A stretch of 50,243 bases of DNA from Balneolaceae bacterium (lineage in GTDB: Bacteria; Bacteroidota; Rhodothermia; Balneolales; Balneolaceae). The position numbers were made by a program, and so were the translations under genes. The DNA is taken from contig JAFGWN010000085.1 of the NCBI GenBank assembly GCA_016937115.1, positions 1 to 50,243 on the forward strand, read 5' to 3'. The notes under the pieces are model-generated. The model saw only the letters and a program-made list of their open reading frames with translations. It did not search any database and was not told the origin of the DNA. This document shows, piece after piece, positions 1-50,243 of this stretch (position 1 is the first letter of the stretch; every line of letters starts with the position of its first letter).

Positions 1-777
1 AATAATTTCAATAAAAATATCCAGGGTAATCCCGGTCCCAAACAAGGCGTATTAAACGGCGCCGACCAAGCCCGCAAAGCCGTACGACAGCGTTATAAAA
101 ACGGTGCTGATCTTATTAAGATTACCGCCACCGGCGGCGTGCTAAGCATGGCAAAAAGCGGAACGGCCGCCCAGTTTACCGACGAAGAACTGGCTGCAAT
201 TATTGAAACTGCAAACGACTACGGATTTCATGTAGCTGCGCATGCCCATGGAACCGAAGGAATGCAGCGGGCCATTAAAGCTGGTGTTAAAACAATAGAG
301 CACGGCACTTATATGGACGAAGAAACGATGGCGTTAATGAAAGAGAATGGTACCTATTATGTGCCCACCATCATTGCGGGAAAATCAGTGGCCGACTCCG
401 CTAAAATTCCCGGATATTATCCCGAAATTGTACGTCCCAAAGCGATTGCTATCGGACCTAAAATTCAAAATACGTTTGCCAGGGCGTACGAGAATGGCGT
501 AAATATTGCCTTCGGAACAGATGCCGGTGTTTTTGCACACGGCAAAAATGCAAAAGAGTTTGTATATATGACCGAGGTGGGTATGCCGGCTATGGAAGCG
601 ATACAATCGGCGACCATCATTCCCGCCCGGATACTTAATATCGCCGATAAAGCCGGATCTCTTGAATCCGGTAAATACGCAGATATTATTGCCGTTGAGG
701 GCAATCCCGTTGACGACATTTCTACACTTCAGGAGGTTCTTTTTGTGATGAAAGAAGGCAAAATCTATAAGCAATAA
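1..777 (+). CDS. Amidohydrolase-superfamily metal-dependent hydrolase, 5'-truncated
   Basis: The reading frame is open from base 1, so the N-terminal part lies outside the window; 258 residues are visible. They are the C-terminal two-thirds of an imidazolonepropionase/prolidase-like amidohydrolase. Visible motifs are LIKITATGG (the lysine in strand four that is often carboxylated and bridges two metals), HVAAHAHG and TIEHGTYMD (metal-binding histidines) and [11 protein letters not shown] (the conserved metal-binding aspartate). The end, [15 protein letters not shown], is the return to the small composite beta-sandwich domain typical of the family. The substrate cannot be read from the sequence; relatives cleave Xaa-Pro dipeptides or cyclic amides. 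A signal peptide, if present, would be outside the window. Confidence 0.85.
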
Positions 778-851
778 TCCCTTTAGCTAAGCACACGATT
801 TTGTATATTTAGCTTTCAATATTTCAATCCCGATAAGCATCGATACATTTT

Positions 852-1466
852 ATGAACATTAAATCAGCGGAAGAATCTTTCCAGGACGTAACATTTGGTG
901 ATGACAATTTTGAGCGTTTAATTAGTCATTTAACTGATACCTCAAATAGCAATTCATACCATCTGAGCCTGTTCATTGGTAAATCTGAAGAGCAAAGGCA
1001 AAAAGCTGTTCGACGAATTGCCGATGCTACAGATAGAGAAATCCGGGAAATTGATGCCAATGCCATTATCTCTAAGATTGAGTCGGAGACGGTAGAAAAC
1101 CTGAATATAATCTTTAAAAAGTATGACGCTGAAAATGAGCTTCTTTATTTGAATAACGGCACTCGTCTTTGTGGATCTTACACCGGCTACACGCAATCCA
1201 GTGTAAAATATGCGACACCGCAGGAGCGTTACTTTCTCACCAAGGTGCAGAAAACCGGCGGCGTATTTGTCGTTGCGATTGACATCTCAACTGATGCCGA
1301 TATGACCATCCGGCGGGCAGCCCAGTCTATTGTGAATTTTCCTCCCTCCCAGTCGATGTTCAAAAAACTACTCCGCAAATTGAAAGGTGTTAGCGTACAT
1401 GGGCATCAGATCAAAACGGAACGCCCTGAACATTACGGTAAAACAACCGGTAATTTTAATGGGTAA
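852..1466 (+). CDS. Degenerate AAA-ATPase-like protein (pseudo-ATPase)
   Basis: A 204-residue protein that reads as an AAA ATPase core whose nucleotide-binding motifs have been lost. Residues 36-45 (YHLSLFIGKS) sit where the strand and Walker A loop should be, but GxxGxGKT is replaced by IGKSEEQRQ. Residues 75-90 (KIESETVENLNIIFKK) match the usual K-GETEKNL-LF helix. Residues 97-108 (LLYLNNGTRLCG) occupy the Walker B position, normally LLFFDEADALFG, with both acidic residues gone. Residues 127-164 (YFLTKVQKTGGVFVVAIDIS, then RRAAQSIVNFP) match the sensor strand and the R-R-F..FP segment. It may be a structural or regulatory relic of the ATPases found in contractile-injection-type loci, but no such locus is visible. 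A hairpin lies downstream. The fold assignment rests on motif reading only. Confidence 0.6.
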   Translation: MNIKSAEESFQDVTFGDDNFERLISHLTDTSNSNSYHLSLFIGKSEEQRQKAVRRIADATDREIREIDANAIISKIESETVENLNIIFKKYDAENELLYLNNGTRLCGSYTGYTQSSVKYATPQERYFLTKVQKTGGVFVVAIDISTDADMTIRRAAQSIVNFPPSQSMFKKLLRKLKGVSVHGHQIKTERPEHYGKTTGNFNG

Positions 1467-1482
1467 CCATTTTAAAACTCCC

Positions 1483-1512
1483 TGTCATCCCGGACTCCAA
1501 GCCGGGATGACA
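1483..1512. repeat. REP-like palindrome, unit 1
   Basis: Perfect 11-bp inverted repeat: TGTCATCCCGG at 1483-1493 and CCGGGATGACA at 1502-1512, separated by 8 nt. It resembles the dispersed GTCATCCCGGACT...CCGGGATGAC palindromes found between genes in many bacteria. It is not followed by a T tract, so it is a poor intrinsic terminator, although it sits just after the stop of the 852 gene. Confidence 0.6.
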
Positions 1513-1570
1513 TTTGGCTGGTAGTGTTGATTAGTATTTTCGTCGAATTTTTAGTTAAGTAGTTGCAGGA

Positions 1571-1596
1571 GATTCTGAATCAAGTTCAGGATGACA
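1571..1596. repeat. REP-like palindrome, unit 2
   Basis: GATTCTGAATCAAGTTCAGG followed by ATGACA. The arms ATTCTGAA and TTCAGGAT pair with one G-T-type difference. Read on the minus strand it gives the familiar dispersed sequence TGTCATCCTGAACTTGATTC. It shares the GGATGACA end with the palindrome 60 bp upstream, so the two look like a pair of related intergenic elements in the 189-bp gap between the 852 and 1656 genes. Confidence 0.5.
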
Positions 1597-1655
1597 CAAT
1601 GTATTTTTAAAACCAAGATAACAGTAGCAACTCTCAATTATAGTTAAATATTATT

Positions 1656-1880
1656 ATGGCAATTGAAGTTAAAATTGATCGAAGCGGCCGCCGCGGCAAA
1701 ACGGTGACAATGGTAACCAATATTCAACACAACCCGCAGGTAATTGAAGACCTTGAGAAAAAACTGAAGCAGCAGTGTGGAGCCGGCGGTACCAGCTACG
1801 CCAAAACGATTGAAATTCAGGGTGAGCACGTAGATAAAATTAAATCATACCTTCGAAAAGAAGGACACGATGTAAAATAA
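1656..1880 (+). CDS. SUI1/eIF1-domain translation factor (YciH family)
   Basis: A 74-residue protein consisting of one SUI1/eIF1 domain. The family hallmarks are RRGKTVTMVTNI near the N-terminus (RKGKGVTLV-type basic loop), LEKKLKQQCGAGGT (the K-KK-C-GGT turn) and IEIQGEHVDKIKSYLRKEGHDVK at the end (IQGDH-K-LLKKG). Bacterial YciH is related to eukaryotic eIF1 and is thought to act at the ribosome in initiation fidelity. This copy is shorter than E. coli YciH because the N-terminal extension is missing. It stands alone between REP-like elements and a hairpin it shares with a convergent gene. Confidence 0.85.
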   Translation: MAIEVKIDRSGRRGKTVTMVTNIQHNPQVIEDLEKKLKQQCGAGGTSYAKTIEIQGEHVDKIKSYLRKEGHDVK

Positions 1881-1883
1881 AAA

Positions 1884-1915
1884 CAGGGATGCTATCAATT
1901 AAGTTAGCATCCCTG
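1884..1915. terminator. Bidirectional intrinsic terminator
   Basis: Perfect 11-bp stem CAGGGATGCTA (1884-1894) and TAGCATCCCTG (1905-1915) with a 10-nt loop, between convergent genes. On the minus strand the stem is followed by TTTTATTTT, so it is strongest as the terminator of the minus-strand gene ending at 1934. It overlaps nothing coding and can also stop the SUI1 transcript. Confidence 0.8.
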
Positions 1916-1933
1916 CCTTAGCTGTGCTGATCA

Positions 1934-2437
1934 CTATAGTGAAACTTTACTTTCGCGCCGCGGGTCAAGATCATAGAGAGATGAAACGGTAGCCTGAACG
2001 GTTTTATACCACTCGTTTCCATATTTGTCGTTAATCTCGTAGTAATCATTAAAATCGGGCTTGCGGATCTTCATTTTCCACTCCTGTTTCTTCGCCTTGT
2101 AGACCGGCTCCACATGCATCAATTGGTGAAAAAGCACCATCTCTTTGGTTTTAGTATCGAGCATGTCCCACATTTCTCCGGAAATTTCAACCAGGTAATC
2201 GTTACCGGAATAGTATTTCACTTCACGCGAAGCCTTCTTGCACTTCGCTGCCCGGTATTTCGACAGGTTGGGATAAACTAAGAAATAGCCGATTTCAGCC
2301 GGACCAAAATCGAGGCTTTCCCGTTCAATAATTCGCTCAGCTATTTTCTCAATTTCGGGTGATTCCATCAACTGTTTGTCGCTGTGACTTACCGTATCAC
2401 CCGGACGCAGCGCATTTAAATCATTTTGGTTACTCAT
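1934..2437 (-). CDS. Putative phage-type metallopeptidase homologue with HQxxH motif
   Basis: A 167-residue cytoplasmic protein. The central region (residues about 30-125: IAERIIERESLDFGPAEIGYFLVYPN, then LVEISGEMWDMLDTKTKEMVLFHQLMHVEPVY) has the layout of the small 'putative phage metallopeptidase' family: an IxYxxVxP-like strand, a strand with an edge W, and then the zinc helix. The expected HExxH reads HQLMH at residues 104-108, from codons CAC CAA TTG ATG CAT, so the catalytic glutamate is a glutamine while both zinc histidines stay. It may therefore bind metal without proteolysis. The family assignment is from memory of motif order. A good terminator follows at 1884-1915. Confidence 0.5.
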   Translation of the reverse strand: MSNQNDLNALRPGDTVSHSDKQLMESPEIEKIAERIIERESLDFGPAEIGYFLVYPNLSKYRAAKCKKASREVKYYSGNDYLVEISGEMWDMLDTKTKEMVLFHQLMHVEPVYKAKKQEWKMKIRKPDFNDYYEINDKYGNEWYKTVQATVSSLYDLDPRRESKVSL

Positions 2438-2506
2438 TAAAAAAGATGATTTTTAAAGATTAATTTTTTTCAAAGGCCATAAAGGTATGAGAATGAAAAG
2501 CCATTT

Positions 2507-2959
2507 TCAGCTTTTTTCTTCAATCATTCTGCGAAGGTAATTAATCTGTCCCAAGTGGTAATTCAGATGGCCGTATAAATGTATTAATGCTTCATTTACG
2601 GTGGCATCAAACGGAAATTTCCCGGGATAAACGGATTGCAAATCATCTTCATTAAGAGAACTTAAAACAGTATCAATCTCATCTTTCAGTTCTTCAATTT
2701 GCTGCAATAATATCTTTTTAGCCAACCCGGTATTTTTAAATTCACGTTCCCGCTCTCTTTTATACCCGGTATTTCCAAGTCCTGAGCCTACAAAATGGCG
2801 GAGATTTCCTACTAAATGTTGCGTCAACACACCGCAGCTGTTGATGACACCCGGTTTTCGTTCCCACAAGACATCTTCCGAGATAGCCTCAATTTCAGTG
2901 GACAGACGGTTTAAATCGCGTTGATAAAGCTCGTTAAATGATGGTTGCATAGTTGACAT
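2507..2959 (-). CDS. DinB-superfamily (DUF1572-like) protein
   Basis: A 150-residue four-helix-bundle protein. It starts YQRDLNRLSTEIEAISEDVLWERKPGVINSCGVLTQHLVGNLRHFV and ends INEALIHLYGHLNYHLGQINYLRR-like (here TVNEALIHLYGHLNYHLGQINYLRRMI). The three histidines of the bundle that bind metal in DinB/YfiT proteins correspond to QH in the second helix and to the HLYGH/YHLGQ helix. Many members are thiol-dependent transferases or stress proteins of unknown substrate. A second ATG lies three codons downstream; the first was kept. It is followed by the metallopeptidase-like gene after 69 bp, in the same direction, possibly as one unit. Confidence 0.75.
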   Translation of the reverse strand: MSTMQPSFNELYQRDLNRLSTEIEAISEDVLWERKPGVINSCGVLTQHLVGNLRHFVGSGLGNTGYKREREREFKNTGLAKKILLQQIEELKDEIDTVLSSLNEDDLQSVYPGKFPFDATVNEALIHLYGHLNYHLGQINYLRRMIEEKS

Positions 2960-3086
2960 GATATTTAAAATTGATTTATTAGAGTCTTTTAATATTAAGA
3001 ATAATAATTTTCTAATATAATTTTATAAATTAGCTTAATAAACTTGTAATCTATTAATTGAGGTTATTAAAAAATAAAGGGATCAC

Positions 3087-3674
3087 ATGAAAGCATTAAA
3101 AATTATCGGGATTGTATTACTGGTACTCATCGCACTGTTCTTTTTGATTGGCCTATTATTGCCATCCGAAGTTCATGTTGAGCGTGAGAAAACCTTTGCC
3201 GCTCAGCCTGAGGTTGTCTTCAATGAAGTTAACAATTTTAAAAACTGGGAAGACTGGTCGGCCTGGCATCAAATGGCAGATGACATGGAAATCACCTACA
3301 GCGGGCCATCCTCCGGAGAAGGTGCCAGTTATAGCTGGACCAGCGAAACAATTGGAAACGGATCGCAACGAATCATCGAAAGCCGTCCCTATGAGCTCAT
3401 CAGAACAGAGCTGGATTTTGAGGGAGAAGGCATGGGAAAGGGAACATGGAAGTTTACGCCCGTCAACGACAGTACCAAAGTTGTATGGGCATTAGATGCT
3501 GATATGGGGTCCGGAATATTCGACAAATATATGGGGTTGTTGATGGATACCATGATTGGTTCAAACTTTGAGCAAAGCCTGGAAGGTATTGAAAAAGAGA
3601 TCGAAAACATGCCGGCTGATACCTCCACCGTTATGCCAGACAGTACCATGATGGAGGCTGATTCACTGCGGTAA
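3087..3674 (+). CDS. Membrane-anchored SRPBCC (START-like) domain protein
   Basis: A 195-residue protein. Residues 1-26 are a hydrophobic segment (ALKIIGIVLLVLIALFFLIG) that should span the membrane. Residues about 31-178 form a polyketide-cyclase/START-like SRPBCC domain: VHVEREKTFAAQPEVVFNEVNNFKNWEDWSAW is the diagnostic entry (vers..I.Ap.e.Vw..v.d...W..Ws.w), and the domain closes with FEQSLEGIEKEIE. The last 20 residues are a low-complexity acidic tail. Such proteins bind hydrophobic ligands, but the ligand cannot be inferred. The 127 bp upstream are very AT-rich and probably hold divergent promoters for this gene and the DinB-like gene. Confidence 0.85.
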   Translation: MKALKIIGIVLLVLIALFFLIGLLLPSEVHVEREKTFAAQPEVVFNEVNNFKNWEDWSAWHQMADDMEITYSGPSSGEGASYSWTSETIGNGSQRIIESRPYELIRTELDFEGEGMGKGTWKFTPVNDSTKVVWALDADMGSGIFDKYMGLLMDTMIGSNFEQSLEGIEKEIENMPADTSTVMPDSTMMEADSLR

Positions 3675-3690
3675 TAACTTTTTTCGTTGA

Positions 3691-3716
3691 TAGCACAGGC
3701 GTTACTGCCTGTGCTA
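3691..3716. terminator. Convergent-gene hairpin (weak terminator)
   Basis: Perfect 10-bp stem TAGCACAGGC (3691-3700) and GCCTGTGCTA (3707-3716) with a 6-nt loop, lying between the SRPBCC gene and nei. It includes the nei stop codon. Neither side has a strong T tract, so termination may be Rho-assisted or the hairpin may serve in 3'-end protection. Confidence 0.5.
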
Positions 3717-4541
3717 CTCATTTATCTCCTGGCACGAGGGACAAAAGTAAACTTTTCGCCCTCCTGTTTTGTCTTCTTCAATTCGGGTACCGCATTTATG
3801 GCAAAAATCTCCTGTTCTGTTATATACGAAATGCCGATACTCCTTACGGGATGCTTTTTCACGTTTTAACGCCTCAACAATTTCCGGATCACTTGTAATG
3901 CCACCCGTCTCATAGGATCGCCTGGATAGAAGCCGAGATGCTGCCGCCAGTTTTTCTTTCTCTTCTATACTACACTCCCGAAGTTTTAACGATGGGTTAA
4001 CGTTGGCATAGAACATAATTTCACTTCGAAGATAGTTTCCTACTCCACTCAAAAAAGATTGATCAAGTAGTAGTGTGGCAAGTTTCCGATTCTGAAAAAC
4101 CTCATTCTGGTATTGTTCAAATATTATTTCCACGGTTGTATCGGGATGAACCACATCCGGACCAAGCTTTTTCAGGTACGGATGGTCTGCTAATTTTTCT
4201 TGTACCAATAACTCAATTTCTGAAGCGGAATACAGCAAGGCTGAATAGGAATCATTATGCAATGCAACCCGCAGGCTTCTGCCCGTATTCGGCTCTGCGC
4301 CAGAAGCCACCGTAAACCACTTGCCGTATAATTGGTTATGGCTGTACATACATAAATCACCGTCAAAATAGGTGATCAGCGCTTTTGCTTTTGGTTCAAC
4401 ATGCGCTACCCGCTGGCCTACCAGTAATTTTTCGTAAGGTTTCAATTTGTCGTGGTAGAAAAAGCATTGCGTTATCTCTTTGTCGGCCAATGCCTGGTTT
4501 AATTTATCGGCAGTTCGCCAGATTTCGGGACCTTCGGGCAT
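3714..4541 (-). CDS. nei: Endonuclease VIII (oxidised-pyrimidine DNA glycosylase/AP lyase)
   Basis: A 275-residue base-excision-repair enzyme of the Fpg/Nei family. The N-terminus MPEGPEIWRTADKL carries catalytic Pro2 and Glu3. The stretch PKAKALITYFDGDLCMYSHNQLYGKW matches the Nei form of the beta-sandwich (SHNQLYG), which separates it from MutM. LLDQSFLSGVGNYLRSEIMF is the helix-two-turn-helix with the phosphate-binding G-GNYLR. A four-cysteine zinc finger closes the protein (C247, C250, C267, C270). Nei removes oxidised pyrimidines such as thymine glycol and cuts the strand by beta/delta elimination. It is a single-gene unit convergent with the SRPBCC gene and divergent from the 4609 gene. 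Confidence 0.93.
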   Translation of the reverse strand: MPEGPEIWRTADKLNQALADKEITQCFFYHDKLKPYEKLLVGQRVAHVEPKAKALITYFDGDLCMYSHNQLYGKWFTVASGAEPNTGRSLRVALHNDSYSALLYSASEIELLVQEKLADHPYLKKLGPDVVHPDTTVEIIFEQYQNEVFQNRKLATLLLDQSFLSGVGNYLRSEIMFYANVNPSLKLRECSIEEKEKLAAASRLLSRRSYETGGITSDPEIVEALKREKASRKEYRHFVYNRTGDFCHKCGTRIEEDKTGGRKVYFCPSCQEINE

Positions 4542-4608
4542 AGAAAATATTTGGTTTAAAAATTCACTCTTATTACAATGGAAATACTTTTATCGTTCAA
4601 CCTTTATC

Positions 4609-5013
4609 ATGATTCGATCTGTCTTTGCCTTGGTTTTCGGGTATATCTCTATCAACTTGTTTGATGGGTTTATCCGCTTTATTATATCAGTTTATACAAA
4701 AAGTGCGTTAGTGCTTTCGGGTGTCGCGCAATTGCCGAACACGCTTTTAGCATATGCAATAACCGCAGCCGGATTTTTATTTGGTCTAATCGGCGGATTT
4801 CTGACTTGCAGTATTGCCGGCGGAAAACCTAAAATTGAAATATTATCACTGATTATCCTAATCGTAGCATCTGGCCTATTTACCTATTACTTTACAGGAA
4901 ACAACGAACCGGTCTGGTATTTGATTACTGCTCCTTTATTAAAAATAGCCGGTGTCTATCTTGCTTATACTCTCTTTGTAAAACAACATCAATCTCTAAA
5001 AGATAATACCTGA
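4609..5013 (+). CDS. Small multi-pass membrane protein
   Basis: A 134-residue hydrophobic protein. The frame is open further upstream to 4480, but that would run into nei; the ATG at 4609 gives MIRSVFALVFGYISINLFDG, a natural start at a membrane segment. Four hydrophobic segments are visible: SVFALVFGYISINLF, LPNTLLAYAITAAGFLFGLIGGFL, ILSLIILIVASGLFTYYF and LITAPLLKIAGVYLAYTLFV. I do not recognise the family. Its stop overlaps the next start by one base (TGATG at 5011-5015), which argues for translational coupling to the BNR lipoprotein and a shared role at the envelope. Confidence 0.75.
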   Translation: MIRSVFALVFGYISINLFDGFIRFIISVYTKSALVLSGVAQLPNTLLAYAITAAGFLFGLIGGFLTCSIAGGKPKIEILSLIILIVASGLFTYYFTGNNEPVWYLITAPLLKIAGVYLAYTLFVKQHQSLKDNT

Positions 5014-6242
5014 TGAATTTTCGCATCATTATATTGGCATTCATTACCTTGTTTTTGCTATCCGGCTGCTCTGCGGATGAACCTACCCAAGTAGAAATGA
5101 TAGAGCCGCCTGCAGGCCAAAATAGCCATTTGCCCTTTTTAACAACCGATCAATCTGGTACCGTATTTCTATCGTGGGTTGAGACCGATACCGCACAAGA
5201 TCAATCAACGCTGCACTATTCAAAACTGAATCAAACTAAATGGACTGCTCCCAAAACGATAGCTACCAGTGATCAATGGTTTGTCAACTGGGCGGACTAT
5301 CCTTCTATCCTCGCTGATAGCAGTAATATTTTTGCAGCTCATACCCTTCAAAAAATTCCGGGAAACACCTATTCATATAACGTGAATATTCACCTAAAAG
5401 AAGACACCTCCTGGGGTAATCCTATTACACCCCATACCGACGGCACCGCTACCGAACACGGCTTCGTTTCTATGATACCGTGGCAAAGTGATATCCTGGC
5501 TATTTGGCTTGATGGAAGGCGAACCGAAAATCGCGCCGAAAAAGAGTATTTTGATCTCAACAAGGCCATGACCCTGCGCTCGGCAATGATCAACCGAAGT
5601 GGCAAAATAACGCAACGTAAATTAATTGATAACAGCGTGTGCGACTGCTGCAATACATCGCTGGCGCAAACATCAAAAGGCCCTATTGTAGCTTACCGAA
5701 ATCGAACAAATGATGAAATTCGTGATATTTATGTGAGTCGTTTGGTCGATGGAGAATGGTCGGAGCCCACCGTGGTATTCCCTGATGAATGGAACATAGC
5801 TGCATGTCCGGTTAACGGCCCCGCTATCGCTGCACATGATGCCACCGTAATTGTCGCCTGGTATACCGCAGCCAATGAGAAACAACTTGTTAAAGCAGCC
5901 GTATCATCTGATTATGGTAAAACCTTTTCAGAGCCAATCACCATAAATGATAATAAACCTATTGGCCGGGTTGATGCAGCTATCAACGAACAAGGAAAAG
6001 CTTTTATTAGCTGGATGGAGCAATCGGGGCAGCAAGCACTATTAAAGATAAAAGCAATAATAATAAACCAGGATAACAGCAGCGTTAAAACAGTCGATAT
6101 TGCGCAAATGAACCCATCCCGGAAAAGTGGATTTCCTCAGATGGAATTAGCAAGCGAGAACCTGGTATTTGCGTGGACGCATATTGACAGTTCCGGTACG
6201 TTCTTGAAAACAGCGCAGGTTCCTGTTTCAAGCATTGAATAA
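5013..6242 (+). CDS. Sialidase-like (BNR) lipoprotein with CxCC cysteine cluster
   Basis: A 409-residue lipoprotein. The signal peptide ends in a lipobox, LLSGC, with C19 as the lipidated residue. The mature part is a beta-propeller of the sialidase/BNR type: repeated blades such as LPFLTTDQSGTVFLSWVE and an Asp-box, SSDYGKTFSEP. The aspartate and glutamate set of true sialidases is not evident, so glycosidase activity is unlikely. A cysteine cluster sits on the propeller: C210, C212 and C213 (VCDCCNTS), with C265 in ACPVNGP, which suggests a metal or redox site. It is coupled by a one-base overlap to the upstream membrane protein. It ends 7 bp from the convergent plsC with no obvious hairpin. 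Confidence 0.75.
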   Translation: MNFRIIILAFITLFLLSGCSADEPTQVEMIEPPAGQNSHLPFLTTDQSGTVFLSWVETDTAQDQSTLHYSKLNQTKWTAPKTIATSDQWFVNWADYPSILADSSNIFAAHTLQKIPGNTYSYNVNIHLKEDTSWGNPITPHTDGTATEHGFVSMIPWQSDILAIWLDGRRTENRAEKEYFDLNKAMTLRSAMINRSGKITQRKLIDNSVCDCCNTSLAQTSKGPIVAYRNRTNDEIRDIYVSRLVDGEWSEPTVVFPDEWNIAACPVNGPAIAAHDATVIVAWYTAANEKQLVKAAVSSDYGKTFSEPITINDNKPIGRVDAAINEQGKAFISWMEQSGQQALLKIKAIIINQDNSSVKTVDIAQMNPSRKSGFPQMELASENLVFAWTHIDSSGTFLKTAQVPVSSIE

Positions 6243-6249
6243 TCTCAAT

Positions 6250-7011
6250 TCAGTTTCTGGCTAATCCGTCAATTTCCGCTATCGGCTTTTTCCTCCACTC
6301 CGACAGTTGAGACAAGATCACGAACCGAACTTCATCCGTTAATTTTTCCAAGTCATTCACCTCTAACTTTTTGGTTGAAATAGGCTCCAGAACTTTCAGT
6401 TTGATATGCCTGGCGGTTCCAAACTTCCAGCTTTTTTTGGGTAAACAATTTTGAGTGCCGTCAATAACCAACGGTAAAATTGGAACATTTTCTGTTACCG
6501 CCAGCTCAAAAGCCCCCCGGGCAAATCTGTTTAGTTTTCCTGTTCGCGAACGGGTCCCTTCCGGAAAGAAGATAACGGAACAATTCTGCTCTAAATAATG
6601 ACGAGCCTCACGAAATGTCATCTCCTTGCGATTCCGTGATCGTCTATCGACGGCAATATCGCCGGCCATCTTCATCATCCAGCCCAATAGCGGTACATCA
6701 AACAATTCCTTTTTAGCCACCCATTTCATTTCCCAGGGAATGTTTGATATTAATGGGATATCTGCCTGGGACAGGTGATTGCATACAATTACATACGGGC
6801 GGCGATCATCAATATCTGTCTTCCCGGTTATGGTTAAATTCCAATTTGGGTTAATGCGTGAAATAGCTTTACCCAGTTTTCGGAAAAGACGTCCCGTTTT
6901 GTAACGCGCAGGGTCGCGGTCAAACAATCGCTGAATAGCTATGAGCGGAAGCCAGATTAAAAGAAGAGCCAGCACGCCACCCCAAATCAGCACCGACTTA
7001 AAAGCGTCCAT
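6250..7011 (-). CDS. plsC: 1-acyl-sn-glycerol-3-phosphate acyltransferase
   Basis: A 253-residue lysophosphatidate acyltransferase of the PlsC family, which makes phosphatidic acid at the inner membrane. Residues 7-27 are hydrophobic and probably anchor the protein. The catalytic HX4D motif is NHLSQADIP (H79, D84), and the acceptor-binding FFPEGTRSR is at residues 148-156. Block III follows as VPILPLVIDGT. The ATG at 7011 was preferred to an upstream ATG at 7056 because it gives a TAATG stop/start overlap with the helicase gene, a normal coupled arrangement, whereas the longer form would add 15 polar residues encoded inside the helicase tail. Confidence 0.85.
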   Translation of the reverse strand: MDAFKSVLIWGGVLALLLIWLPLIAIQRLFDRDPARYKTGRLFRKLGKAISRINPNWNLTITGKTDIDDRRPYVIVCNHLSQADIPLISNIPWEMKWVAKKELFDVPLLGWMMKMAGDIAVDRRSRNRKEMTFREARHYLEQNCSVIFFPEGTRSRTGKLNRFARGAFELAVTENVPILPLVIDGTQNCLPKKSWKFGTARHIKLKVLEPISTKKLEVNDLEKLTDEVRFVILSQLSEWRKKPIAEIDGLARN

Positions 7012-8573
7012 TACTTTGCTCTTATTTTTGGAATCATGCTTTTGATGATACCCCATACGCCTTTTGCCGGTTTACGCACCCGTTTATTGCGTTCAACGGC
7101 TTTCTCAATGATATCCGGCTGAAATATATCGATCTCTTCTTGTACCCGGGCCGGGCCGTACGTCCTGGGCGGCGTTTCGTTAATGTTTTTGCGATGGTCT
7201 GAAGTTGATCCTTTATTACGAGAAGCGGAGCTTTCGGATGGCCTTGACTGTTGATTCTTTGATGGATCGTTTTCTTTCTTGTCCGGAGCAGATTTTTTCT
7301 GCTGGCTTTTTGTAGTCTTTTGCCCGGCACTTTTCTGCGCTTGCTGTTTTGAGGGTTTAGAATCGGTTTTCTTGGATCCTGGCCGCTCTTTTTGGGGCTT
7401 TGGTCTGGGTGCAGCCTGTTTTGATTCAGATGGTGATTTGCCTTTTGATTTTTCAGCTTTCTTTCCAGGCAGCGGCATCTCTTTCAGCTGATCTCCAACG
7501 ACATTTTCGATCGCCTGGAAATATTTTTTAGCCTTCGGGTTCACCAAGGTTATAGCCGTACCCGTTTTGTCATAACGGCCGGTTCGGCCAATACGATGGA
7601 TATAATCTTCGGGATTATTTGGAACGTCAAAATTGATAATCACCGAAATGTTATCGATATCAATACCACGCGACAACACATCTGTGGCTACCATGACCGG
7701 AAACTGTTTGTTCTTAAACGCTCTGAGCGCTTCATTACGTTCTTGCTGGCTGCGGTCGCCATGCATACTTACGGCTTTTACACCCCGTTTTTTCAGCGTC
7801 CGTTCCAGCTGGTCCGTCCCCCGTTTTGTTGCGGTAAAAATCAAGGCGGTCTCCCACTCCATGGTATCAAACAGATGCTCAACAAGTTTTACTTTCTCAT
7901 TCTGTGAAACAAAGTACACTTGCTGGTCAACGCTATCTGCCGGTTTTGAAGCTTCAATAGCTATCGTAACCGGATCTTTCATCACCTTGTTAACCATTCG
8001 CTTTAATTCGTTTGGAAGCGTAGCAGAAAACAGGAGAGTTTGCCGCTGCTCGGGCACACTTTTTATGATTTTGGTAACATCAGGAAGAAACCCCATATCC
8101 AGCATGCGGTCGGCTTCATCCAAAACCAGGTAGTTAATATGACTGAAGTCAATATTCAGGATATTCATCTGGTCGAGCAGCCGTCCGGGCGTTGCCACTA
8201 TAATATCAACTCCTGCCCTGATGGCCTTGGCCTGTTCCGAAAAGTCACTCCCGCCAATTACTATAGCTGATGTAATACCGGTATGATACCCAATCGCAAA
8301 AATCTGTTCATCAATCTGCTGGGCCAGCTCACGCGTGGGTGAAAGGATAAGGGCTTGGGTGTGATCGTTCTTGTTTTTCAGAATTTTCTGCAAAAGCGGA
8401 ATAACAAACGCGCCGGTTTTACCGGTGCCCGTTTGTGCAGAGCCCAGCACGTCTTTGCCCTGTAATACAAGCGGGATGCTCTGTTCCTGAATCGGTGTGG
8501 GCTCTTTGTAGCGCAAATCATTCAACCCAAGATAAATGGTCTCTTTTAAATCAAAATCTTTAAAACTGCTCAA
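7011..8573 (-). CDS. DEAD-box ATP-dependent RNA helicase, RhlE-like
   Basis: A 520-residue helicase. The two RecA-like domains fill residues 1-370: Q motif F-L..L....PTPIQEQSIP (about 9-34), Walker A AQTGTGKT (46-53), PTREL (79-83), TPGR, DEAD (152-155), SAT (183-185), and HRIGRTGR (326-333). Residues about 371-490 are a disordered Lys/Ser/Pro/Gln-rich tail, typical of RNA-annealing extensions, which ends in an Arg/Lys-rich segment. RhlE-type helicases remodel rRNA and mRNA, often in the cold. The start is TTG, because the Q-motif begins right after it and no in-frame ATG lies between it and an upstream stop. The gene is translationally coupled to plsC. Confidence 0.9.
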   Translation of the reverse strand: MSSFKDFDLKETIYLGLNDLRYKEPTPIQEQSIPLVLQGKDVLGSAQTGTGKTGAFVIPLLQKILKNKNDHTQALILSPTRELAQQIDEQIFAIGYHTGITSAIVIGGSDFSEQAKAIRAGVDIIVATPGRLLDQMNILNIDFSHINYLVLDEADRMLDMGFLPDVTKIIKSVPEQRQTLLFSATLPNELKRMVNKVMKDPVTIAIEASKPADSVDQQVYFVSQNEKVKLVEHLFDTMEWETALIFTATKRGTDQLERTLKKRGVKAVSMHGDRSQQERNEALRAFKNKQFPVMVATDVLSRGIDIDNISVIINFDVPNNPEDYIHRIGRTGRYDKTGTAITLVNPKAKKYFQAIENVVGDQLKEMPLPGKKAEKSKGKSPSESKQAAPRPKPQKERPGSKKTDSKPSKQQAQKSAGQKTTKSQQKKSAPDKKENDPSKNQQSRPSESSASRNKGSTSDHRKNINETPPRTYGPARVQEEIDIFQPDIIEKAVERNKRVRKPAKGVWGIIKSMIPKIRAK

Positions 8574-8744
8574 CGTAAGTATTGATTAATTGATATTGAT
8601 GCGAAGCTAAATATAGCCTTGTTTTCGTAAAGAAACGACTATTTTGCCAAATTGATTAGCTTTAAACTTAAATTTTTTATCACCTTGAAAAATGGATACC
8701 TTCATGAATCAATAAAACATATTAAGTAAAAATTATTTTATACA

Positions 8745-9467
8745 ATGATCCATCAAAAATTAACTTTCAGTATTGTTGCCTCTGTGATGATGATTGCAAT
8801 GATCATAACCGGTTGCGACTCTGATTCATTTGAAGGAGAGGCTGATCTTGAATCTAATATCGATAGCGTAAGTTATGCTTTTGGCTTTTTAAACGGACAG
8901 CAGCTAAGCCAGCAAGGGATGAGCGATCTTGATCCTGAGCTGTTTGCCAAAGGTATGCAGCAAGCTATGAATGAAGACTCTTCCCAAATTAATAAAGACA
9001 CGCTTCGATCCCTGCTGCAATCCTATCAGATGAAGGCCCAGGCGAAAGCACAACGCCAGCGTGCGGCCGAAGCACAGGAAAACCAAGAAGCAGGCGAAAA
9101 ATTTCTTGCTGAAAATAAGACAAAAGAAGGCGTTCAAACAACCGAAAGCGGCCTGCAGTACAAAGTTCTCGAAGAGGGATCGGGTGCAAGTCCTACTGCT
9201 GAAGATACTGTAACAGTGAATTATAAAGGCACCCTTCTAAATGGTGAAGTTTTTGACAGTTCCTATGAACGCGGTCAGCCAGCTGACATCCCACTTAATC
9301 GTGTAATTCCCGGCTGGACCGAAGGCATTCAGCTGATGAAGGAAGGTGGAAAGTATAAGTTCTGGATCCCCGGTGACCTGGCATACGGACCCAACCCTCG
9401 TCCCGGCGGACCTATCGGACCCAATGAAACACTTATTTTTGAGGTAGAACTGATTGAAGTGAAGTAA
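8745..9467 (+). CDS. FKBP-type peptidyl-prolyl cis-trans isomerase, lipoprotein
   Basis: A 240-residue exported foldase of the FkpA/Mip type. The signal peptide ends in the lipobox IITGC (C24). Residues about 35-130 are the helical dimerisation domain (SVSYAFGFLNGQQLSQQG, then a long charged Q/A/R-rich helix). Residues about 131-240 are the FKBP domain: TESGLQYKVLEEGSG, VTVNYKGTLLNGEVFDSSYERG, VIPGWTEGIQLMKEGGKYKFWIP, LAYGP and LIFEVELIEV. The conserved aspartate, tryptophan and tyrosine of the active pocket are present. It should act on proline bonds of proteins crossing or leaving the envelope. A strong terminator follows 25 bp after the stop. Confidence 0.92.
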   Translation: MIHQKLTFSIVASVMMIAMIITGCDSDSFEGEADLESNIDSVSYAFGFLNGQQLSQQGMSDLDPELFAKGMQQAMNEDSSQINKDTLRSLLQSYQMKAQAKAQRQRAAEAQENQEAGEKFLAENKTKEGVQTTESGLQYKVLEEGSGASPTAEDTVTVNYKGTLLNGEVFDSSYERGQPADIPLNRVIPGWTEGIQLMKEGGKYKFWIPGDLAYGPNPRPGGPIGPNETLIFEVELIEVK

Positions 9468-9492
9468 ATATCACTTTTAAAATGACTATGTG

Positions 9493-9535
9493 TTCCGCCC
9501 CGTATATAGCTTTTGTACGGGGCGGAATTTTTTAT
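9493..9535. terminator. Strong intrinsic terminator
   Basis: Perfect 12-bp GC-rich stem TTCCGCCCCGTA (9493-9504) and TACGGGGCGGAA (9516-9527) with an 11-nt loop, followed by TTTTTTATT on the plus strand. It ends the FKBP transcript. The stop codon of the convergent ppa gene lies in the T tract, so it may also act on that side, though the minus-strand T tract is poor. Confidence 0.9.
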
Positions 9536-10227
9536 TCAAGTCCCTGCTGAATAAGGTTGAAGAGTTCTTGCTTTCCGTCCTCAAATTTTTGTTTGTAATC
9601 TTCCTGGCTCCTTTTAATTACCTCAAAAGCCTCCTCTCTTCCATAGATATCCGTAATTTCGCACTTCTGATCTCCGCTCGTGTTCGGCATTTCCTTGTAT
9701 GTTAAAAAATAGTGCCGAAGACGTTCAATTAAATCACTGGGCAATTGATAAATGTCGTCCATTTTCCCATAAAGAGCATCTCCTTTCATTACTGAAATAA
9801 TTTTATCATCGGCTTCTTCTCCATCAATCATACGTAAACCGCCAATGGGTTTGGCATCCAGAATGAGATCACCGTGGGGAATGTTTCGTTCGGTTATCAC
9901 ACAAACATCCAGCGGATCGCCATCTCCTGTGATGCCTTCTCGACGTGTTTTTTCCATACAGTATGCACCCACAGATTCACCGCAGTAAGTTTGTGGTACA
10001 AAACCGTACGGAAAGGGACAAATATTAGAAAAACGCTGGGGGCGATCCACCTTCAGATATCCGGTCTCTTTATCCAGTTCGTACTTCATGGTATCGCCTG
10101 GTACAATTTCAATAAATACGCGTACAACACCGGGTGCTTCTTTCCCTACGGATATGCCGTGCCAGGGATGGGGCTTGGAAAAAAGTTTTGAAAGTTTTAG
10201 AAAACGAGTGATGTCTTTTTTATCCAT
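9532..10227 (-). CDS. ppa: Inorganic pyrophosphatase (family I)
   Basis: A 231-residue soluble enzyme that hydrolyses pyrophosphate to two phosphates and so pulls biosynthetic reactions forward. The family signature GDGDPLDVCVI has its metal-binding aspartates at residues 102-107. Supporting motifs are IEIVPGDTMKYELDKETGYLKVDR (E-P.....K.E.d...g...vDR) and FPYGFVPQTYC. The body is longer than E. coli Ppa (about 175 residues) because of the N-terminal 30 residues and a helical C-terminal extension (EAFEVIKRSQEDYKQKFEDG), as in several Bacteroidota-type enzymes. It is a single-gene unit with a terminator-like hairpin just upstream. Confidence 0.92.
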   Translation of the reverse strand: MDKKDITRFLKLSKLFSKPHPWHGISVGKEAPGVVRVFIEIVPGDTMKYELDKETGYLKVDRPQRFSNICPFPYGFVPQTYCGESVGAYCMEKTRREGITGDGDPLDVCVITERNIPHGDLILDAKPIGGLRMIDGEEADDKIISVMKGDALYGKMDDIYQLPSDLIERLRHYFLTYKEMPNTSGDQKCEITDIYGREEAFEVIKRSQEDYKQKFEDGKQELFNLIQQGLE

Positions 10228-10290
10228 ATACTATCTTTGTTTTTGAAAAGTGATATAATTTAGTATATAGACAATTAAAGAAAAGCAAAA

Positions 10291-10332
10291 GGCTAAAAAA
10301 TAGCTCAAGCCGGCTATCAACCGGCCTGAGCT
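10291..10332 (-). terminator. Intrinsic terminator with no gene directly upstream
   Basis: Stem AGCTCAAGCCGG (10302-10313) and CCGGCCTGAGCT (10321-10332), 12 bp with one G-T-type pair and a 7-nt loop. On the minus strand it is followed by ATTTTTTAGCC. It lies between the ppa start and the terminator of the lipoprotein gene, so it would end a transcript starting inside 10333-10510, or act as an insulator in front of ppa. Confidence 0.7.
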
Positions 10333-10503
10333 TATACGTTGGCTTTTTCGGGGTACAACTTCTTAAGTCAGTATATCAAAATCATTTCGTCTTCACTTAT
10401 ACTAACTGCGATCTCATTACTTTGTTCCAAATTAATTTATAAAAATACTTGTGGTTGTAAATTACTATGAAACATAAAGTTAGTCTGACTTTACGACGGT
10501 TTA

Positions 10504-10540
10504 TTATAAAAAAGCCGTCCCAACTATAGCCGGGACGGCC
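10504..10540 (-). terminator. Intrinsic terminator of the 10571 lipoprotein gene
   Basis: Stem GCCGTCCC (10515-10522) and GGGACGGC (10533-10540), 8 bp perfect, loop 10 nt. On the minus strand the stem is followed by TTTTTTATAATAAA. It is placed 31 bp after the stop of the minus-strand lipoprotein gene. Confidence 0.85.
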
Positions 10541-10570
10541 TCAAAAATTGCGCGAATTTATTTCAGATTA

Positions 10571-11914
10571 TCACGAGGCAAGGTTTATAAGAATCAACAA
10601 CCTTGTATAAGCCTGTGCCTCGGCTTCACCGGCATCGGTAAAGTTTGTATCAACAATGCCTTCAACGCCTGTTGAAAATGCACTATATGCACTGAGCATC
10701 GTATTAAGATCGGCCGTGGCATCTAACGTAGACTCCAGTGTGGTCTTCAACCCGGCAGAACCACTAATAGCCGTGTTGGCATTAACAAACGCGCTACCGT
10801 TTACCGATGAATCGCTATTAAGGGCAGCCTGAACATCTTCATTGAACTGAACAAAAAATGAATCGATCTGTTCTTTCGAAGCATTGGTTGTACTGCGAAT
10901 TTCGGCCTGCAGTGTAGCTCCGGCATCGGCAAGGGCATCAATGGTACTGTCTGAAGCCTCCAGCACTTCTGCTTCGGTTCGGACAGCCGCATCAACAGCT
11001 ATAGAAGCGAGGTAATAAGCCTGCTTGCGCACTTCTGACTGTGCATCGGCTGACAGGCTTGAACTGTTTTTAACCAATACACGTGCACCAAAATCGGCTG
11101 CTTCAGCAACAGCCCATGCTTCCACTCCAGCTTCTAATTGAGCATTGGCTACGGCTTGAAGAAAGGCTTCAAAAGCGGCTTGTTGCTCTTCGGTACTTGT
11201 TGCAGCATGCAGCGCCGTTGCCAGTTGCACTTGTGCTTCTTGTTTAATTTGCACGATCTGGTCACGCTGTTCCTGGCTGATTTCTACTCCTTTTTCAGCA
11301 TAAAACCGGGCTTTTGCCTCTGCTGATGAAACCAGTGCGGCAGCGATATCCGTAGCATTTTGAGCATTGCTTTGAATGTCGGCAGCAATGTCGTTTTTCA
11401 CGGTTATTTCTATATCAGCCTTGGTAACAACGCCAGCATTTCCATTTGCTACAAGATTTTGAAATACCTCAGCCTCGGCAGACGATTCAAAAGAGATCGG
11501 CTGTACTGTAAAACTGCTGCCGTTTTGTACGTTCCCGGTCACAAATGCCTTGGCGGTTTCGCCTTCGCTTTCAGCGACGATTACAATGCGACTGGCGGCA
11601 TCTGCAGCAGCAGAGACGTCAACCTGGAGGGTATACTCCCCTTCGGCATTCGTTTCTGCTTGTGCATCGCCGATGGTTTGCAGCTCGCCGTCTGCCGTAA
11701 CATGGGCTGCAGTAACAACGGCTCCTTCAACAGCACTGATATTATCAGCATCTTTGTTGGCTTCGGATTGCTGGCTGCTGGTATTTTCAACCTTGCCGTT
11801 AAACGTAGCTTTATTGGGATCTTCCATGCCTCCTGTTGAGGAGTCGTTACAGGCGACACCTAAAACACATAGAGAAAGGATTAATAATAAATTTTTCGGT
11901 GATAGTAGTCTCAT
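10571..11914 (-). CDS. Large Ala-rich lipoprotein of unknown function
   Basis: A 447-residue protein I do not recognise. The signal peptide ends in the lipobox LGVAC (C22). Residues about 30-140 are beta-rich and look like one carboxypeptidase-regulatory or Ig-like fold (ATFNGKVEN, VEGAVVTAAHVTADGELQ, TNAEGEYTLQVDVS). From about 145 to 440 the chain is very rich in Ala, Glu, Gln, Asp and Ser with few prolines, suggesting long amphipathic helices, possibly a coiled or bundled outer-surface stalk. Base composition matches the neighbours. It forms a single unit with a clean terminator. It may be a cell-surface or outer-membrane structural protein. Confidence 0.7.
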   Translation of the reverse strand: MRLLSPKNLLLILSLCVLGVACNDSSTGGMEDPNKATFNGKVENTSSQQSEANKDADNISAVEGAVVTAAHVTADGELQTIGDAQAETNAEGEYTLQVDVSAAADAASRIVIVAESEGETAKAFVTGNVQNGSSFTVQPISFESSAEAEVFQNLVANGNAGVVTKADIEITVKNDIAADIQSNAQNATDIAAALVSSAEAKARFYAEKGVEISQEQRDQIVQIKQEAQVQLATALHAATSTEEQQAAFEAFLQAVANAQLEAGVEAWAVAEAADFGARVLVKNSSSLSADAQSEVRKQAYYLASIAVDAAVRTEAEVLEASDSTIDALADAGATLQAEIRSTTNASKEQIDSFFVQFNEDVQAALNSDSSVNGSAFVNANTAISGSAGLKTTLESTLDATADLNTMLSAYSAFSTGVEGIVDTNFTDAGEAEAQAYTRLLILINLAS

Positions 11915-12107
11915 GGTAAATAATTTTTAAGATTTGTGGTAACATCATCTTTAAATTATCTACCAAAATTAATGTTTCAAACCTGAGTAAATTCACTTTT
12001 AAATCCCTTTCAGGGAATATAGAAGCCTGAATATAAAACTAAATCCTTGTTATTTATCCGATTGATAACAAGCTCTTAAAACAGTATTAGTTGCCTCTAC
12101 ATTGGAA

Positions 12108-13961
12108 TTATGATGAAGACCATAAATAACTTTTTAATCCCGAATTTCGTGCAAGAAGATGCTCAACCCCTTTACAAAACACCGTACCCGACCCCAGAAT
12201 AGCAACTGATTTTCGTGCCCTGGTGACGGCCGTATACAATAATTCACGACTCAGTATTTTTGATTTTGCATCGGGTAGTGCCAGCCATACATTTTCGAAC
12301 TCTGATCCCTGACTCTTGTGCACAGTTAATACAAAGGCCGTGCTGAAGTCGGTCAACCGGGATGGCGAAAATCCCCGCACGGAGTCATTAATTTTAAAAA
12401 ACACCTTCTTATTTCCATCTGAATCCCGTGCACAAATGCCCAGATCACCGTTACTAAGTCCCAGTAAATAATCATTGCGGTTAATAATTACGGGCTTACC
12501 CGTGTACCATTCATCATAAGGAGATATCAACCCCTCATTTTTAAGTCTCTCCTGAATCTGTCTGTTCAAAAGATCTGTACCCCACATACCTTTGCGATGC
12601 GGGGACAATATTTGAAATTGACCATACATTTCAAGCATATCTTCCGGTGATTCTGCACCCCGTAACGATTTAAACCTTGTAGCTGTCTGCTCACCAATCA
12701 TTGACAAATAGCTGGCATACGAATCTGCCTGAATTAGTGTGGCATCCGGCAGTGAGGAGTCAGTTAAAATTGCACGAGCCTGTTCGACCTCCCCATTATT
12801 AATAGCTCGTGCTAAAAGCCCGATACCGCTTGATTCTTCAAACCGGTAACTTTTTTTAAGAAGGATAATATTGTCAATTAATGGTTTTGAGCCAACGGTG
12901 ATGTATTCATCGGGAATTGAAATTGAAATATTTCGAAGCAGCGCTGCCATATCATCACTCATCAAATTGGATGTATAATCGCCGCAGATATCGGCCATAA
13001 CGGCCCCCGCTTCTACGGATGAAAGTTGATCTTTATCCCCCAAAAGTATCAGTTTTGCCTTACCCGGTAGTGCATTCATCACGCTGTTCATTAATGCCTG
13101 ATCAATCATCGAGGCCTCATCGATAATAACAACATCACACGGTAATGGATTATCTTTATCATATTTAAAATGAGAAGAGTAACGCCGGGCCCCCAGTAAC
13201 TGATGAATCGTCACGGCCTCACCCGGGATGGCTTCCTGGATTTCATTGCCAATATTTAAAGCAGTTTTGGCTTCTGTAATCGATTCTTCCATTCGGGCAG
13301 CCGCTTTGCCGGTAGGAGCAGCCAGTGCAATGACAGGCCACCGTCCCTGGCGCTCATGTTGTTCCAAAAGCAGCGCCAACAGCCGCACGATAGTCGTAGT
13401 TTTTCCCGTTCCGGGTCCGCCGGAAATAACCGTAAACCGGTTATACACAGCCGCTGCTGCAGCTACTTTTTGCCAATTGGGTTCAACGCTTTCACTATTA
13501 GAAAAAAGTCGTGATATGCCATTCGAAAGCAGTTCAGCATCGACCGTTAAATCTTTATATTCTGCACGGCTAAGAATATGTTTTACAAGATTCTGCTCAA
13601 AACTCCATGATTTGTGGAAATACAAGCGGTTATCATCATCTAATATAAGCGGTTTAAAGTCGCCCGGCTGGCCAACTGCATAGCTTTTTTTCAGCGTAGA
13701 AATCCATTTATGAAGTGACGCTGTAACAGGTTGCTCCACATTTGATGCCTCATCAAAAAGTTTCTGTCCAGCGTATTCTTCAAGCCGAATACAGACATCC
13801 CCCTCCTGATAGGTTTTGCTCGTGAGACAAGCCGCCCAAATCACACCTTCATCAATTCCTGGTTCAACGTCCATAAGAAACCGGCAAAACTCCACATCAA
13901 TCGGGCTAAGAAATTCTTCATCCTGCAATGCCGACAGGTTTTGTAAAATGGCCTTATCCAT
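12108..13961 (-). CDS. recD: Exodeoxyribonuclease V alpha subunit (RecD)
   Basis: A 617-residue SF1B 5'-3' helicase, the fast motor of RecBCD. Motifs: Walker A ISGGPGTGKTTTI, motif Ia ALAAPTGKAAARM, Walker B VVIIDEAS, motif III LLGDKDQLSSVEAGAV, the TVHKSQGSEF loop and the terminal LLYTAVTRARKSV. The start was set at the ATG at 13961. It overlaps the recB stop as TGATG and has GGAGG eight bases upstream, a strong site for this window. A longer reading from 14003 would add 14 residues inside recB. Length fits E. coli RecD (608). Confidence 0.93.
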   Translation of the reverse strand: MDKAILQNLSALQDEEFLSPIDVEFCRFLMDVEPGIDEGVIWAACLTSKTYQEGDVCIRLEEYAGQKLFDEASNVEQPVTASLHKWISTLKKSYAVGQPGDFKPLILDDDNRLYFHKSWSFEQNLVKHILSRAEYKDLTVDAELLSNGISRLFSNSESVEPNWQKVAAAAAVYNRFTVISGGPGTGKTTTIVRLLALLLEQHERQGRWPVIALAAPTGKAAARMEESITEAKTALNIGNEIQEAIPGEAVTIHQLLGARRYSSHFKYDKDNPLPCDVVIIDEASMIDQALMNSVMNALPGKAKLILLGDKDQLSSVEAGAVMADICGDYTSNLMSDDMAALLRNISISIPDEYITVGSKPLIDNIILLKKSYRFEESSGIGLLARAINNGEVEQARAILTDSSLPDATLIQADSYASYLSMIGEQTATRFKSLRGAESPEDMLEMYGQFQILSPHRKGMWGTDLLNRQIQERLKNEGLISPYDEWYTGKPVIINRNDYLLGLSNGDLGICARDSDGNKKVFFKINDSVRGFSPSRLTDFSTAFVLTVHKSQGSEFENVWLALPDAKSKILSRELLYTAVTRARKSVAILGSGTVFCKGVEHLLARNSGLKSYLWSSS

Positions 13962-16900
13962 CACGATTCCCTCCGTAAAAACTGATCTAACGCCTTGATA
14001 CATGTTTTGTCAGGGCGATCGTAAAAAATGCCTTCTCTTCCCTCTTTGTTCATGCCTCTCAGAAATAAATAAAAAGCTCCACCCATATGTTTCTCATAGC
14101 TGTAGTCTGCTAACTTGTTTTTTAAAAATCGATGTAACGCCACCAGATAAAGATGATACTGGACATCATACATCGCTTCCCGCATCTCGTCTTGTAGTTT
14201 TTCTGTACTATAATCACGTACCGTGCTCCCAAGGTGATTGGTTTTGTAATCAAGAATATAAAACCGGCCTCCAAACCGGAAGGTAAGATCAATAAACCCT
14301 TTCATAAACCCTTCTGCAGCGAACCCGTTTAAAGAGGATGGTATTGAAGTATCGGGACGAATAACCGACAAGATCTCTTTCAACACTACAGGGTTTGTCG
14401 TAAAATAGAACTCCAGTTCAGCAATCATCTCTTTTGGATTGAGAACTGCAAGTGTCAATGCCGGATCCTCTTCAAGTAGTGGCTTCGAAATAACCGTGCC
14501 GAGCATCCTTTTTACGATAGGCACCCAGCGATCAGCAATATCCTGCATTTGGAGATTTTTAAGTATTTCCTCTTCCCATTCTCTGGATTTATTAAAATCA
14601 ATGTTTTCAAATATATGATGGACAGCCGTACCGGGATTGGGCCCTTTTGGGAACTCAAATATCGATGGGGAGACTGTACTCCGGGAAGCTTCTTCTTGCC
14701 GCTGTTCAAATGGTTCCTCAAAATATGCAAGATAATCCATATCATCATGCTCGCCTCTAATTAATGAAGAGAAGCTTGATATTTGATGACCGCCAGCCAG
14801 TGGAACAGCGGGGCCAAACGATCGTTCATGCAGCGCAGTGGTCGTACTTGTAGCAGTATACGTACCTGCCGGTATTGTATTAACATCAATAACGGGTGCT
14901 TCAATAAACGAATGTGCTGCAATCTTTTGTATACCCGACTGATACAAGGCCGGGTCACTTTCATCAAACTTTTGGCCCTTAAATATCGATGCCTCTAAAC
15001 TTTTAAACGACTCATGCTGGGGTAAAAACAAAAAGCCAAGGGGCGAATGCGCTGACTGTTTGGCAGGCGCCCAATTCATCACGCATTTATATTGTGCCCG
15101 TGTAATAGCAACATAAGCCAGCCGTATTTCTTCCGCTAATTCTTCCCGTGCTTTTAAATAGCGCTTCTCTGCACGATCGGGATCCGTTTTTCCACGGAAA
15201 TCGAGATATGTTTTGGTTCGGTCATCCGGGTCATGATAAACAATCGGACCACCATAGTCGTTATCCTGGCGCACGTACCATAAAAACGGACAGAAAACGA
15301 TGGGATACTCAAGTCCTTTGCTCTGATGAATGGTGACAATGTTTACAAGGTTTTCATCACTCTCCAGCCGAAGCTGTTCTTCTTCGTTTTCGGCGGAATC
15401 TTCATTCATCTTCCTCAGCAACCATTTCAAAAGACTGTGCATCCCTGCCTTGCCCCGCTGCTCTTCTTGCTGTATAAGTTCACCAAGGTGAATGAGATTC
15501 GTTAGTATCCGTTCCCCATTTTGCAGCTGCATTACCTTTTTCGCAATATTCGCCTGATGCATCAGTGAACGAAACATGAAAGAAAACCCATGATTCTGCC
15601 ACCTGGCATGCCAATCGGCGAATTGGCCAATGGTCTCAACCCATTGCTGTTCATCTTTTTGCAAGTTAAACAGTTTATTAGCCCGATACCCAAACATTGA
15701 AGAAGCAAGAGCAGCAATTACCAACGGTTCGCTGGCCGGCTCAGCCACTGCTTTAAGAACTGTATAGAGTTCTGCTGCTTCCTCACTTTTAAATACGTTT
15801 TTACGGCCTTGCGTGACACTTTTAATGCTTCGTTCTGCAAGCGCCTTCTTTATTTTTGTGGCCTGGAAATGATTGCGAACCAACACCGCAATGTCGCGTG
15901 CTTCTACAGGTCGGGTGCCAATTTTTGCCTGTCGTTCAAGAAACTGATGGATCTTAAAAGCCGTATCTGCAGCAGCATACTCATTGGCCGTGCCAATATT
16001 TAAGGGATATTCTTCCCCGGGAACCGTAAGCTGCCGTATTTCTAAAGGCACATCTTTTTCACCACCAATCGTCAATTTTCGGGGTGATTTGATACCCGGC
16101 TGTACAGGTTGGTACGGAATATTTTCAAGGATAAACGGATTAGCATGGTTATTAAATAAAGCATTTATGCCATCAATAAGCGTTGGGACCGACCGATAAT
16201 TATGGTCCAGGTTATACCTGTTGCCGGATGGAGCATCATCTTTAGCCTGCAGGTAGGCAAATATATCGGCTCCCCGAAATCCATAGATCGATTGTTTTGG
16301 ATCACCAATCATAAATAGTGCTGCATCGGAATGACCCCAATAAATCATTTTGAATATTCGGTATTGAACAGGGTCCGTATCTTGAAACTCATCCACCAGT
16401 GCAACCGGATATGCCTTTCGAATATTGTTACGAAGCTGAGTGCCCCTCTTGGAATTTGCAAGTGCATTTTCAAGCCCAACGAGCACGTCATCGTAAGAGA
16501 AGACCTGCAGTTCTTCTTTTCTTTCCCGGAGGCTTGAAGAAAGGTCATCAAAAAGTATGCGCTTGTAATACACATCAAAATCGTGCAGCGATTCAGCAAC
16601 AGCAATATATTCATCAACCTTCTTGAAAAACGAATGTTGCGGCGGGGGTTCAGTTGCAGATTTGGTCGTGTTTTCATCAATTATTGACTGACCGAATTTT
16701 ACAAATTGCTTGAAGAAATCGATCGGAGCCACGCCGTCTCGCATCCATGCACTCATGGAATTTCCCCACGTTGGAAGAGAGTTTTTGGGATATCTATTAC
16801 CATTCATCTGATCACCTCCAAGCAATGAAATAATATGATCTCCCTCCTTTGCCCACATTGCTTTCAGATCTTCAAATAAATCGGTGAGTGTACCAGCGGC

Positions 16901-17542
16901 TTCCTCATATTTTGCAAGATCCATTGGTTTGGGCAGAACATGGAGATAAGGCTTGCCAAAATGACCTTTCAGTTGATTCAGAAGCTTTTCAGGGCCATAC
17001 CCCTTGTCCATCAAATACTTGAGCAGCGGGCGTTGGAGAGGGTCATCAGAATACATTTTAACCGTCTTTCGCCAGTAATCATCCACTAATTCAGCGATAA
17101 GCGCCGAATCATCGCCGATAAGTTCAGCTTCAAACGGTGCTCCGCTTGCAAAAGCCCACTCCTGCAGTGCATGCTGACAAAAAGCATGAATAGTAAAAAC
17201 AGCGGCCTCATCAAATGCATGAATAGCCTGATTCAATTTTTCAATTGCCCGGTCTTTATCTGTAACCTCTTCCTTTAGAGCATACAGGAATGAATCTTCA
17301 TCAATTCCCTCCCCTTTTAATACCCGAACCGATTCCCGAAGCCGTTTCATCAGGCGATCACGCAATTCCTTGGTCGCTGCTTTGGTAAACGTTACCACTA
17401 AAATTTCGTCAACGGTCTTATCCGTCTCGATGATAGCACGAACATATAGAGAGGCAATGTTATACGTTTTCCCCGTCCCGGCGCTGGCCTCGATAAGATG
17501 AGTTCCTGCAAAGGGGACATCAAATGGCTGTAAAGGCTTCAC
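13961..17542 (-). CDS. recB: Exodeoxyribonuclease V beta subunit (RecB)
   Basis: A 1193-residue SF1A 3'-5' helicase plus nuclease. Helicase motifs: LIEASAGTGKTYNI (Walker A, residues 19-26), VDEFQDTDPVQY (II), MIGDPKQSIYGFRGAD (III), VNIVTIHQSKGLEYPIVF (V) and RLAYVAITRAQYK (VI). The C-terminal nuclease has GFMKGFIDLTFRFGGRFYILDYKTN, with the D...DYK catalytic set. RecBCD resects double-strand ends and loads RecA. The start is GTG, overlapping the recC stop as GTGA, with GGAGGG upstream. Length matches E. coli RecB (1180), and all visible motifs are intact. Confidence 0.95.
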   Translation of the reverse strand: MKPLQPFDVPFAGTHLIEASAGTGKTYNIASLYVRAIIETDKTVDEILVVTFTKAATKELRDRLMKRLRESVRVLKGEGIDEDSFLYALKEEVTDKDRAIEKLNQAIHAFDEAAVFTIHAFCQHALQEWAFASGAPFEAELIGDDSALIAELVDDYWRKTVKMYSDDPLQRPLLKYLMDKGYGPEKLLNQLKGHFGKPYLHVLPKPMDLAKYEEAAGTLTDLFEDLKAMWAKEGDHIISLLGGDQMNGNRYPKNSLPTWGNSMSAWMRDGVAPIDFFKQFVKFGQSIIDENTTKSATEPPPQHSFFKKVDEYIAVAESLHDFDVYYKRILFDDLSSSLRERKEELQVFSYDDVLVGLENALANSKRGTQLRNNIRKAYPVALVDEFQDTDPVQYRIFKMIYWGHSDAALFMIGDPKQSIYGFRGADIFAYLQAKDDAPSGNRYNLDHNYRSVPTLIDGINALFNNHANPFILENIPYQPVQPGIKSPRKLTIGGEKDVPLEIRQLTVPGEEYPLNIGTANEYAAADTAFKIHQFLERQAKIGTRPVEARDIAVLVRNHFQATKIKKALAERSIKSVTQGRKNVFKSEEAAELYTVLKAVAEPASEPLVIAALASSMFGYRANKLFNLQKDEQQWVETIGQFADWHARWQNHGFSFMFRSLMHQANIAKKVMQLQNGERILTNLIHLGELIQQEEQRGKAGMHSLLKWLLRKMNEDSAENEEEQLRLESDENLVNIVTIHQSKGLEYPIVFCPFLWYVRQDNDYGGPIVYHDPDDRTKTYLDFRGKTDPDRAEKRYLKAREELAEEIRLAYVAITRAQYKCVMNWAPAKQSAHSPLGFLFLPQHESFKSLEASIFKGQKFDESDPALYQSGIQKIAAHSFIEAPVIDVNTIPAGTYTATSTTTALHERSFGPAVPLAGGHQISSFSSLIRGEHDDMDYLAYFEEPFEQRQEEASRSTVSPSIFEFPKGPNPGTAVHHIFENIDFNKSREWEEEILKNLQMQDIADRWVPIVKRMLGTVISKPLLEEDPALTLAVLNPKEMIAELEFYFTTNPVVLKEILSVIRPDTSIPSSLNGFAAEGFMKGFIDLTFRFGGRFYILDYKTNHLGSTVRDYSTEKLQDEMREAMYDVQYHLYLVALHRFLKNKLADYSYEKHMGGAFYLFLRGMNKEGREGIFYDRPDKTCIKALDQFLRRES

Positions 17543-20500
17543 CCTGTACCCTCCTCTTCTTTATTTAAAACCTTAAGAAAAGGATTCCAGAACGATGTAG
17601 AAATGTTTTTAAATTTTTCTTCTATATAACTGTCCTCCAATGATTTAATAGATCCTATCAAACATCTGTTATAAGCATCCTTTCCTTCATTAATATAGCT
17701 ATAGTTGTTAATCCATTTTCTTTCAGCGGCCTTCATAGCATCTTCTTTATCTTTTCCCTCTCGGGATAACATTTCTGCATAAGCAAAAGAAGATTCCGGA
17801 AAAAAGTTGATGCTTTTTTGCAAACCCATCCAATAATAGTTTAATAAAGAAGTGAGCAGCTTATGTGAATTAGCTAAAGAAGGTAAAACAGTAACTTCAA
17901 CAGACTCGTGACCTTCAAAGGTGAAAAGCCGGGTGGTTCCGGAATGATTATCGGGTCTTTCTATTTGAAACAATAGATGTTTAATCCAAAGTTCAATACG
18001 ATCTTTGGCGCGTAATTTTCCAAACCGATAAAACAACTGCTCTTGTTCATAAACCTGATCAAGCCGGCCAAATAAATGGAAATCATCGATCTCAATTTCT
18101 ATCTCCACAGGTTCCAGCTTTTTCTGGTTGAACCTTTCTTTTATCAGGCTACCAAATTGGCGCACTTGCTCCATTTCTTTTTCAAAAATCTGGTTACCCG
18201 GCCAGTTTTCGGGTAACCGGTCTTGCGCAAAAATCAACTGACGGTGCAAGTGTAAGGGCTTATCTTGTAAATAACGATCCAGCAGCTCCTGCCCAATGGA
18301 GTATTTCCCAAGCCCATCCAACGTAAACATTTCGCGGTCTTCATCCGGAACCGTTTCGGTACCAAGATAAATGCCAAGCCGCTGCTGTAGGAAGAAACGT
18401 GCAGGATGCTGAAAGAAGGAAATAAGTTCACCTGCCGACAACTGCCTAAATGATTTATCGGGCTCTGGTAATGGTTGATCTATGAACGCCCCTTCAGAAG
18501 TATCCGATCCTAAAAGTTGCTCTGCTACCTTCCTATTTTTTGATGAAAAACTAAATAACCTGTCATCATTTTTTTCAAAATACTTAGTACTAAACGCATG
18601 GAGCCTATGCTTTTGTATTAATTTATCTACATCTATTTTATATTGATCTGCAATATAATCTATTACTTCTCGTAGAACTACCGAAGGAGGAAATTCTACC
18701 TCTTTCTTATTGCTTTGACCCACAAAGCTAAAGTATAATACCTTTTCAGCAGCAAGCATTGTTTCCAAAAATAGCTGGCGGTCATCCCTGCGGGGTAGTC
18801 GGTCGCCTTCTTCTGGATACTTGGCGATAAGGTCAAATTCACTTTTAGCTTTTGCAGACGGGAAAACGCCGTCATCCATACCAATCATACATATAACCTT
18901 GGCCGGAATACTGTGCATTTGTACCAGTGAGCTAAAGGTAACACCGGCACCGGCCCGGCCCCCTCCTGTGCTTTTCTGATCAATAAGATCAAAAACATGC
19001 TTTTTAAATATCCGGAATGAAACCGTGCGGTCAAAACCGGCACGATTTGCCTGTTCGCCGACCCTGCCGAGCTGCTCCCGCAACCACTGTACCTGATGAT
19101 AATGTGCTTCTTTTTCCGAAAAAAACTGTGAAAGCCAACCAATCAATAAATTACTCCATTCTTCTGGTGATAATGACTCTTCTGTCTTCTCATGCCAATG
19201 AAATAAACAATTTAAAAGATGAGAGAAATTGCCCAGAAGCCGCGCATCATCAGCTTTCTGGATCTCATCAAAAGGGTAAATATTGTTGAATAAAGAATCT
19301 TTGGTTGAATCCATGGCATAACCCGACATCATCCGGTATAACCCGGATCGCCAGGTAAAACTATTTGACCGGGGCAGTCCCAGTTCCGTTTTATGGTCAC
19401 CGTCAATTCCCCACCGGATATTATTCCCTTCAATCCATCGCTCCAACATGTTTACATCATCTTCGCTAAATGAAAAAGCATCCCGGACGGGTTCAAAATC
19501 CAACAGGTCCATTACATCCGTTACCTTAAACCGGCTGTCAACAATATCTAAAAGCTTTTTAAAACCTATATTTATAAGATGGGCAGAACCTGTAGAATCC
19601 GTCAGATGATACGGTATTTCGGGCATTCCCTGTTCAGGTGCCCCAAAAACGGCATCAACAGTAGGAGCGTACTCTTCCATTTGGGGTGACACAACCAGAA
19701 TGTCGGATGCTTCCAGACTCGTATCTTCATTTAATAGGTTCAGAAGCTGATCGTACAACACTTCCACTTCCCTGCGTGCACTGTGGCAGGAATGCACCTG
19801 AATGGAATTATCCAATCCAACATGTCTATTAGTTGCATTATTCCTGATGAGATCATTTTTCAAAACATCGAAAAGGCGCTCATTTGGGGGCTGAGACTTC
19901 TGCTCAACTTGTATCCACTCATTCGCTATCCTGGAACTTTTTACATGGTCTTTTATACGTTTTTTGAAACTGCGTCCACTTTTTCCAAGAGAATTAATCA
20001 GCATGTTGTCGCAGTTTTCAGAAATATTCATCAAGTAGAAATGGACATCTATGTTTTCCGATAGCTTTAGAAATACTTCCAAATATGGCTTCGGCATTTC
20101 TGTAACACCAAAAACTGAAATACGGGGCGGCAATTCATTGATGGATATGGCTTGGTCATTAAACTCTTTTATAAGTTGGTTTTGTAGCTCTGCCCGATGG
20201 TTCCATTCTCGTTTATTCTTACCATGCCAATGCTGTATCAGCTTTCTCCATAACTTGGCCTGCCACTGTTCAGAAGAGTCCGTTGTTTTATATACCACGC
20301 TATCCTGTTCCCATCCACGAAGCATTTTGGGCCTGTAGGTTAGATATTGATCAAACACATCGGCAATACGGGTAGCCAGATTCCAGCAGCGGATTTCCTG
20401 TTTCTGCGAATCATCGCTTTCAATATAGCGGTGCAATACCGGAAGTGATTCTTTTACACCTGACCGCAGAATATCAAAAATAGCCCAGGTCATCGGCCAG

Positions 20501-20763
20501 CGTTCCGATGGCAGGTTCTCGGGAATATCGGAATCCATAGTGCGGAGTACGTGCCAAAATACTTCGGCCGGAAATTTAAATTGCAGGTTTGCTGCAATCC
20601 CCTCCTTTTCTGCGATATGAAGTGAAAGCCATCGGGCCACTCCATAGTTTTGAACTACAAAAAGTTCCGGAACTAATGGATTTTGGGGAGGTGTATGCCG
20701 AAACTCATCCAACAGAGCTTCCGCCAGAATTTGTAATTGGGTTCCCGTGTAAACTTTGAGCAT
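17539..20763 (-). CDS. recC: Exodeoxyribonuclease V gamma subunit (RecC)
   Basis: A 1074-residue protein. It opens LKVYTGTQLQILAEALLDEFRHTPP and continues FVVQNYGVARWLSLHIAEKEGIAANLQFKFPAEVFWHV, the RecC signature for the first helicase-like domain, which lacks a functional Walker A. RecC holds the complex together, splits the duplex and recognises Chi. Blocks such as VCMIGMDDGVFP and LPRRDDRQLFLETMLAAEKVLYFSFVGQS correspond to the second helicase-like fold. The third, nuclease-like domain is at the C-terminus. It is the first gene of the recC-recB-recD operon; upstream lies a 309-bp intergenic region with its promoter. It is slightly shorter than E. coli RecC (1122). Confidence 0.92.
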   Translation of the reverse strand: MLKVYTGTQLQILAEALLDEFRHTPPQNPLVPELFVVQNYGVARWLSLHIAEKEGIAANLQFKFPAEVFWHVLRTMDSDIPENLPSERWPMTWAIFDILRSGVKESLPVLHRYIESDDSQKQEIRCWNLATRIADVFDQYLTYRPKMLRGWEQDSVVYKTTDSSEQWQAKLWRKLIQHWHGKNKREWNHRAELQNQLIKEFNDQAISINELPPRISVFGVTEMPKPYLEVFLKLSENIDVHFYLMNISENCDNMLINSLGKSGRSFKKRIKDHVKSSRIANEWIQVEQKSQPPNERLFDVLKNDLIRNNATNRHVGLDNSIQVHSCHSARREVEVLYDQLLNLLNEDTSLEASDILVVSPQMEEYAPTVDAVFGAPEQGMPEIPYHLTDSTGSAHLINIGFKKLLDIVDSRFKVTDVMDLLDFEPVRDAFSFSEDDVNMLERWIEGNNIRWGIDGDHKTELGLPRSNSFTWRSGLYRMMSGYAMDSTKDSLFNNIYPFDEIQKADDARLLGNFSHLLNCLFHWHEKTEESLSPEEWSNLLIGWLSQFFSEKEAHYHQVQWLREQLGRVGEQANRAGFDRTVSFRIFKKHVFDLIDQKSTGGGRAGAGVTFSSLVQMHSIPAKVICMIGMDDGVFPSAKAKSEFDLIAKYPEEGDRLPRRDDRQLFLETMLAAEKVLYFSFVGQSNKKEVEFPPSVVLREVIDYIADQYKIDVDKLIQKHRLHAFSTKYFEKNDDRLFSFSSKNRKVAEQLLGSDTSEGAFIDQPLPEPDKSFRQLSAGELISFFQHPARFFLQQRLGIYLGTETVPDEDREMFTLDGLGKYSIGQELLDRYLQDKPLHLHRQLIFAQDRLPENWPGNQIFEKEMEQVRQFGSLIKERFNQKKLEPVEIEIEIDDFHLFGRLDQVYEQEQLFYRFGKLRAKDRIELWIKHLLFQIERPDNHSGTTRLFTFEGHESVEVTVLPSLANSHKLLTSLLNYYWMGLQKSINFFPESSFAYAEMLSREGKDKEDAMKAAERKWINNYSYINEGKDAYNRCLIGSIKSLEDSYIEEKFKNISTSFWNPFLKVLNKEEEGTG

Positions 20764-21072
20764 TAACGCCCTGAAAGATTTAACTCCAATTTCTGTTTTT
20801 CATTTGTATATCCAATATCATATAAATATCAATGAAAATTAAGTCAAAGTTGCTTGTTTTATCCTTTGGATATTCTTTTAACGAAAAGTGTTTTAGATCA
20901 CTGCCCCAAAAAAGTGCCTCTTGGTTGAGATGCCTTTTTTAATTACGAATTTTTTATCAGGAAAAAACTAAGAATATCGGCTTAATTTAATTCATTATTT
21001 CTTGTAATTTAAAAGCTGACTATTAACAATGTTTCAAGCAAGAAATAAGCCGCATAACCGTATCACAATTCG
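20764..21072. other. 309-bp divergent intergenic region, recC / polyamine operon
   Basis: AT-rich and without a credible gene. It must hold the minus-strand promoter of recCBD and the plus-strand promoter of the polyamine operon. A 36-codon plus-strand ORF at 20832-20942 and a 15-codon ORF at 21029-21076 are the only features I see. I could not identify a convincing promoter, riboswitch or terminator here. Confidence 0.4.
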
Positions 21073-21076
21073 ATGA
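21029..21076 (+). CDS. Possible 15-codon upstream ORF coupled to the decarboxylase start
   Basis: A short ORF reading MFQARNKPHNRITIR, then TGA. Its stop overlaps the start of the arginine-decarboxylase-like gene (ATGA at 21073-21076). Three of 15 codons are arginine. No Shine-Dalgarno is visible. It may be a chance ORF; the exact ATGA overlap and arginine codons in front of an arginine-consuming enzyme are why it is listed. Protein product unproven. Confidence 0.2.
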   Translation: MFQARNKPHNRITIR

Positions 21077-22482
21077 ACAATACCTATTTTGAGCTTATTG
21101 ACCAAACCTATGAGTTCCCGCAAAACAGCTTTAACCTCAAAAATGATTACCTCAACTTTAATGGCATAGCACTCAATAAGCTGATTGAGAAGTATGGCAC
21201 CCCTTTCAAGCTTACTTATCTTCCAAAAATTGGTACGCAGATTAAAAAAGCCCGGACGTTCTTTAGCAAAGCTATTGATGAACACAACTATAACGGGAAT
21301 TACGAATTCTGCTATTGCACCAAGTGCTGTCATTTTCATCATGTCATTAGTACAGCATTGAAAGAAGACGTATCACTCGAAACATCCTCTTCATTTGATA
21401 TTGATCTCATCAAAAGCCTGCATAAGCAAAATAAAATAGACACCTCCATTAAAATCATCCACAATGGTTACAAAACGGATGCCTATATCGCTAAAATTGG
21501 CGATTTGCTAAATGCCGGATTTGAAAACTCCATCACCGTGCTTGACAACATGGAAGAACTTTCACAGCTGGAACAACTGGAAACCGACAAGCCAATTAAA
21601 ATAGGGCTGCGTATTTGCATTGATGAAGAACCCAAAGCTCATTACTACACTTCCAGGATGGGAATCAACAAACGGAAAATTATCGATTTTGTTAAAGATC
21701 GTATTGTAGACAATCCCAATGTTGAATTGGTGATGACCCACTTTTTCGTTGACTCCGGCATTGCCGATAACTTCTACTACTGGGGTGAATTCCAGAAAGC
21801 CACAAGTCTTTTTGTGCAACTTAAAAAGTTGGTGCCTTCAGTTCATGCACTGAATATCGGCGGTGGATTTCCGATCTGCAATAAGCTCGATTTTGAATAC
21901 GACTACGGCTACATGTGCAGCGAAATAGTGCGCAATATTAAAGAAACATGTACCAAGGCCGGCGTAGAAGAACCTGATATTTATACCGAGTTTGGAAAAT
22001 ATACCGTTGGGGAAAGCGGAGCCGTTATTTTTAAAGTACTGGAACAAAAGCAGCAGAATAACAGCGAACTCTGGTACATCATCGACAACAGCTTAATGAA
22101 TACAATCCCCGATGCCTGGTCGATTGATGAAAAGTTTATTTTACTGCCGCTCAACAAGTGGAAAAATAAATACCAGCGTGTAAATATCGGCGGTATCAGT
22201 TGTGACCATTTGGATTACTACAACTCAGAGTTGCAGAACCAGCCGATACTGCTGCCCGAATATTCAAACGATGACAATGAGCCGCTGTATGTAGGCTTTT
22301 TTCACACCGGGGCCTACCAGGAAGCGATCAGTGGCTACGGCGGTATCAAGCACTGCCTTATTCCATCACCAAAACATATTGTCGTAGATTACGATGAAGA
22401 CGGAAATCTGGTTGATTATATCTACCGCGACGAGCAAACGGTGGATAACATGCTAACTATTTTAGGCTACAACGATGAGTAA
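21073..22482 (+). CDS. PLP-dependent arginine-decarboxylase-like enzyme (alanine-racemase fold)
   Basis: A 469-residue fold-type III decarboxylase. After a 40-residue lead-in, YGTPFKLTYLPKIGTQI opens the barrel. FCYCTKCCHFHHVI is the PLP-lysine strand (YAVKAN position), followed by VSLETSSSFDIDLI. HALNIGGGFPICN is the phosphate-binding glycine loop, and GISCDHLDYY holds the active-site cysteine contributed by the partner subunit. Substrate is inferred from context: the next gene is an agmatinase-like ureohydrolase, so arginine to agmatine is the simplest reading. A diaminopimelate or carboxynorspermidine role is less likely. The lysine is flanked by three cysteines. Genes overlap by 8 bp with the next, a tight operon. 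Confidence 0.75.
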   Translation: MNNTYFELIDQTYEFPQNSFNLKNDYLNFNGIALNKLIEKYGTPFKLTYLPKIGTQIKKARTFFSKAIDEHNYNGNYEFCYCTKCCHFHHVISTALKEDVSLETSSSFDIDLIKSLHKQNKIDTSIKIIHNGYKTDAYIAKIGDLLNAGFENSITVLDNMEELSQLEQLETDKPIKIGLRICIDEEPKAHYYTSRMGINKRKIIDFVKDRIVDNPNVELVMTHFFVDSGIADNFYYWGEFQKATSLFVQLKKLVPSVHALNIGGGFPICNKLDFEYDYGYMCSEIVRNIKETCTKAGVEEPDIYTEFGKYTVGESGAVIFKVLEQKQQNNSELWYIIDNSLMNTIPDAWSIDEKFILLPLNKWKNKYQRVNIGGISCDHLDYYNSELQNQPILLPEYSNDDNEPLYVGFFHTGAYQEAISGYGGIKHCLIPSPKHIVVDYDEDGNLVDYIYRDEQTVDNMLTILGYNDE

Positions 22483-23335
22483 ACAACCTGCTTTTGGCGG
22501 AATAGAAAATGATTTTACAGAATATGAACACGCTCATATTCTGTTGCAATCCATTCCTTACGACGGTACCAGCACATGGGGCAAAGGCGCAGATGAAGGA
22601 TTTAAAGCATTCCTGGAAGCGGCTGAACACTTGGAGCTATACGATATCGAAACCGATTCAGAGGTGTATCGGAAAGGAATCCATATTATTGACTCGATTG
22701 ATGAAAAATCATCTCCCGAAGCTCTCTACAAAAAGGTCTATCAAAACACGAAAGAGTTATTGAAATCCAATAAATTTCTCACATTCTTCGGCGGTGAGCA
22801 CTCCATCAGCATCGGCATTATTAAAGCGTTTTATGAGCATTTTGAAAATTTAACTATCCTGCAAATTGATGCTCATACCGACCTGCGTCCCTCCTACCTC
22901 GGATCGCCCTATAACCACGCATGCGCTGTTTATGATGCCTCAAAAAATGCCAATCTCATTCAGGTGGGTATTCGTAGTATGGACCGTTCTGAACTCGAGC
23001 ATCTGGATAACGACAAATGCTTTTTCGCCGAAGATATGTATGGAAAAAGCGATTGGATACAGCAATCGATCGATAAGATGACGGACCAGGTCTATGTCAC
23101 CTTCGACCTTGATGCTTTTGATCCCTCGATTATGCCCGCGACCGGTACTCCCGAACCTGGTGGGTTGAACTGGAACACGACGATTCAGTATCTAAGAAGG
23201 GTTTTTAATGCAAAAGAAGTGGTGGGTTTTGATATTGTTGAACTGGCGCCTGTTGAAAATTTACATGCGCCTAATTTGTTGGCTGCCAAATTGTACTACA
23301 AAATGTTAAGCTATAAATTCTCTGATTATGAATAA
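22475..23335 (+). CDS. speB: Agmatinase-like ureohydrolase
   Basis: A 286-residue manganese ureohydrolase of the arginase/agmatinase family. All metal-site motifs are present: FFGGEHSISIG, LQIDAHTDLRPSYLGSPYNHACAV and VYVTFDLDAFDPSIMPATGTPEPGGLNW. The last matches the agmatinase form. In context it should release urea from agmatine and give putrescine. It overlaps the decarboxylase before it and the deoxyhypusine-synthase-like gene after it by 8 bp each, so all three are probably made together. The gene symbol follows the inferred substrate; guanidinobutyrase-like activity cannot be ruled out from sequence alone. Confidence 0.85.
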   Translation: MSKQPAFGGIENDFTEYEHAHILLQSIPYDGTSTWGKGADEGFKAFLEAAEHLELYDIETDSEVYRKGIHIIDSIDEKSSPEALYKKVYQNTKELLKSNKFLTFFGGEHSISIGIIKAFYEHFENLTILQIDAHTDLRPSYLGSPYNHACAVYDASKNANLIQVGIRSMDRSELEHLDNDKCFFAEDMYGKSDWIQQSIDKMTDQVYVTFDLDAFDPSIMPATGTPEPGGLNWNTTIQYLRRVFNAKEVVGFDIVELAPVENLHAPNLLAAKLYYKMLSYKFSDYE

Positions 23336-24302
23336 AAAGGGATCGATTTCCGAATTCATTCAGCATCACTATCGCCATTTTAATGCGGCAACCCTTGTAG
23401 ATGCGGCAAAAGGTTATGAAAAACAGCTCGAAAACAACGCTAAAATGATGGTAACCCTGGCCGGCGCTATGAGCACAGCCGAGCTTGGCATTTCCCTGGC
23501 AGAAATGATTCGCCAGGATAAAGTACACATCATTACCTGCACGGGCGCTAACCTTGAAGAAGATGTATTTAACCTGGTTGCACATAATCACTACAAACGT
23601 ATTCCCAATTATCGGGATCTTAATCCACAAGATGAACAAGAACTGCTCAACCAGCACTTTAACCGGGTGACCGACACCTGTATTCCCGAAGAAGAAGCCA
23701 TGCGCAAAATTGAGGATCACCTCGTAAAACGCTGGGTTAAAGCTACCAACGAAGGTAACCGTTATCTTCCGCACGAATATTTCTACGATATGCTGCTAAG
23801 CGGTGATCTGGAAGATGATTATCAAATTGATGAAAAAGATTCGTGGCTGCTGGCTGCGGCTCAAAAAGATATTCCCGTTATTGTTCCCGGTTGGGAAGAC
23901 TCCACTTGCGGCAACTTTTTTGCATCACACTGTATTGAAGGAAGAACAGATCCTACTGTGGTAAAGTCCGGCATCGAATACATGATTTATCTGGCCGACT
24001 GGTATACAAAGAATGCAGATAATGGCGTCGGGTTTTTCCAGATTGGCGGTGGAATTGCCGGTGACTTTCCTATTTGTGTAGTTCCTATGCTGGAGCAAGA
24101 TCTTCAGCAAAAAGATACACCGCTCTGGTCGTATTTTTGTCAGATTAGTGATTCCACTACCAGCTACGGCTCCTATTCCGGCGCTGTTCCCAACGAAAAA
24201 ATTACCTGGGGCAAGCTTGGGGTTGATACTCCAAAATTTCTTATCGAATCGGATGCAACCATTGTAGCACCCTTAATTTTTTCGTATTTATTGGGCCGGT
24301 AA
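23328..24302 (+). CDS. Deoxyhypusine-synthase-like protein (candidate homospermidine synthase)
   Basis: A 324-residue member of the deoxyhypusine synthase fold. NAD-binding features are visible: VTLAGAMSTAELGISLAEMIRQ and ITCTGANLEEDVFNLVAH. EKITWGKLGVDTPKFLIESDATIVAPL matches human VSWGKIRVDA...ADASLVFPL, so the lysine that carries the aminobutyl group (human K329) is kept as K296. The human GGGVVKHHIANANLM is GGGIAGDFPICVVPML here, so the catalytic histidine region differs. Bacteria lack eIF5A, and the neighbours make putrescine, so a polyamine product such as homospermidine is the best guess. It overlaps the agmatinase gene by 8 bp. Confidence 0.8.
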   Translation: MNKKGSISEFIQHHYRHFNAATLVDAAKGYEKQLENNAKMMVTLAGAMSTAELGISLAEMIRQDKVHIITCTGANLEEDVFNLVAHNHYKRIPNYRDLNPQDEQELLNQHFNRVTDTCIPEEEAMRKIEDHLVKRWVKATNEGNRYLPHEYFYDMLLSGDLEDDYQIDEKDSWLLAAAQKDIPVIVPGWEDSTCGNFFASHCIEGRTDPTVVKSGIEYMIYLADWYTKNADNGVGFFQIGGGIAGDFPICVVPMLEQDLQQKDTPLWSYFCQISDSTTSYGSYSGAVPNEKITWGKLGVDTPKFLIESDATIVAPLIFSYLLGR

Positions 24303-24338
24303 CACATATTTTTCAGCAACTTAAAATCCAACGTTTTT

Positions 24339-26321
24339 TTGCCTACTAAAAACCCACCAACCGAATCCGAAGCACTTGACCTATACAAAAAACTGCTTCT
24401 GCCCCGCCGCATTGAAGAGCGCATGCTTACCCTGCTCCGCCAGGGGAAAATAAGCAAATGGTTTTCCGGTATCGGGCAAGAAGCCATCTCTGTCGGTGCT
24501 ACGACTGCTCTCCAACCAAATGATTACATTCTGCCGATGCACCGAAATTTGGGTGTTTTCACCACTCGTGGCATCGATTTCTACACCCTGTTTTGCCAGC
24601 TCTTCGGCAAGGCCGATGGCTTTACAGGCGGACGCGACCGCTCGTTCCACTTTGGCACTATGGAGCACCGCATTGTGGGGATGATTTCGCACCTTGCCGC
24701 AACGATGCCCGTTGCAGACGGACTGGCGTTAGCGTCCAAACTAAAAGGCAATGACTTTATTGCATGCAGCTTTTGCGGTGATGGCGGCACCAGTGAGGGC
24801 GACTTTCATGAAGCGTTAAACCTTGCGGCCGTGTGGGAGTTACCGGTTATTTTCATCATTGAAAATAATGGCTACGGCCTCTCCACACCTACGCGGGAAC
24901 AATACGCCTGTGATGATCTTGTAGACCGGGCAAAAGGGTATGGCATGAAAGGCGTTAAAATTGACGGCAATAATGTATTTGAAGTGATTAAGGCTGTTAG
25001 CCAAGCCCGGACTGATGCTTTAAAAGGCAAACCAACCCTCATTGAAGCCAAGACATTTCGTATGCGCGGTCATGAGGAAGCATCCGGTACATTTTACGTT
25101 CCCGACGAGCAATTTGACAAATGGGGTGAAAAAGATCCCATTTTACGATTGAAGAAAAGTTTGAAAGAATCGGAAGCAGTTAAAAACGACACTGATTTTG
25201 AGGCTATTCAAAATGAAATTGATGCATCATTTATGGATACGCTCGATCGAGCTCTTGAAGCTGATGAACCAATATTTGATCAGGAGACAGAATTAAACTC
25301 TATTTTTTCTCCGGTTGATCAAAAATCTTATCAATCTCAAAACGGATCGAATTCAGAAAAACGGTTTGTAGACGCCCTTCAATTTTCGCTGAAGCAGGCC
25401 TTTGAAAAAGATGAAACGTTTTTAATCCTGGGTCAGGATATCGCTGAATACGGGGGCGTCTTTAAAATTACGGAAGGATTTACCGAGCAATTTGGCAAAG
25501 ATCGCATTCGCAATACGCCAATCATCGAGTCCGGCGCTATCGGCAGCGCCATAGGGTTAGCCCTTGAAGGATTCAAGCCGGTAGTTGAAATGCAGTTTGC
25601 TGATTTTATCTCCTGCGGCTTTAATCAGATTATTAATCACCTTGCCAAGGCCCATTACCGCTGGATGCCTTCATTGAATATAACCATCCGTGCACCGCAT
25701 GGTGCCGGTGTCGGCGCCGGGCCCTTTCATTCGCAATCACCCGAGGGCTGGTTTATGCAACATCCGGGGCTCAAAATTGTGGTTCCATCTACCGTTGAGG
25801 ATGCCCAAAACCTGCTGTACAGCGCGCTGCATGATCCGAATCCGGTTCTTTTCTTTGAACATAAAAAGTTATACCGAAGCATCCGTGAAACTACGCCGGA
25901 TCAGTGCTCCATTGAAGAGTTAGGAAAAGCTGCCATTCGCCGGGAAGGCAGTGATGCAAGCATCATCACCTACGGCATGGGCGTGCACTGGGCGCTTGAA
26001 GCGGCTGAAAAATATGCCAAAAAAGGCGTTGAGTTGGAAGTAATTGACCTGCGCTGTCTGGCGCCGCTCGATTTAGAAACCGTTCAACAGTCAGTAGCGA
26101 AAACAAATAAAGTACTGCTCCTTCAGGAGCCGGCAACCACAATGGGACCAATGAGTGAAATTTCGTCTCTGATTACCGAATCATGCTTTGAAGAACTGGA
26201 TGCTCCAGCCATGCGCTGTTCCTCTCTGGATATGCCCGTGCCCTTTAGTCCAAAGCTGGAGAAGGAGTATTTGGCAAACAGCCGGTTGCAGAGCAAAATT
26301 GAGAAGCTGCTTAACTACTGA
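24339..26321 (+). CDS. Fused E1 (alpha+beta) of a branched-chain-type 2-oxoacid dehydrogenase
   Basis: A 660-residue single-chain E1. Residues about 10-310 are the alpha half: GIGQEAISVGATTAL, MHRNLGVF, and the thiamine pyrophosphate site CGDGGTSEGDFHEALNLAAVWELPVIFIIENN. Residues about 345-660 are the beta half: LILGQDIAEYGGVFKITEGF, NTPIIESGAIGSAIGLALEGFKPVVEMQFADF, HGAGVGAGPFHSQSPEGWF and a transketolase C-terminal domain. Fused forms occur in Bacteroidota relatives and usually act on branched-chain or related 2-oxoacids with E2 and E3 encoded elsewhere. Start is TTG; no alternative start lies between it and an upstream stop. It follows the polyamine operon by 36 bp. Confidence 0.9.
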   Translation: MPTKNPPTESEALDLYKKLLLPRRIEERMLTLLRQGKISKWFSGIGQEAISVGATTALQPNDYILPMHRNLGVFTTRGIDFYTLFCQLFGKADGFTGGRDRSFHFGTMEHRIVGMISHLAATMPVADGLALASKLKGNDFIACSFCGDGGTSEGDFHEALNLAAVWELPVIFIIENNGYGLSTPTREQYACDDLVDRAKGYGMKGVKIDGNNVFEVIKAVSQARTDALKGKPTLIEAKTFRMRGHEEASGTFYVPDEQFDKWGEKDPILRLKKSLKESEAVKNDTDFEAIQNEIDASFMDTLDRALEADEPIFDQETELNSIFSPVDQKSYQSQNGSNSEKRFVDALQFSLKQAFEKDETFLILGQDIAEYGGVFKITEGFTEQFGKDRIRNTPIIESGAIGSAIGLALEGFKPVVEMQFADFISCGFNQIINHLAKAHYRWMPSLNITIRAPHGAGVGAGPFHSQSPEGWFMQHPGLKIVVPSTVEDAQNLLYSALHDPNPVLFFEHKKLYRSIRETTPDQCSIEELGKAAIRREGSDASIITYGMGVHWALEAAEKYAKKGVELEVIDLRCLAPLDLETVQQSVAKTNKVLLLQEPATTMGPMSEISSLITESCFEELDAPAMRCSSLDMPVPFSPKLEKEYLANSRLQSKIEKLLNY

Positions 26322-26327
26322 TCTTCC

Positions 26328-26714
26328 TTAGTCGTCTTTACTCAAGATCTGTTCTCTTACTTTGGTGGCTTTTTCTTTCTTTTTGTAAGAACCTAATGGA
26401 AAACGACCTCTTGAAATCTTGCCCTTAATTGTTGGTAAAGAAGGGGCTATAATCTCCCCATCATAAACCACCGCTAAAAAATTATCAATATTATCACTGG
26501 TTAGTTTCGCAAATTCTGCATGATATTTTTCTATAAGTTGAACATTTATCCAATACTCTACCGTCTCTTCGAAACTTATAGAATCTACCCTTGTCTCTTC
26601 AATCATTTCAGTCTCTAACTCATAAAAAAGCGTATCTCGCTCAGCTTGACCATATGATTTATAAGCGAGCAGAAAACAAAGCGTCAGTATAAAAAATGAT
26701 GCCTTTTGTACCAT
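26328..26714 (-). CDS. Exported protein with SecD-head-like domain
   Basis: A 128-residue exported protein. Residues 1-22 form a signal peptide (FFILTLCFLLAYKSYGQA). The C-terminal half reads AKLTSDNIDNFLAVVYDGEIIAPSLPTIKGKISRGRFPLGSYKKKEKATKVREQI. This matches the pattern of the SecD P1 head, 'T..n....lAivlDg.v.saP.i...I..G...I.G.f...eA..la'. No membrane helices or SecF-like region follow, so it is a stand-alone head-like domain rather than a translocase subunit. It lies 6 bp from the stop of the convergent E1 gene. The link to SecD is by motif reading only. Confidence 0.5.
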   Translation of the reverse strand: MVQKASFFILTLCFLLAYKSYGQAERDTLFYELETEMIEETRVDSISFEETVEYWINVQLIEKYHAEFAKLTSDNIDNFLAVVYDGEIIAPSLPTIKGKISRGRFPLGSYKKKEKATKVREQILSKDD

Positions 26715-26885
26715 AATCCCGGAGTTTAGTTATCCTGATTACATAATGACTATATAGTTTGGCTCTATTCTAATGAGAATGGTAATTAAATAAAGCTCTA
26801 AAATCAAAATGAAGAGTTTGGAATAGACACAAAGAAATCGCTATGCGGAAGGAAAAATCACCATGAAACTATAATTAAGGAAAAG

Positions 26886-27170
26886 CTACGCAGAAGCTAA
26901 ATCAGTTGAATTGCACGGTGACTCTGACTGCTTTTCCTTTGCTATCCGTTTGGCAAGCTTTTCCTCAAAATCGTCAGCCGCGCGCACTCTGAACGCATTC
27001 CGCAACATTTGTTTGCCTTGGGTTGATTTTCGAATAAAAGAGGCTAATTCGGCATCTTCAGCTAAATATTCTTTGAAAACGGTTTGCTCGGTTTTATCAA
27101 GCGTGCCTTCAATGTAGTCATTGGTAAATCCAGCTAAGAGAAGATCGGTATCGTTATTTAGATCATACAT
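26886..27170 (-). CDS. Small soluble anti-sigma-like protein
   Basis: A 94-residue protein encoded 53 bp after, and in the same direction as, an ECF sigma factor. Its first half (LLLAGFTNDYIEGTLDKTEQTVFKEYLAEDAELASFIRKSTQGKQMLRNAF) has the shape of an anti-sigma domain, 'lLsaYlDGeL...E...v..hLa.d.el...', with the zinc-binding cysteines missing. No membrane segment is present. I infer a cytoplasmic anti-sigma factor from position and helical pattern; it could also be an unrelated small regulator. Confidence 0.55.
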   Translation of the reverse strand: MYDLNNDTDLLLAGFTNDYIEGTLDKTEQTVFKEYLAEDAELASFIRKSTQGKQMLRNAFRVRAADDFEEKLAKRIAKEKQSESPCNSTDLASA

Positions 27171-27223
27171 GGGAATATAAGGGTAATAGAATTCAACAGG
27201 TTTTCTATTACCCTCTTACCCGA

Positions 27224-27838
27224 TCACGCAGAAATTGTTTCAGGATAAACGTGATTTTTTAACAAGCTCTGCAATTGTGCCCGTCCCCTGTTGATACGCG
27301 ACTTCACGGTACCCATAGGAATATCGGTAATCTCAGCAATTTCATCGTACGCCAATTGCTGTATGTCCCGCAATACAACAACCTCACGGAAATCTTCGCT
27401 TAGTTCCATAAGAGCTTTTTCAAGCTCATCCATGCACATTTTTTCATGGAGAGAATCATCCTGAAGTATATTGGTATCTTCAATTTTCATGGGACGATCA
27501 TCGGGATCGCTTTCATCTTCATGAATGGTAACGGTGGTCATCCGCTGTTTTTTCTTATACAGGCTCTTTGCCAGGTTTAGCGCAATTGTATACATCCAGG
27601 TAGAGAATTTAGCAATACGCTCGTAGGAATGCTTGCTTCTGTACACGCGTAAAAACGTTTCCTGGACGAGATCTTCGCAATCTTGATGGTTATGGGTATA
27701 TCGGTATAAAAAGTTGTGCAAGCGATCTTTGAAGCGGGAAACTAAAATATTGAAAGCCTGTTCATACCCCGCCTGAAAATGTTCCATTAAATCTTCATCA
27801 GAAAGATTGTGAATCTGCTTCTGTGATAACTTTTCCAT
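27224..27838 (-). CDS. ECF-type RNA polymerase sigma factor
   Basis: A 204-residue extracytoplasmic-function sigma factor. Region 2 spans residues about 15-90 (DLMEHFQAGYEQAFNILVSRFKDRLHNFLYRY, then DCEDLVQETFLRVYRS, FSTWMYTIALNLA). Region 4 spans about 137-190 (LMELSEDFREVVVLRDIQQLAYDEIAEITDIPMGTVKSRINRGRAQL), with its helix-turn-helix. A Lys-rich, acidic linker (KKKQRM...ESDPDD) joins them. It should direct RNA polymerase to a stress or envelope regulon, probably held in check by the small gene that follows. A nested palindrome sits in the 60-bp gap upstream and may be a control site. Confidence 0.92.
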   Translation of the reverse strand: MEKLSQKQIHNLSDEDLMEHFQAGYEQAFNILVSRFKDRLHNFLYRYTHNHQDCEDLVQETFLRVYRSKHSYERIAKFSTWMYTIALNLAKSLYKKKQRMTTVTIHEDESDPDDRPMKIEDTNILQDDSLHEKMCMDELEKALMELSEDFREVVVLRDIQQLAYDEIAEITDIPMGTVKSRINRGRAQLQSLLKNHVYPETISA

Positions 27839-27855
27839 TGTTGCTAACCCCTTAA

Positions 27856-27890
27856 GTTGATGTTACGATTAATTAATCGCGGCCATCAAC
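27856..27890. promoter_or_regulatory. Nested palindrome upstream of the sigma-factor gene
   Basis: A perfect 14-bp palindrome CGATTAATTAATCG (27866-27879) lies inside a second inverted repeat GTTGATG (27856-27862) and CATCAAC (27884-27890). It occupies most of the 60-bp gap between holA and the sigma-factor start, 18-52 bp upstream of the ATG. No T tract follows on either strand, so an operator is more likely than a terminator. Function is inferred. Confidence 0.4.
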
Positions 27891-27898
27891 CTTGTGAG

Positions 27899-28966
27899 TT
27901 AGTTGATGATCCGCTTGATCATCAGGAGAAAAATTGTGGAGGGGTCCATTTTTGAGAAGCCTTTAGCTGCGCTATCGGCATCAAGCAGTGCTTCAAATAT
28001 TCGCGGCATATCGCTCAGGTTAAATGCAGATGCATCTTCCCAAAGCTTGTTAAAATACCAACTGTTGTTAATTCCCAGCGTTTCTTGCACCTGTTGTTTG
28101 CTATTACCCTGGGAGGCCAGCCGGCTTATCTGCCAGATATTTGCGAACACACTGTAAAAGAACCCCACGGTACCAATTACTTCTCCCGTGTCTGCTTTAG
28201 AGTGTTGCAACATCTGTTCCGTAATGAAGAGGCTCTGTTCCAGATCTTTATCAAAAAGGGCATCTTTGAGCTCAAACACCGAATATTCGCGATATGAGCC
28301 GATTATTTTTTTTACATCGGCTTTTGTGATCTGCTCAGAAGTGTCCACAAAAGTACACACTTTATCTATTTCTGTGGACAATAGCTGCAAACTGTTACCA
28401 ACCAGCTGTGCTAAAATTTGGGCTGCTTCAGGGGAAATTTTCTTTTGATGATGCTCTTTGGTCCACTCGATCACCCAGTCGGGCAGTAAATAATCCTTGA
28501 CTTCTTTAAATTCGTAGAAGCCAACATATTGGCTGTTTTTTAACGCCTTTCCCAGTTTTGTCCGGCCTGATGGTTTTTTCTCATCAAATAGTATAAGCAG
28601 CGTTGATGGATTGGGTTGCTCAAAATAGGGAAGGAAATCGTCCAGTCCCCCGCCGGAACCAGTTTGGTTATAGGAGCTTACATTCAGGCTTAGGAAATCC
28701 CGTATAATAACGATACGCTGCTCCGCCATCATCGGAAAACTGCGGACAATGCCCAAGACCTGATCAGGCGATTTATCACGGGCATAAATAAGATCAAAGT
28801 TGAAATCTTTATGTTCGGGTGCCATCAGGTTTTCTGCGGCATCTTGCAATTTGGAAAGAAAGAAGTCTTCCTCGCCGCAAAAATAGTAGACAGGCTTGCG
28901 GTTTTCAGCCGTATTCAGCTCATTAAGAGCCTCTTTATATAGTTTTATACTGTTCTTTTTTGGCAT
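27899..28966 (-). CDS. holA: DNA polymerase III delta subunit
   Basis: A 355-residue clamp-loader subunit. PVYYFCGEEDFFLSKL is the family's opening strand and loop ('Ylv.G.D.fL...'). FPMMAEQRIVIIRDF is the next diagnostic block. LIILFDEKKPSGRTKLGKAL-like text (here LLILFDEKKPSGRTKLGKALK) and EAAQILAQLVGNSLQLLSTEIDKVCTF mark the second and third domains. HolA opens the beta clamp so that it can be loaded on DNA. It is somewhat divergent from E. coli, as usual for this subunit. A 78-bp gap with an inverted repeat separates it from asnS. Confidence 0.85.
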   Translation of the reverse strand: MPKKNSIKLYKEALNELNTAENRKPVYYFCGEEDFFLSKLQDAAENLMAPEHKDFNFDLIYARDKSPDQVLGIVRSFPMMAEQRIVIIRDFLSLNVSSYNQTGSGGGLDDFLPYFEQPNPSTLLILFDEKKPSGRTKLGKALKNSQYVGFYEFKEVKDYLLPDWVIEWTKEHHQKKISPEAAQILAQLVGNSLQLLSTEIDKVCTFVDTSEQITKADVKKIIGSYREYSVFELKDALFDKDLEQSLFITEQMLQHSKADTGEVIGTVGFFYSVFANIWQISRLASQGNSKQQVQETLGINNSWYFNKLWEDASAFNLSDMPRIFEALLDADSAAKGFSKMDPSTIFLLMIKRIIN

Positions 28967-28983
28967 TTGGTTATTCGCTATTT

Positions 28984-29031
28984 GTTATTAGTTATTTGGT
29001 TGATTTATGATTTTGCCAAATAATCAATAAC
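28984..29031. repeat. Inverted repeat between asnS and holA
   Basis: GTTATTAGTTATTTGG (28984-28999) pairs with CCAAATAATCAATAAC (29016-29031), 16 bp with two mismatches and a 16-nt loop. It is flanked by further GTTATT-like words, so the whole gap looks like a degenerate AT-rich repeat. Without a T tract it is not a standard terminator. Confidence 0.45.
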
Positions 29032-29044
29032 GCTTAACCGATAA

Positions 29045-30541
29045 CTAAGGTCGCAATCGTCCCATCATGCGTGGAAACGGAATCGTTTCCCGAACGTGGT
29101 GCAAGCCGCAGAGCCAGGCTACCGTTCGCTCCAACCCAAGACCGAAACCCGAATGCGGCACTGTTCCATATTTGCGCAGGTCGAGATACCAATCAAAAAT
29201 ATTCTCCGGGAGGTCGTGCTCATGAATACGCTCGAGCAACACATCCAGATCGTCTTCACGCTGGCTTCCACCAATAATTTCTCCATATCCCTCCGGTGCC
29301 AGCATATCTACCGCCAGCGCCAGTTTATCATCTTCGGGATCCCGCTTCATGTAAAATGCTTTGATTTCTGCCGGATAACGATGCACCAGGATGGGAACGT
29401 CGTACTGCATGGTGAGGATCGTTTCATCACTGCCACCGAAATCGGCGCCCCATTCGAATTCACGGGCCGACTTCTTCCATTCGGGTATGTTTCGCAAGTC
29501 TTCTTCTATCTGATCAACCCGTGCAGCAATATCTTTAATTCGCTGGTCGATCTGTGCTTTTCGCCATTTCTTGGCCTGACCGTGTTCAGCCTCTAACTCT
29601 TCTTTTTCTTTAGCAAGATCTTCTTTCTCCTGCTTGCGACTCTCCATCATATCATCGAGCATCTGAGCTGTTTCATCGCTCTTTAGATTCTCCACCGCAT
29701 CGGTATAAGAAATCACCGGAAAATCATGCTCTACCGCTTTCTTAAGATTCTCGGTATCACGTTCCAAAATATTGAGCTCATTTTCACAGTTTTCCAAAAC
29801 GCGACCAATAATCACTTTTACAAACCGCTCGGCAAGATCCATATTCATATTCAGATCATAAAATGCCATCTCCGGTTCAATCATCCAGAACTCAGTAAGG
29901 TGGCGGCGTGTCTTGCTTTTTTCCGCGCGGAATGTAGGGCCAAACGTGTAAATTAATCCGTGGGCCATCGCCATAGCTTCACCATATAACTGTCCCGACT
30001 GCGTCAGATATGCCTGCTCTTCAAAATATTCAGTCTCGAAAAGCGTGGTAGTTCCTTCGGCCGCATTACCGGTAAAGATGGGGGCATCCATCTGGATAAA
30101 ACCTTCGTTTTGAAAAAAAGTATGAATTGCAAAAATGATCTCATTCCGTACACGCATGGCCGCCCACTGCCTTTGGCTTCGCAACCAAAGGTGCCGGTTC
30201 TCCATAAGAAATTCGACTCCATGCTCTTTCGGCGTGATTGGGTAATCCTCAGCAACCTGTATTACGTTCAAGTCTGTTACCTGAAGCTCATATCCCCCGA
30301 TACTTCGCTCGTCTTCCACAACAGTGCCAGTAATTTCCAGCGAGCTCTCCTGCCGCAGAGATTCAGCTCCCTGCCAGGCCTCATCAGGAACTTCATCCCT
30401 TGCCACTACACACTGGCAGATGCCGGAGCCATCGCGAAGCTCGATAAAATACAGATTCTTACTGCTTCGATAATTATAAACCCATCCTTTCAGCGTAACT
30501 TTTTCATCTACATGCTCGGAGAGTTTTTTTATGTAAACCAT
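29045..30541 (-). CDS. asnS: Asparaginyl-tRNA synthetase
   Basis: A 498-residue class II synthetase. Residues 1-98 are the OB-fold anticodon-binding domain (VTLKGWVYNYRSSKNLYFIELRDGSG). Motif 2 is TFGPTFRAEKSKTRRHLTEFWMIEPEMAF (199-227), and motif 3 is GFGLGLERTVAWLCGL near the end. TGNAAEGTTTLFET is typical of the Asn/Asp group, and the LTEFWMIEPEMAF form with GLHHVRETIPFPR indicates asparagine. Residues about 288-360 are a charged helical stretch that I do not expect in AsnRS and that raises the length above the usual 465 or so. It is downstream of argFGH, separated by 88 bp with no clear terminator, so read-through is possible. Confidence 0.92.
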   Translation of the reverse strand: MVYIKKLSEHVDEKVTLKGWVYNYRSSKNLYFIELRDGSGICQCVVARDEVPDEAWQGAESLRQESSLEITGTVVEDERSIGGYELQVTDLNVIQVAEDYPITPKEHGVEFLMENRHLWLRSQRQWAAMRVRNEIIFAIHTFFQNEGFIQMDAPIFTGNAAEGTTTLFETEYFEEQAYLTQSGQLYGEAMAMAHGLIYTFGPTFRAEKSKTRRHLTEFWMIEPEMAFYDLNMNMDLAERFVKVIIGRVLENCENELNILERDTENLKKAVEHDFPVISYTDAVENLKSDETAQMLDDMMESRKQEKEDLAKEKEELEAEHGQAKKWRKAQIDQRIKDIAARVDQIEEDLRNIPEWKKSAREFEWGADFGGSDETILTMQYDVPILVHRYPAEIKAFYMKRDPEDDKLALAVDMLAPEGYGEIIGGSQREDDLDVLLERIHEHDLPENIFDWYLDLRKYGTVPHSGFGLGLERTVAWLCGLHHVRETIPFPRMMGRLRP

Positions 30542-30629
30542 GTTCTATAAATCGAAATTAAAATGTACTTAGTGCCTGTTTGAAAGTACACAAGAATAGC
30601 GGTTATTTGGTCTGAAATCAAAAGAGATT

Positions 30630-31931
30630 TTACGTAAGCTCAAAGCGTTTAAGCTTATCCCTTAAGCGATCTAATCCCAAATTTCCGGTAGATCCCAAAT
30701 GCGTTTTACACTTGATGTTTTGAACCGGATCTATATTCTCCCGGCTCACTCCCTTTTTCACCTGATGATATGCATCCCGGAAAGGCACGCCCTGCTTTAC
30801 TAACTCATTCGCGCGATCAGCAGCGTATATCTCTGGCCCGCATGCTGCCATGAGCACTTCCCGATTGGGTTGCAAGTGATCGAGAAGAAGTCGGCTCATA
30901 TCAAACATGGCTTCGATCTCGTCCAGGCTCTGCATCACATGTTTTTTTATGGGTTGATAATCGCGATGGTAACCGGAAACCATTTTATGACCAATCATCG
31001 CAACCGACTGAACAGCGCCGCTGATGTTTGCACTGCGCGCACGAATCAACTCGGCCGGATCAAGATTTTTCTTTTGCGGCATGATGGATGAGCCGGTGTA
31101 AAGCCTATCATCAAAATGGAAGAAGTCAAACTCCCGCGACGTATACAGCACAAGATCATTCGCAAAATGTGCCTGTATTCCGGCTATAGTATCGAGCGCT
31201 CTAAGAAGCTGTAAGTCGATGCGACTGCGCGTGTTTTGGGCACACAATGACACCGTAATGGGGTCAGCAAAGCCCAGCGCATCCGATACTTCCTGCCGGG
31301 GCAGATCCAGGTTCACCCCAAATCCGGCGCCGGTACCCAACGGACACAAATTAACCTGCTTATATGCCGCCTTTAAAATTTCCAAATCCATCAGCAGCAT
31401 TTCGGCCATCGCCCCCAGCCACATTCCCACCGAGCTTGGCATTGCCTTTTGAGTGTGCGTATAGCCCGGCATCGGGATATCGGCAAAGATATCGGCTTTA
31501 GTGATAAACAGATCAATTAATCCTATAGTATGAGTTGAAATTTCCCGGAGCGCATCTTTTTCAAACAGGCGCATGGCAACAAGCACCTGATCGTTGCGCG
31601 AGCGCCCGGCGTGAATTTTTTTGCCGGTCTCCCCCAACTCATCTACCAGAAACTGCTCAATCGCTGTATGCCCGTCTTCCTGTTCCTGCTTAATGGTGAA
31701 ATCACCATTGTCCCACTTCGCCAGCAATTTATTTAACGCTTCATGCAGGTGGTTAGCCTCTTCCTCGTTTAGGATGCCCGCCGTCGCTAATCCCGAAGCG
31801 TGGGCTTTCGACGCCCGAATATCGTACGGCACCAACCGTTGGTCGAGGATATAATCATCCCCGACCGTAAATTGGTTCACCTTTTTTGAAAGTTCATTTG
31901 CACTATGCTCTTCCTGCCAGAGTTTAGACAT
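30630..31931 (-). CDS. argH: Argininosuccinate lyase
   Basis: A 433-residue member of the fumarase/aspartase superfamily that splits argininosuccinate into arginine and fumarate, the last step of arginine synthesis. Visible motifs: IHAGRSRNDQV (about 106-116), GYTHTQKAMP (156-165) with the proton-handling histidine, and the superfamily signature TGSSIMPQKKNLDPAE with the catalytic serine on the flexible loop (280-289). The start overlaps the argG stop by 8 bp, so it is made from the same mRNA as argG and argF. The C-terminus (GLDRLRDKLKRFELT) is slightly shorter than E. coli ArgH (457). Confidence 0.95.
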   Translation of the reverse strand: MSKLWQEEHSANELSKKVNQFTVGDDYILDQRLVPYDIRASKAHASGLATAGILNEEEANHLHEALNKLLAKWDNGDFTIKQEQEDGHTAIEQFLVDELGETGKKIHAGRSRNDQVLVAMRLFEKDALREISTHTIGLIDLFITKADIFADIPMPGYTHTQKAMPSSVGMWLGAMAEMLLMDLEILKAAYKQVNLCPLGTGAGFGVNLDLPRQEVSDALGFADPITVSLCAQNTRSRIDLQLLRALDTIAGIQAHFANDLVLYTSREFDFFHFDDRLYTGSSIMPQKKNLDPAELIRARSANISGAVQSVAMIGHKMVSGYHRDYQPIKKHVMQSLDEIEAMFDMSRLLLDHLQPNREVLMAACGPEIYAADRANELVKQGVPFRDAYHQVKKGVSRENIDPVQNIKCKTHLGSTGNLGLDRLRDKLKRFELT

Positions 31932-33189
31932 ATTTTTTTACTCCTTTCTTTAATTGATGTGCGGTTTTCTGCGGCAAATTCCAGAGTTCAATAAAACCGG
32001 CCGAAGCATTCTGGTTAAAATCTGCCGATTTGTTAAACGTAGCGAGGTTCTCATCAAAAAGCGAATAGGGTGATTCTAAAGCAACAACCTCACAATTTCC
32101 CTTGTAGAGCCGCACCTTCACGGTACCGCTCACTTTTTTGTTCTGCTTGTTGATGTAGGCCCGAATATTATCCATCACCGGCTCGTAGTACTTTGCACCA
32201 TAACACAGATACGCCCATTTGGAATCCATGAACTGTTTAAGTTCATTCTCTTCCCGCGTTGATACAAGCTGTTCCAGATTTTTATGCGCAGAGATAAGAA
32301 TATGTGCCGCAGGATTTTCGTAAACTCCCCGGACCTTCAGCCCTACCACCCGGTCTTCAATCAGGTGGAAATACCCTACGCCGTGCTTCGCTCCTGTTTT
32401 ATTCACTGCCTGGATTAGATTAGTTGCCGGTAACGACACGCCATCCAACGCTGCAGGTACCCCCTCTTCAAAGGTAATACTGATGACCTCCGCTTCGTCC
32501 GGAGCTTGCCGGGGTGTATTGCACCACTTAAGGATGTTTTCCAGTGGCGGAATCAGTTTTGGATCTTCAATTTCGCCGCCTTCCCCTGTGTTGGCCCACA
32601 TGTTCTCGTCATACGAATAGGGCGATTCTTTGGTCTGTTCTACAGGGATCTTATGCTTCTTTGCATACGCCAGCTCCTCATCACGTCCCATCGACCATTC
32701 CCGTACCGGCGCGATGATTTTTAAATCGGGATTGAGTGTTGTGATATAACTTTCAAACCGGACCTGATCATTCCCTTTGCCCGTGCAGCCGTGGGCAATC
32801 ACTTTGCAGCCAAATTCATCGGCTACCTTTGCGGCAATCTCAGAAATCATTACCCGACCCAACGGACATCCCAATGCATATCCTCCCTGGTAGTCGGCAT
32901 TGGCTTTCACTGCTTCCCAGCAAAGCTCGGCAAATTCTTCCCGTGCATCGTAAGTAACGGCATCTTTGGCTCCCAATGTCAATGCCTTTTCTCTGATCCA
33001 TTCCAGATCATCGGCACGCTGACCCAGGTTGATCGATAGTGCAATCACATCACATTCGTAATGTTCCTGTATCCATGTAAGCATAACGCTGGTATCAAGT
33101 CCGCCGGAGTACAGTAGCAGACAGGTATCAAACGTTCCTTTTTCGGCTTCATGAGATGCTGTTTTGTGGTACGTGTTCAGTTGTTCCAT
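31924..33189 (-). CDS. argG: Argininosuccinate synthase
   Basis: A 421-residue ATP-dependent ligase joining citrulline and aspartate. The PP-loop is LLLYSGGLDTSVML (residues 24-37). HGCTGKGNDQVRFE is the citrulline/ATP site, and the later blocks include EKGTFD and SPYSYDENMWANTGEGGEIE. The start was set at the ATG at 33189. A longer reading from 33294 would add 35 residues that overlap argF and have no family counterpart. argF ends 31 bp upstream and argH overlaps by 8 bp, so it is the middle gene of argF-argG-argH, expected to be controlled by the leader at 34204-34331. Confidence 0.95.
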   Translation of the reverse strand: MEQLNTYHKTASHEAEKGTFDTCLLLYSGGLDTSVMLTWIQEHYECDVIALSINLGQRADDLEWIREKALTLGAKDAVTYDAREEFAELCWEAVKANADYQGGYALGCPLGRVMISEIAAKVADEFGCKVIAHGCTGKGNDQVRFESYITTLNPDLKIIAPVREWSMGRDEELAYAKKHKIPVEQTKESPYSYDENMWANTGEGGEIEDPKLIPPLENILKWCNTPRQAPDEAEVISITFEEGVPAALDGVSLPATNLIQAVNKTGAKHGVGYFHLIEDRVVGLKVRGVYENPAAHILISAHKNLEQLVSTREENELKQFMDSKWAYLCYGAKYYEPVMDNIRAYINKQNKKVSGTVKVRLYKGNCEVVALESPYSLFDENLATFNKSADFNQNASAGFIELWNLPQKTAHQLKKGVKKYV

Positions 33190-33220
33190 AAGAGTGTTAT
33201 TTAAAATTGTGGTATAGGAT

Positions 33221-34180
33221 TTAAGAATAATTTTCGGTAAGCAGTGTGGTGAATATGCCGAGTGCCGTAACCATGCGATTACGGGCCTGATCATATACCC
33301 AGGAGTTCGGGTGATCTATCACTTCATCCGTTACTTCCACTCCGCGGTGGGCTGGCAGGCAATGCATGAACCCCGCATGAGGCGCTGCTTTGGATAGAAG
33401 CTCTTTATTTACCTGGTACGCTTTAAAGCGGTTCATTTTCTCCTGGTACACATGCTCTTCACCCATAGAAACAAAAGCATCGGTGTACACGGCATCGGCG
33501 CCGCTGGCAGCAACCACGGGATCGGTGGTATGAATAAAATCTCCACTGTACTGTTGGGCTATTTCAATGAAGTGAGAAAGTGTACCATCCGCCCAGTGGT
33601 AATCAGCCGGACCGGCAAACTGTACCGTATGGCCAAATATCAGGCAAATTTCGATCAGTGAAAATGAGACGTTATTGGAATCGCCCAGGAAAGCGATTTT
33701 TAACTCTTGGTCGGTCCCAAACTTTTCCTGCAGCGTGTACATATCGGCTACGGCCTGCATGGGATGGTGAATCTCGCTCAATCCATTTACCACGGGAATG
33801 CCCGAGTATGAGGCGAGTGTCGTTAACGTCTGATGCTGATAAACCCGCGCAAAAATGGCATCACACCACTGCGATACATTTTTTACGGTGTCTTTAAGGG
33901 ATTCCCGCTCATCGGGGACCTCAAATTCGAGGTCAGCAGGATGCATCACTTTGCCACCGAGGAAAGCTTCGGGTGAGATATGAATAACGTTACCTCCCAG
34001 CTTATTAATTGCCACCTCGCTGGCCACAAGTGTGCGCAGCGAGGGTTTTTCGAAACTGAAGAGAATATTTTTTCCCTGCAGGGTTTGAATGGAAGGGTTG
34101 CTGTGCAGATACTTACTCTGCGTTAAGATGTGTTGAAGAAATGATTTGTTGTGTTCGCCAATAGATAAAAAATGGTTCAT
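33221..34180 (-). CDS. argF: Ornithine carbamoyltransferase (ATCase/OTCase family)
   Basis: A 319-residue transcarbamylase that makes citrulline from ornithine and carbamoyl phosphate. Family blocks are VVNGLSEIHHPMQAVADMYTLQEKFG, IAFLGDSNNVSFSL, AVYTDAFVSMGEE and HCLPAHRGVEVTDEVID (H273 onward), all in the ornithine form. The carbamoyl-phosphate loop, usually FEKxSTRTR, reads FEKPSLRTL (43-51): the first serine, arginine and threonine stay, but T is L and the last arginine is L. SLRT also occurs in the N-succinyl- and N-acetyl-ornithine enzymes of Bacteroidota relatives, so substrate is not fully settled. It is the first gene of the arg operon, 24 bp after an attenuator-like terminator. Confidence 0.85.
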   Translation of the reverse strand: MNHFLSIGEHNKSFLQHILTQSKYLHSNPSIQTLQGKNILFSFEKPSLRTLVASEVAINKLGGNVIHISPEAFLGGKVMHPADLEFEVPDERESLKDTVKNVSQWCDAIFARVYQHQTLTTLASYSGIPVVNGLSEIHHPMQAVADMYTLQEKFGTDQELKIAFLGDSNNVSFSLIEICLIFGHTVQFAGPADYHWADGTLSHFIEIAQQYSGDFIHTTDPVVAASGADAVYTDAFVSMGEEHVYQEKMNRFKAYQVNKELLSKAAPHAGFMHCLPAHRGVEVTDEVIDHPNSWVYDQARNRMVTALGIFTTLLTENYS

Positions 34181-34203
34181 AGCCTAAACATTTGTTAGTT
34201 AAT

Positions 34204-34237
34204 AAAAAAGCCCGCTCAGTGTTTAGTTGAGCGGGCT
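34204..34237 (-). terminator. Leader terminator of the arg operon (attenuator)
   Basis: Perfect 10-bp stem AGCCCGCTCA (34237-34228) and TGAGCGGGCT (34218-34209) with a 9-nt loop, followed by TTTTTT then ATT. It is on the same strand as argF and ends 24 bp before the argF start, so it lies inside the leader. It could also stop read-through from the M16 peptidase gene. With the upstream arginine-codon ORF and competing pairing segments it makes a transcription-attenuation unit. Confidence 0.9.
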
Positions 34238-34290
34238 GAATACATTGATTTGGATGAGGTAGAGATCAAGTATTTCGCCCATACGGGCGA
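34233..34290 (-). promoter_or_regulatory. Alternative protector / antiterminator pairings in the arg leader
   Basis: Protector: TCGCCC (34290-34285) pairs with GGGCGA (34280-34275) across a GTAT loop, 6 bp. Antiterminator: GGGCGAAATAC (34280-34270) pairs with GTATTCAGCCC (34243-34233) as GGGC/GCCC and AATAC/GTATT with a 2x2 internal mismatch. The antiterminator takes AGCCC, the start of the terminator's 5' arm, so the two are exclusive. A ribosome stalled on arginine codons 12-15 disrupts the protector and frees the segment for the antiterminator; one reaching the stop at 34268 covers it, and the terminator forms. Confidence 0.7.
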
Positions 34291-34331
34291 CGGCGGCGTT
34301 CGTTTTTGGCTATGATTACTTGATTACTCAT
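34266..34331 (-). CDS. Arginine-codon-rich leader peptide of the arg operon
   Basis: A 21-codon ORF starting at an ATG immediately preceded by an in-frame TGA. It ends NERRRRPYGRNT. Codons 12-15 are CGC CGC CGT CGC and codon 19 is CGA, giving five arginines in 21 residues, four of them consecutive. No Shine-Dalgarno is seen, in line with most genes here. The ORF sits 85 bp upstream of argF and its stop lies 28 nt before the leader terminator's stem. Ribosome stalling at the arginine run would place the ribosome just short of the segment that can act as antiterminator. The match to classical leader peptides (hisL, leuL style) is strong, though the peptide itself is unproven. Confidence 0.85.
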   Translation of the reverse strand: MSNQVIIAKNERRRRPYGRNT

Positions 34332-34363
34332 TCAAAATGTGTACTAAGAAAATTTATTTCATC

Positions 34364-34370
34364 CAAACTA
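34364..34370 (-). promoter_or_regulatory. Tentative -7 element of the arg operon promoter
   Basis: On the minus strand TAGTTTG at 34370-34364 is one base shorter than the Bacteroidota-type TAnnTTTG. It would place a transcription start about 25 nt before the leader ORF. Evidence is weak; listed only because the 64 bp between the M16 stop and the leader ORF must hold the promoter. Confidence 0.25.
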
Positions 34371-34395
34371 AATGGATCCGACAAGTAAAGCAAGT

Positions 34396-35643
34396 CTATT
34401 TTTCGGGTAGTAATATCGCCTTCGAAAATTTTGAATCCTCAAAGAAATCGGTAGAAAATTGACGAATGTCATCAACCTGTACCCCATCGATATTAGATAT
34501 CAACTCATCAAGAGTGACAAAACGATCAAAGTAGATTTCACTCTTGGCCAGGCGGCGCATACGGTTGCTCATACTTTCGAGCGATAACAGCAGTTTGCCT
34601 TTTAGCTGGGCCTTGGCTTCATCAAGCTCTTTTTCCGGAACCGGTTCGTGCTCTAACTTGTGCAATTCCTTGAGGATCAGCTCTTCAACGTGATCAACAT
34701 AATCTTCATCTGTTCCCACGTAAACCCCATATAGTCCCGTATCTCTATACGATTGGTTAAACGAGCTGATGGTATAGCAATAGCCGTATTGCTCGCGTAC
34801 ATTTTGATGCAGCCTTGAACTCATCCCTCCGCCAAGAATGGCATTGGTAAGCAACAGCTTGTATTTATCGGGATGATCGTAATGGAGTCCCCTTCGGCCC
34901 AGAATAAGGTGGGTCTGTTCAATCGTTTTGTGGAGTTTTTGCCCACCCGGCTCGTACGAAGTGAGTGCCGGATCGTGATCAGCACCATTTTTTAATTCTA
35001 CATTTGCGAAATATCCACGAACCAGTTCCACAACTTCATCATGTTCCATGTTGCCGGCTACCGAAACCAGCAGGTTATCGGGTTGATAGCGATCCGCCAT
35101 ATAATCATATAGATCCTGCCGCTCAAATGAAGCAACGGTTTCTTCGAAACCAATTACCGGGCGACCCAGCGGGTGGCCTTCGAAAACGTGGCTGCTGAAA
35201 TTCTCAAAAAGATAGTCGCTTGGGCTGTCACGATACATCTTCATCTCTTCAATCACTACATTCTTCTCTTTCTCAATCTCGTTTTCGGGGAATGATGGAT
35301 GCAGCACCATATCCGACAGTACATCCAGTGCCTTCTCCAACTGGGTATTGAGACACCGTGAATAGTAACAGGTATACTCCGAAGAAGTAAATGCATTAAG
35401 ATACCCACCGACCGACTCCATACTGAGGGCGATATCGTACGATGAACGACTTTCTGTTCCCTTAAATAACATATGTTCCAGGAAATGTGTTATCCCCGCC
35501 TGCGCATCGGTTTCATTACGGCTTCCGGTCTTAGCCCAAATACCGACCGACACACTCTTAACGCTTTCTACCCGTTCGGTGACGATCGTCAACCCATTGG
35601 AAAGTCTTGTTTTCTCTATAAAATCAGTTTCAGTATGTACCAT
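34396..35643 (-). CDS. M16-family zinc metallopeptidase (pitrilysin/processing-peptidase type)
   Basis: A 415-residue single-unit M16B protein, like the PqqL/MPP-beta-type bacterial peptidases. The inverted zinc motif HFLEHMLFKGT (HxxEH, residues about 48-58) and the third ligand E in ENEIEKEKNVVIEEMKMYRD are intact, so catalysis is expected. The middle shows HPLGRPVIGFEETVASF and the C-terminal half has the GGGMSSRLHQNVREQYGYCYTISSF block (R/Y that shape the substrate pocket). No signal peptide is seen. It follows pnp after 223 bp with a terminator between, so it is probably transcribed on its own. Its stop is 64 bp before the arg leader ORF. Confidence 0.9.
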   Translation of the reverse strand: MVHTETDFIEKTRLSNGLTIVTERVESVKSVSVGIWAKTGSRNETDAQAGITHFLEHMLFKGTESRSSYDIALSMESVGGYLNAFTSSEYTCYYSRCLNTQLEKALDVLSDMVLHPSFPENEIEKEKNVVIEEMKMYRDSPSDYLFENFSSHVFEGHPLGRPVIGFEETVASFERQDLYDYMADRYQPDNLLVSVAGNMEHDEVVELVRGYFANVELKNGADHDPALTSYEPGGQKLHKTIEQTHLILGRRGLHYDHPDKYKLLLTNAILGGGMSSRLHQNVREQYGYCYTISSFNQSYRDTGLYGVYVGTDEDYVDHVEELILKELHKLEHEPVPEKELDEAKAQLKGKLLLSLESMSNRMRRLAKSEIYFDRFVTLDELISNIDGVQVDDIRQFSTDFFEDSKFSKAILLPEK

Positions 35644-35791
35644 TATATAAAGTTTCTTAAATACGTAATTATCATTTCAAAATTTGTTGAACAATCTCCT
35701 GTATTGAAATGGATTAAAATTTGTGATCCTTCAACTTCTCCCGCAAATAACTTACGTGATAAATGTGCTTAGGATAACAGAAATGTCAATT

Positions 35792-35826
35792 AAAAAGCGC
35801 CATTCCGTGTAATCAGAATGGCGCTA
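35792..35826 (-). terminator. Intrinsic terminator after pnp
   Basis: Perfect 10-bp stem AGCGCCATTC (35797-35806) and GAATGGCGCT (35817-35826) with a 10-nt loop. On the minus strand it is followed by TTTTTAA. It lies 41 bp after the pnp stop and closes the rimP-to-pnp unit. Confidence 0.85.
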
Positions 35827-35866
35827 AATACCACTTGTTAAAGTAAAACCTTAACTTTCATTCACC

Positions 35867-37984
35867 CTACTCTCCGTTTTGGTTGTGCAGCGCTTTTATT
35901 GAAAGCCGCAGCTTACCGCCGTGCTCTACTTTGAGCAGTTTCACGTCAATTTCATCACCAACAGAAAGTTCATCATGAACATTATCGACATGTTCGTTGC
36001 TGATTTCTGAAATGTGAAGCAATCCATCTTTACCAGGTACAATTTCAACAAAAGCACCATATGCCTTGATGGTTTTCACTTTCCCGGTGTAGGTAGCTCC
36101 TTCTTCGAGGTGACCGACAATGCCTTTGATTCTTTCTTTGGCAGCTTCCGCTTTTGAAAGATCGTTGGCACTGATGGTAACGATGCCCTTACCGCGCTCA
36201 TCATCTTCTTCAACCAGAATTTCGGTATCCGTCTCTTTCTGAAGGGTCTGAATCACCTTACCACCCGGTCCAATTACCGAACCGATATCATCAGCTTCAA
36301 TCTCCATTCTGACAAACTGTGGTGCGTGTTCGGAGATATTCTCGCGTGGAGTAGAAATGGTCTCAGCCATTTTCTCCAGAATGTGCATACGTCCCTCGCG
36401 GGCTTGCTGCAGTGCACGTTCAAGCACTTCAAACGAAATACCCTGCACTTTCATATCCATTTGGCAAGCGGTGATTCCGTCCTTACTTCCAGCCGTTTTG
36501 AAGTCCATATCGCCCATGAAGTCTTCTTCGCCGCGGATATCAGACAGAACAACTGAATCGTCTTCACCAACAATCATTCCCATTGCGATACCGGCAACCG
36601 GTTTTTTGAGGGGTACCCCGGCATCCATCAATGCCATTGAACCGCCACAAACCGAAGCCATGGAAGATGATCCGTTTGATTCAGTAATATCTGAAATCAC
36701 ACGAATAACATAGCCGAATTCATCGAAATTCGGCATCAATTTTCTAATAGCTCGTTCAGCAAGATGGCCGTGGCCAATTTCGCGCCGTCCGGGGCCGCGC
36801 ATAAAACCTGCTTCGCCTACGCAGTACGGCGGAAAGTTGTAGTGCAGAAAGAAATTTTTGTCTTCTTCAACAAGCAGCGTATCAACCGCTTGCGCATCGC
36901 GTTTGGTTCCAAGCGTTACAGAAATCAGCGCCTGTGTTTCGCCACGGGTAAAAATCGCTGAACCGTGCGTACGGGCTAAGTACCCCACCTGTGTCCAGAT
37001 ATCCCGAACATCTTCCGGAGAGCGTCCGTCAATGCGGCGCTTCTTATCAAGAATCATCCCGCGCAACCGCTCTTTCTCAATAGTACTGAGGATCTCTTTA
37101 ATCATATCCTCTTCTTCCTCGTACGCTTCAGTTTCGGTCAACTCTTCGACAACTGAATCTTTAATTTCTTTAAGTTGCTCGCTATATGCTTCTTTTCCAA
37201 GGCCGGTATTAACTAAATCACGGATTTGTGATTCTGCCTTGTCGCGAACCGCAGTCTCAAGTTCCTGGTCGGTCTCTTCCGGCTCAAATTCGCGTTTTTC
37301 TTTACCGTATTCTTCCCGAAGTTCTTCCTGGAAAGCACAAAGCTTTTCTATAGACTTTTGTCCCGCTTTGATTGCTTCGAGCATTTCTTTTTCAGAAATC
37401 TCATCCATTTCGCCTTCAATCATCAGCACACTTTCAGACGTTCCGCTGACAATCAGATCAATATCACTTTCCTCTTTTTCCGAAATAGTGGGGTTGATAA
37501 TAAATTCCCCATCAATGCGACCTACGCGAACCATAGCTGATGGTCCCTCGAACGGCGCATCAGAGATATGCAGTGCGGCAGAAGCTCCAAAACCACCGAG
37601 TACATCACCATCATTTTTGCCATCGGAGGAAAGTACCGAGCATATAATCTGTGTTTCGTTTCTGTACCCTTTTGGCCACAGCGGACGAATGGTGCGATCG
37701 ATCAACCGGCTGGATAGAACTTCTTTTTCATTCGGACGTCCTTCCCGCTTTATAAATCCACCGGGGAATTTCCCTCCGGCCGAAAAACTTTCCCGTAAAT
37801 CAACCGTGAGCGGGAAAAAATTCATTCCCGGCTTGGGTTCTTTAGCACTTACGGCTGTACAAAGTACCATGGTATCACCCATGCGAACAACAACGGCTCC
37901 ATCGGCCTGTTTAGCAATACGGCCGGTTTCAACTGACAGGGTTTTGCCTGGTGCAAATTCTACACTTTTAAATTCTTCTTTCAT
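35867..37984 (-). CDS. pnp: Polyribonucleotide nucleotidyltransferase (PNPase)
   Basis: A 705-residue 3'-5' phosphorolytic exoribonuclease. Two RNase PH-like cores are visible (MVLCTAVSAKEPKPGMNFFPLTVDLRESFSAGGKFPGGFIKREGRP and the second with PPYCVGEAGFMRGPGRREIGHGHLAERA), with a helical linker between. The KH domain (DIGSVIGPGGKVIQTLQKETDTEILVEEDD) and S1 domain (GKVKTIKAYGAFVEIVPGKDGLLHISEIS) end the protein. It degrades mRNA and helps in tRNA and sRNA turnover. It follows rpsO in the usual order. The 124-bp leader contains the rpsO terminator and an AAGGGG/CCCCTT stem at 38025-38058, which may play the part of the RNase-processed pnp leader of other bacteria. Confidence 0.96.
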   Translation of the reverse strand: MKEEFKSVEFAPGKTLSVETGRIAKQADGAVVVRMGDTMVLCTAVSAKEPKPGMNFFPLTVDLRESFSAGGKFPGGFIKREGRPNEKEVLSSRLIDRTIRPLWPKGYRNETQIICSVLSSDGKNDGDVLGGFGASAALHISDAPFEGPSAMVRVGRIDGEFIINPTISEKEESDIDLIVSGTSESVLMIEGEMDEISEKEMLEAIKAGQKSIEKLCAFQEELREEYGKEKREFEPEETDQELETAVRDKAESQIRDLVNTGLGKEAYSEQLKEIKDSVVEELTETEAYEEEEDMIKEILSTIEKERLRGMILDKKRRIDGRSPEDVRDIWTQVGYLARTHGSAIFTRGETQALISVTLGTKRDAQAVDTLLVEEDKNFFLHYNFPPYCVGEAGFMRGPGRREIGHGHLAERAIRKLMPNFDEFGYVIRVISDITESNGSSSMASVCGGSMALMDAGVPLKKPVAGIAMGMIVGEDDSVVLSDIRGEEDFMGDMDFKTAGSKDGITACQMDMKVQGISFEVLERALQQAREGRMHILEKMAETISTPRENISEHAPQFVRMEIEADDIGSVIGPGGKVIQTLQKETDTEILVEEDDERGKGIVTISANDLSKAEAAKERIKGIVGHLEEGATYTGKVKTIKAYGAFVEIVPGKDGLLHISEISNEHVDNVHDELSVGDEIDVKLLKVEHGGKLRLSIKALHNQNGE

Positions 37985-38024
37985 GATAATATCTACTAAT
38001 TCTATTCGAGTTCTGACTAATAAT

Positions 38025-38058
38025 AAGGGGCTCTGCTTGGATCGGGAAAATACCCCTT
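38025..38058 (-). promoter_or_regulatory. pnp leader stem-loop
   Basis: AAGGGG (38025-38030) and CCCCTT (38053-38058) can pair across 22 nt in the pnp 5' leader. In other bacteria pnp controls itself through processing of a leader stem; the same role here is inference from position. Confidence 0.35.
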
Positions 38059-38078
38059 TGCGTACGAAATGCTACTAT

Positions 38079-38105
38079 AAAAAAAGGCACGCAATGTGCC
38101 CTTTT
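38079..38105 (-). terminator. Terminator between rpsO and pnp
   Basis: Stem GGCAC (38086-38090) and GTGCC (38096-38100), extended by an A/T run on both sides with one bulge, then TTTTTTT on the minus strand. It begins 4 bp after the rpsO stop. It may only partly stop transcription, as in operons where pnp has its own promoter. Confidence 0.75.
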
Positions 38106-38108
38106 TTC

Positions 38109-38378
38109 TTACTTACGAATACCTAAATCACTGATAAGCTCGCGGTAGGTCTCAATATCCTTTTTCTTAAGGTAATTGAGCAGCCGTCGACGCTTGCCAA
38201 CCATCTTCAACAGTCCCCGCCGTGAAGCATGATCCTGCTCGTTTTCTTTAAGGTGATCGGTTAAATCATTAATGCGAGCAGTAAAAATAGCAATTTGAGC
38301 TTCCGTGGATCCCGAATTCTCTTCTGATCCACCGTACTTACTTATAATTTCTTCTTTCTTTTCTTTCGTTATGGCCAT
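38109..38378 (-). CDS. rpsO: 30S ribosomal protein S15
   Basis: An 89-residue protein, the usual S15 length. The sequence [87 protein letters not shown] covers the whole family profile in pieces: GSTEAQIA, the [22 protein letters not shown] core that binds 16S rRNA, and the YRELI..LG.R end. It binds the central domain of 16S rRNA early in 30S assembly. It lies between ribF and pnp in the conserved order. Confidence 0.97.
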
Positions 38379-38475
38379 GGTGTATTTAAATTCTGATCGT
38401 TCGTTTGGAAACGATTTATTTCAATAGTTTAATAGCACGCAAAGATACGCTTTAATGGTGTAGATTGCAATAAAT

Positions 38476-39411
38476 TTACATCGACTTCAATATTTCTTTT
38501 GCCTGCTTCTCATCCTCTTGTAACTGACCTACCAATTCTTCAACTCCATCAAATTTAATTTCATCACGAATACGCTGAAGAAACCTAATCTGCAACGTTT
38601 TGCCATAGATTGTTGCATCAAAATTAAATAAGTTTACCTCCAGCGTTTGTCCTTCACCATCAAAGGTTGGCCGGCGACCAATATTCATCATCCCTCCCAG
38701 TAATTGGTCGCCCAGTTTAACCCGAACGGCATAAACCCCTTCTTTTGGGATAATTTTACGCGGCTCCACCGGCTTTAGATTTGCTGTAGGATACCCGATC
38801 TCTTTTCCACGTTTATCGCCGTGAATTACCATCCCGTTCAACCGGTACGGACGCTGCAGCATTCTTGAGGCTTTGCGCATATTGCCCTCTTCACTTATAG
38901 CCTTGCGTATGGCCGTACTGCTCACCGTCTGTGCTCCCACCTCCTGCTTTGAAACCACATACGCATCGAACCCAAGTTCACCTCCCAGTCGTTCAACAGT
39001 CTCAATGGTGCCCTCCCGATCACGTCCAAAGTGATGGTCATACCCAATGACAAATTCACTTACTCCTACCTTTTCAAAGATAATATCGCGGATAAACTCT
39101 TCGGCTGTCAACAATGAAAAATCACGGTCAAATGGAATAACAAGAAGCACATCAATACCGAGTTCTTCTAAAATTTCCCGGCGCTCCTGCAAAGTAGTGA
39201 GTAGTTTAATGCCCGCATCTCCCGGATTAATGATTTCCCTGGGATGAGGATCGAAGGTTACAATTACACTGCGGGCATTACGCTCGTTCGCTTTATTGCG
39301 GACTGTATCCATCAAAACGCGGTGCCCGGCATGCACACCGTCGAATGTGCCCACGGTGATAACAGAATTGAGTTCCCGTTTTACTTCGTCTAAGTAAACT
39401 AATTGAGCCAT
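38476..39411 (-). CDS. ribF: Bifunctional riboflavin kinase / FAD synthetase
   Basis: A 311-residue enzyme making FMN and then FAD. The N-terminal FAD synthetase (residues about 15-180) has TVGTFDGVHAGHRVLMD, the nucleotidyltransferase HxGH-like site, and VIGYDHHFGRDREGT. The C-terminal kinase (about 185-305) has PYRLNGMVIHGDKRGKEIGYPTANLKP and PKEGVYAVRVKL. It starts 6 bp after truB, and its own stop is 97 bp before rpsO, so it belongs to the same unit. Confidence 0.95.
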   Translation of the reverse strand: MAQLVYLDEVKRELNSVITVGTFDGVHAGHRVLMDTVRNKANERNARSVIVTFDPHPREIINPGDAGIKLLTTLQERREILEELGIDVLLVIPFDRDFSLLTAEEFIRDIIFEKVGVSEFVIGYDHHFGRDREGTIETVERLGGELGFDAYVVSKQEVGAQTVSSTAIRKAISEEGNMRKASRMLQRPYRLNGMVIHGDKRGKEIGYPTANLKPVEPRKIIPKEGVYAVRVKLGDQLLGGMMNIGRRPTFDGEGQTLEVNLFNFDATIYGKTLQIRFLQRIRDEIKFDGVEELVGQLQEDEKQAKEILKSM

Positions 39412-39417
39412 TTTCTA

Positions 39418-40158
39418 TCAATTATTAGATGGTGAAAATATTAAATCCAAATCTTCTATGGTCAGTGCATCATCAACGTTAAAATCACCAATAGCCGTTC
39501 GCCGCAATGCCGATAAATAGCCGAGAGAATTCAACTGCTTGCCCAAATCGTGGGCAATAGAACGGATATATGTTCCCTTGCTGCATTTTATGTATAACGA
39601 GACGTTCGGAAGGTTAAACGAGATGATGCGTGCTGCAATAATTGTTACGGTTCTGGGATCACGCTCTACTTCTTCTCCTTTTCGGGCTTTTTTATACAGC
39701 GGCTCACCGTCTTTCTTGAGTGCAGAATACATCGGTGGAATTTGCTCGATATCGCCCGTAAAATGCCTGTCCAGAGCATCTAAAACATCTTCTTTGGTGA
39801 TATGATTGTAAGATGATGCCTCAATGATATCTGTTTCGGCGTCATAACTGGATGTTGCTCCTCCAAACGTTATTTTCCCTTTATATGCTTTTGTCGTATC
39901 CTGTATTTCTGATATTGTTTTCGTGCCTTTTCCACAACAGACAATAACCAAACCGGTTGCCATGGGATCGAGTGTTCCGGCATGCCCCACTTTTCTGAGA
40001 TCAACACACTTGCGTACTTTTTTTACGACCTCAAAACTGCTCCATCCTTTAGGCTTATCAATAAGAAAGGCTGCACCTTTCGAAAAATCGAATTCGGGAT
40101 CAGGTGGATTGATAATGGAAAAGACAGGCAGGCTTCGCAAAGGGATTACACGAGCCAT
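39418..40158 (-). CDS. truB: tRNA pseudouridine-55 synthase
   Basis: A 246-residue pseudouridine synthase that modifies U55 in the T-loop. The start of the catalytic core is FLIDKPKGWSSFEVVKKVRKC. The signature GHAGTLDPMATGLVIVCCGKGTK carries the catalytic aspartate, and IPPMYSALKKDGEPLYKKARKGEEVERDPRTVTI is the substrate-contact block. CSKGTYIRSIAHDLG is near the end. The PUA-like tail of longer TruB proteins is reduced. About 30 residues precede the core; a later start is possible. Spacing to rbfA is 7 bp. Confidence 0.93.
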   Translation of the reverse strand: MARVIPLRSLPVFSIINPPDPEFDFSKGAAFLIDKPKGWSSFEVVKKVRKCVDLRKVGHAGTLDPMATGLVIVCCGKGTKTISEIQDTTKAYKGKITFGGATSSYDAETDIIEASSYNHITKEDVLDALDRHFTGDIEQIPPMYSALKKDGEPLYKKARKGEEVERDPRTVTIIAARIISFNLPNVSLYIKCSKGTYIRSIAHDLGKQLNSLGYLSALRRTAIGDFNVDDALTIEDLDLIFSPSNN

Positions 40159-40165
40159 AACCTAC

Positions 40166-40537
40166 TTAGTCTTCTTCAGTATCACGTGCCTCGCGCTCTT
40201 CACGAATTTCATCAAAAAGGCGATCCATCTTTTCTGCATATTCAGCGGATGTATCCTTATTGAAAAGAAGTTCAGGAATACGACGTACCTGGTGGCGAAT
40301 TTTTGAGGCCAGCTCTTTACGTATCGCAACATTTTGTTTTTCAATATGCTGATAAATCGCTTCTTCATCCTTGCCGGGTGCGTAAACACTGATGAAAATT
40401 TTTGCTGTCAACAGATCGTCGGTTACCTCAACCTCGGTAACGGTAATAAAACTACCCGAAGGCTGGAAACGTTGCTGTAAAATTTGTCCGACATCACGCT
40501 GAATAACAGATGCGAGCCGATCGGTGCGAATACTCAT
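40166..40537 (-). CDS. rbfA: Ribosome-binding factor A
   Basis: A 123-residue KH-type protein for 30S maturation. It starts SIRTDRLASVIQRDVGQILQQRF, the family entry ('R..rv...i...l..il...'), continues FITVTEVEVTDDLLTAKIFISVY, and ends with LASKIRHQVRRIPELLFNKDTSAEYAEKMDRLFDEI ('lr..la..l.lR..PeL.F..D.s.e.g..i..ll..i'). The AxG-type kink of the KH fold is in LRKELASKIRHQV. An acidic tail follows. It is 12 bp after infB and 7 bp before truB. Confidence 0.92.
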   Translation of the reverse strand: MSIRTDRLASVIQRDVGQILQQRFQPSGSFITVTEVEVTDDLLTAKIFISVYAPGKDEEAIYQHIEKQNVAIRKELASKIRHQVRRIPELLFNKDTSAEYAEKMDRLFDEIREEREARDTEED

Positions 40538-40549
40538 AACGACAGGGTT

Positions 40550-43315
40550 TTACTCGAAGCTCTTGGCGTCTTCCAAGCTACGCTTCTGCTCCACTACTTT
40601 ATAATTCTCGATTACGTCACCGACTTTAAGATCATTATAATTGACGATGCTAATACCGCATTCATACCCGGTCTGCACTTCCTTTACATCATCTTTGAAA
40701 CGCTTGAGGGCGTCAATTTCACCATCGTAAATCACGACGCCGTCGCGGATCACACGCACCGGATTGTTGCGAAATATCTTACCATCAGTAACGTAGCATC
40801 CGGCAATGGTTCCCACATTAGAAACCTTAAAGATCTCCCGAACCTCGGCATTACCAACCAGCTCTTCACTGATTTCAGGTGACAGCATCCCTTCCATCGC
40901 GTCTTTCACTTCATCAACGGCATCGTAGATTACGCTAAAGAGGCGGATATCAATCTCTTCATTTTCGGCAACTTTACGGGCATTGCTGGTTGGCCGTACC
41001 TGAAAACCTATAATAATGGCATCCGAGGCAGAGGCAAGCAGCACATCCGACTGCGTAATAGCTCCGGCACCGGTATGAATAATATTGATGCTCACTTCGT
41101 CGGTACTGATCTTCTGCAATGCACCCGACAGGGCCTCAATGGAACCATCTACATCAGCCTTAATGATAATGTTAAGCTCTGAAACTTCCCCGAGCGCCAT
41201 GCGGCGGGAAAGATCGTCAAGCGTAAGATGCTTGGTGCGGCGCAATTCTTGTTCGCGCCGTATCTGATGGCGCTGATTGGCCACTTCTTTGGCTTTCTTC
41301 TCATCGTAAGTAACAACGAGCTTGTCCCCTGCTTGGGGGATATCGTCAAACCCGGTAAGCTGCACCGGCTGTGACGGTCCGGCTGACTCTACACGTTCAC
41401 CATGCTCATTTTCCATGGCACGAACGCGACCATAACATGGCCCGGCGACAAAAGGATCACCAACTTTTAGCGTTCCATTCTGAACTAAGATATTGGCAAC
41501 CGTTCCTTTACCTTTGTCAACACGCGCTTCGAGCACAACACCGTCGGCCCGGCGGTCAGGATTAGCTTTCAGTTCCATTAATTCTGCTTCGATCAAGACT
41601 TTTTCAAGCAGATCATCAATGCCTTCACCCGTTTTGGCAGATACTTCCGTCGCCTGGTGCGTTCCGCCGTACTCCTCAACAATTACGTCATGTTCAGCCA
41701 GCTGCTGCTTTATCTTGTCGGGGTCGGCGCCCGGTTTATCCATTTTGTTGATAGCAACTACGATAGAAACTCCGGCTGCTTTCGAGTGATTAATCGCCTC
41801 AATGGTTTGGGGCATCACCGCATCGTCGGCAGCAACTACAAGAATTACTATATCCGTGGCATAAGCACCTCGCGAACGCATAGCGGTAAATGCTTCGTGG
41901 CCCGGCGTATCTAAAAAGGTAATATGACGATCGTCTTTAGTTTGAATCTCGTATGCACCCACGTGCTGCGTAATTCCGCCGGCCTCACCTTCAGCTACTT
42001 TTGCTTTTCGGATGTAATCAAGCAGCGAGGTTTTACCGTGATCAACGTGGCCCATTACCGTAATGATGGGCGCTCGCGGCTGCAGATCTTCGGGATCATC
42101 TTCTTCAATTTCAATTTCTTCAATGGCTTCATCGGCATCAACAAACTCAACATCAAAGTCAAACTCTTCCGCTACCAGTTCAATGGTACTGGCATCAAGC
42201 CGCTGGTTGATGGATACCATCATTCCCAGGTTCATGCAGGTTGTTATAACCTCATTGGTTTTAACATCCATCGTATCGGCCAGCTCGCTTACTGTAATAA
42301 ACTCGGTAACTTCTATGATTTGATTTTCGAGCTCTTCGAGCTCAGCTTGTAGCTGCTCTTCTTCCTCCCGCTCTTCTTTGCGCTGTCGACGACGTTTTTG
42401 ACGGCGACTTCCAACGGTGTCGGAAGACTCCATTTTCCGCATCGTTTCCTTCAGCTTCTGCTCTACATCATCCTCCTCAATATCGGAGCGTCGGCCACGC
42501 TTACGCTTTTTCTTAGATTTCTTTTTCTTTTTCGAGGACTGATCGCCATCATCTTTTAGGTCTTTCTTACGCTTGCGCTTTCGGCGGGGCTTGGGTTTGG
42601 ATTCATCAATACTAACCTTACCCAATACTTTTGTACCTTTTAATCGGCCTGCCCGTCCACGGATAACACCTTCTTCTGTCTCCTCTTCATCCTCTTCATC
42701 TTCCTCTGATTCATCTTCTTCATACTCGGGCTCATCTTCCGGCTCTTCCTCCTGTTCATCTTCAAATTCTTCATCCTCTTCAGGAGCATCAGTCTCTTCT
42801 ATTTCTTCTGTGTCAACTTTTTCTTCTTCATCGGGTTCTTCTGCTTCTACAGGCTCTTCGGATACCTCTTCTTCAGGTTCTTCTTTAGGTTCCTCTGTTT
42901 CAGGTTCTTCTTCCGGCTCTTCCTCAACTACTTTTTCTTGCTCCGGCTCGTCTTCCTGTGGCTTTAAACCTTCAATAGGCTCGTCCGCTTCCGGTTCTTC
43001 TTCCGGCTCCAATGGCAGTTCTTCTTCAAGTGGTTCCAGAAAGTCTTCAACCGAAACACTTTCGTTGCGGCTGGAGCGGATTTGACTACGGCGGCTTTCG
43101 TATTCTTCTCTTGTTTTTAAGTGCTCTTCACTCTTTGCTTTATCATCACCATAGGTAGCCTCCAACACATCGTACATCTCCGGGGTGATTTTGGAGTTGG
43201 GCCGCGGAGCAACATCAAAGCCCTCATCAGCCAGTGCATCCACAATGGACTGTGTAGAAACATTAAATTCGGATGCAACTTTAAATAATTTTTTCGTCTT
43301 ATTCTTTGGCGACAT
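40550..43315 (-). CDS. infB: Translation initiation factor IF-2
   Basis: A 921-residue GTPase that places initiator tRNA on the 30S subunit. N-terminal IF2N domain ([39 protein letters not shown]) is followed by a long disordered region (about 80-330), first almost all Glu/Asp/Pro and then very Lys/Arg-rich. A second IF2N-like module ([42 protein letters not shown]-type) precedes the G domain: [21 protein letters not shown] (G1), [10 protein letters not shown] (G3), INKMD (G4), SAKTG (G5). Domains II-IV follow. YlxR- and L7Ae-like genes that often sit before infB are absent; the 112-bp gap to nusA is empty. Confidence 0.96.
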   Translation of the reverse strand: [921 protein letters not shown]

Positions 43316-43427
43316 ATATGTTGTTTAAAAAACGACCTTTTCTAATTAGAGCTATTGCGTAAGCAAGCTATAAAATAATGTATATCTGAGGCACCTAAAA
43401 GGGCTAATATGAATGTTGAAATGAGAG

Positions 43428-44684
43428 CTAAATCTCCTCATCTTCGAATTCATAAGCAATAATATCAATAATGCGCTCGGCCTCATCTTCATCAATTTTA
43501 CCCTCGGTGCGACGCACAATTTCCTCTTCATTCAGTTCAAGAACCTGGCGAGCAGTATCGCAACCGATTTCGTGAAGCTGTTCAATTACTTCGGGACCAA
43601 AATCAATTTCGAATTCCTTGAGATCGATATCGTCCTCTTCTTCTACCTCGCGGTACACATCAATTTCACATCCGGTTAGTTTAGATGCCAGCCTGATATT
43701 AACACCTCCCTTCCCGATGGCCTTGGAAACTTCATCGCCGGGCACCAGCACTTTGGCATGATCTTGTGCTTCATTCAATTCTACACTAAGTACCTTAGCC
43801 GGCTGCAATGCACGTTTAATAAATTCGTGTTTATCATCGGTATAATTGATAACATCGATATTCTCATTGCCCAGCTCGCGTACAATCGCGTGAATGCGAA
43901 TTCCTTTCATACCCACACAGGCTCCCACGGGATCAACCCGCTCATCGTGCGAGAGTACCGCAACTTTAGACCGGTCGCCCGGCTCACGTGCAATTTCTTT
44001 TAGTTCGATGATGCCGTCATATACTTCGGGAATTTCGTTCTCAAAGAGACGTTCAAGAAATACCGGAGACGTCCGTGAAATAATTACAGACGGGTTTCCA
44101 TTGTACCGCTTTACTTCAACGACAACAGCACGAATCGTATCACCCTTGTGGTAATAATCCTTCTTAATCTGCTCGCTTTTCGGCATCACCAGTTCAACGC
44201 CGTTATGATTAACAAGTATCTCGCGGTTTCGAATCTGATACACATCGCCGAGTACAACATCACCAATGCGTTCGGAATATTCTTCAAAGATATTGTCCTT
44301 TTCAATTTCACGGATGCGCTGTGCCAGCTGCTGACGTGCCATCATTACTGCCCGGCGACCGAAATCCTGGATTGAAAGTTCTTCTGCATGCTCATCATAA
44401 AGTTCATAATCGGGGTCAATCTTTTGCGCCTCTTCCAGGGTAATTTCATTCACTTCGTCTGTAAGTTCTTCTTTAGGAACAATCTCACGAATGTGCAAAA
44501 TTTGTATTTCTCCGCGATCGGCATTGAGAATAACTTCAAATGCTTCATCCGATCCGTACTTTTTGCGGATCATCGTTCGAAATACGTCCTCGAGAATGGT
44601 AAGCAGTAAATCTTTATCCATTCCCTTGTCTTTGGCAATTTCAGCGAAAGACTGAATAATTTGTTTTGAAATATCCGTTTGCAT
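43428..44684 (-). CDS. nusA: Transcription termination/antitermination factor NusA
   Basis: A 418-residue protein. The N-terminal RNA-polymerase-binding domain covers about 1-125 (IIQSFAEIAKDKGMDKDLLLTILEDVFRTMIRKKYG). The S1 domain is 135-200 (DVVLGDVYQIRNREILVNHNGVELVMPKSEQI). KH1 is around DPVGACVGMKGIRIHAIVRELGNENIDVI and KH2 around EVSKAIGKGGVNIRLASKLTGCEIDVY. A short acidic helical domain (EVIEQLHEIGCDTARQVLELNEEEI) closes it. NusA controls pausing and intrinsic termination. Its operon begins with a terminator-like hairpin, so feedback control through termination is plausible. Confidence 0.95.
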   Translation of the reverse strand: MQTDISKQIIQSFAEIAKDKGMDKDLLLTILEDVFRTMIRKKYGSDEAFEVILNADRGEIQILHIREIVPKEELTDEVNEITLEEAQKIDPDYELYDEHAEELSIQDFGRRAVMMARQQLAQRIREIEKDNIFEEYSERIGDVVLGDVYQIRNREILVNHNGVELVMPKSEQIKKDYYHKGDTIRAVVVEVKRYNGNPSVIISRTSPVFLERLFENEIPEVYDGIIELKEIAREPGDRSKVAVLSHDERVDPVGACVGMKGIRIHAIVRELGNENIDVINYTDDKHEFIKRALQPAKVLSVELNEAQDHAKVLVPGDEVSKAIGKGGVNIRLASKLTGCEIDVYREVEEEDDIDLKEFEIDFGPEVIEQLHEIGCDTARQVLELNEEEIVRRTEGKIDEDEAERIIDIIAYEFEDEEI

Positions 44685-44717
44685 TCGTCGATTCTTTTCT
44701 GTGTTAAAAGTTCCTGC

Positions 44718-45179
44718 TTAATTAAGCGATGGAATAATTTTTGTTTCCACAATTTGATCAAATGACAACTCGACCGGATCACCTTCTTCCCGGCCGATAA
44801 TAACTTTATGACCATCATAATCCTGAAGAACACCTTCCAGCTTCTTGTATTCTTCATTATTTTTATACTTAACCTTCACCTTGCGCCCCTTGTTCTTGGG
44901 ATACTGTCGCCGGTCCACCAACGGGCGACTTAAACCCGGCGAAGATACATTCAAACGATACGCACCGCCAAATACATCATGGGCATCCATCAAAAAGCTT
45001 AGCTCATTACTGATTTCTGCACATTCATCCATATTGACGCCACGTTCCTGCCCGTCGATATAAACCCATACCTCGGGCTTCTTCTCGCCTTTAATTTCAA
45101 CAGCTACAAGAAAAAAATCGGTACTGGCCAATACAGACTCAGCCAATTCAGAAATATCGTTTTCCAGTTTATTTTGCAC
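44718..45179 (-). CDS. rimP: Ribosome maturation factor RimP
   Basis: A 153-residue protein for 30S assembly and first gene of the rimP-nusA-infB-rbfA-truB-ribF-rpsO-pnp unit. Key blocks: FFLVAVEIKGEKKPEVWVYIDGQERGVNMDECAEISNELS and YRLNVSSPGLSRPLVDRRQYPKNKGRKVKVKYK (V-SPGLdRPL). The frame stays open to a GTG at 45230, but that would begin inside the terminator-like hairpin at 45206-45233 and add 17 residues with no family match. The GTG at 45179 gives the usual RimP length and N-terminus (MQNKLENDISELAES). No Shine-Dalgarno is clear at either. Confidence 0.88.
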   Translation of the reverse strand: MQNKLENDISELAESVLASTDFFLVAVEIKGEKKPEVWVYIDGQERGVNMDECAEISNELSFLMDAHDVFGGAYRLNVSSPGLSRPLVDRRQYPKNKGRKVKVKYKNNEEYKKLEGVLQDYDGHKVIIGREEGDPVELSFDQIVETKIIPSLN

Positions 45180-45200
45180 GATTTCGGTAATTTTAAATAC

Positions 45201-45233
45201 AAAAAAAAGTGAGTCCCTTTCGGTGCTCACTTT
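45201..45233 (-). terminator. Terminator-like hairpin in the rimP-nusA operon leader
   Basis: Stem AAAGTGAG (45206-45213 on the plus strand) and CTCACTTT (45226-45233), 8 bp. The upper part CACC GAAA GGGA forms a CC/GG step closing a GAAA tetraloop. On the minus strand it is followed by TTTTTTTT (45208-45201). The neighbouring gene on the other side is divergent, so it is not the end of any visible gene: it lies in the leader of rimP, 22 bp before the proposed start, and would be an attenuator. Confidence 0.75.
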
Positions 45234-45414
45234 AATCGTCTAAAGATAGGGCTACTTGTCTTAAAAAACAACCGTATCCCTTATCAACCTTTTGCTGCTA
45301 AAAACAAATCAAGCACTTAAATATTAACTAATAGCTTTTTTTAAAAAATTTTATAAAAGTTGTGCTATCGCTTTCCTATAATAATACCAGTAATCTCTAA
45401 TCAATCTTTTTATA

Positions 45415-48297
45415 ATGCGGCAATTATTTACTCTATCTCTCCTGGTTTCTATGCTGTTGGCAAGCTTTTCCGCCAATGCTCAAAATATTGAGCCTACCAA
45501 TCCCGACGAACGTGCTAATGCCATTGAGTATCGAAAACAGATGCGGCAACAATCAATTTTTAAGGAATATCCCGTTCGCAATGTAGGTCCGGTTGTAATG
45601 AGCGGGCGGGTGACTGATATCGCCGTCCATGAAGACAATCCCCGCCATTTTTATGTAGCTTACGCCTCCGGCGGAGTATTTGAGACCACCAACAGCGGCA
45701 ATACCATGCGCCCGATCTTTGACCACCAAGGTACAATTACCATTGGTGATATTGCCATCTCAAAAGCGGATAAAGATATCCTTTGGGTTGGTACGGGTGA
45801 GAACAACAGCAGCCGGTCGAGCTATGCCGGGGATGGTGTTTACAAGAGCACTGATAGTGGCCAAACATGGAGTTACTCCGGACTGCGCGGCACCCAGCAT
45901 ATCGGCCGAATTATTACTCATCCCTCCAACCCTGATATTGCCTGGGTAGCAAGCCAAGGACCGCTGTACTCCATGAATGATAAGCGCGGCATCTATAAAA
46001 CAACCAATGGTGGCGAAAGCTGGACACGCACGCTCACACCATCCGACAGTACCGGTGTTATTGACTTGGTAATTCACCCCGAAAACCCGGATAAACTCTG
46101 GGCCAGCACCTGGCAGCGGTACCGGCAGGCATGGAATTTCCAGGAAGGCGGTGAAGGCTCGGCCATCTATGTTTCGAATGACGGCGGCGAAAGCTGGCAA
46201 AAATCGATGAAAGGGTTTCCGGAAGGAAATTTCGTGGGGCGTATCGGACTGGATGTGAGTGCTTCAAATCCCGATATTCTCTATGCATTTCTGGACAATC
46301 AAAAAGAGACCAAAACCAAGAAAGAAGAGGACAAGGATCAGCTCGAACAGGCCGATTTTGTTGATATGAGTGAAAAGGAGTTTTTAGCCCTCGAGAACGA
46401 CAAACTCAACGGTTACTTACGTCGCAATGGATTCCCCGAAAAGTATAATGCCCAGAGCGTAAAAAACGAAGTGCGTGAAGGACTGTATGAACCAAAAGCC
46501 TTAGCCGAGTATTTAGGCGACGCCAATGCAGCCCTCTTTGAAACCAGTATCGAAGGGGCACAGGTGTATCGCTCTGAAAACGGCGGACAATCCTGGGATA
46601 AAGTGAATAGCTACGATTTGGATAACATCATTTATACATACGGATACTATTTTGGCGAAGTTCGCGTATCGCCTTCCGACCCCAATACTGTTTATATTAT
46701 GGGTGTTCCGGCCCTAAAATCAACGGACGGCGGTAAAACCTGGAGCCCCATTGCCGAAAACCAGCCGGTACATGTTGATCATCACGCCATGTGGATTGAT
46801 CTGGACGATACCGAACATATTTTACTGGGTAATGACGGCGGGCTTTACGAAAGCCACGATGGCGGCGCTAATTTCATCCATCACAACGTAGCTTCCGTCG
46901 GGCAGTTTTACAGTGTAGCTGTAGATATGGAAAAACCCTACAACATTTACGGTGGTTTGCAGGATAACGGAGTATTCACCGGCTCTTCGCAGGGCGCCTG
47001 GGATGATGGCCGGCACTGGGAGCGTATCTTCGGCGGCGATGGCATGCACGTGGCTATCGACCCCCGCGACAGTGATCGTATCTATACCGGCTTCCAATTC
47101 GGGAATTACTTCCGCATTGACCAATCAACCCAAAAAACAACGCGTATTACTCCACGGCATGACATTGGTGAAGAAACGTATCGTTTTAACTGGAACACGC
47201 CGATTGAGATGAGCAATCACAATCCCGATATCATCTACTTCGGTTCGCAAAAAGTGAGTCGCAGTTTTAATCGCGGTGAGAGTTGGGAAACCATCAGCCC
47301 GGATTTGACCAATGAAAAAGGATCGCAGCAAACCGGTAACGTGCCCTATTCTACGCTGACCACTATCTCGGAATCACCGGTTAACTTTAATGTAATATGG
47401 GCCGGAACCGATGACGGTAATGTGCAGGTAACCCGTGACGGTGGCGAGAGCTGGACGCTCGTTTCCGAAGAGCTGCCGCAAAACCGCTGGGTGAGCCAGG
47501 TACACGCCTCCAACCACGATGCCGGAACTGCCTACGTTTCGCTGAACGGCTACCGGTATGATGAATTCAAGACCTATCTTTTCAAAACCACAGATTATGG
47601 ACAAAGCTGGGAATCATTAAAAGGCAACTTGCCTGAATCCGTAGCTAACGTAATTGTGCAGGATCCCAAAAAACCCGAGTTATTGTATGCCGGGCTGGAT
47701 CACGGCACCTTCATCAGTTTTGATGACGGCAACGAATGGTTCCTTCTTAATGGCGTGCCCAATGTGCCCTCTTACGACATGACCGTACATCCCCGCGATC
47801 TGGAGCTTGTCATCGGTACGCACGGACGCAGTATTTATGTAACCGATTTAAAACCGCTGCATGCTATTGCTGATCAACGAGATGAACCGATTGTAGCTCT
47901 GAAAACATCATCCGTTAGCCATTCAAACCGCTGGGGTGAACAATCCGTACCATATCGACCAGTTAATGAACCTGAATCTCAATGGATGTACTGGATTGGA
48001 GATGAAGACGCCCAAAATGAATCGGTGGAAATTACGGTCCAAGACAGTAGCGGATCAACCGTTACTACTTTAACCGATGAAGGAAGTTACGGATTCAACA
48101 CGTTCAACTGGAACTTGAAACTGAATGATGATCCTGCATATCTTGACGCAGGAAAATATACGATTGTCTACAAAATTAATGGAAATACAGATGAAACCAC
48201 TTTTGAAGTTACTGACAACAGCAGCAATAATCGGACTTATCAGCGCGTGTTCGGGTCGCCAGACGAAATCCGATACGAAGAGCACGAAGAATACTAA
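45415..48297 (+). CDS. Secreted Asp-box (BNR/VPS10-like) repeat protein
   Basis: A 960-residue exported protein. Residues 1-23 form a signal peptide (LFTLSLLVSMLLASFSANAQ). The body is two beta-propellers of sortilin/BNR type with about ten Asp-boxes: VYKSTDSGQTWSYS, IYKTTNGGESWTRT, IYVSNDGGESWQKS, VYRSENGGQSWDKV, LKSTDGGKTWSPI, LYESHDGGANF, RSFNRGESWET, VTRDGGESWTLV, FKTTDYGQSWESL and ISFDDGNEWFLL. Residues about 300-370 form a charged helical insert. The C-terminal 100 residues are an Ig-like beta domain (VEITVQDSSGSTVTTLTDEGSYGFNTFNWNLKL). Relatives in Bacteroidota are called 'glycosyl hydrolase' without proof; the real substrate is unknown. Its last 107 bp overlap the next gene. Confidence 0.85.
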   Translation: MRQLFTLSLLVSMLLASFSANAQNIEPTNPDERANAIEYRKQMRQQSIFKEYPVRNVGPVVMSGRVTDIAVHEDNPRHFYVAYASGGVFETTNSGNTMRPIFDHQGTITIGDIAISKADKDILWVGTGENNSSRSSYAGDGVYKSTDSGQTWSYSGLRGTQHIGRIITHPSNPDIAWVASQGPLYSMNDKRGIYKTTNGGESWTRTLTPSDSTGVIDLVIHPENPDKLWASTWQRYRQAWNFQEGGEGSAIYVSNDGGESWQKSMKGFPEGNFVGRIGLDVSASNPDILYAFLDNQKETKTKKEEDKDQLEQADFVDMSEKEFLALENDKLNGYLRRNGFPEKYNAQSVKNEVREGLYEPKALAEYLGDANAALFETSIEGAQVYRSENGGQSWDKVNSYDLDNIIYTYGYYFGEVRVSPSDPNTVYIMGVPALKSTDGGKTWSPIAENQPVHVDHHAMWIDLDDTEHILLGNDGGLYESHDGGANFIHHNVASVGQFYSVAVDMEKPYNIYGGLQDNGVFTGSSQGAWDDGRHWERIFGGDGMHVAIDPRDSDRIYTGFQFGNYFRIDQSTQKTTRITPRHDIGEETYRFNWNTPIEMSNHNPDIIYFGSQKVSRSFNRGESWETISPDLTNEKGSQQTGNVPYSTLTTISESPVNFNVIWAGTDDGNVQVTRDGGESWTLVSEELPQNRWVSQVHASNHDAGTAYVSLNGYRYDEFKTYLFKTTDYGQSWESLKGNLPESVANVIVQDPKKPELLYAGLDHGTFISFDDGNEWFLLNGVPNVPSYDMTVHPRDLELVIGTHGRSIYVTDLKPLHAIADQRDEPIVALKTSSVSHSNRWGEQSVPYRPVNEPESQWMYWIGDEDAQNESVEITVQDSSGSTVTTLTDEGSYGFNTFNWNLKLNDDPAYLDAGKYTIVYKINGNTDETTFEVTDNSSNNRTYQRVFGSPDEIRYEEHEEY

Positions 48298-48688
48298 CGA
48301 CCGAGGTACGACGCTTACATACAGCGATACACTTTCATTTGTCTCCCAGGGCGGAGATACGCTTACGACCATTAACGTCGCAGTGGCCGATGAGCCCAAA
48401 GAGCGCAATGAGGGCTTGATGAACGTCAATTATCTTCCCCCTGACAATGGGATGCTCTTTCTATTTGACCAGCAACAAGAGCTAAGTTTCTGGATGGCCA
48501 ATACGCCCCTTTCGCTTGATATCATATTTGTAAATGCTGATAAAGAGATTGTACGGATTCATCGCAGTACTCAACCCTATAGCGAACAGAATTTTACGTC
48601 CGGTGAGCCCGCGCTATACGCCGTTGAAACCAATGGCGGTTTTAGCGTTTCCCATGATATTCAGGAAGGGATGAAGGTGGTTTTCTAA
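48191..48688 (+). CDS. DUF192 lipoprotein
   Basis: A 165-residue lipoprotein. The ATG at 48191 gives MKPLLKLLTTAAIIGLISACSG, a clean signal peptide with lipobox LISAC; an upstream ATG at 48125 would spoil it. After a 35-residue polar linker the DUF192 domain fills the rest: NEGLMNVNYLPPDNGMLFLF, FWMANTPLSLDIIFVNADKEIVRI and ALYAVETNGGFSVSHDIQEG, all family blocks. The function of DUF192 is unknown. The first 107 bp are read in another frame of the BNR gene, so the whole export signal lies within that overlap. It converges with the CPBP gene by 4 bp. Confidence 0.88.
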   Translation: MKPLLKLLTTAAIIGLISACSGRQTKSDTKSTKNTNDRGTTLTYSDTLSFVSQGGDTLTTINVAVADEPKERNEGLMNVNYLPPDNGMLFLFDQQQELSFWMANTPLSLDIIFVNADKEIVRIHRSTQPYSEQNFTSGEPALYAVETNGGFSVSHDIQEGMKVVF

Positions 48689-49512
48689 ACCTTCAAGGAC
48701 TCCAATTCGGATAATACTTCGTTTACATCCACCTTTCGAATCATATTTAGCCCAATAAAGGCAATAATGCCAAATATTGCGATTGTTGCTATAGTTGAAG
48801 CAGGATCAATTTCCGCAGCTTTTGGATAATCAGCTATGGAACGGTTATTAAATCCCTTTCTTAAAATTCCATTCCCCAATATAAAGTTGACACAACCATG
48901 GCAAACTGCAAGAATATAAATATTTCTCACTCTCAACATTAAGGCTCCAAAAAATATGCCGATCGAAATACCGAAAATTACCTGGGAAGAAATACCCCAA
49001 ATGTTTTCTGGTTGACTAAAAATAGTGATGTAATGTATGAGTCCAAAAATTAACGAAGAGAATATCACTCCTGCATATAATTTAAACCTTTTCTTTTTTA
49101 TGCCGCTTATCAGAAATGGCAGTACTAAGCCTCGCATTGATAATTCCTCAACCAGACCTACAGATAAAACAGATAAAACAAAAAGAATTAATACCATTAA
49201 ATCGGCTTCTGAATATATCGACCAGTTTGCCCAAAAACCTACAACAATCAAGAAAAGAGGAATACTAAGAATGGCAGGCTCCTTTATTTGAAAGTGCTTT
49301 CCTATTCCATTAAAACTACTAAGTCCCAGTTTTTTTATTGACAAAATCAATGCAACAAAGATAAGAGTACGTACAATCGTTCGAGCCAGTAATTCGTTCT
49401 CTTTTTGATTTAAATTGTAATTGTTCAAGAATTCCCCAAGCGGCAATGCAAGCCATATAAAACCTACCGTAAGCAGTGTAACCAGCAACGCATATATATA
49501 TTCTTTTCTCAT
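48685..49512 (-). CDS. CPBP-family intramembrane glutamic protease
   Basis: A 275-residue polytopic membrane protein of the CAAX protease/bacteriocin-processing (ABI) family. The motifs needed for activity are present: EELSMRG (E122, E123, R127), FGLIH (F156-H160) and HGCVN (H205-N209). Around these lie seven or eight hydrophobic segments, starting with YALLVTLLTVGFIWLALPLG. Known relatives cleave prenylated CAAX proteins, signal peptides or bacteriocin leaders; the target here is unknown. The gene overlaps the DUF192 stop by 4 bp tail-to-tail and has a terminator-like hairpin upstream that belongs to the next gene. Confidence 0.88.
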   Translation of the reverse strand: MRKEYIYALLVTLLTVGFIWLALPLGEFLNNYNLNQKENELLARTIVRTLIFVALILSIKKLGLSSFNGIGKHFQIKEPAILSIPLFLIVVGFWANWSIYSEADLMVLILFVLSVLSVGLVEELSMRGLVLPFLISGIKKKRFKLYAGVIFSSLIFGLIHYITIFSQPENIWGISSQVIFGISIGIFFGALMLRVRNIYILAVCHGCVNFILGNGILRKGFNNRSIADYPKAAEIDPASTIATIAIFGIIAFIGLNMIRKVDVNEVLSELESLKV

Positions 49513-49549
49513 GTAATGTAAGTTAGTAATCGATATAGTTCTTAAAATT

Positions 49550-49582
49550 AAAAAGGCAAAGTATCAACTACCTTGCCTTTTT
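49550..49582. terminator. Intrinsic terminator of the Cys-rich lipoprotein gene
   Basis: Perfect 10-bp stem AAAAAGGCAA (49550-49559) and TTGCCTTTTT (49573-49582), loop 13 nt, with T-rich sequence following on both strands. It lies 21 bp after the stop of the minus-strand lipoprotein gene and 38 bp before the CPBP start. Confidence 0.8.
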
Positions 49583-49603
49583 AATAAATATTAACTGATG
49601 CAG

Positions 49604-50128
49604 TTACCACTGCCAGCCTATTCGACAGTCCGTCACGCAAACACAGAACCAAGTATCACCGCCTAATAGTGATGTTTCAGAACATGTTTCACCGCAGTTT
49701 TCATCGTATTCACCCGGCTCGGTGAATGAGACAGAGCAATCAGCATATGGGCCTTGCATTATATTCTTTGGTTTTTCTCCAACTGCATCTAAATACAGTT
49801 TTTCAATTCTGCTACTGCCGGTAATTCCCGAATACAAAACTTCACCTTTACTACTTATTGAAACCAGCTTGTCATTTTGTGTTCCGCAAGGCACTAACAC
49901 ATCCGGCATCGTAAAATTTTTCACTGATGGATTAAACTGAATTGAAAGCTTGTAATCACCACCTTCAGCTTTTACAGGCTTAATAGATACATCCTCAACA
50001 CTTTCCTCGAGGATTTCAGCATCAATCACATCGCCCTTTGCCAATTCTTCCTTGCCTAAATCTTGGCATGATATTGAAACAAAAACCAGTACGATAATTA
50101 AATATATCTTATAAGATAAGTATTTCAT
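49604..50128 (-). CDS. Cys-rich lipoprotein of unknown function
   Basis: A 174-residue protein I do not recognise. The signal peptide ends in the lipobox SISC (C21). The middle is beta-rich (YKLSIQFNPSVKNFTMPDVLVPCGTQNDKLVSISSKGEVLYSGI type). The last third has several cysteines: PYADCSVSF, then CGETC, FCVCVTDC and a Trp-rich end RIGWQW. Seven cysteines after the lipid anchor suggest disulfides or a metal site in the periplasm or on the surface. It is a single unit with its own terminator. The 115 bp upstream are very AT-rich and run to the window edge. Confidence 0.65.
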   Translation of the reverse strand: MKYLSYKIYLIIVLVFVSISCQDLGKEELAKGDVIDAEILEESVEDVSIKPVKAEGGDYKLSIQFNPSVKNFTMPDVLVPCGTQNDKLVSISSKGEVLYSGITGSSRIEKLYLDAVGEKPKNIMQGPYADCSVSFTEPGEYDENCGETCSETSLLGGDTWFCVCVTDCRIGWQW

Positions 50129-50243
50129 AATAATTGGATTTAGTGAAAATTGCAGATTAATAATAAAATTATCTTAAAAAGACATCTTTTCTAACCTTTT
50201 TAGGTAGAAAAAATTTTAACTTAATAAAAGTAAATATATGATG

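Follow-up and report, generated by a model that had tools for sequence, protein, structure and literature searches.

The argFGH operon of a Balneolaceae bacterium is preceded by a short leader that, judged from its sequence and from its relatives, is very probably a classical ribosome-mediated transcription attenuator sensing charged tRNA-Arg. The leader lies in a stretch of 50,243 nucleotides (contig JAFGWN010000085.1), here called the window, and is read on the minus strand, as are the other features of the window described below. Amino-acid attenuation is textbook knowledge for trp, his, leu, ilv, thr and phe, and arginine biosynthesis is textbook knowledge for repressor control, arginine operons elsewhere being normally under ArgR. 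The mechanism is already known; its apparent novelty is that it would sense arginine on behalf of an arginine biosynthesis operon. A literature search of partial coverage found no report of an Arg-codon leader attenuator for such an operon, which agrees with the original prediction that this kind of attenuation is rarely if ever described, and to our knowledge the earlier comparative attenuator surveys list other amino acids, not arginine. If the reading is true, codon-reading attenuation would extend to a six-codon amino acid and could replace a missing repressor.

The leader ORF upstream of argFGH

The operon consists of argF (ornithine carbamoyltransferase family, 33221..34180; NCBIfam TIGR00658 above cut-off, with OTCases as best PDB relatives), argG (argininosuccinate synthase, NCBIfam; 31924..33294 for the ORF as listed, the true start being probably downstream of the argF stop) and argH (argininosuccinate lyase, NCBIfam; 30630..31931). 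Upstream of argF, an ORF of 21 codons (34266..34331) runs from an ATG at 34331 to a TGA ending at 34266 and encodes the peptide MSNQVIIAKNERRRRPYGRNT*. Minus-strand reading bore out the four consecutive Arg codons predicted in this ORF (CGC CGC CGT CGC, 34287..34298), which comparison with relatives also marks as the putative sensing run, together with the fifth Arg codon nearby (CGA, 34277-34275) and the stop codon directly before the ATG (an in-frame TGA immediately 5' of 34331); the coordinates first given were correct to within a base.

RRRR did not occur in the 13,410 aa of window proteins, and when the intergenic region was simulated with a Markov-1 model, a short ORF with RRRR arose by chance in 0.085% of cases. 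As CGC, CGG and CGT are common Arg codons in the window (counts of 168, 161 and 140 respectively), the run is made of common, not rare, codons, and an explanation of the run by a rare-codon effect was rejected.

Alternative folds of the leader RNA

The leader folds more stably than dinucleotide shuffles of itself (z = -5.6; 0/200 shuffles were equally stable). The predicted terminator was confirmed as an intrinsic terminator (34204..34237) with a 10-bp stem AGCCCGCTCA/TGAGCGGGCT (arms 34237-34228 and 34218-34209) and a U6 tail (34209-34204), starting 28 nt after the leader stop. It does precede argF as proposed, but the end of the U tail is 23 nt, not 24 nt, from the argF ATG (34180). Segment 2 (GGGCGAAATAC, 34270..34280) can pair either with segment 1 as a protector or with segment 3 (GTATTCAGCCC, 34233..34243) as an antiterminator.

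The 6-bp protector hairpin that had been placed just after the Arg run was found as TCGCCC/GGGCGA (34290-34285/34280-34275), its 5' arm (34285..34290) overlapping the last Arg codons; the pairing with segment 2 involves no more of the Arg run than its last 5-9 nt. The folds also revealed a lower stem of this 1:2 hairpin (34324-34317/34272-34265) that was absent from the original prediction, formed by ATCAAGTA (34317..34324) inside the leader ORF and TACTTGAT (34265..34272), which includes the leader stop codon. A 1:2 anti-antiterminator with its 5' side within the leader ORF is therefore present in the folds (arm-swap z -4.4, see below). The alternative pairing expected to take the first half of the terminator proved to be GGGCGAAATAC/GTATTCAGCCC (34280-34270/34243-34233): segment 3 overlaps the 5' arm of the terminator at 34237-34233, so that by coordinates and folds antiterminator and terminator are mutually exclusive, and 2:3 pairing takes away the 5' half of the terminator.

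The elements thus stand in the trp/his layout, as anticipated from the his, leu and trp operons. Like the trp, his, leu, ilv, thr and phe attenuators, the leader has an ORF with a run of the product's codons, a 1:2 anti-antiterminator, a 2:3 antiterminator, a 3:4 intrinsic terminator and a stop codon at segment 2; it differs from them in its lineage (Balneolales) and in the sensed amino acid, predicted to be arginine.

In the proposed mechanism, translation of the 21-codon peptide by a ribosome would accompany transcription of the leader by RNA polymerase. Ample Arg-tRNA would let this ribosome go on to the UGA at segment 2's end, mask the segment and leave segment 3 to pair with segment 4, so that transcription would stop at 34204. 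If the leader were not translated, the 1:2 hairpin (lower and upper stem) would hold segment 2 and transcription would likewise stop. When Arg-tRNA is short, the ribosome would stall on the Arg run, open the 1:2 hairpin and free segment 2, which would pair with segment 3 as antiterminator and let the polymerase enter argFGH. We infer that the leader is translated, that transcription and translation are coupled in this lineage, as the model requires, that charged tRNA rather than free arginine is sensed, and that starvation leads to readthrough.

Conservation in Balneolales relatives

Relatives of argF with approximately 50% identity or more were found across Balneolales genomes (Balneolaceae, Balneolales MAGs and Rhodohalobacter sulfatireducens, L078) by searching genome contigs with an alignment query; a single-protein query gave none. 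The comparison took in all 30 non-redundant Balneolales loci that share the window's argF type and have a long enough upstream region. In 30/30 loci a short ORF contained 3-5 CGN codons in a row, and a terminator came 41-64 nt after it. An Arg run or stems unconserved in close relatives had been named as evidence that would count against the original prediction; the Arg run, 1:2 hairpin, antiterminator and terminator were kept, with covariation, in all 30. Three loci (L004-L006) had the run RRRCR, not RRRR, and in these the antiterminator gained little over shuffled sequence (z -0.6 to -1.2).

Among other argF types (L017-L030 and L036-L052), 1/31 had a short RRR ORF directly upstream, without a terminator, and an Arg-run leader with terminator was found directly upstream of none of the 17 phylum loci with an approximately 40%-identical argF (L036-L052). 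The class-1 leader, as we call the argFGH type, was not found at the non-Balneolales argF of 50-56% identity (L069, L070, L075, L076, L081 and L083), and a covariance model search of the window's own genome gave no second class-1 element besides the argFGH copy. No convincing Arg leaders were found before argC-argJ and carA in genomes of the argFGH type. Searches gave no full argC for the window's genome (G000, incomplete) or for that of the nearest argF relative (G013, 97% complete); ornithine or citrulline may be the only starting points of arginine synthesis in these two bacteria.

The leader peptides of the relatives were widely divergent outside the Arg run (MSNQVIIAKNERRRRPYGRNT in the window; MKFNSQIILSNLRRRRPLGV, MNFERHSTLILSLRRRRRSGV, MYMTFTNLHITSTLVLRRRRP and MQTYFSPVQITPSASPLAIVAASVVLRRRCRTGRSM elsewhere). 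The third positions of the Arg codons varied (CGC/CGT/CGA/CGG, with CGG x4 in L014/L016), and the distance from the Arg run to the stop ranged from 1 to about 6 codons (RRRRP* in L003, RRRRPYGRNT* in L001). These features bear on an arrest-peptide switch of the kind seen in TnaC/SpeFL or the fungal arginine attenuator peptide: free arginine (or its absence) would act on the nascent RRRR inside the ribosome tunnel, and stalling of the ribosome would determine how the RNA folds. Arrest peptides usually depend on a defined sequence whose spacing to the stall site is constant. The conserved polybasic run, often followed by P-x-G, and the existence of fungal arginine-responsive uORFs speak for such a switch, as do the Arg codons of speF orf34, which sense arginine (PMC6386406). 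However, no conserved peptide with such a constant spacing was found among the relatives, and the codons of P-x-G coincide with the hairpin sequence GCCC..GGGC and are explained by RNA pairing. Because only the Arg run is conserved, the N-termini being widely different, and the distance to the stop varies, we regard an arrest peptide as unlikely, and charged tRNA-Arg as the probable signal.

Covariation of the helices

Arm-swap tests and anchored counts were used in place of column counts because MAFFT alignments misregister the terminator arms. In the arm-swap test, the pairing energy of each leader's own arms was compared with that of arms exchanged among the 30 leaders. Own arms paired better than swapped arms in the terminator (-19.0 vs. 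-12.3 kcal/mol, z -9.1), the antiterminator (-20.3 vs. -15.8 kcal/mol, z -8.1) and the lower region of the 1:2 hairpin (-16.8 vs. -14.7 kcal/mol, z -4.4), each with 0/20,000 permutations as good; the permutations do not fully correct for relatedness, although arms exchanged between close relatives still match and so reduce the contrast measured. Two control segments without expected pairing gave a z of -1.3.

Anchored counts showed terminator pairs 1-6 paired in 30/30 leaders, with G-C/C-G/A-T/T-A exchanges; positions 5 and 6 occurred as G-C, C-G and A-T or T-A. The antiterminators folded once the right arm of the terminator was omitted. Their constant part was GGGC:GCCC or, by a double change, AGGC:GCCT, and their interior was variable (GTGTGATA:TATCAC, GAAATAC:GTATTTC, GTGTGAAA:TTTCAC). 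Matched changes were also present in the lower stem of the 1:2 hairpin: CACAGAG:CTCTGTG (L067), CACACA:TGTGTG (L063), AACTACAC:GTGTAGTT (L010) and GCATACC:GGTATGC (L014).

Pairing of the last Arg codons in the upper stem would also fit attenuation without arginine sensing, the leader reporting general translation status and the Arg run being kept for its pairing. This is very unlikely: the unpaired part of the run stays CGN with varying third bases, and the leaders of sister operons (see below) keep their Arg-richness, not their sequence. That the terminator merely ends the transcript of an upstream M16-peptidase gene (34396-35643), with the Arg ORF a coincidence, is hardly credible: this gene has the same direction as the leader and ends approximately 65 nt before it, but it lies upstream only in the window, and across 30 loci the ORF, the run and the stems vary together, with a chance of RRRR of about 0.00085. 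The upstream neighbour is divergent in most relatives, and therefore the leader must be served by a promoter of its own and the terminator cannot serve a gene further upstream. We infer a candidate promoter element at TAGTTTG (34364..34370); in 21/30 relatives a TTG, compatible with a promoter element, stands 35-36 nt ahead of the leader's start codon.

ArgR and other arginine-responsive systems

ArgR/AhrC would give the same outcome, arginine feedback on arg genes, but by a protein-DNA mechanism. Searches found ArgR (PF01316) neither in the window's own genome (86.6% complete) nor elsewhere in the order, where they covered 59 genomes, 46 with a completeness of 90% or more. In the phylum it was present in 93/248 genomes, in several cases adjoining argF. 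From these distributions, Arg-codon attenuation apparently takes the place of ArgR throughout an order.

The fungal arginine attenuator peptide (arg-2/CPA1 uORF) likewise exerts arginine control through an upstream peptide; it acts by eukaryotic translation arrest, with a specific peptide and free arginine. In Salmonella, consecutive Arg codons of speF orf34, whether rare or frequent, sense arginine by ribosome pausing, and Lys substitutions abolish the response (PMC6386406). The argFGH leader shares with orf34 consecutive Arg codons in a leader ORF. The target of orf34 is, however, ornithine decarboxylase and polyamine synthesis, and it acts via Rho, RNase G and sequestration of a ribosome-binding site, without an antiterminator or intrinsic terminator (PMC6386406). 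The leader does not belong to the speF/ORF34 family, defined by the DUF2618 core HIRRT..HIMM before ornithine decarboxylase, as both its peptide and its downstream gene differ.

Arginine T-boxes have been mentioned (PMC1262725). T-boxes of this kind (RF00230) resemble the leader as tRNA-Arg-responsive transcription attenuators of arg genes, but a T-box binds the tRNA directly, without a leader peptide. Rfam at the gathering threshold gave no match in the window, to a T-box or otherwise, and none in eight odd loci. Leader-peptide attenuation of amino acid operons has also been suggested in Flavobacterium psychrophilum (PMC9723704).

Other Arg-rich leaders

Nine genomes from other families of the order (L161-L165, L168, L169, L180 and L191) had an argG-led arg operon behind a different Arg-rich leader and a terminator. 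The leaders of these operons (MKLNMTYNLCNDSRRRRFRRRLERDLCKDCV, MINQTTNIFRIENRRRRIRRRLPVGICEDCV, MKNNTLIAGSVLVRRRRWATALEESCR and others) often contained RRRxRRR, with an antiterminator such as TGTGAAGATTGTGTCTG with AAGGCAGAATCTTCGC. Own arms again paired better than swapped arms (n = 9; antiterminator z -3.7, terminator z -3.5).

A third leader type (MQKSLAHRIDRRSVRRIPRRR, MQNTLAHRIDFIPVRPIPRRR, MLISEVYRPISIPVNPVRPIYRRRR) lay before an acetyltransferase-argG operon in approximately 18 genomes of the same family as the window (L166, L170-L177, L181-L185 and L187-L190). These leaders mostly ended in PRRR-stop (CCGCGGCGGCGGTAA), and several had a long-range complement (AGAATTGA/TCAATTCT). A clear intrinsic terminator was not found in them, and they could represent a separate, peptide-dependent or translational mechanism.

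Arg leaders and T-boxes were also found upstream of argF in Patescibacteria. A Candidatus Peribacteria argF (L097:1256-1380) had the Arg leader MNTQISQIIVNRRRSTDTSRKLR and a GC-rich terminator upstream, with CGGAAGCT:AGCTTCCG as a possible antiterminator. Upstream of another Patescibacteria argF (L107:764-1340) we found a T-box (E 1.7e-18, below the Rfam gathering score) and then, in tandem, an RRRR leader ORF with a second terminator of its own. A T-box-like leader (E 3e-9) preceded an Uhrbacteria argF approximately 52% identical to that of the window (L076:1115-1434). In L107 and L076 the T-box specifier, the triplet after a conserved GAA, is apparently CGC, an Arg codon. ArgR was not found in the genomes of the L097, L107 and L076 loci.

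The three architectures of the order are RRRR before argFGH, RRRxRRR before argG-led operons and RIPRRR-stop before acetyltransferase-argG operons. We consider it reasonably likely that Balneolales Arg-codon leaders replace ArgR in at least three unrelated architectures and that Patescibacteria use the same solution, once in tandem with a T-box. This order-wide pattern is more interesting than the single locus, and Arg-codon leaders were seemingly invented more than once. Through them, tRNA-Arg charging and the coupling of transcription to translation would become accessible in a Bacteroidota lineage that has a member in culture (Rhodohalobacter sulfatireducens, L078); they might also be engineered into sensors of arginine limitation.

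Two further observations concern argF outside the Balneolales. Upstream of an ECT2AJA-110-C argF of 50% identity, MTNSYNNIVNIRRSYRRYRRS contains six Arg codons of different kinds, but no terminator is obvious there (L081:1269-1332). The argF of Gracilibacteria, Uhrbacteria and Peregrinibacteria (L069, L070, L075, L076 and L083) is 51-56% identical to that of Balneolales, most other Bacteroidota argF being only approximately 40% identical to it, below the values of the Patescibacteria; on these identities, the closeness of Patescibacteria and Balneolales argF suggests gene transfer.
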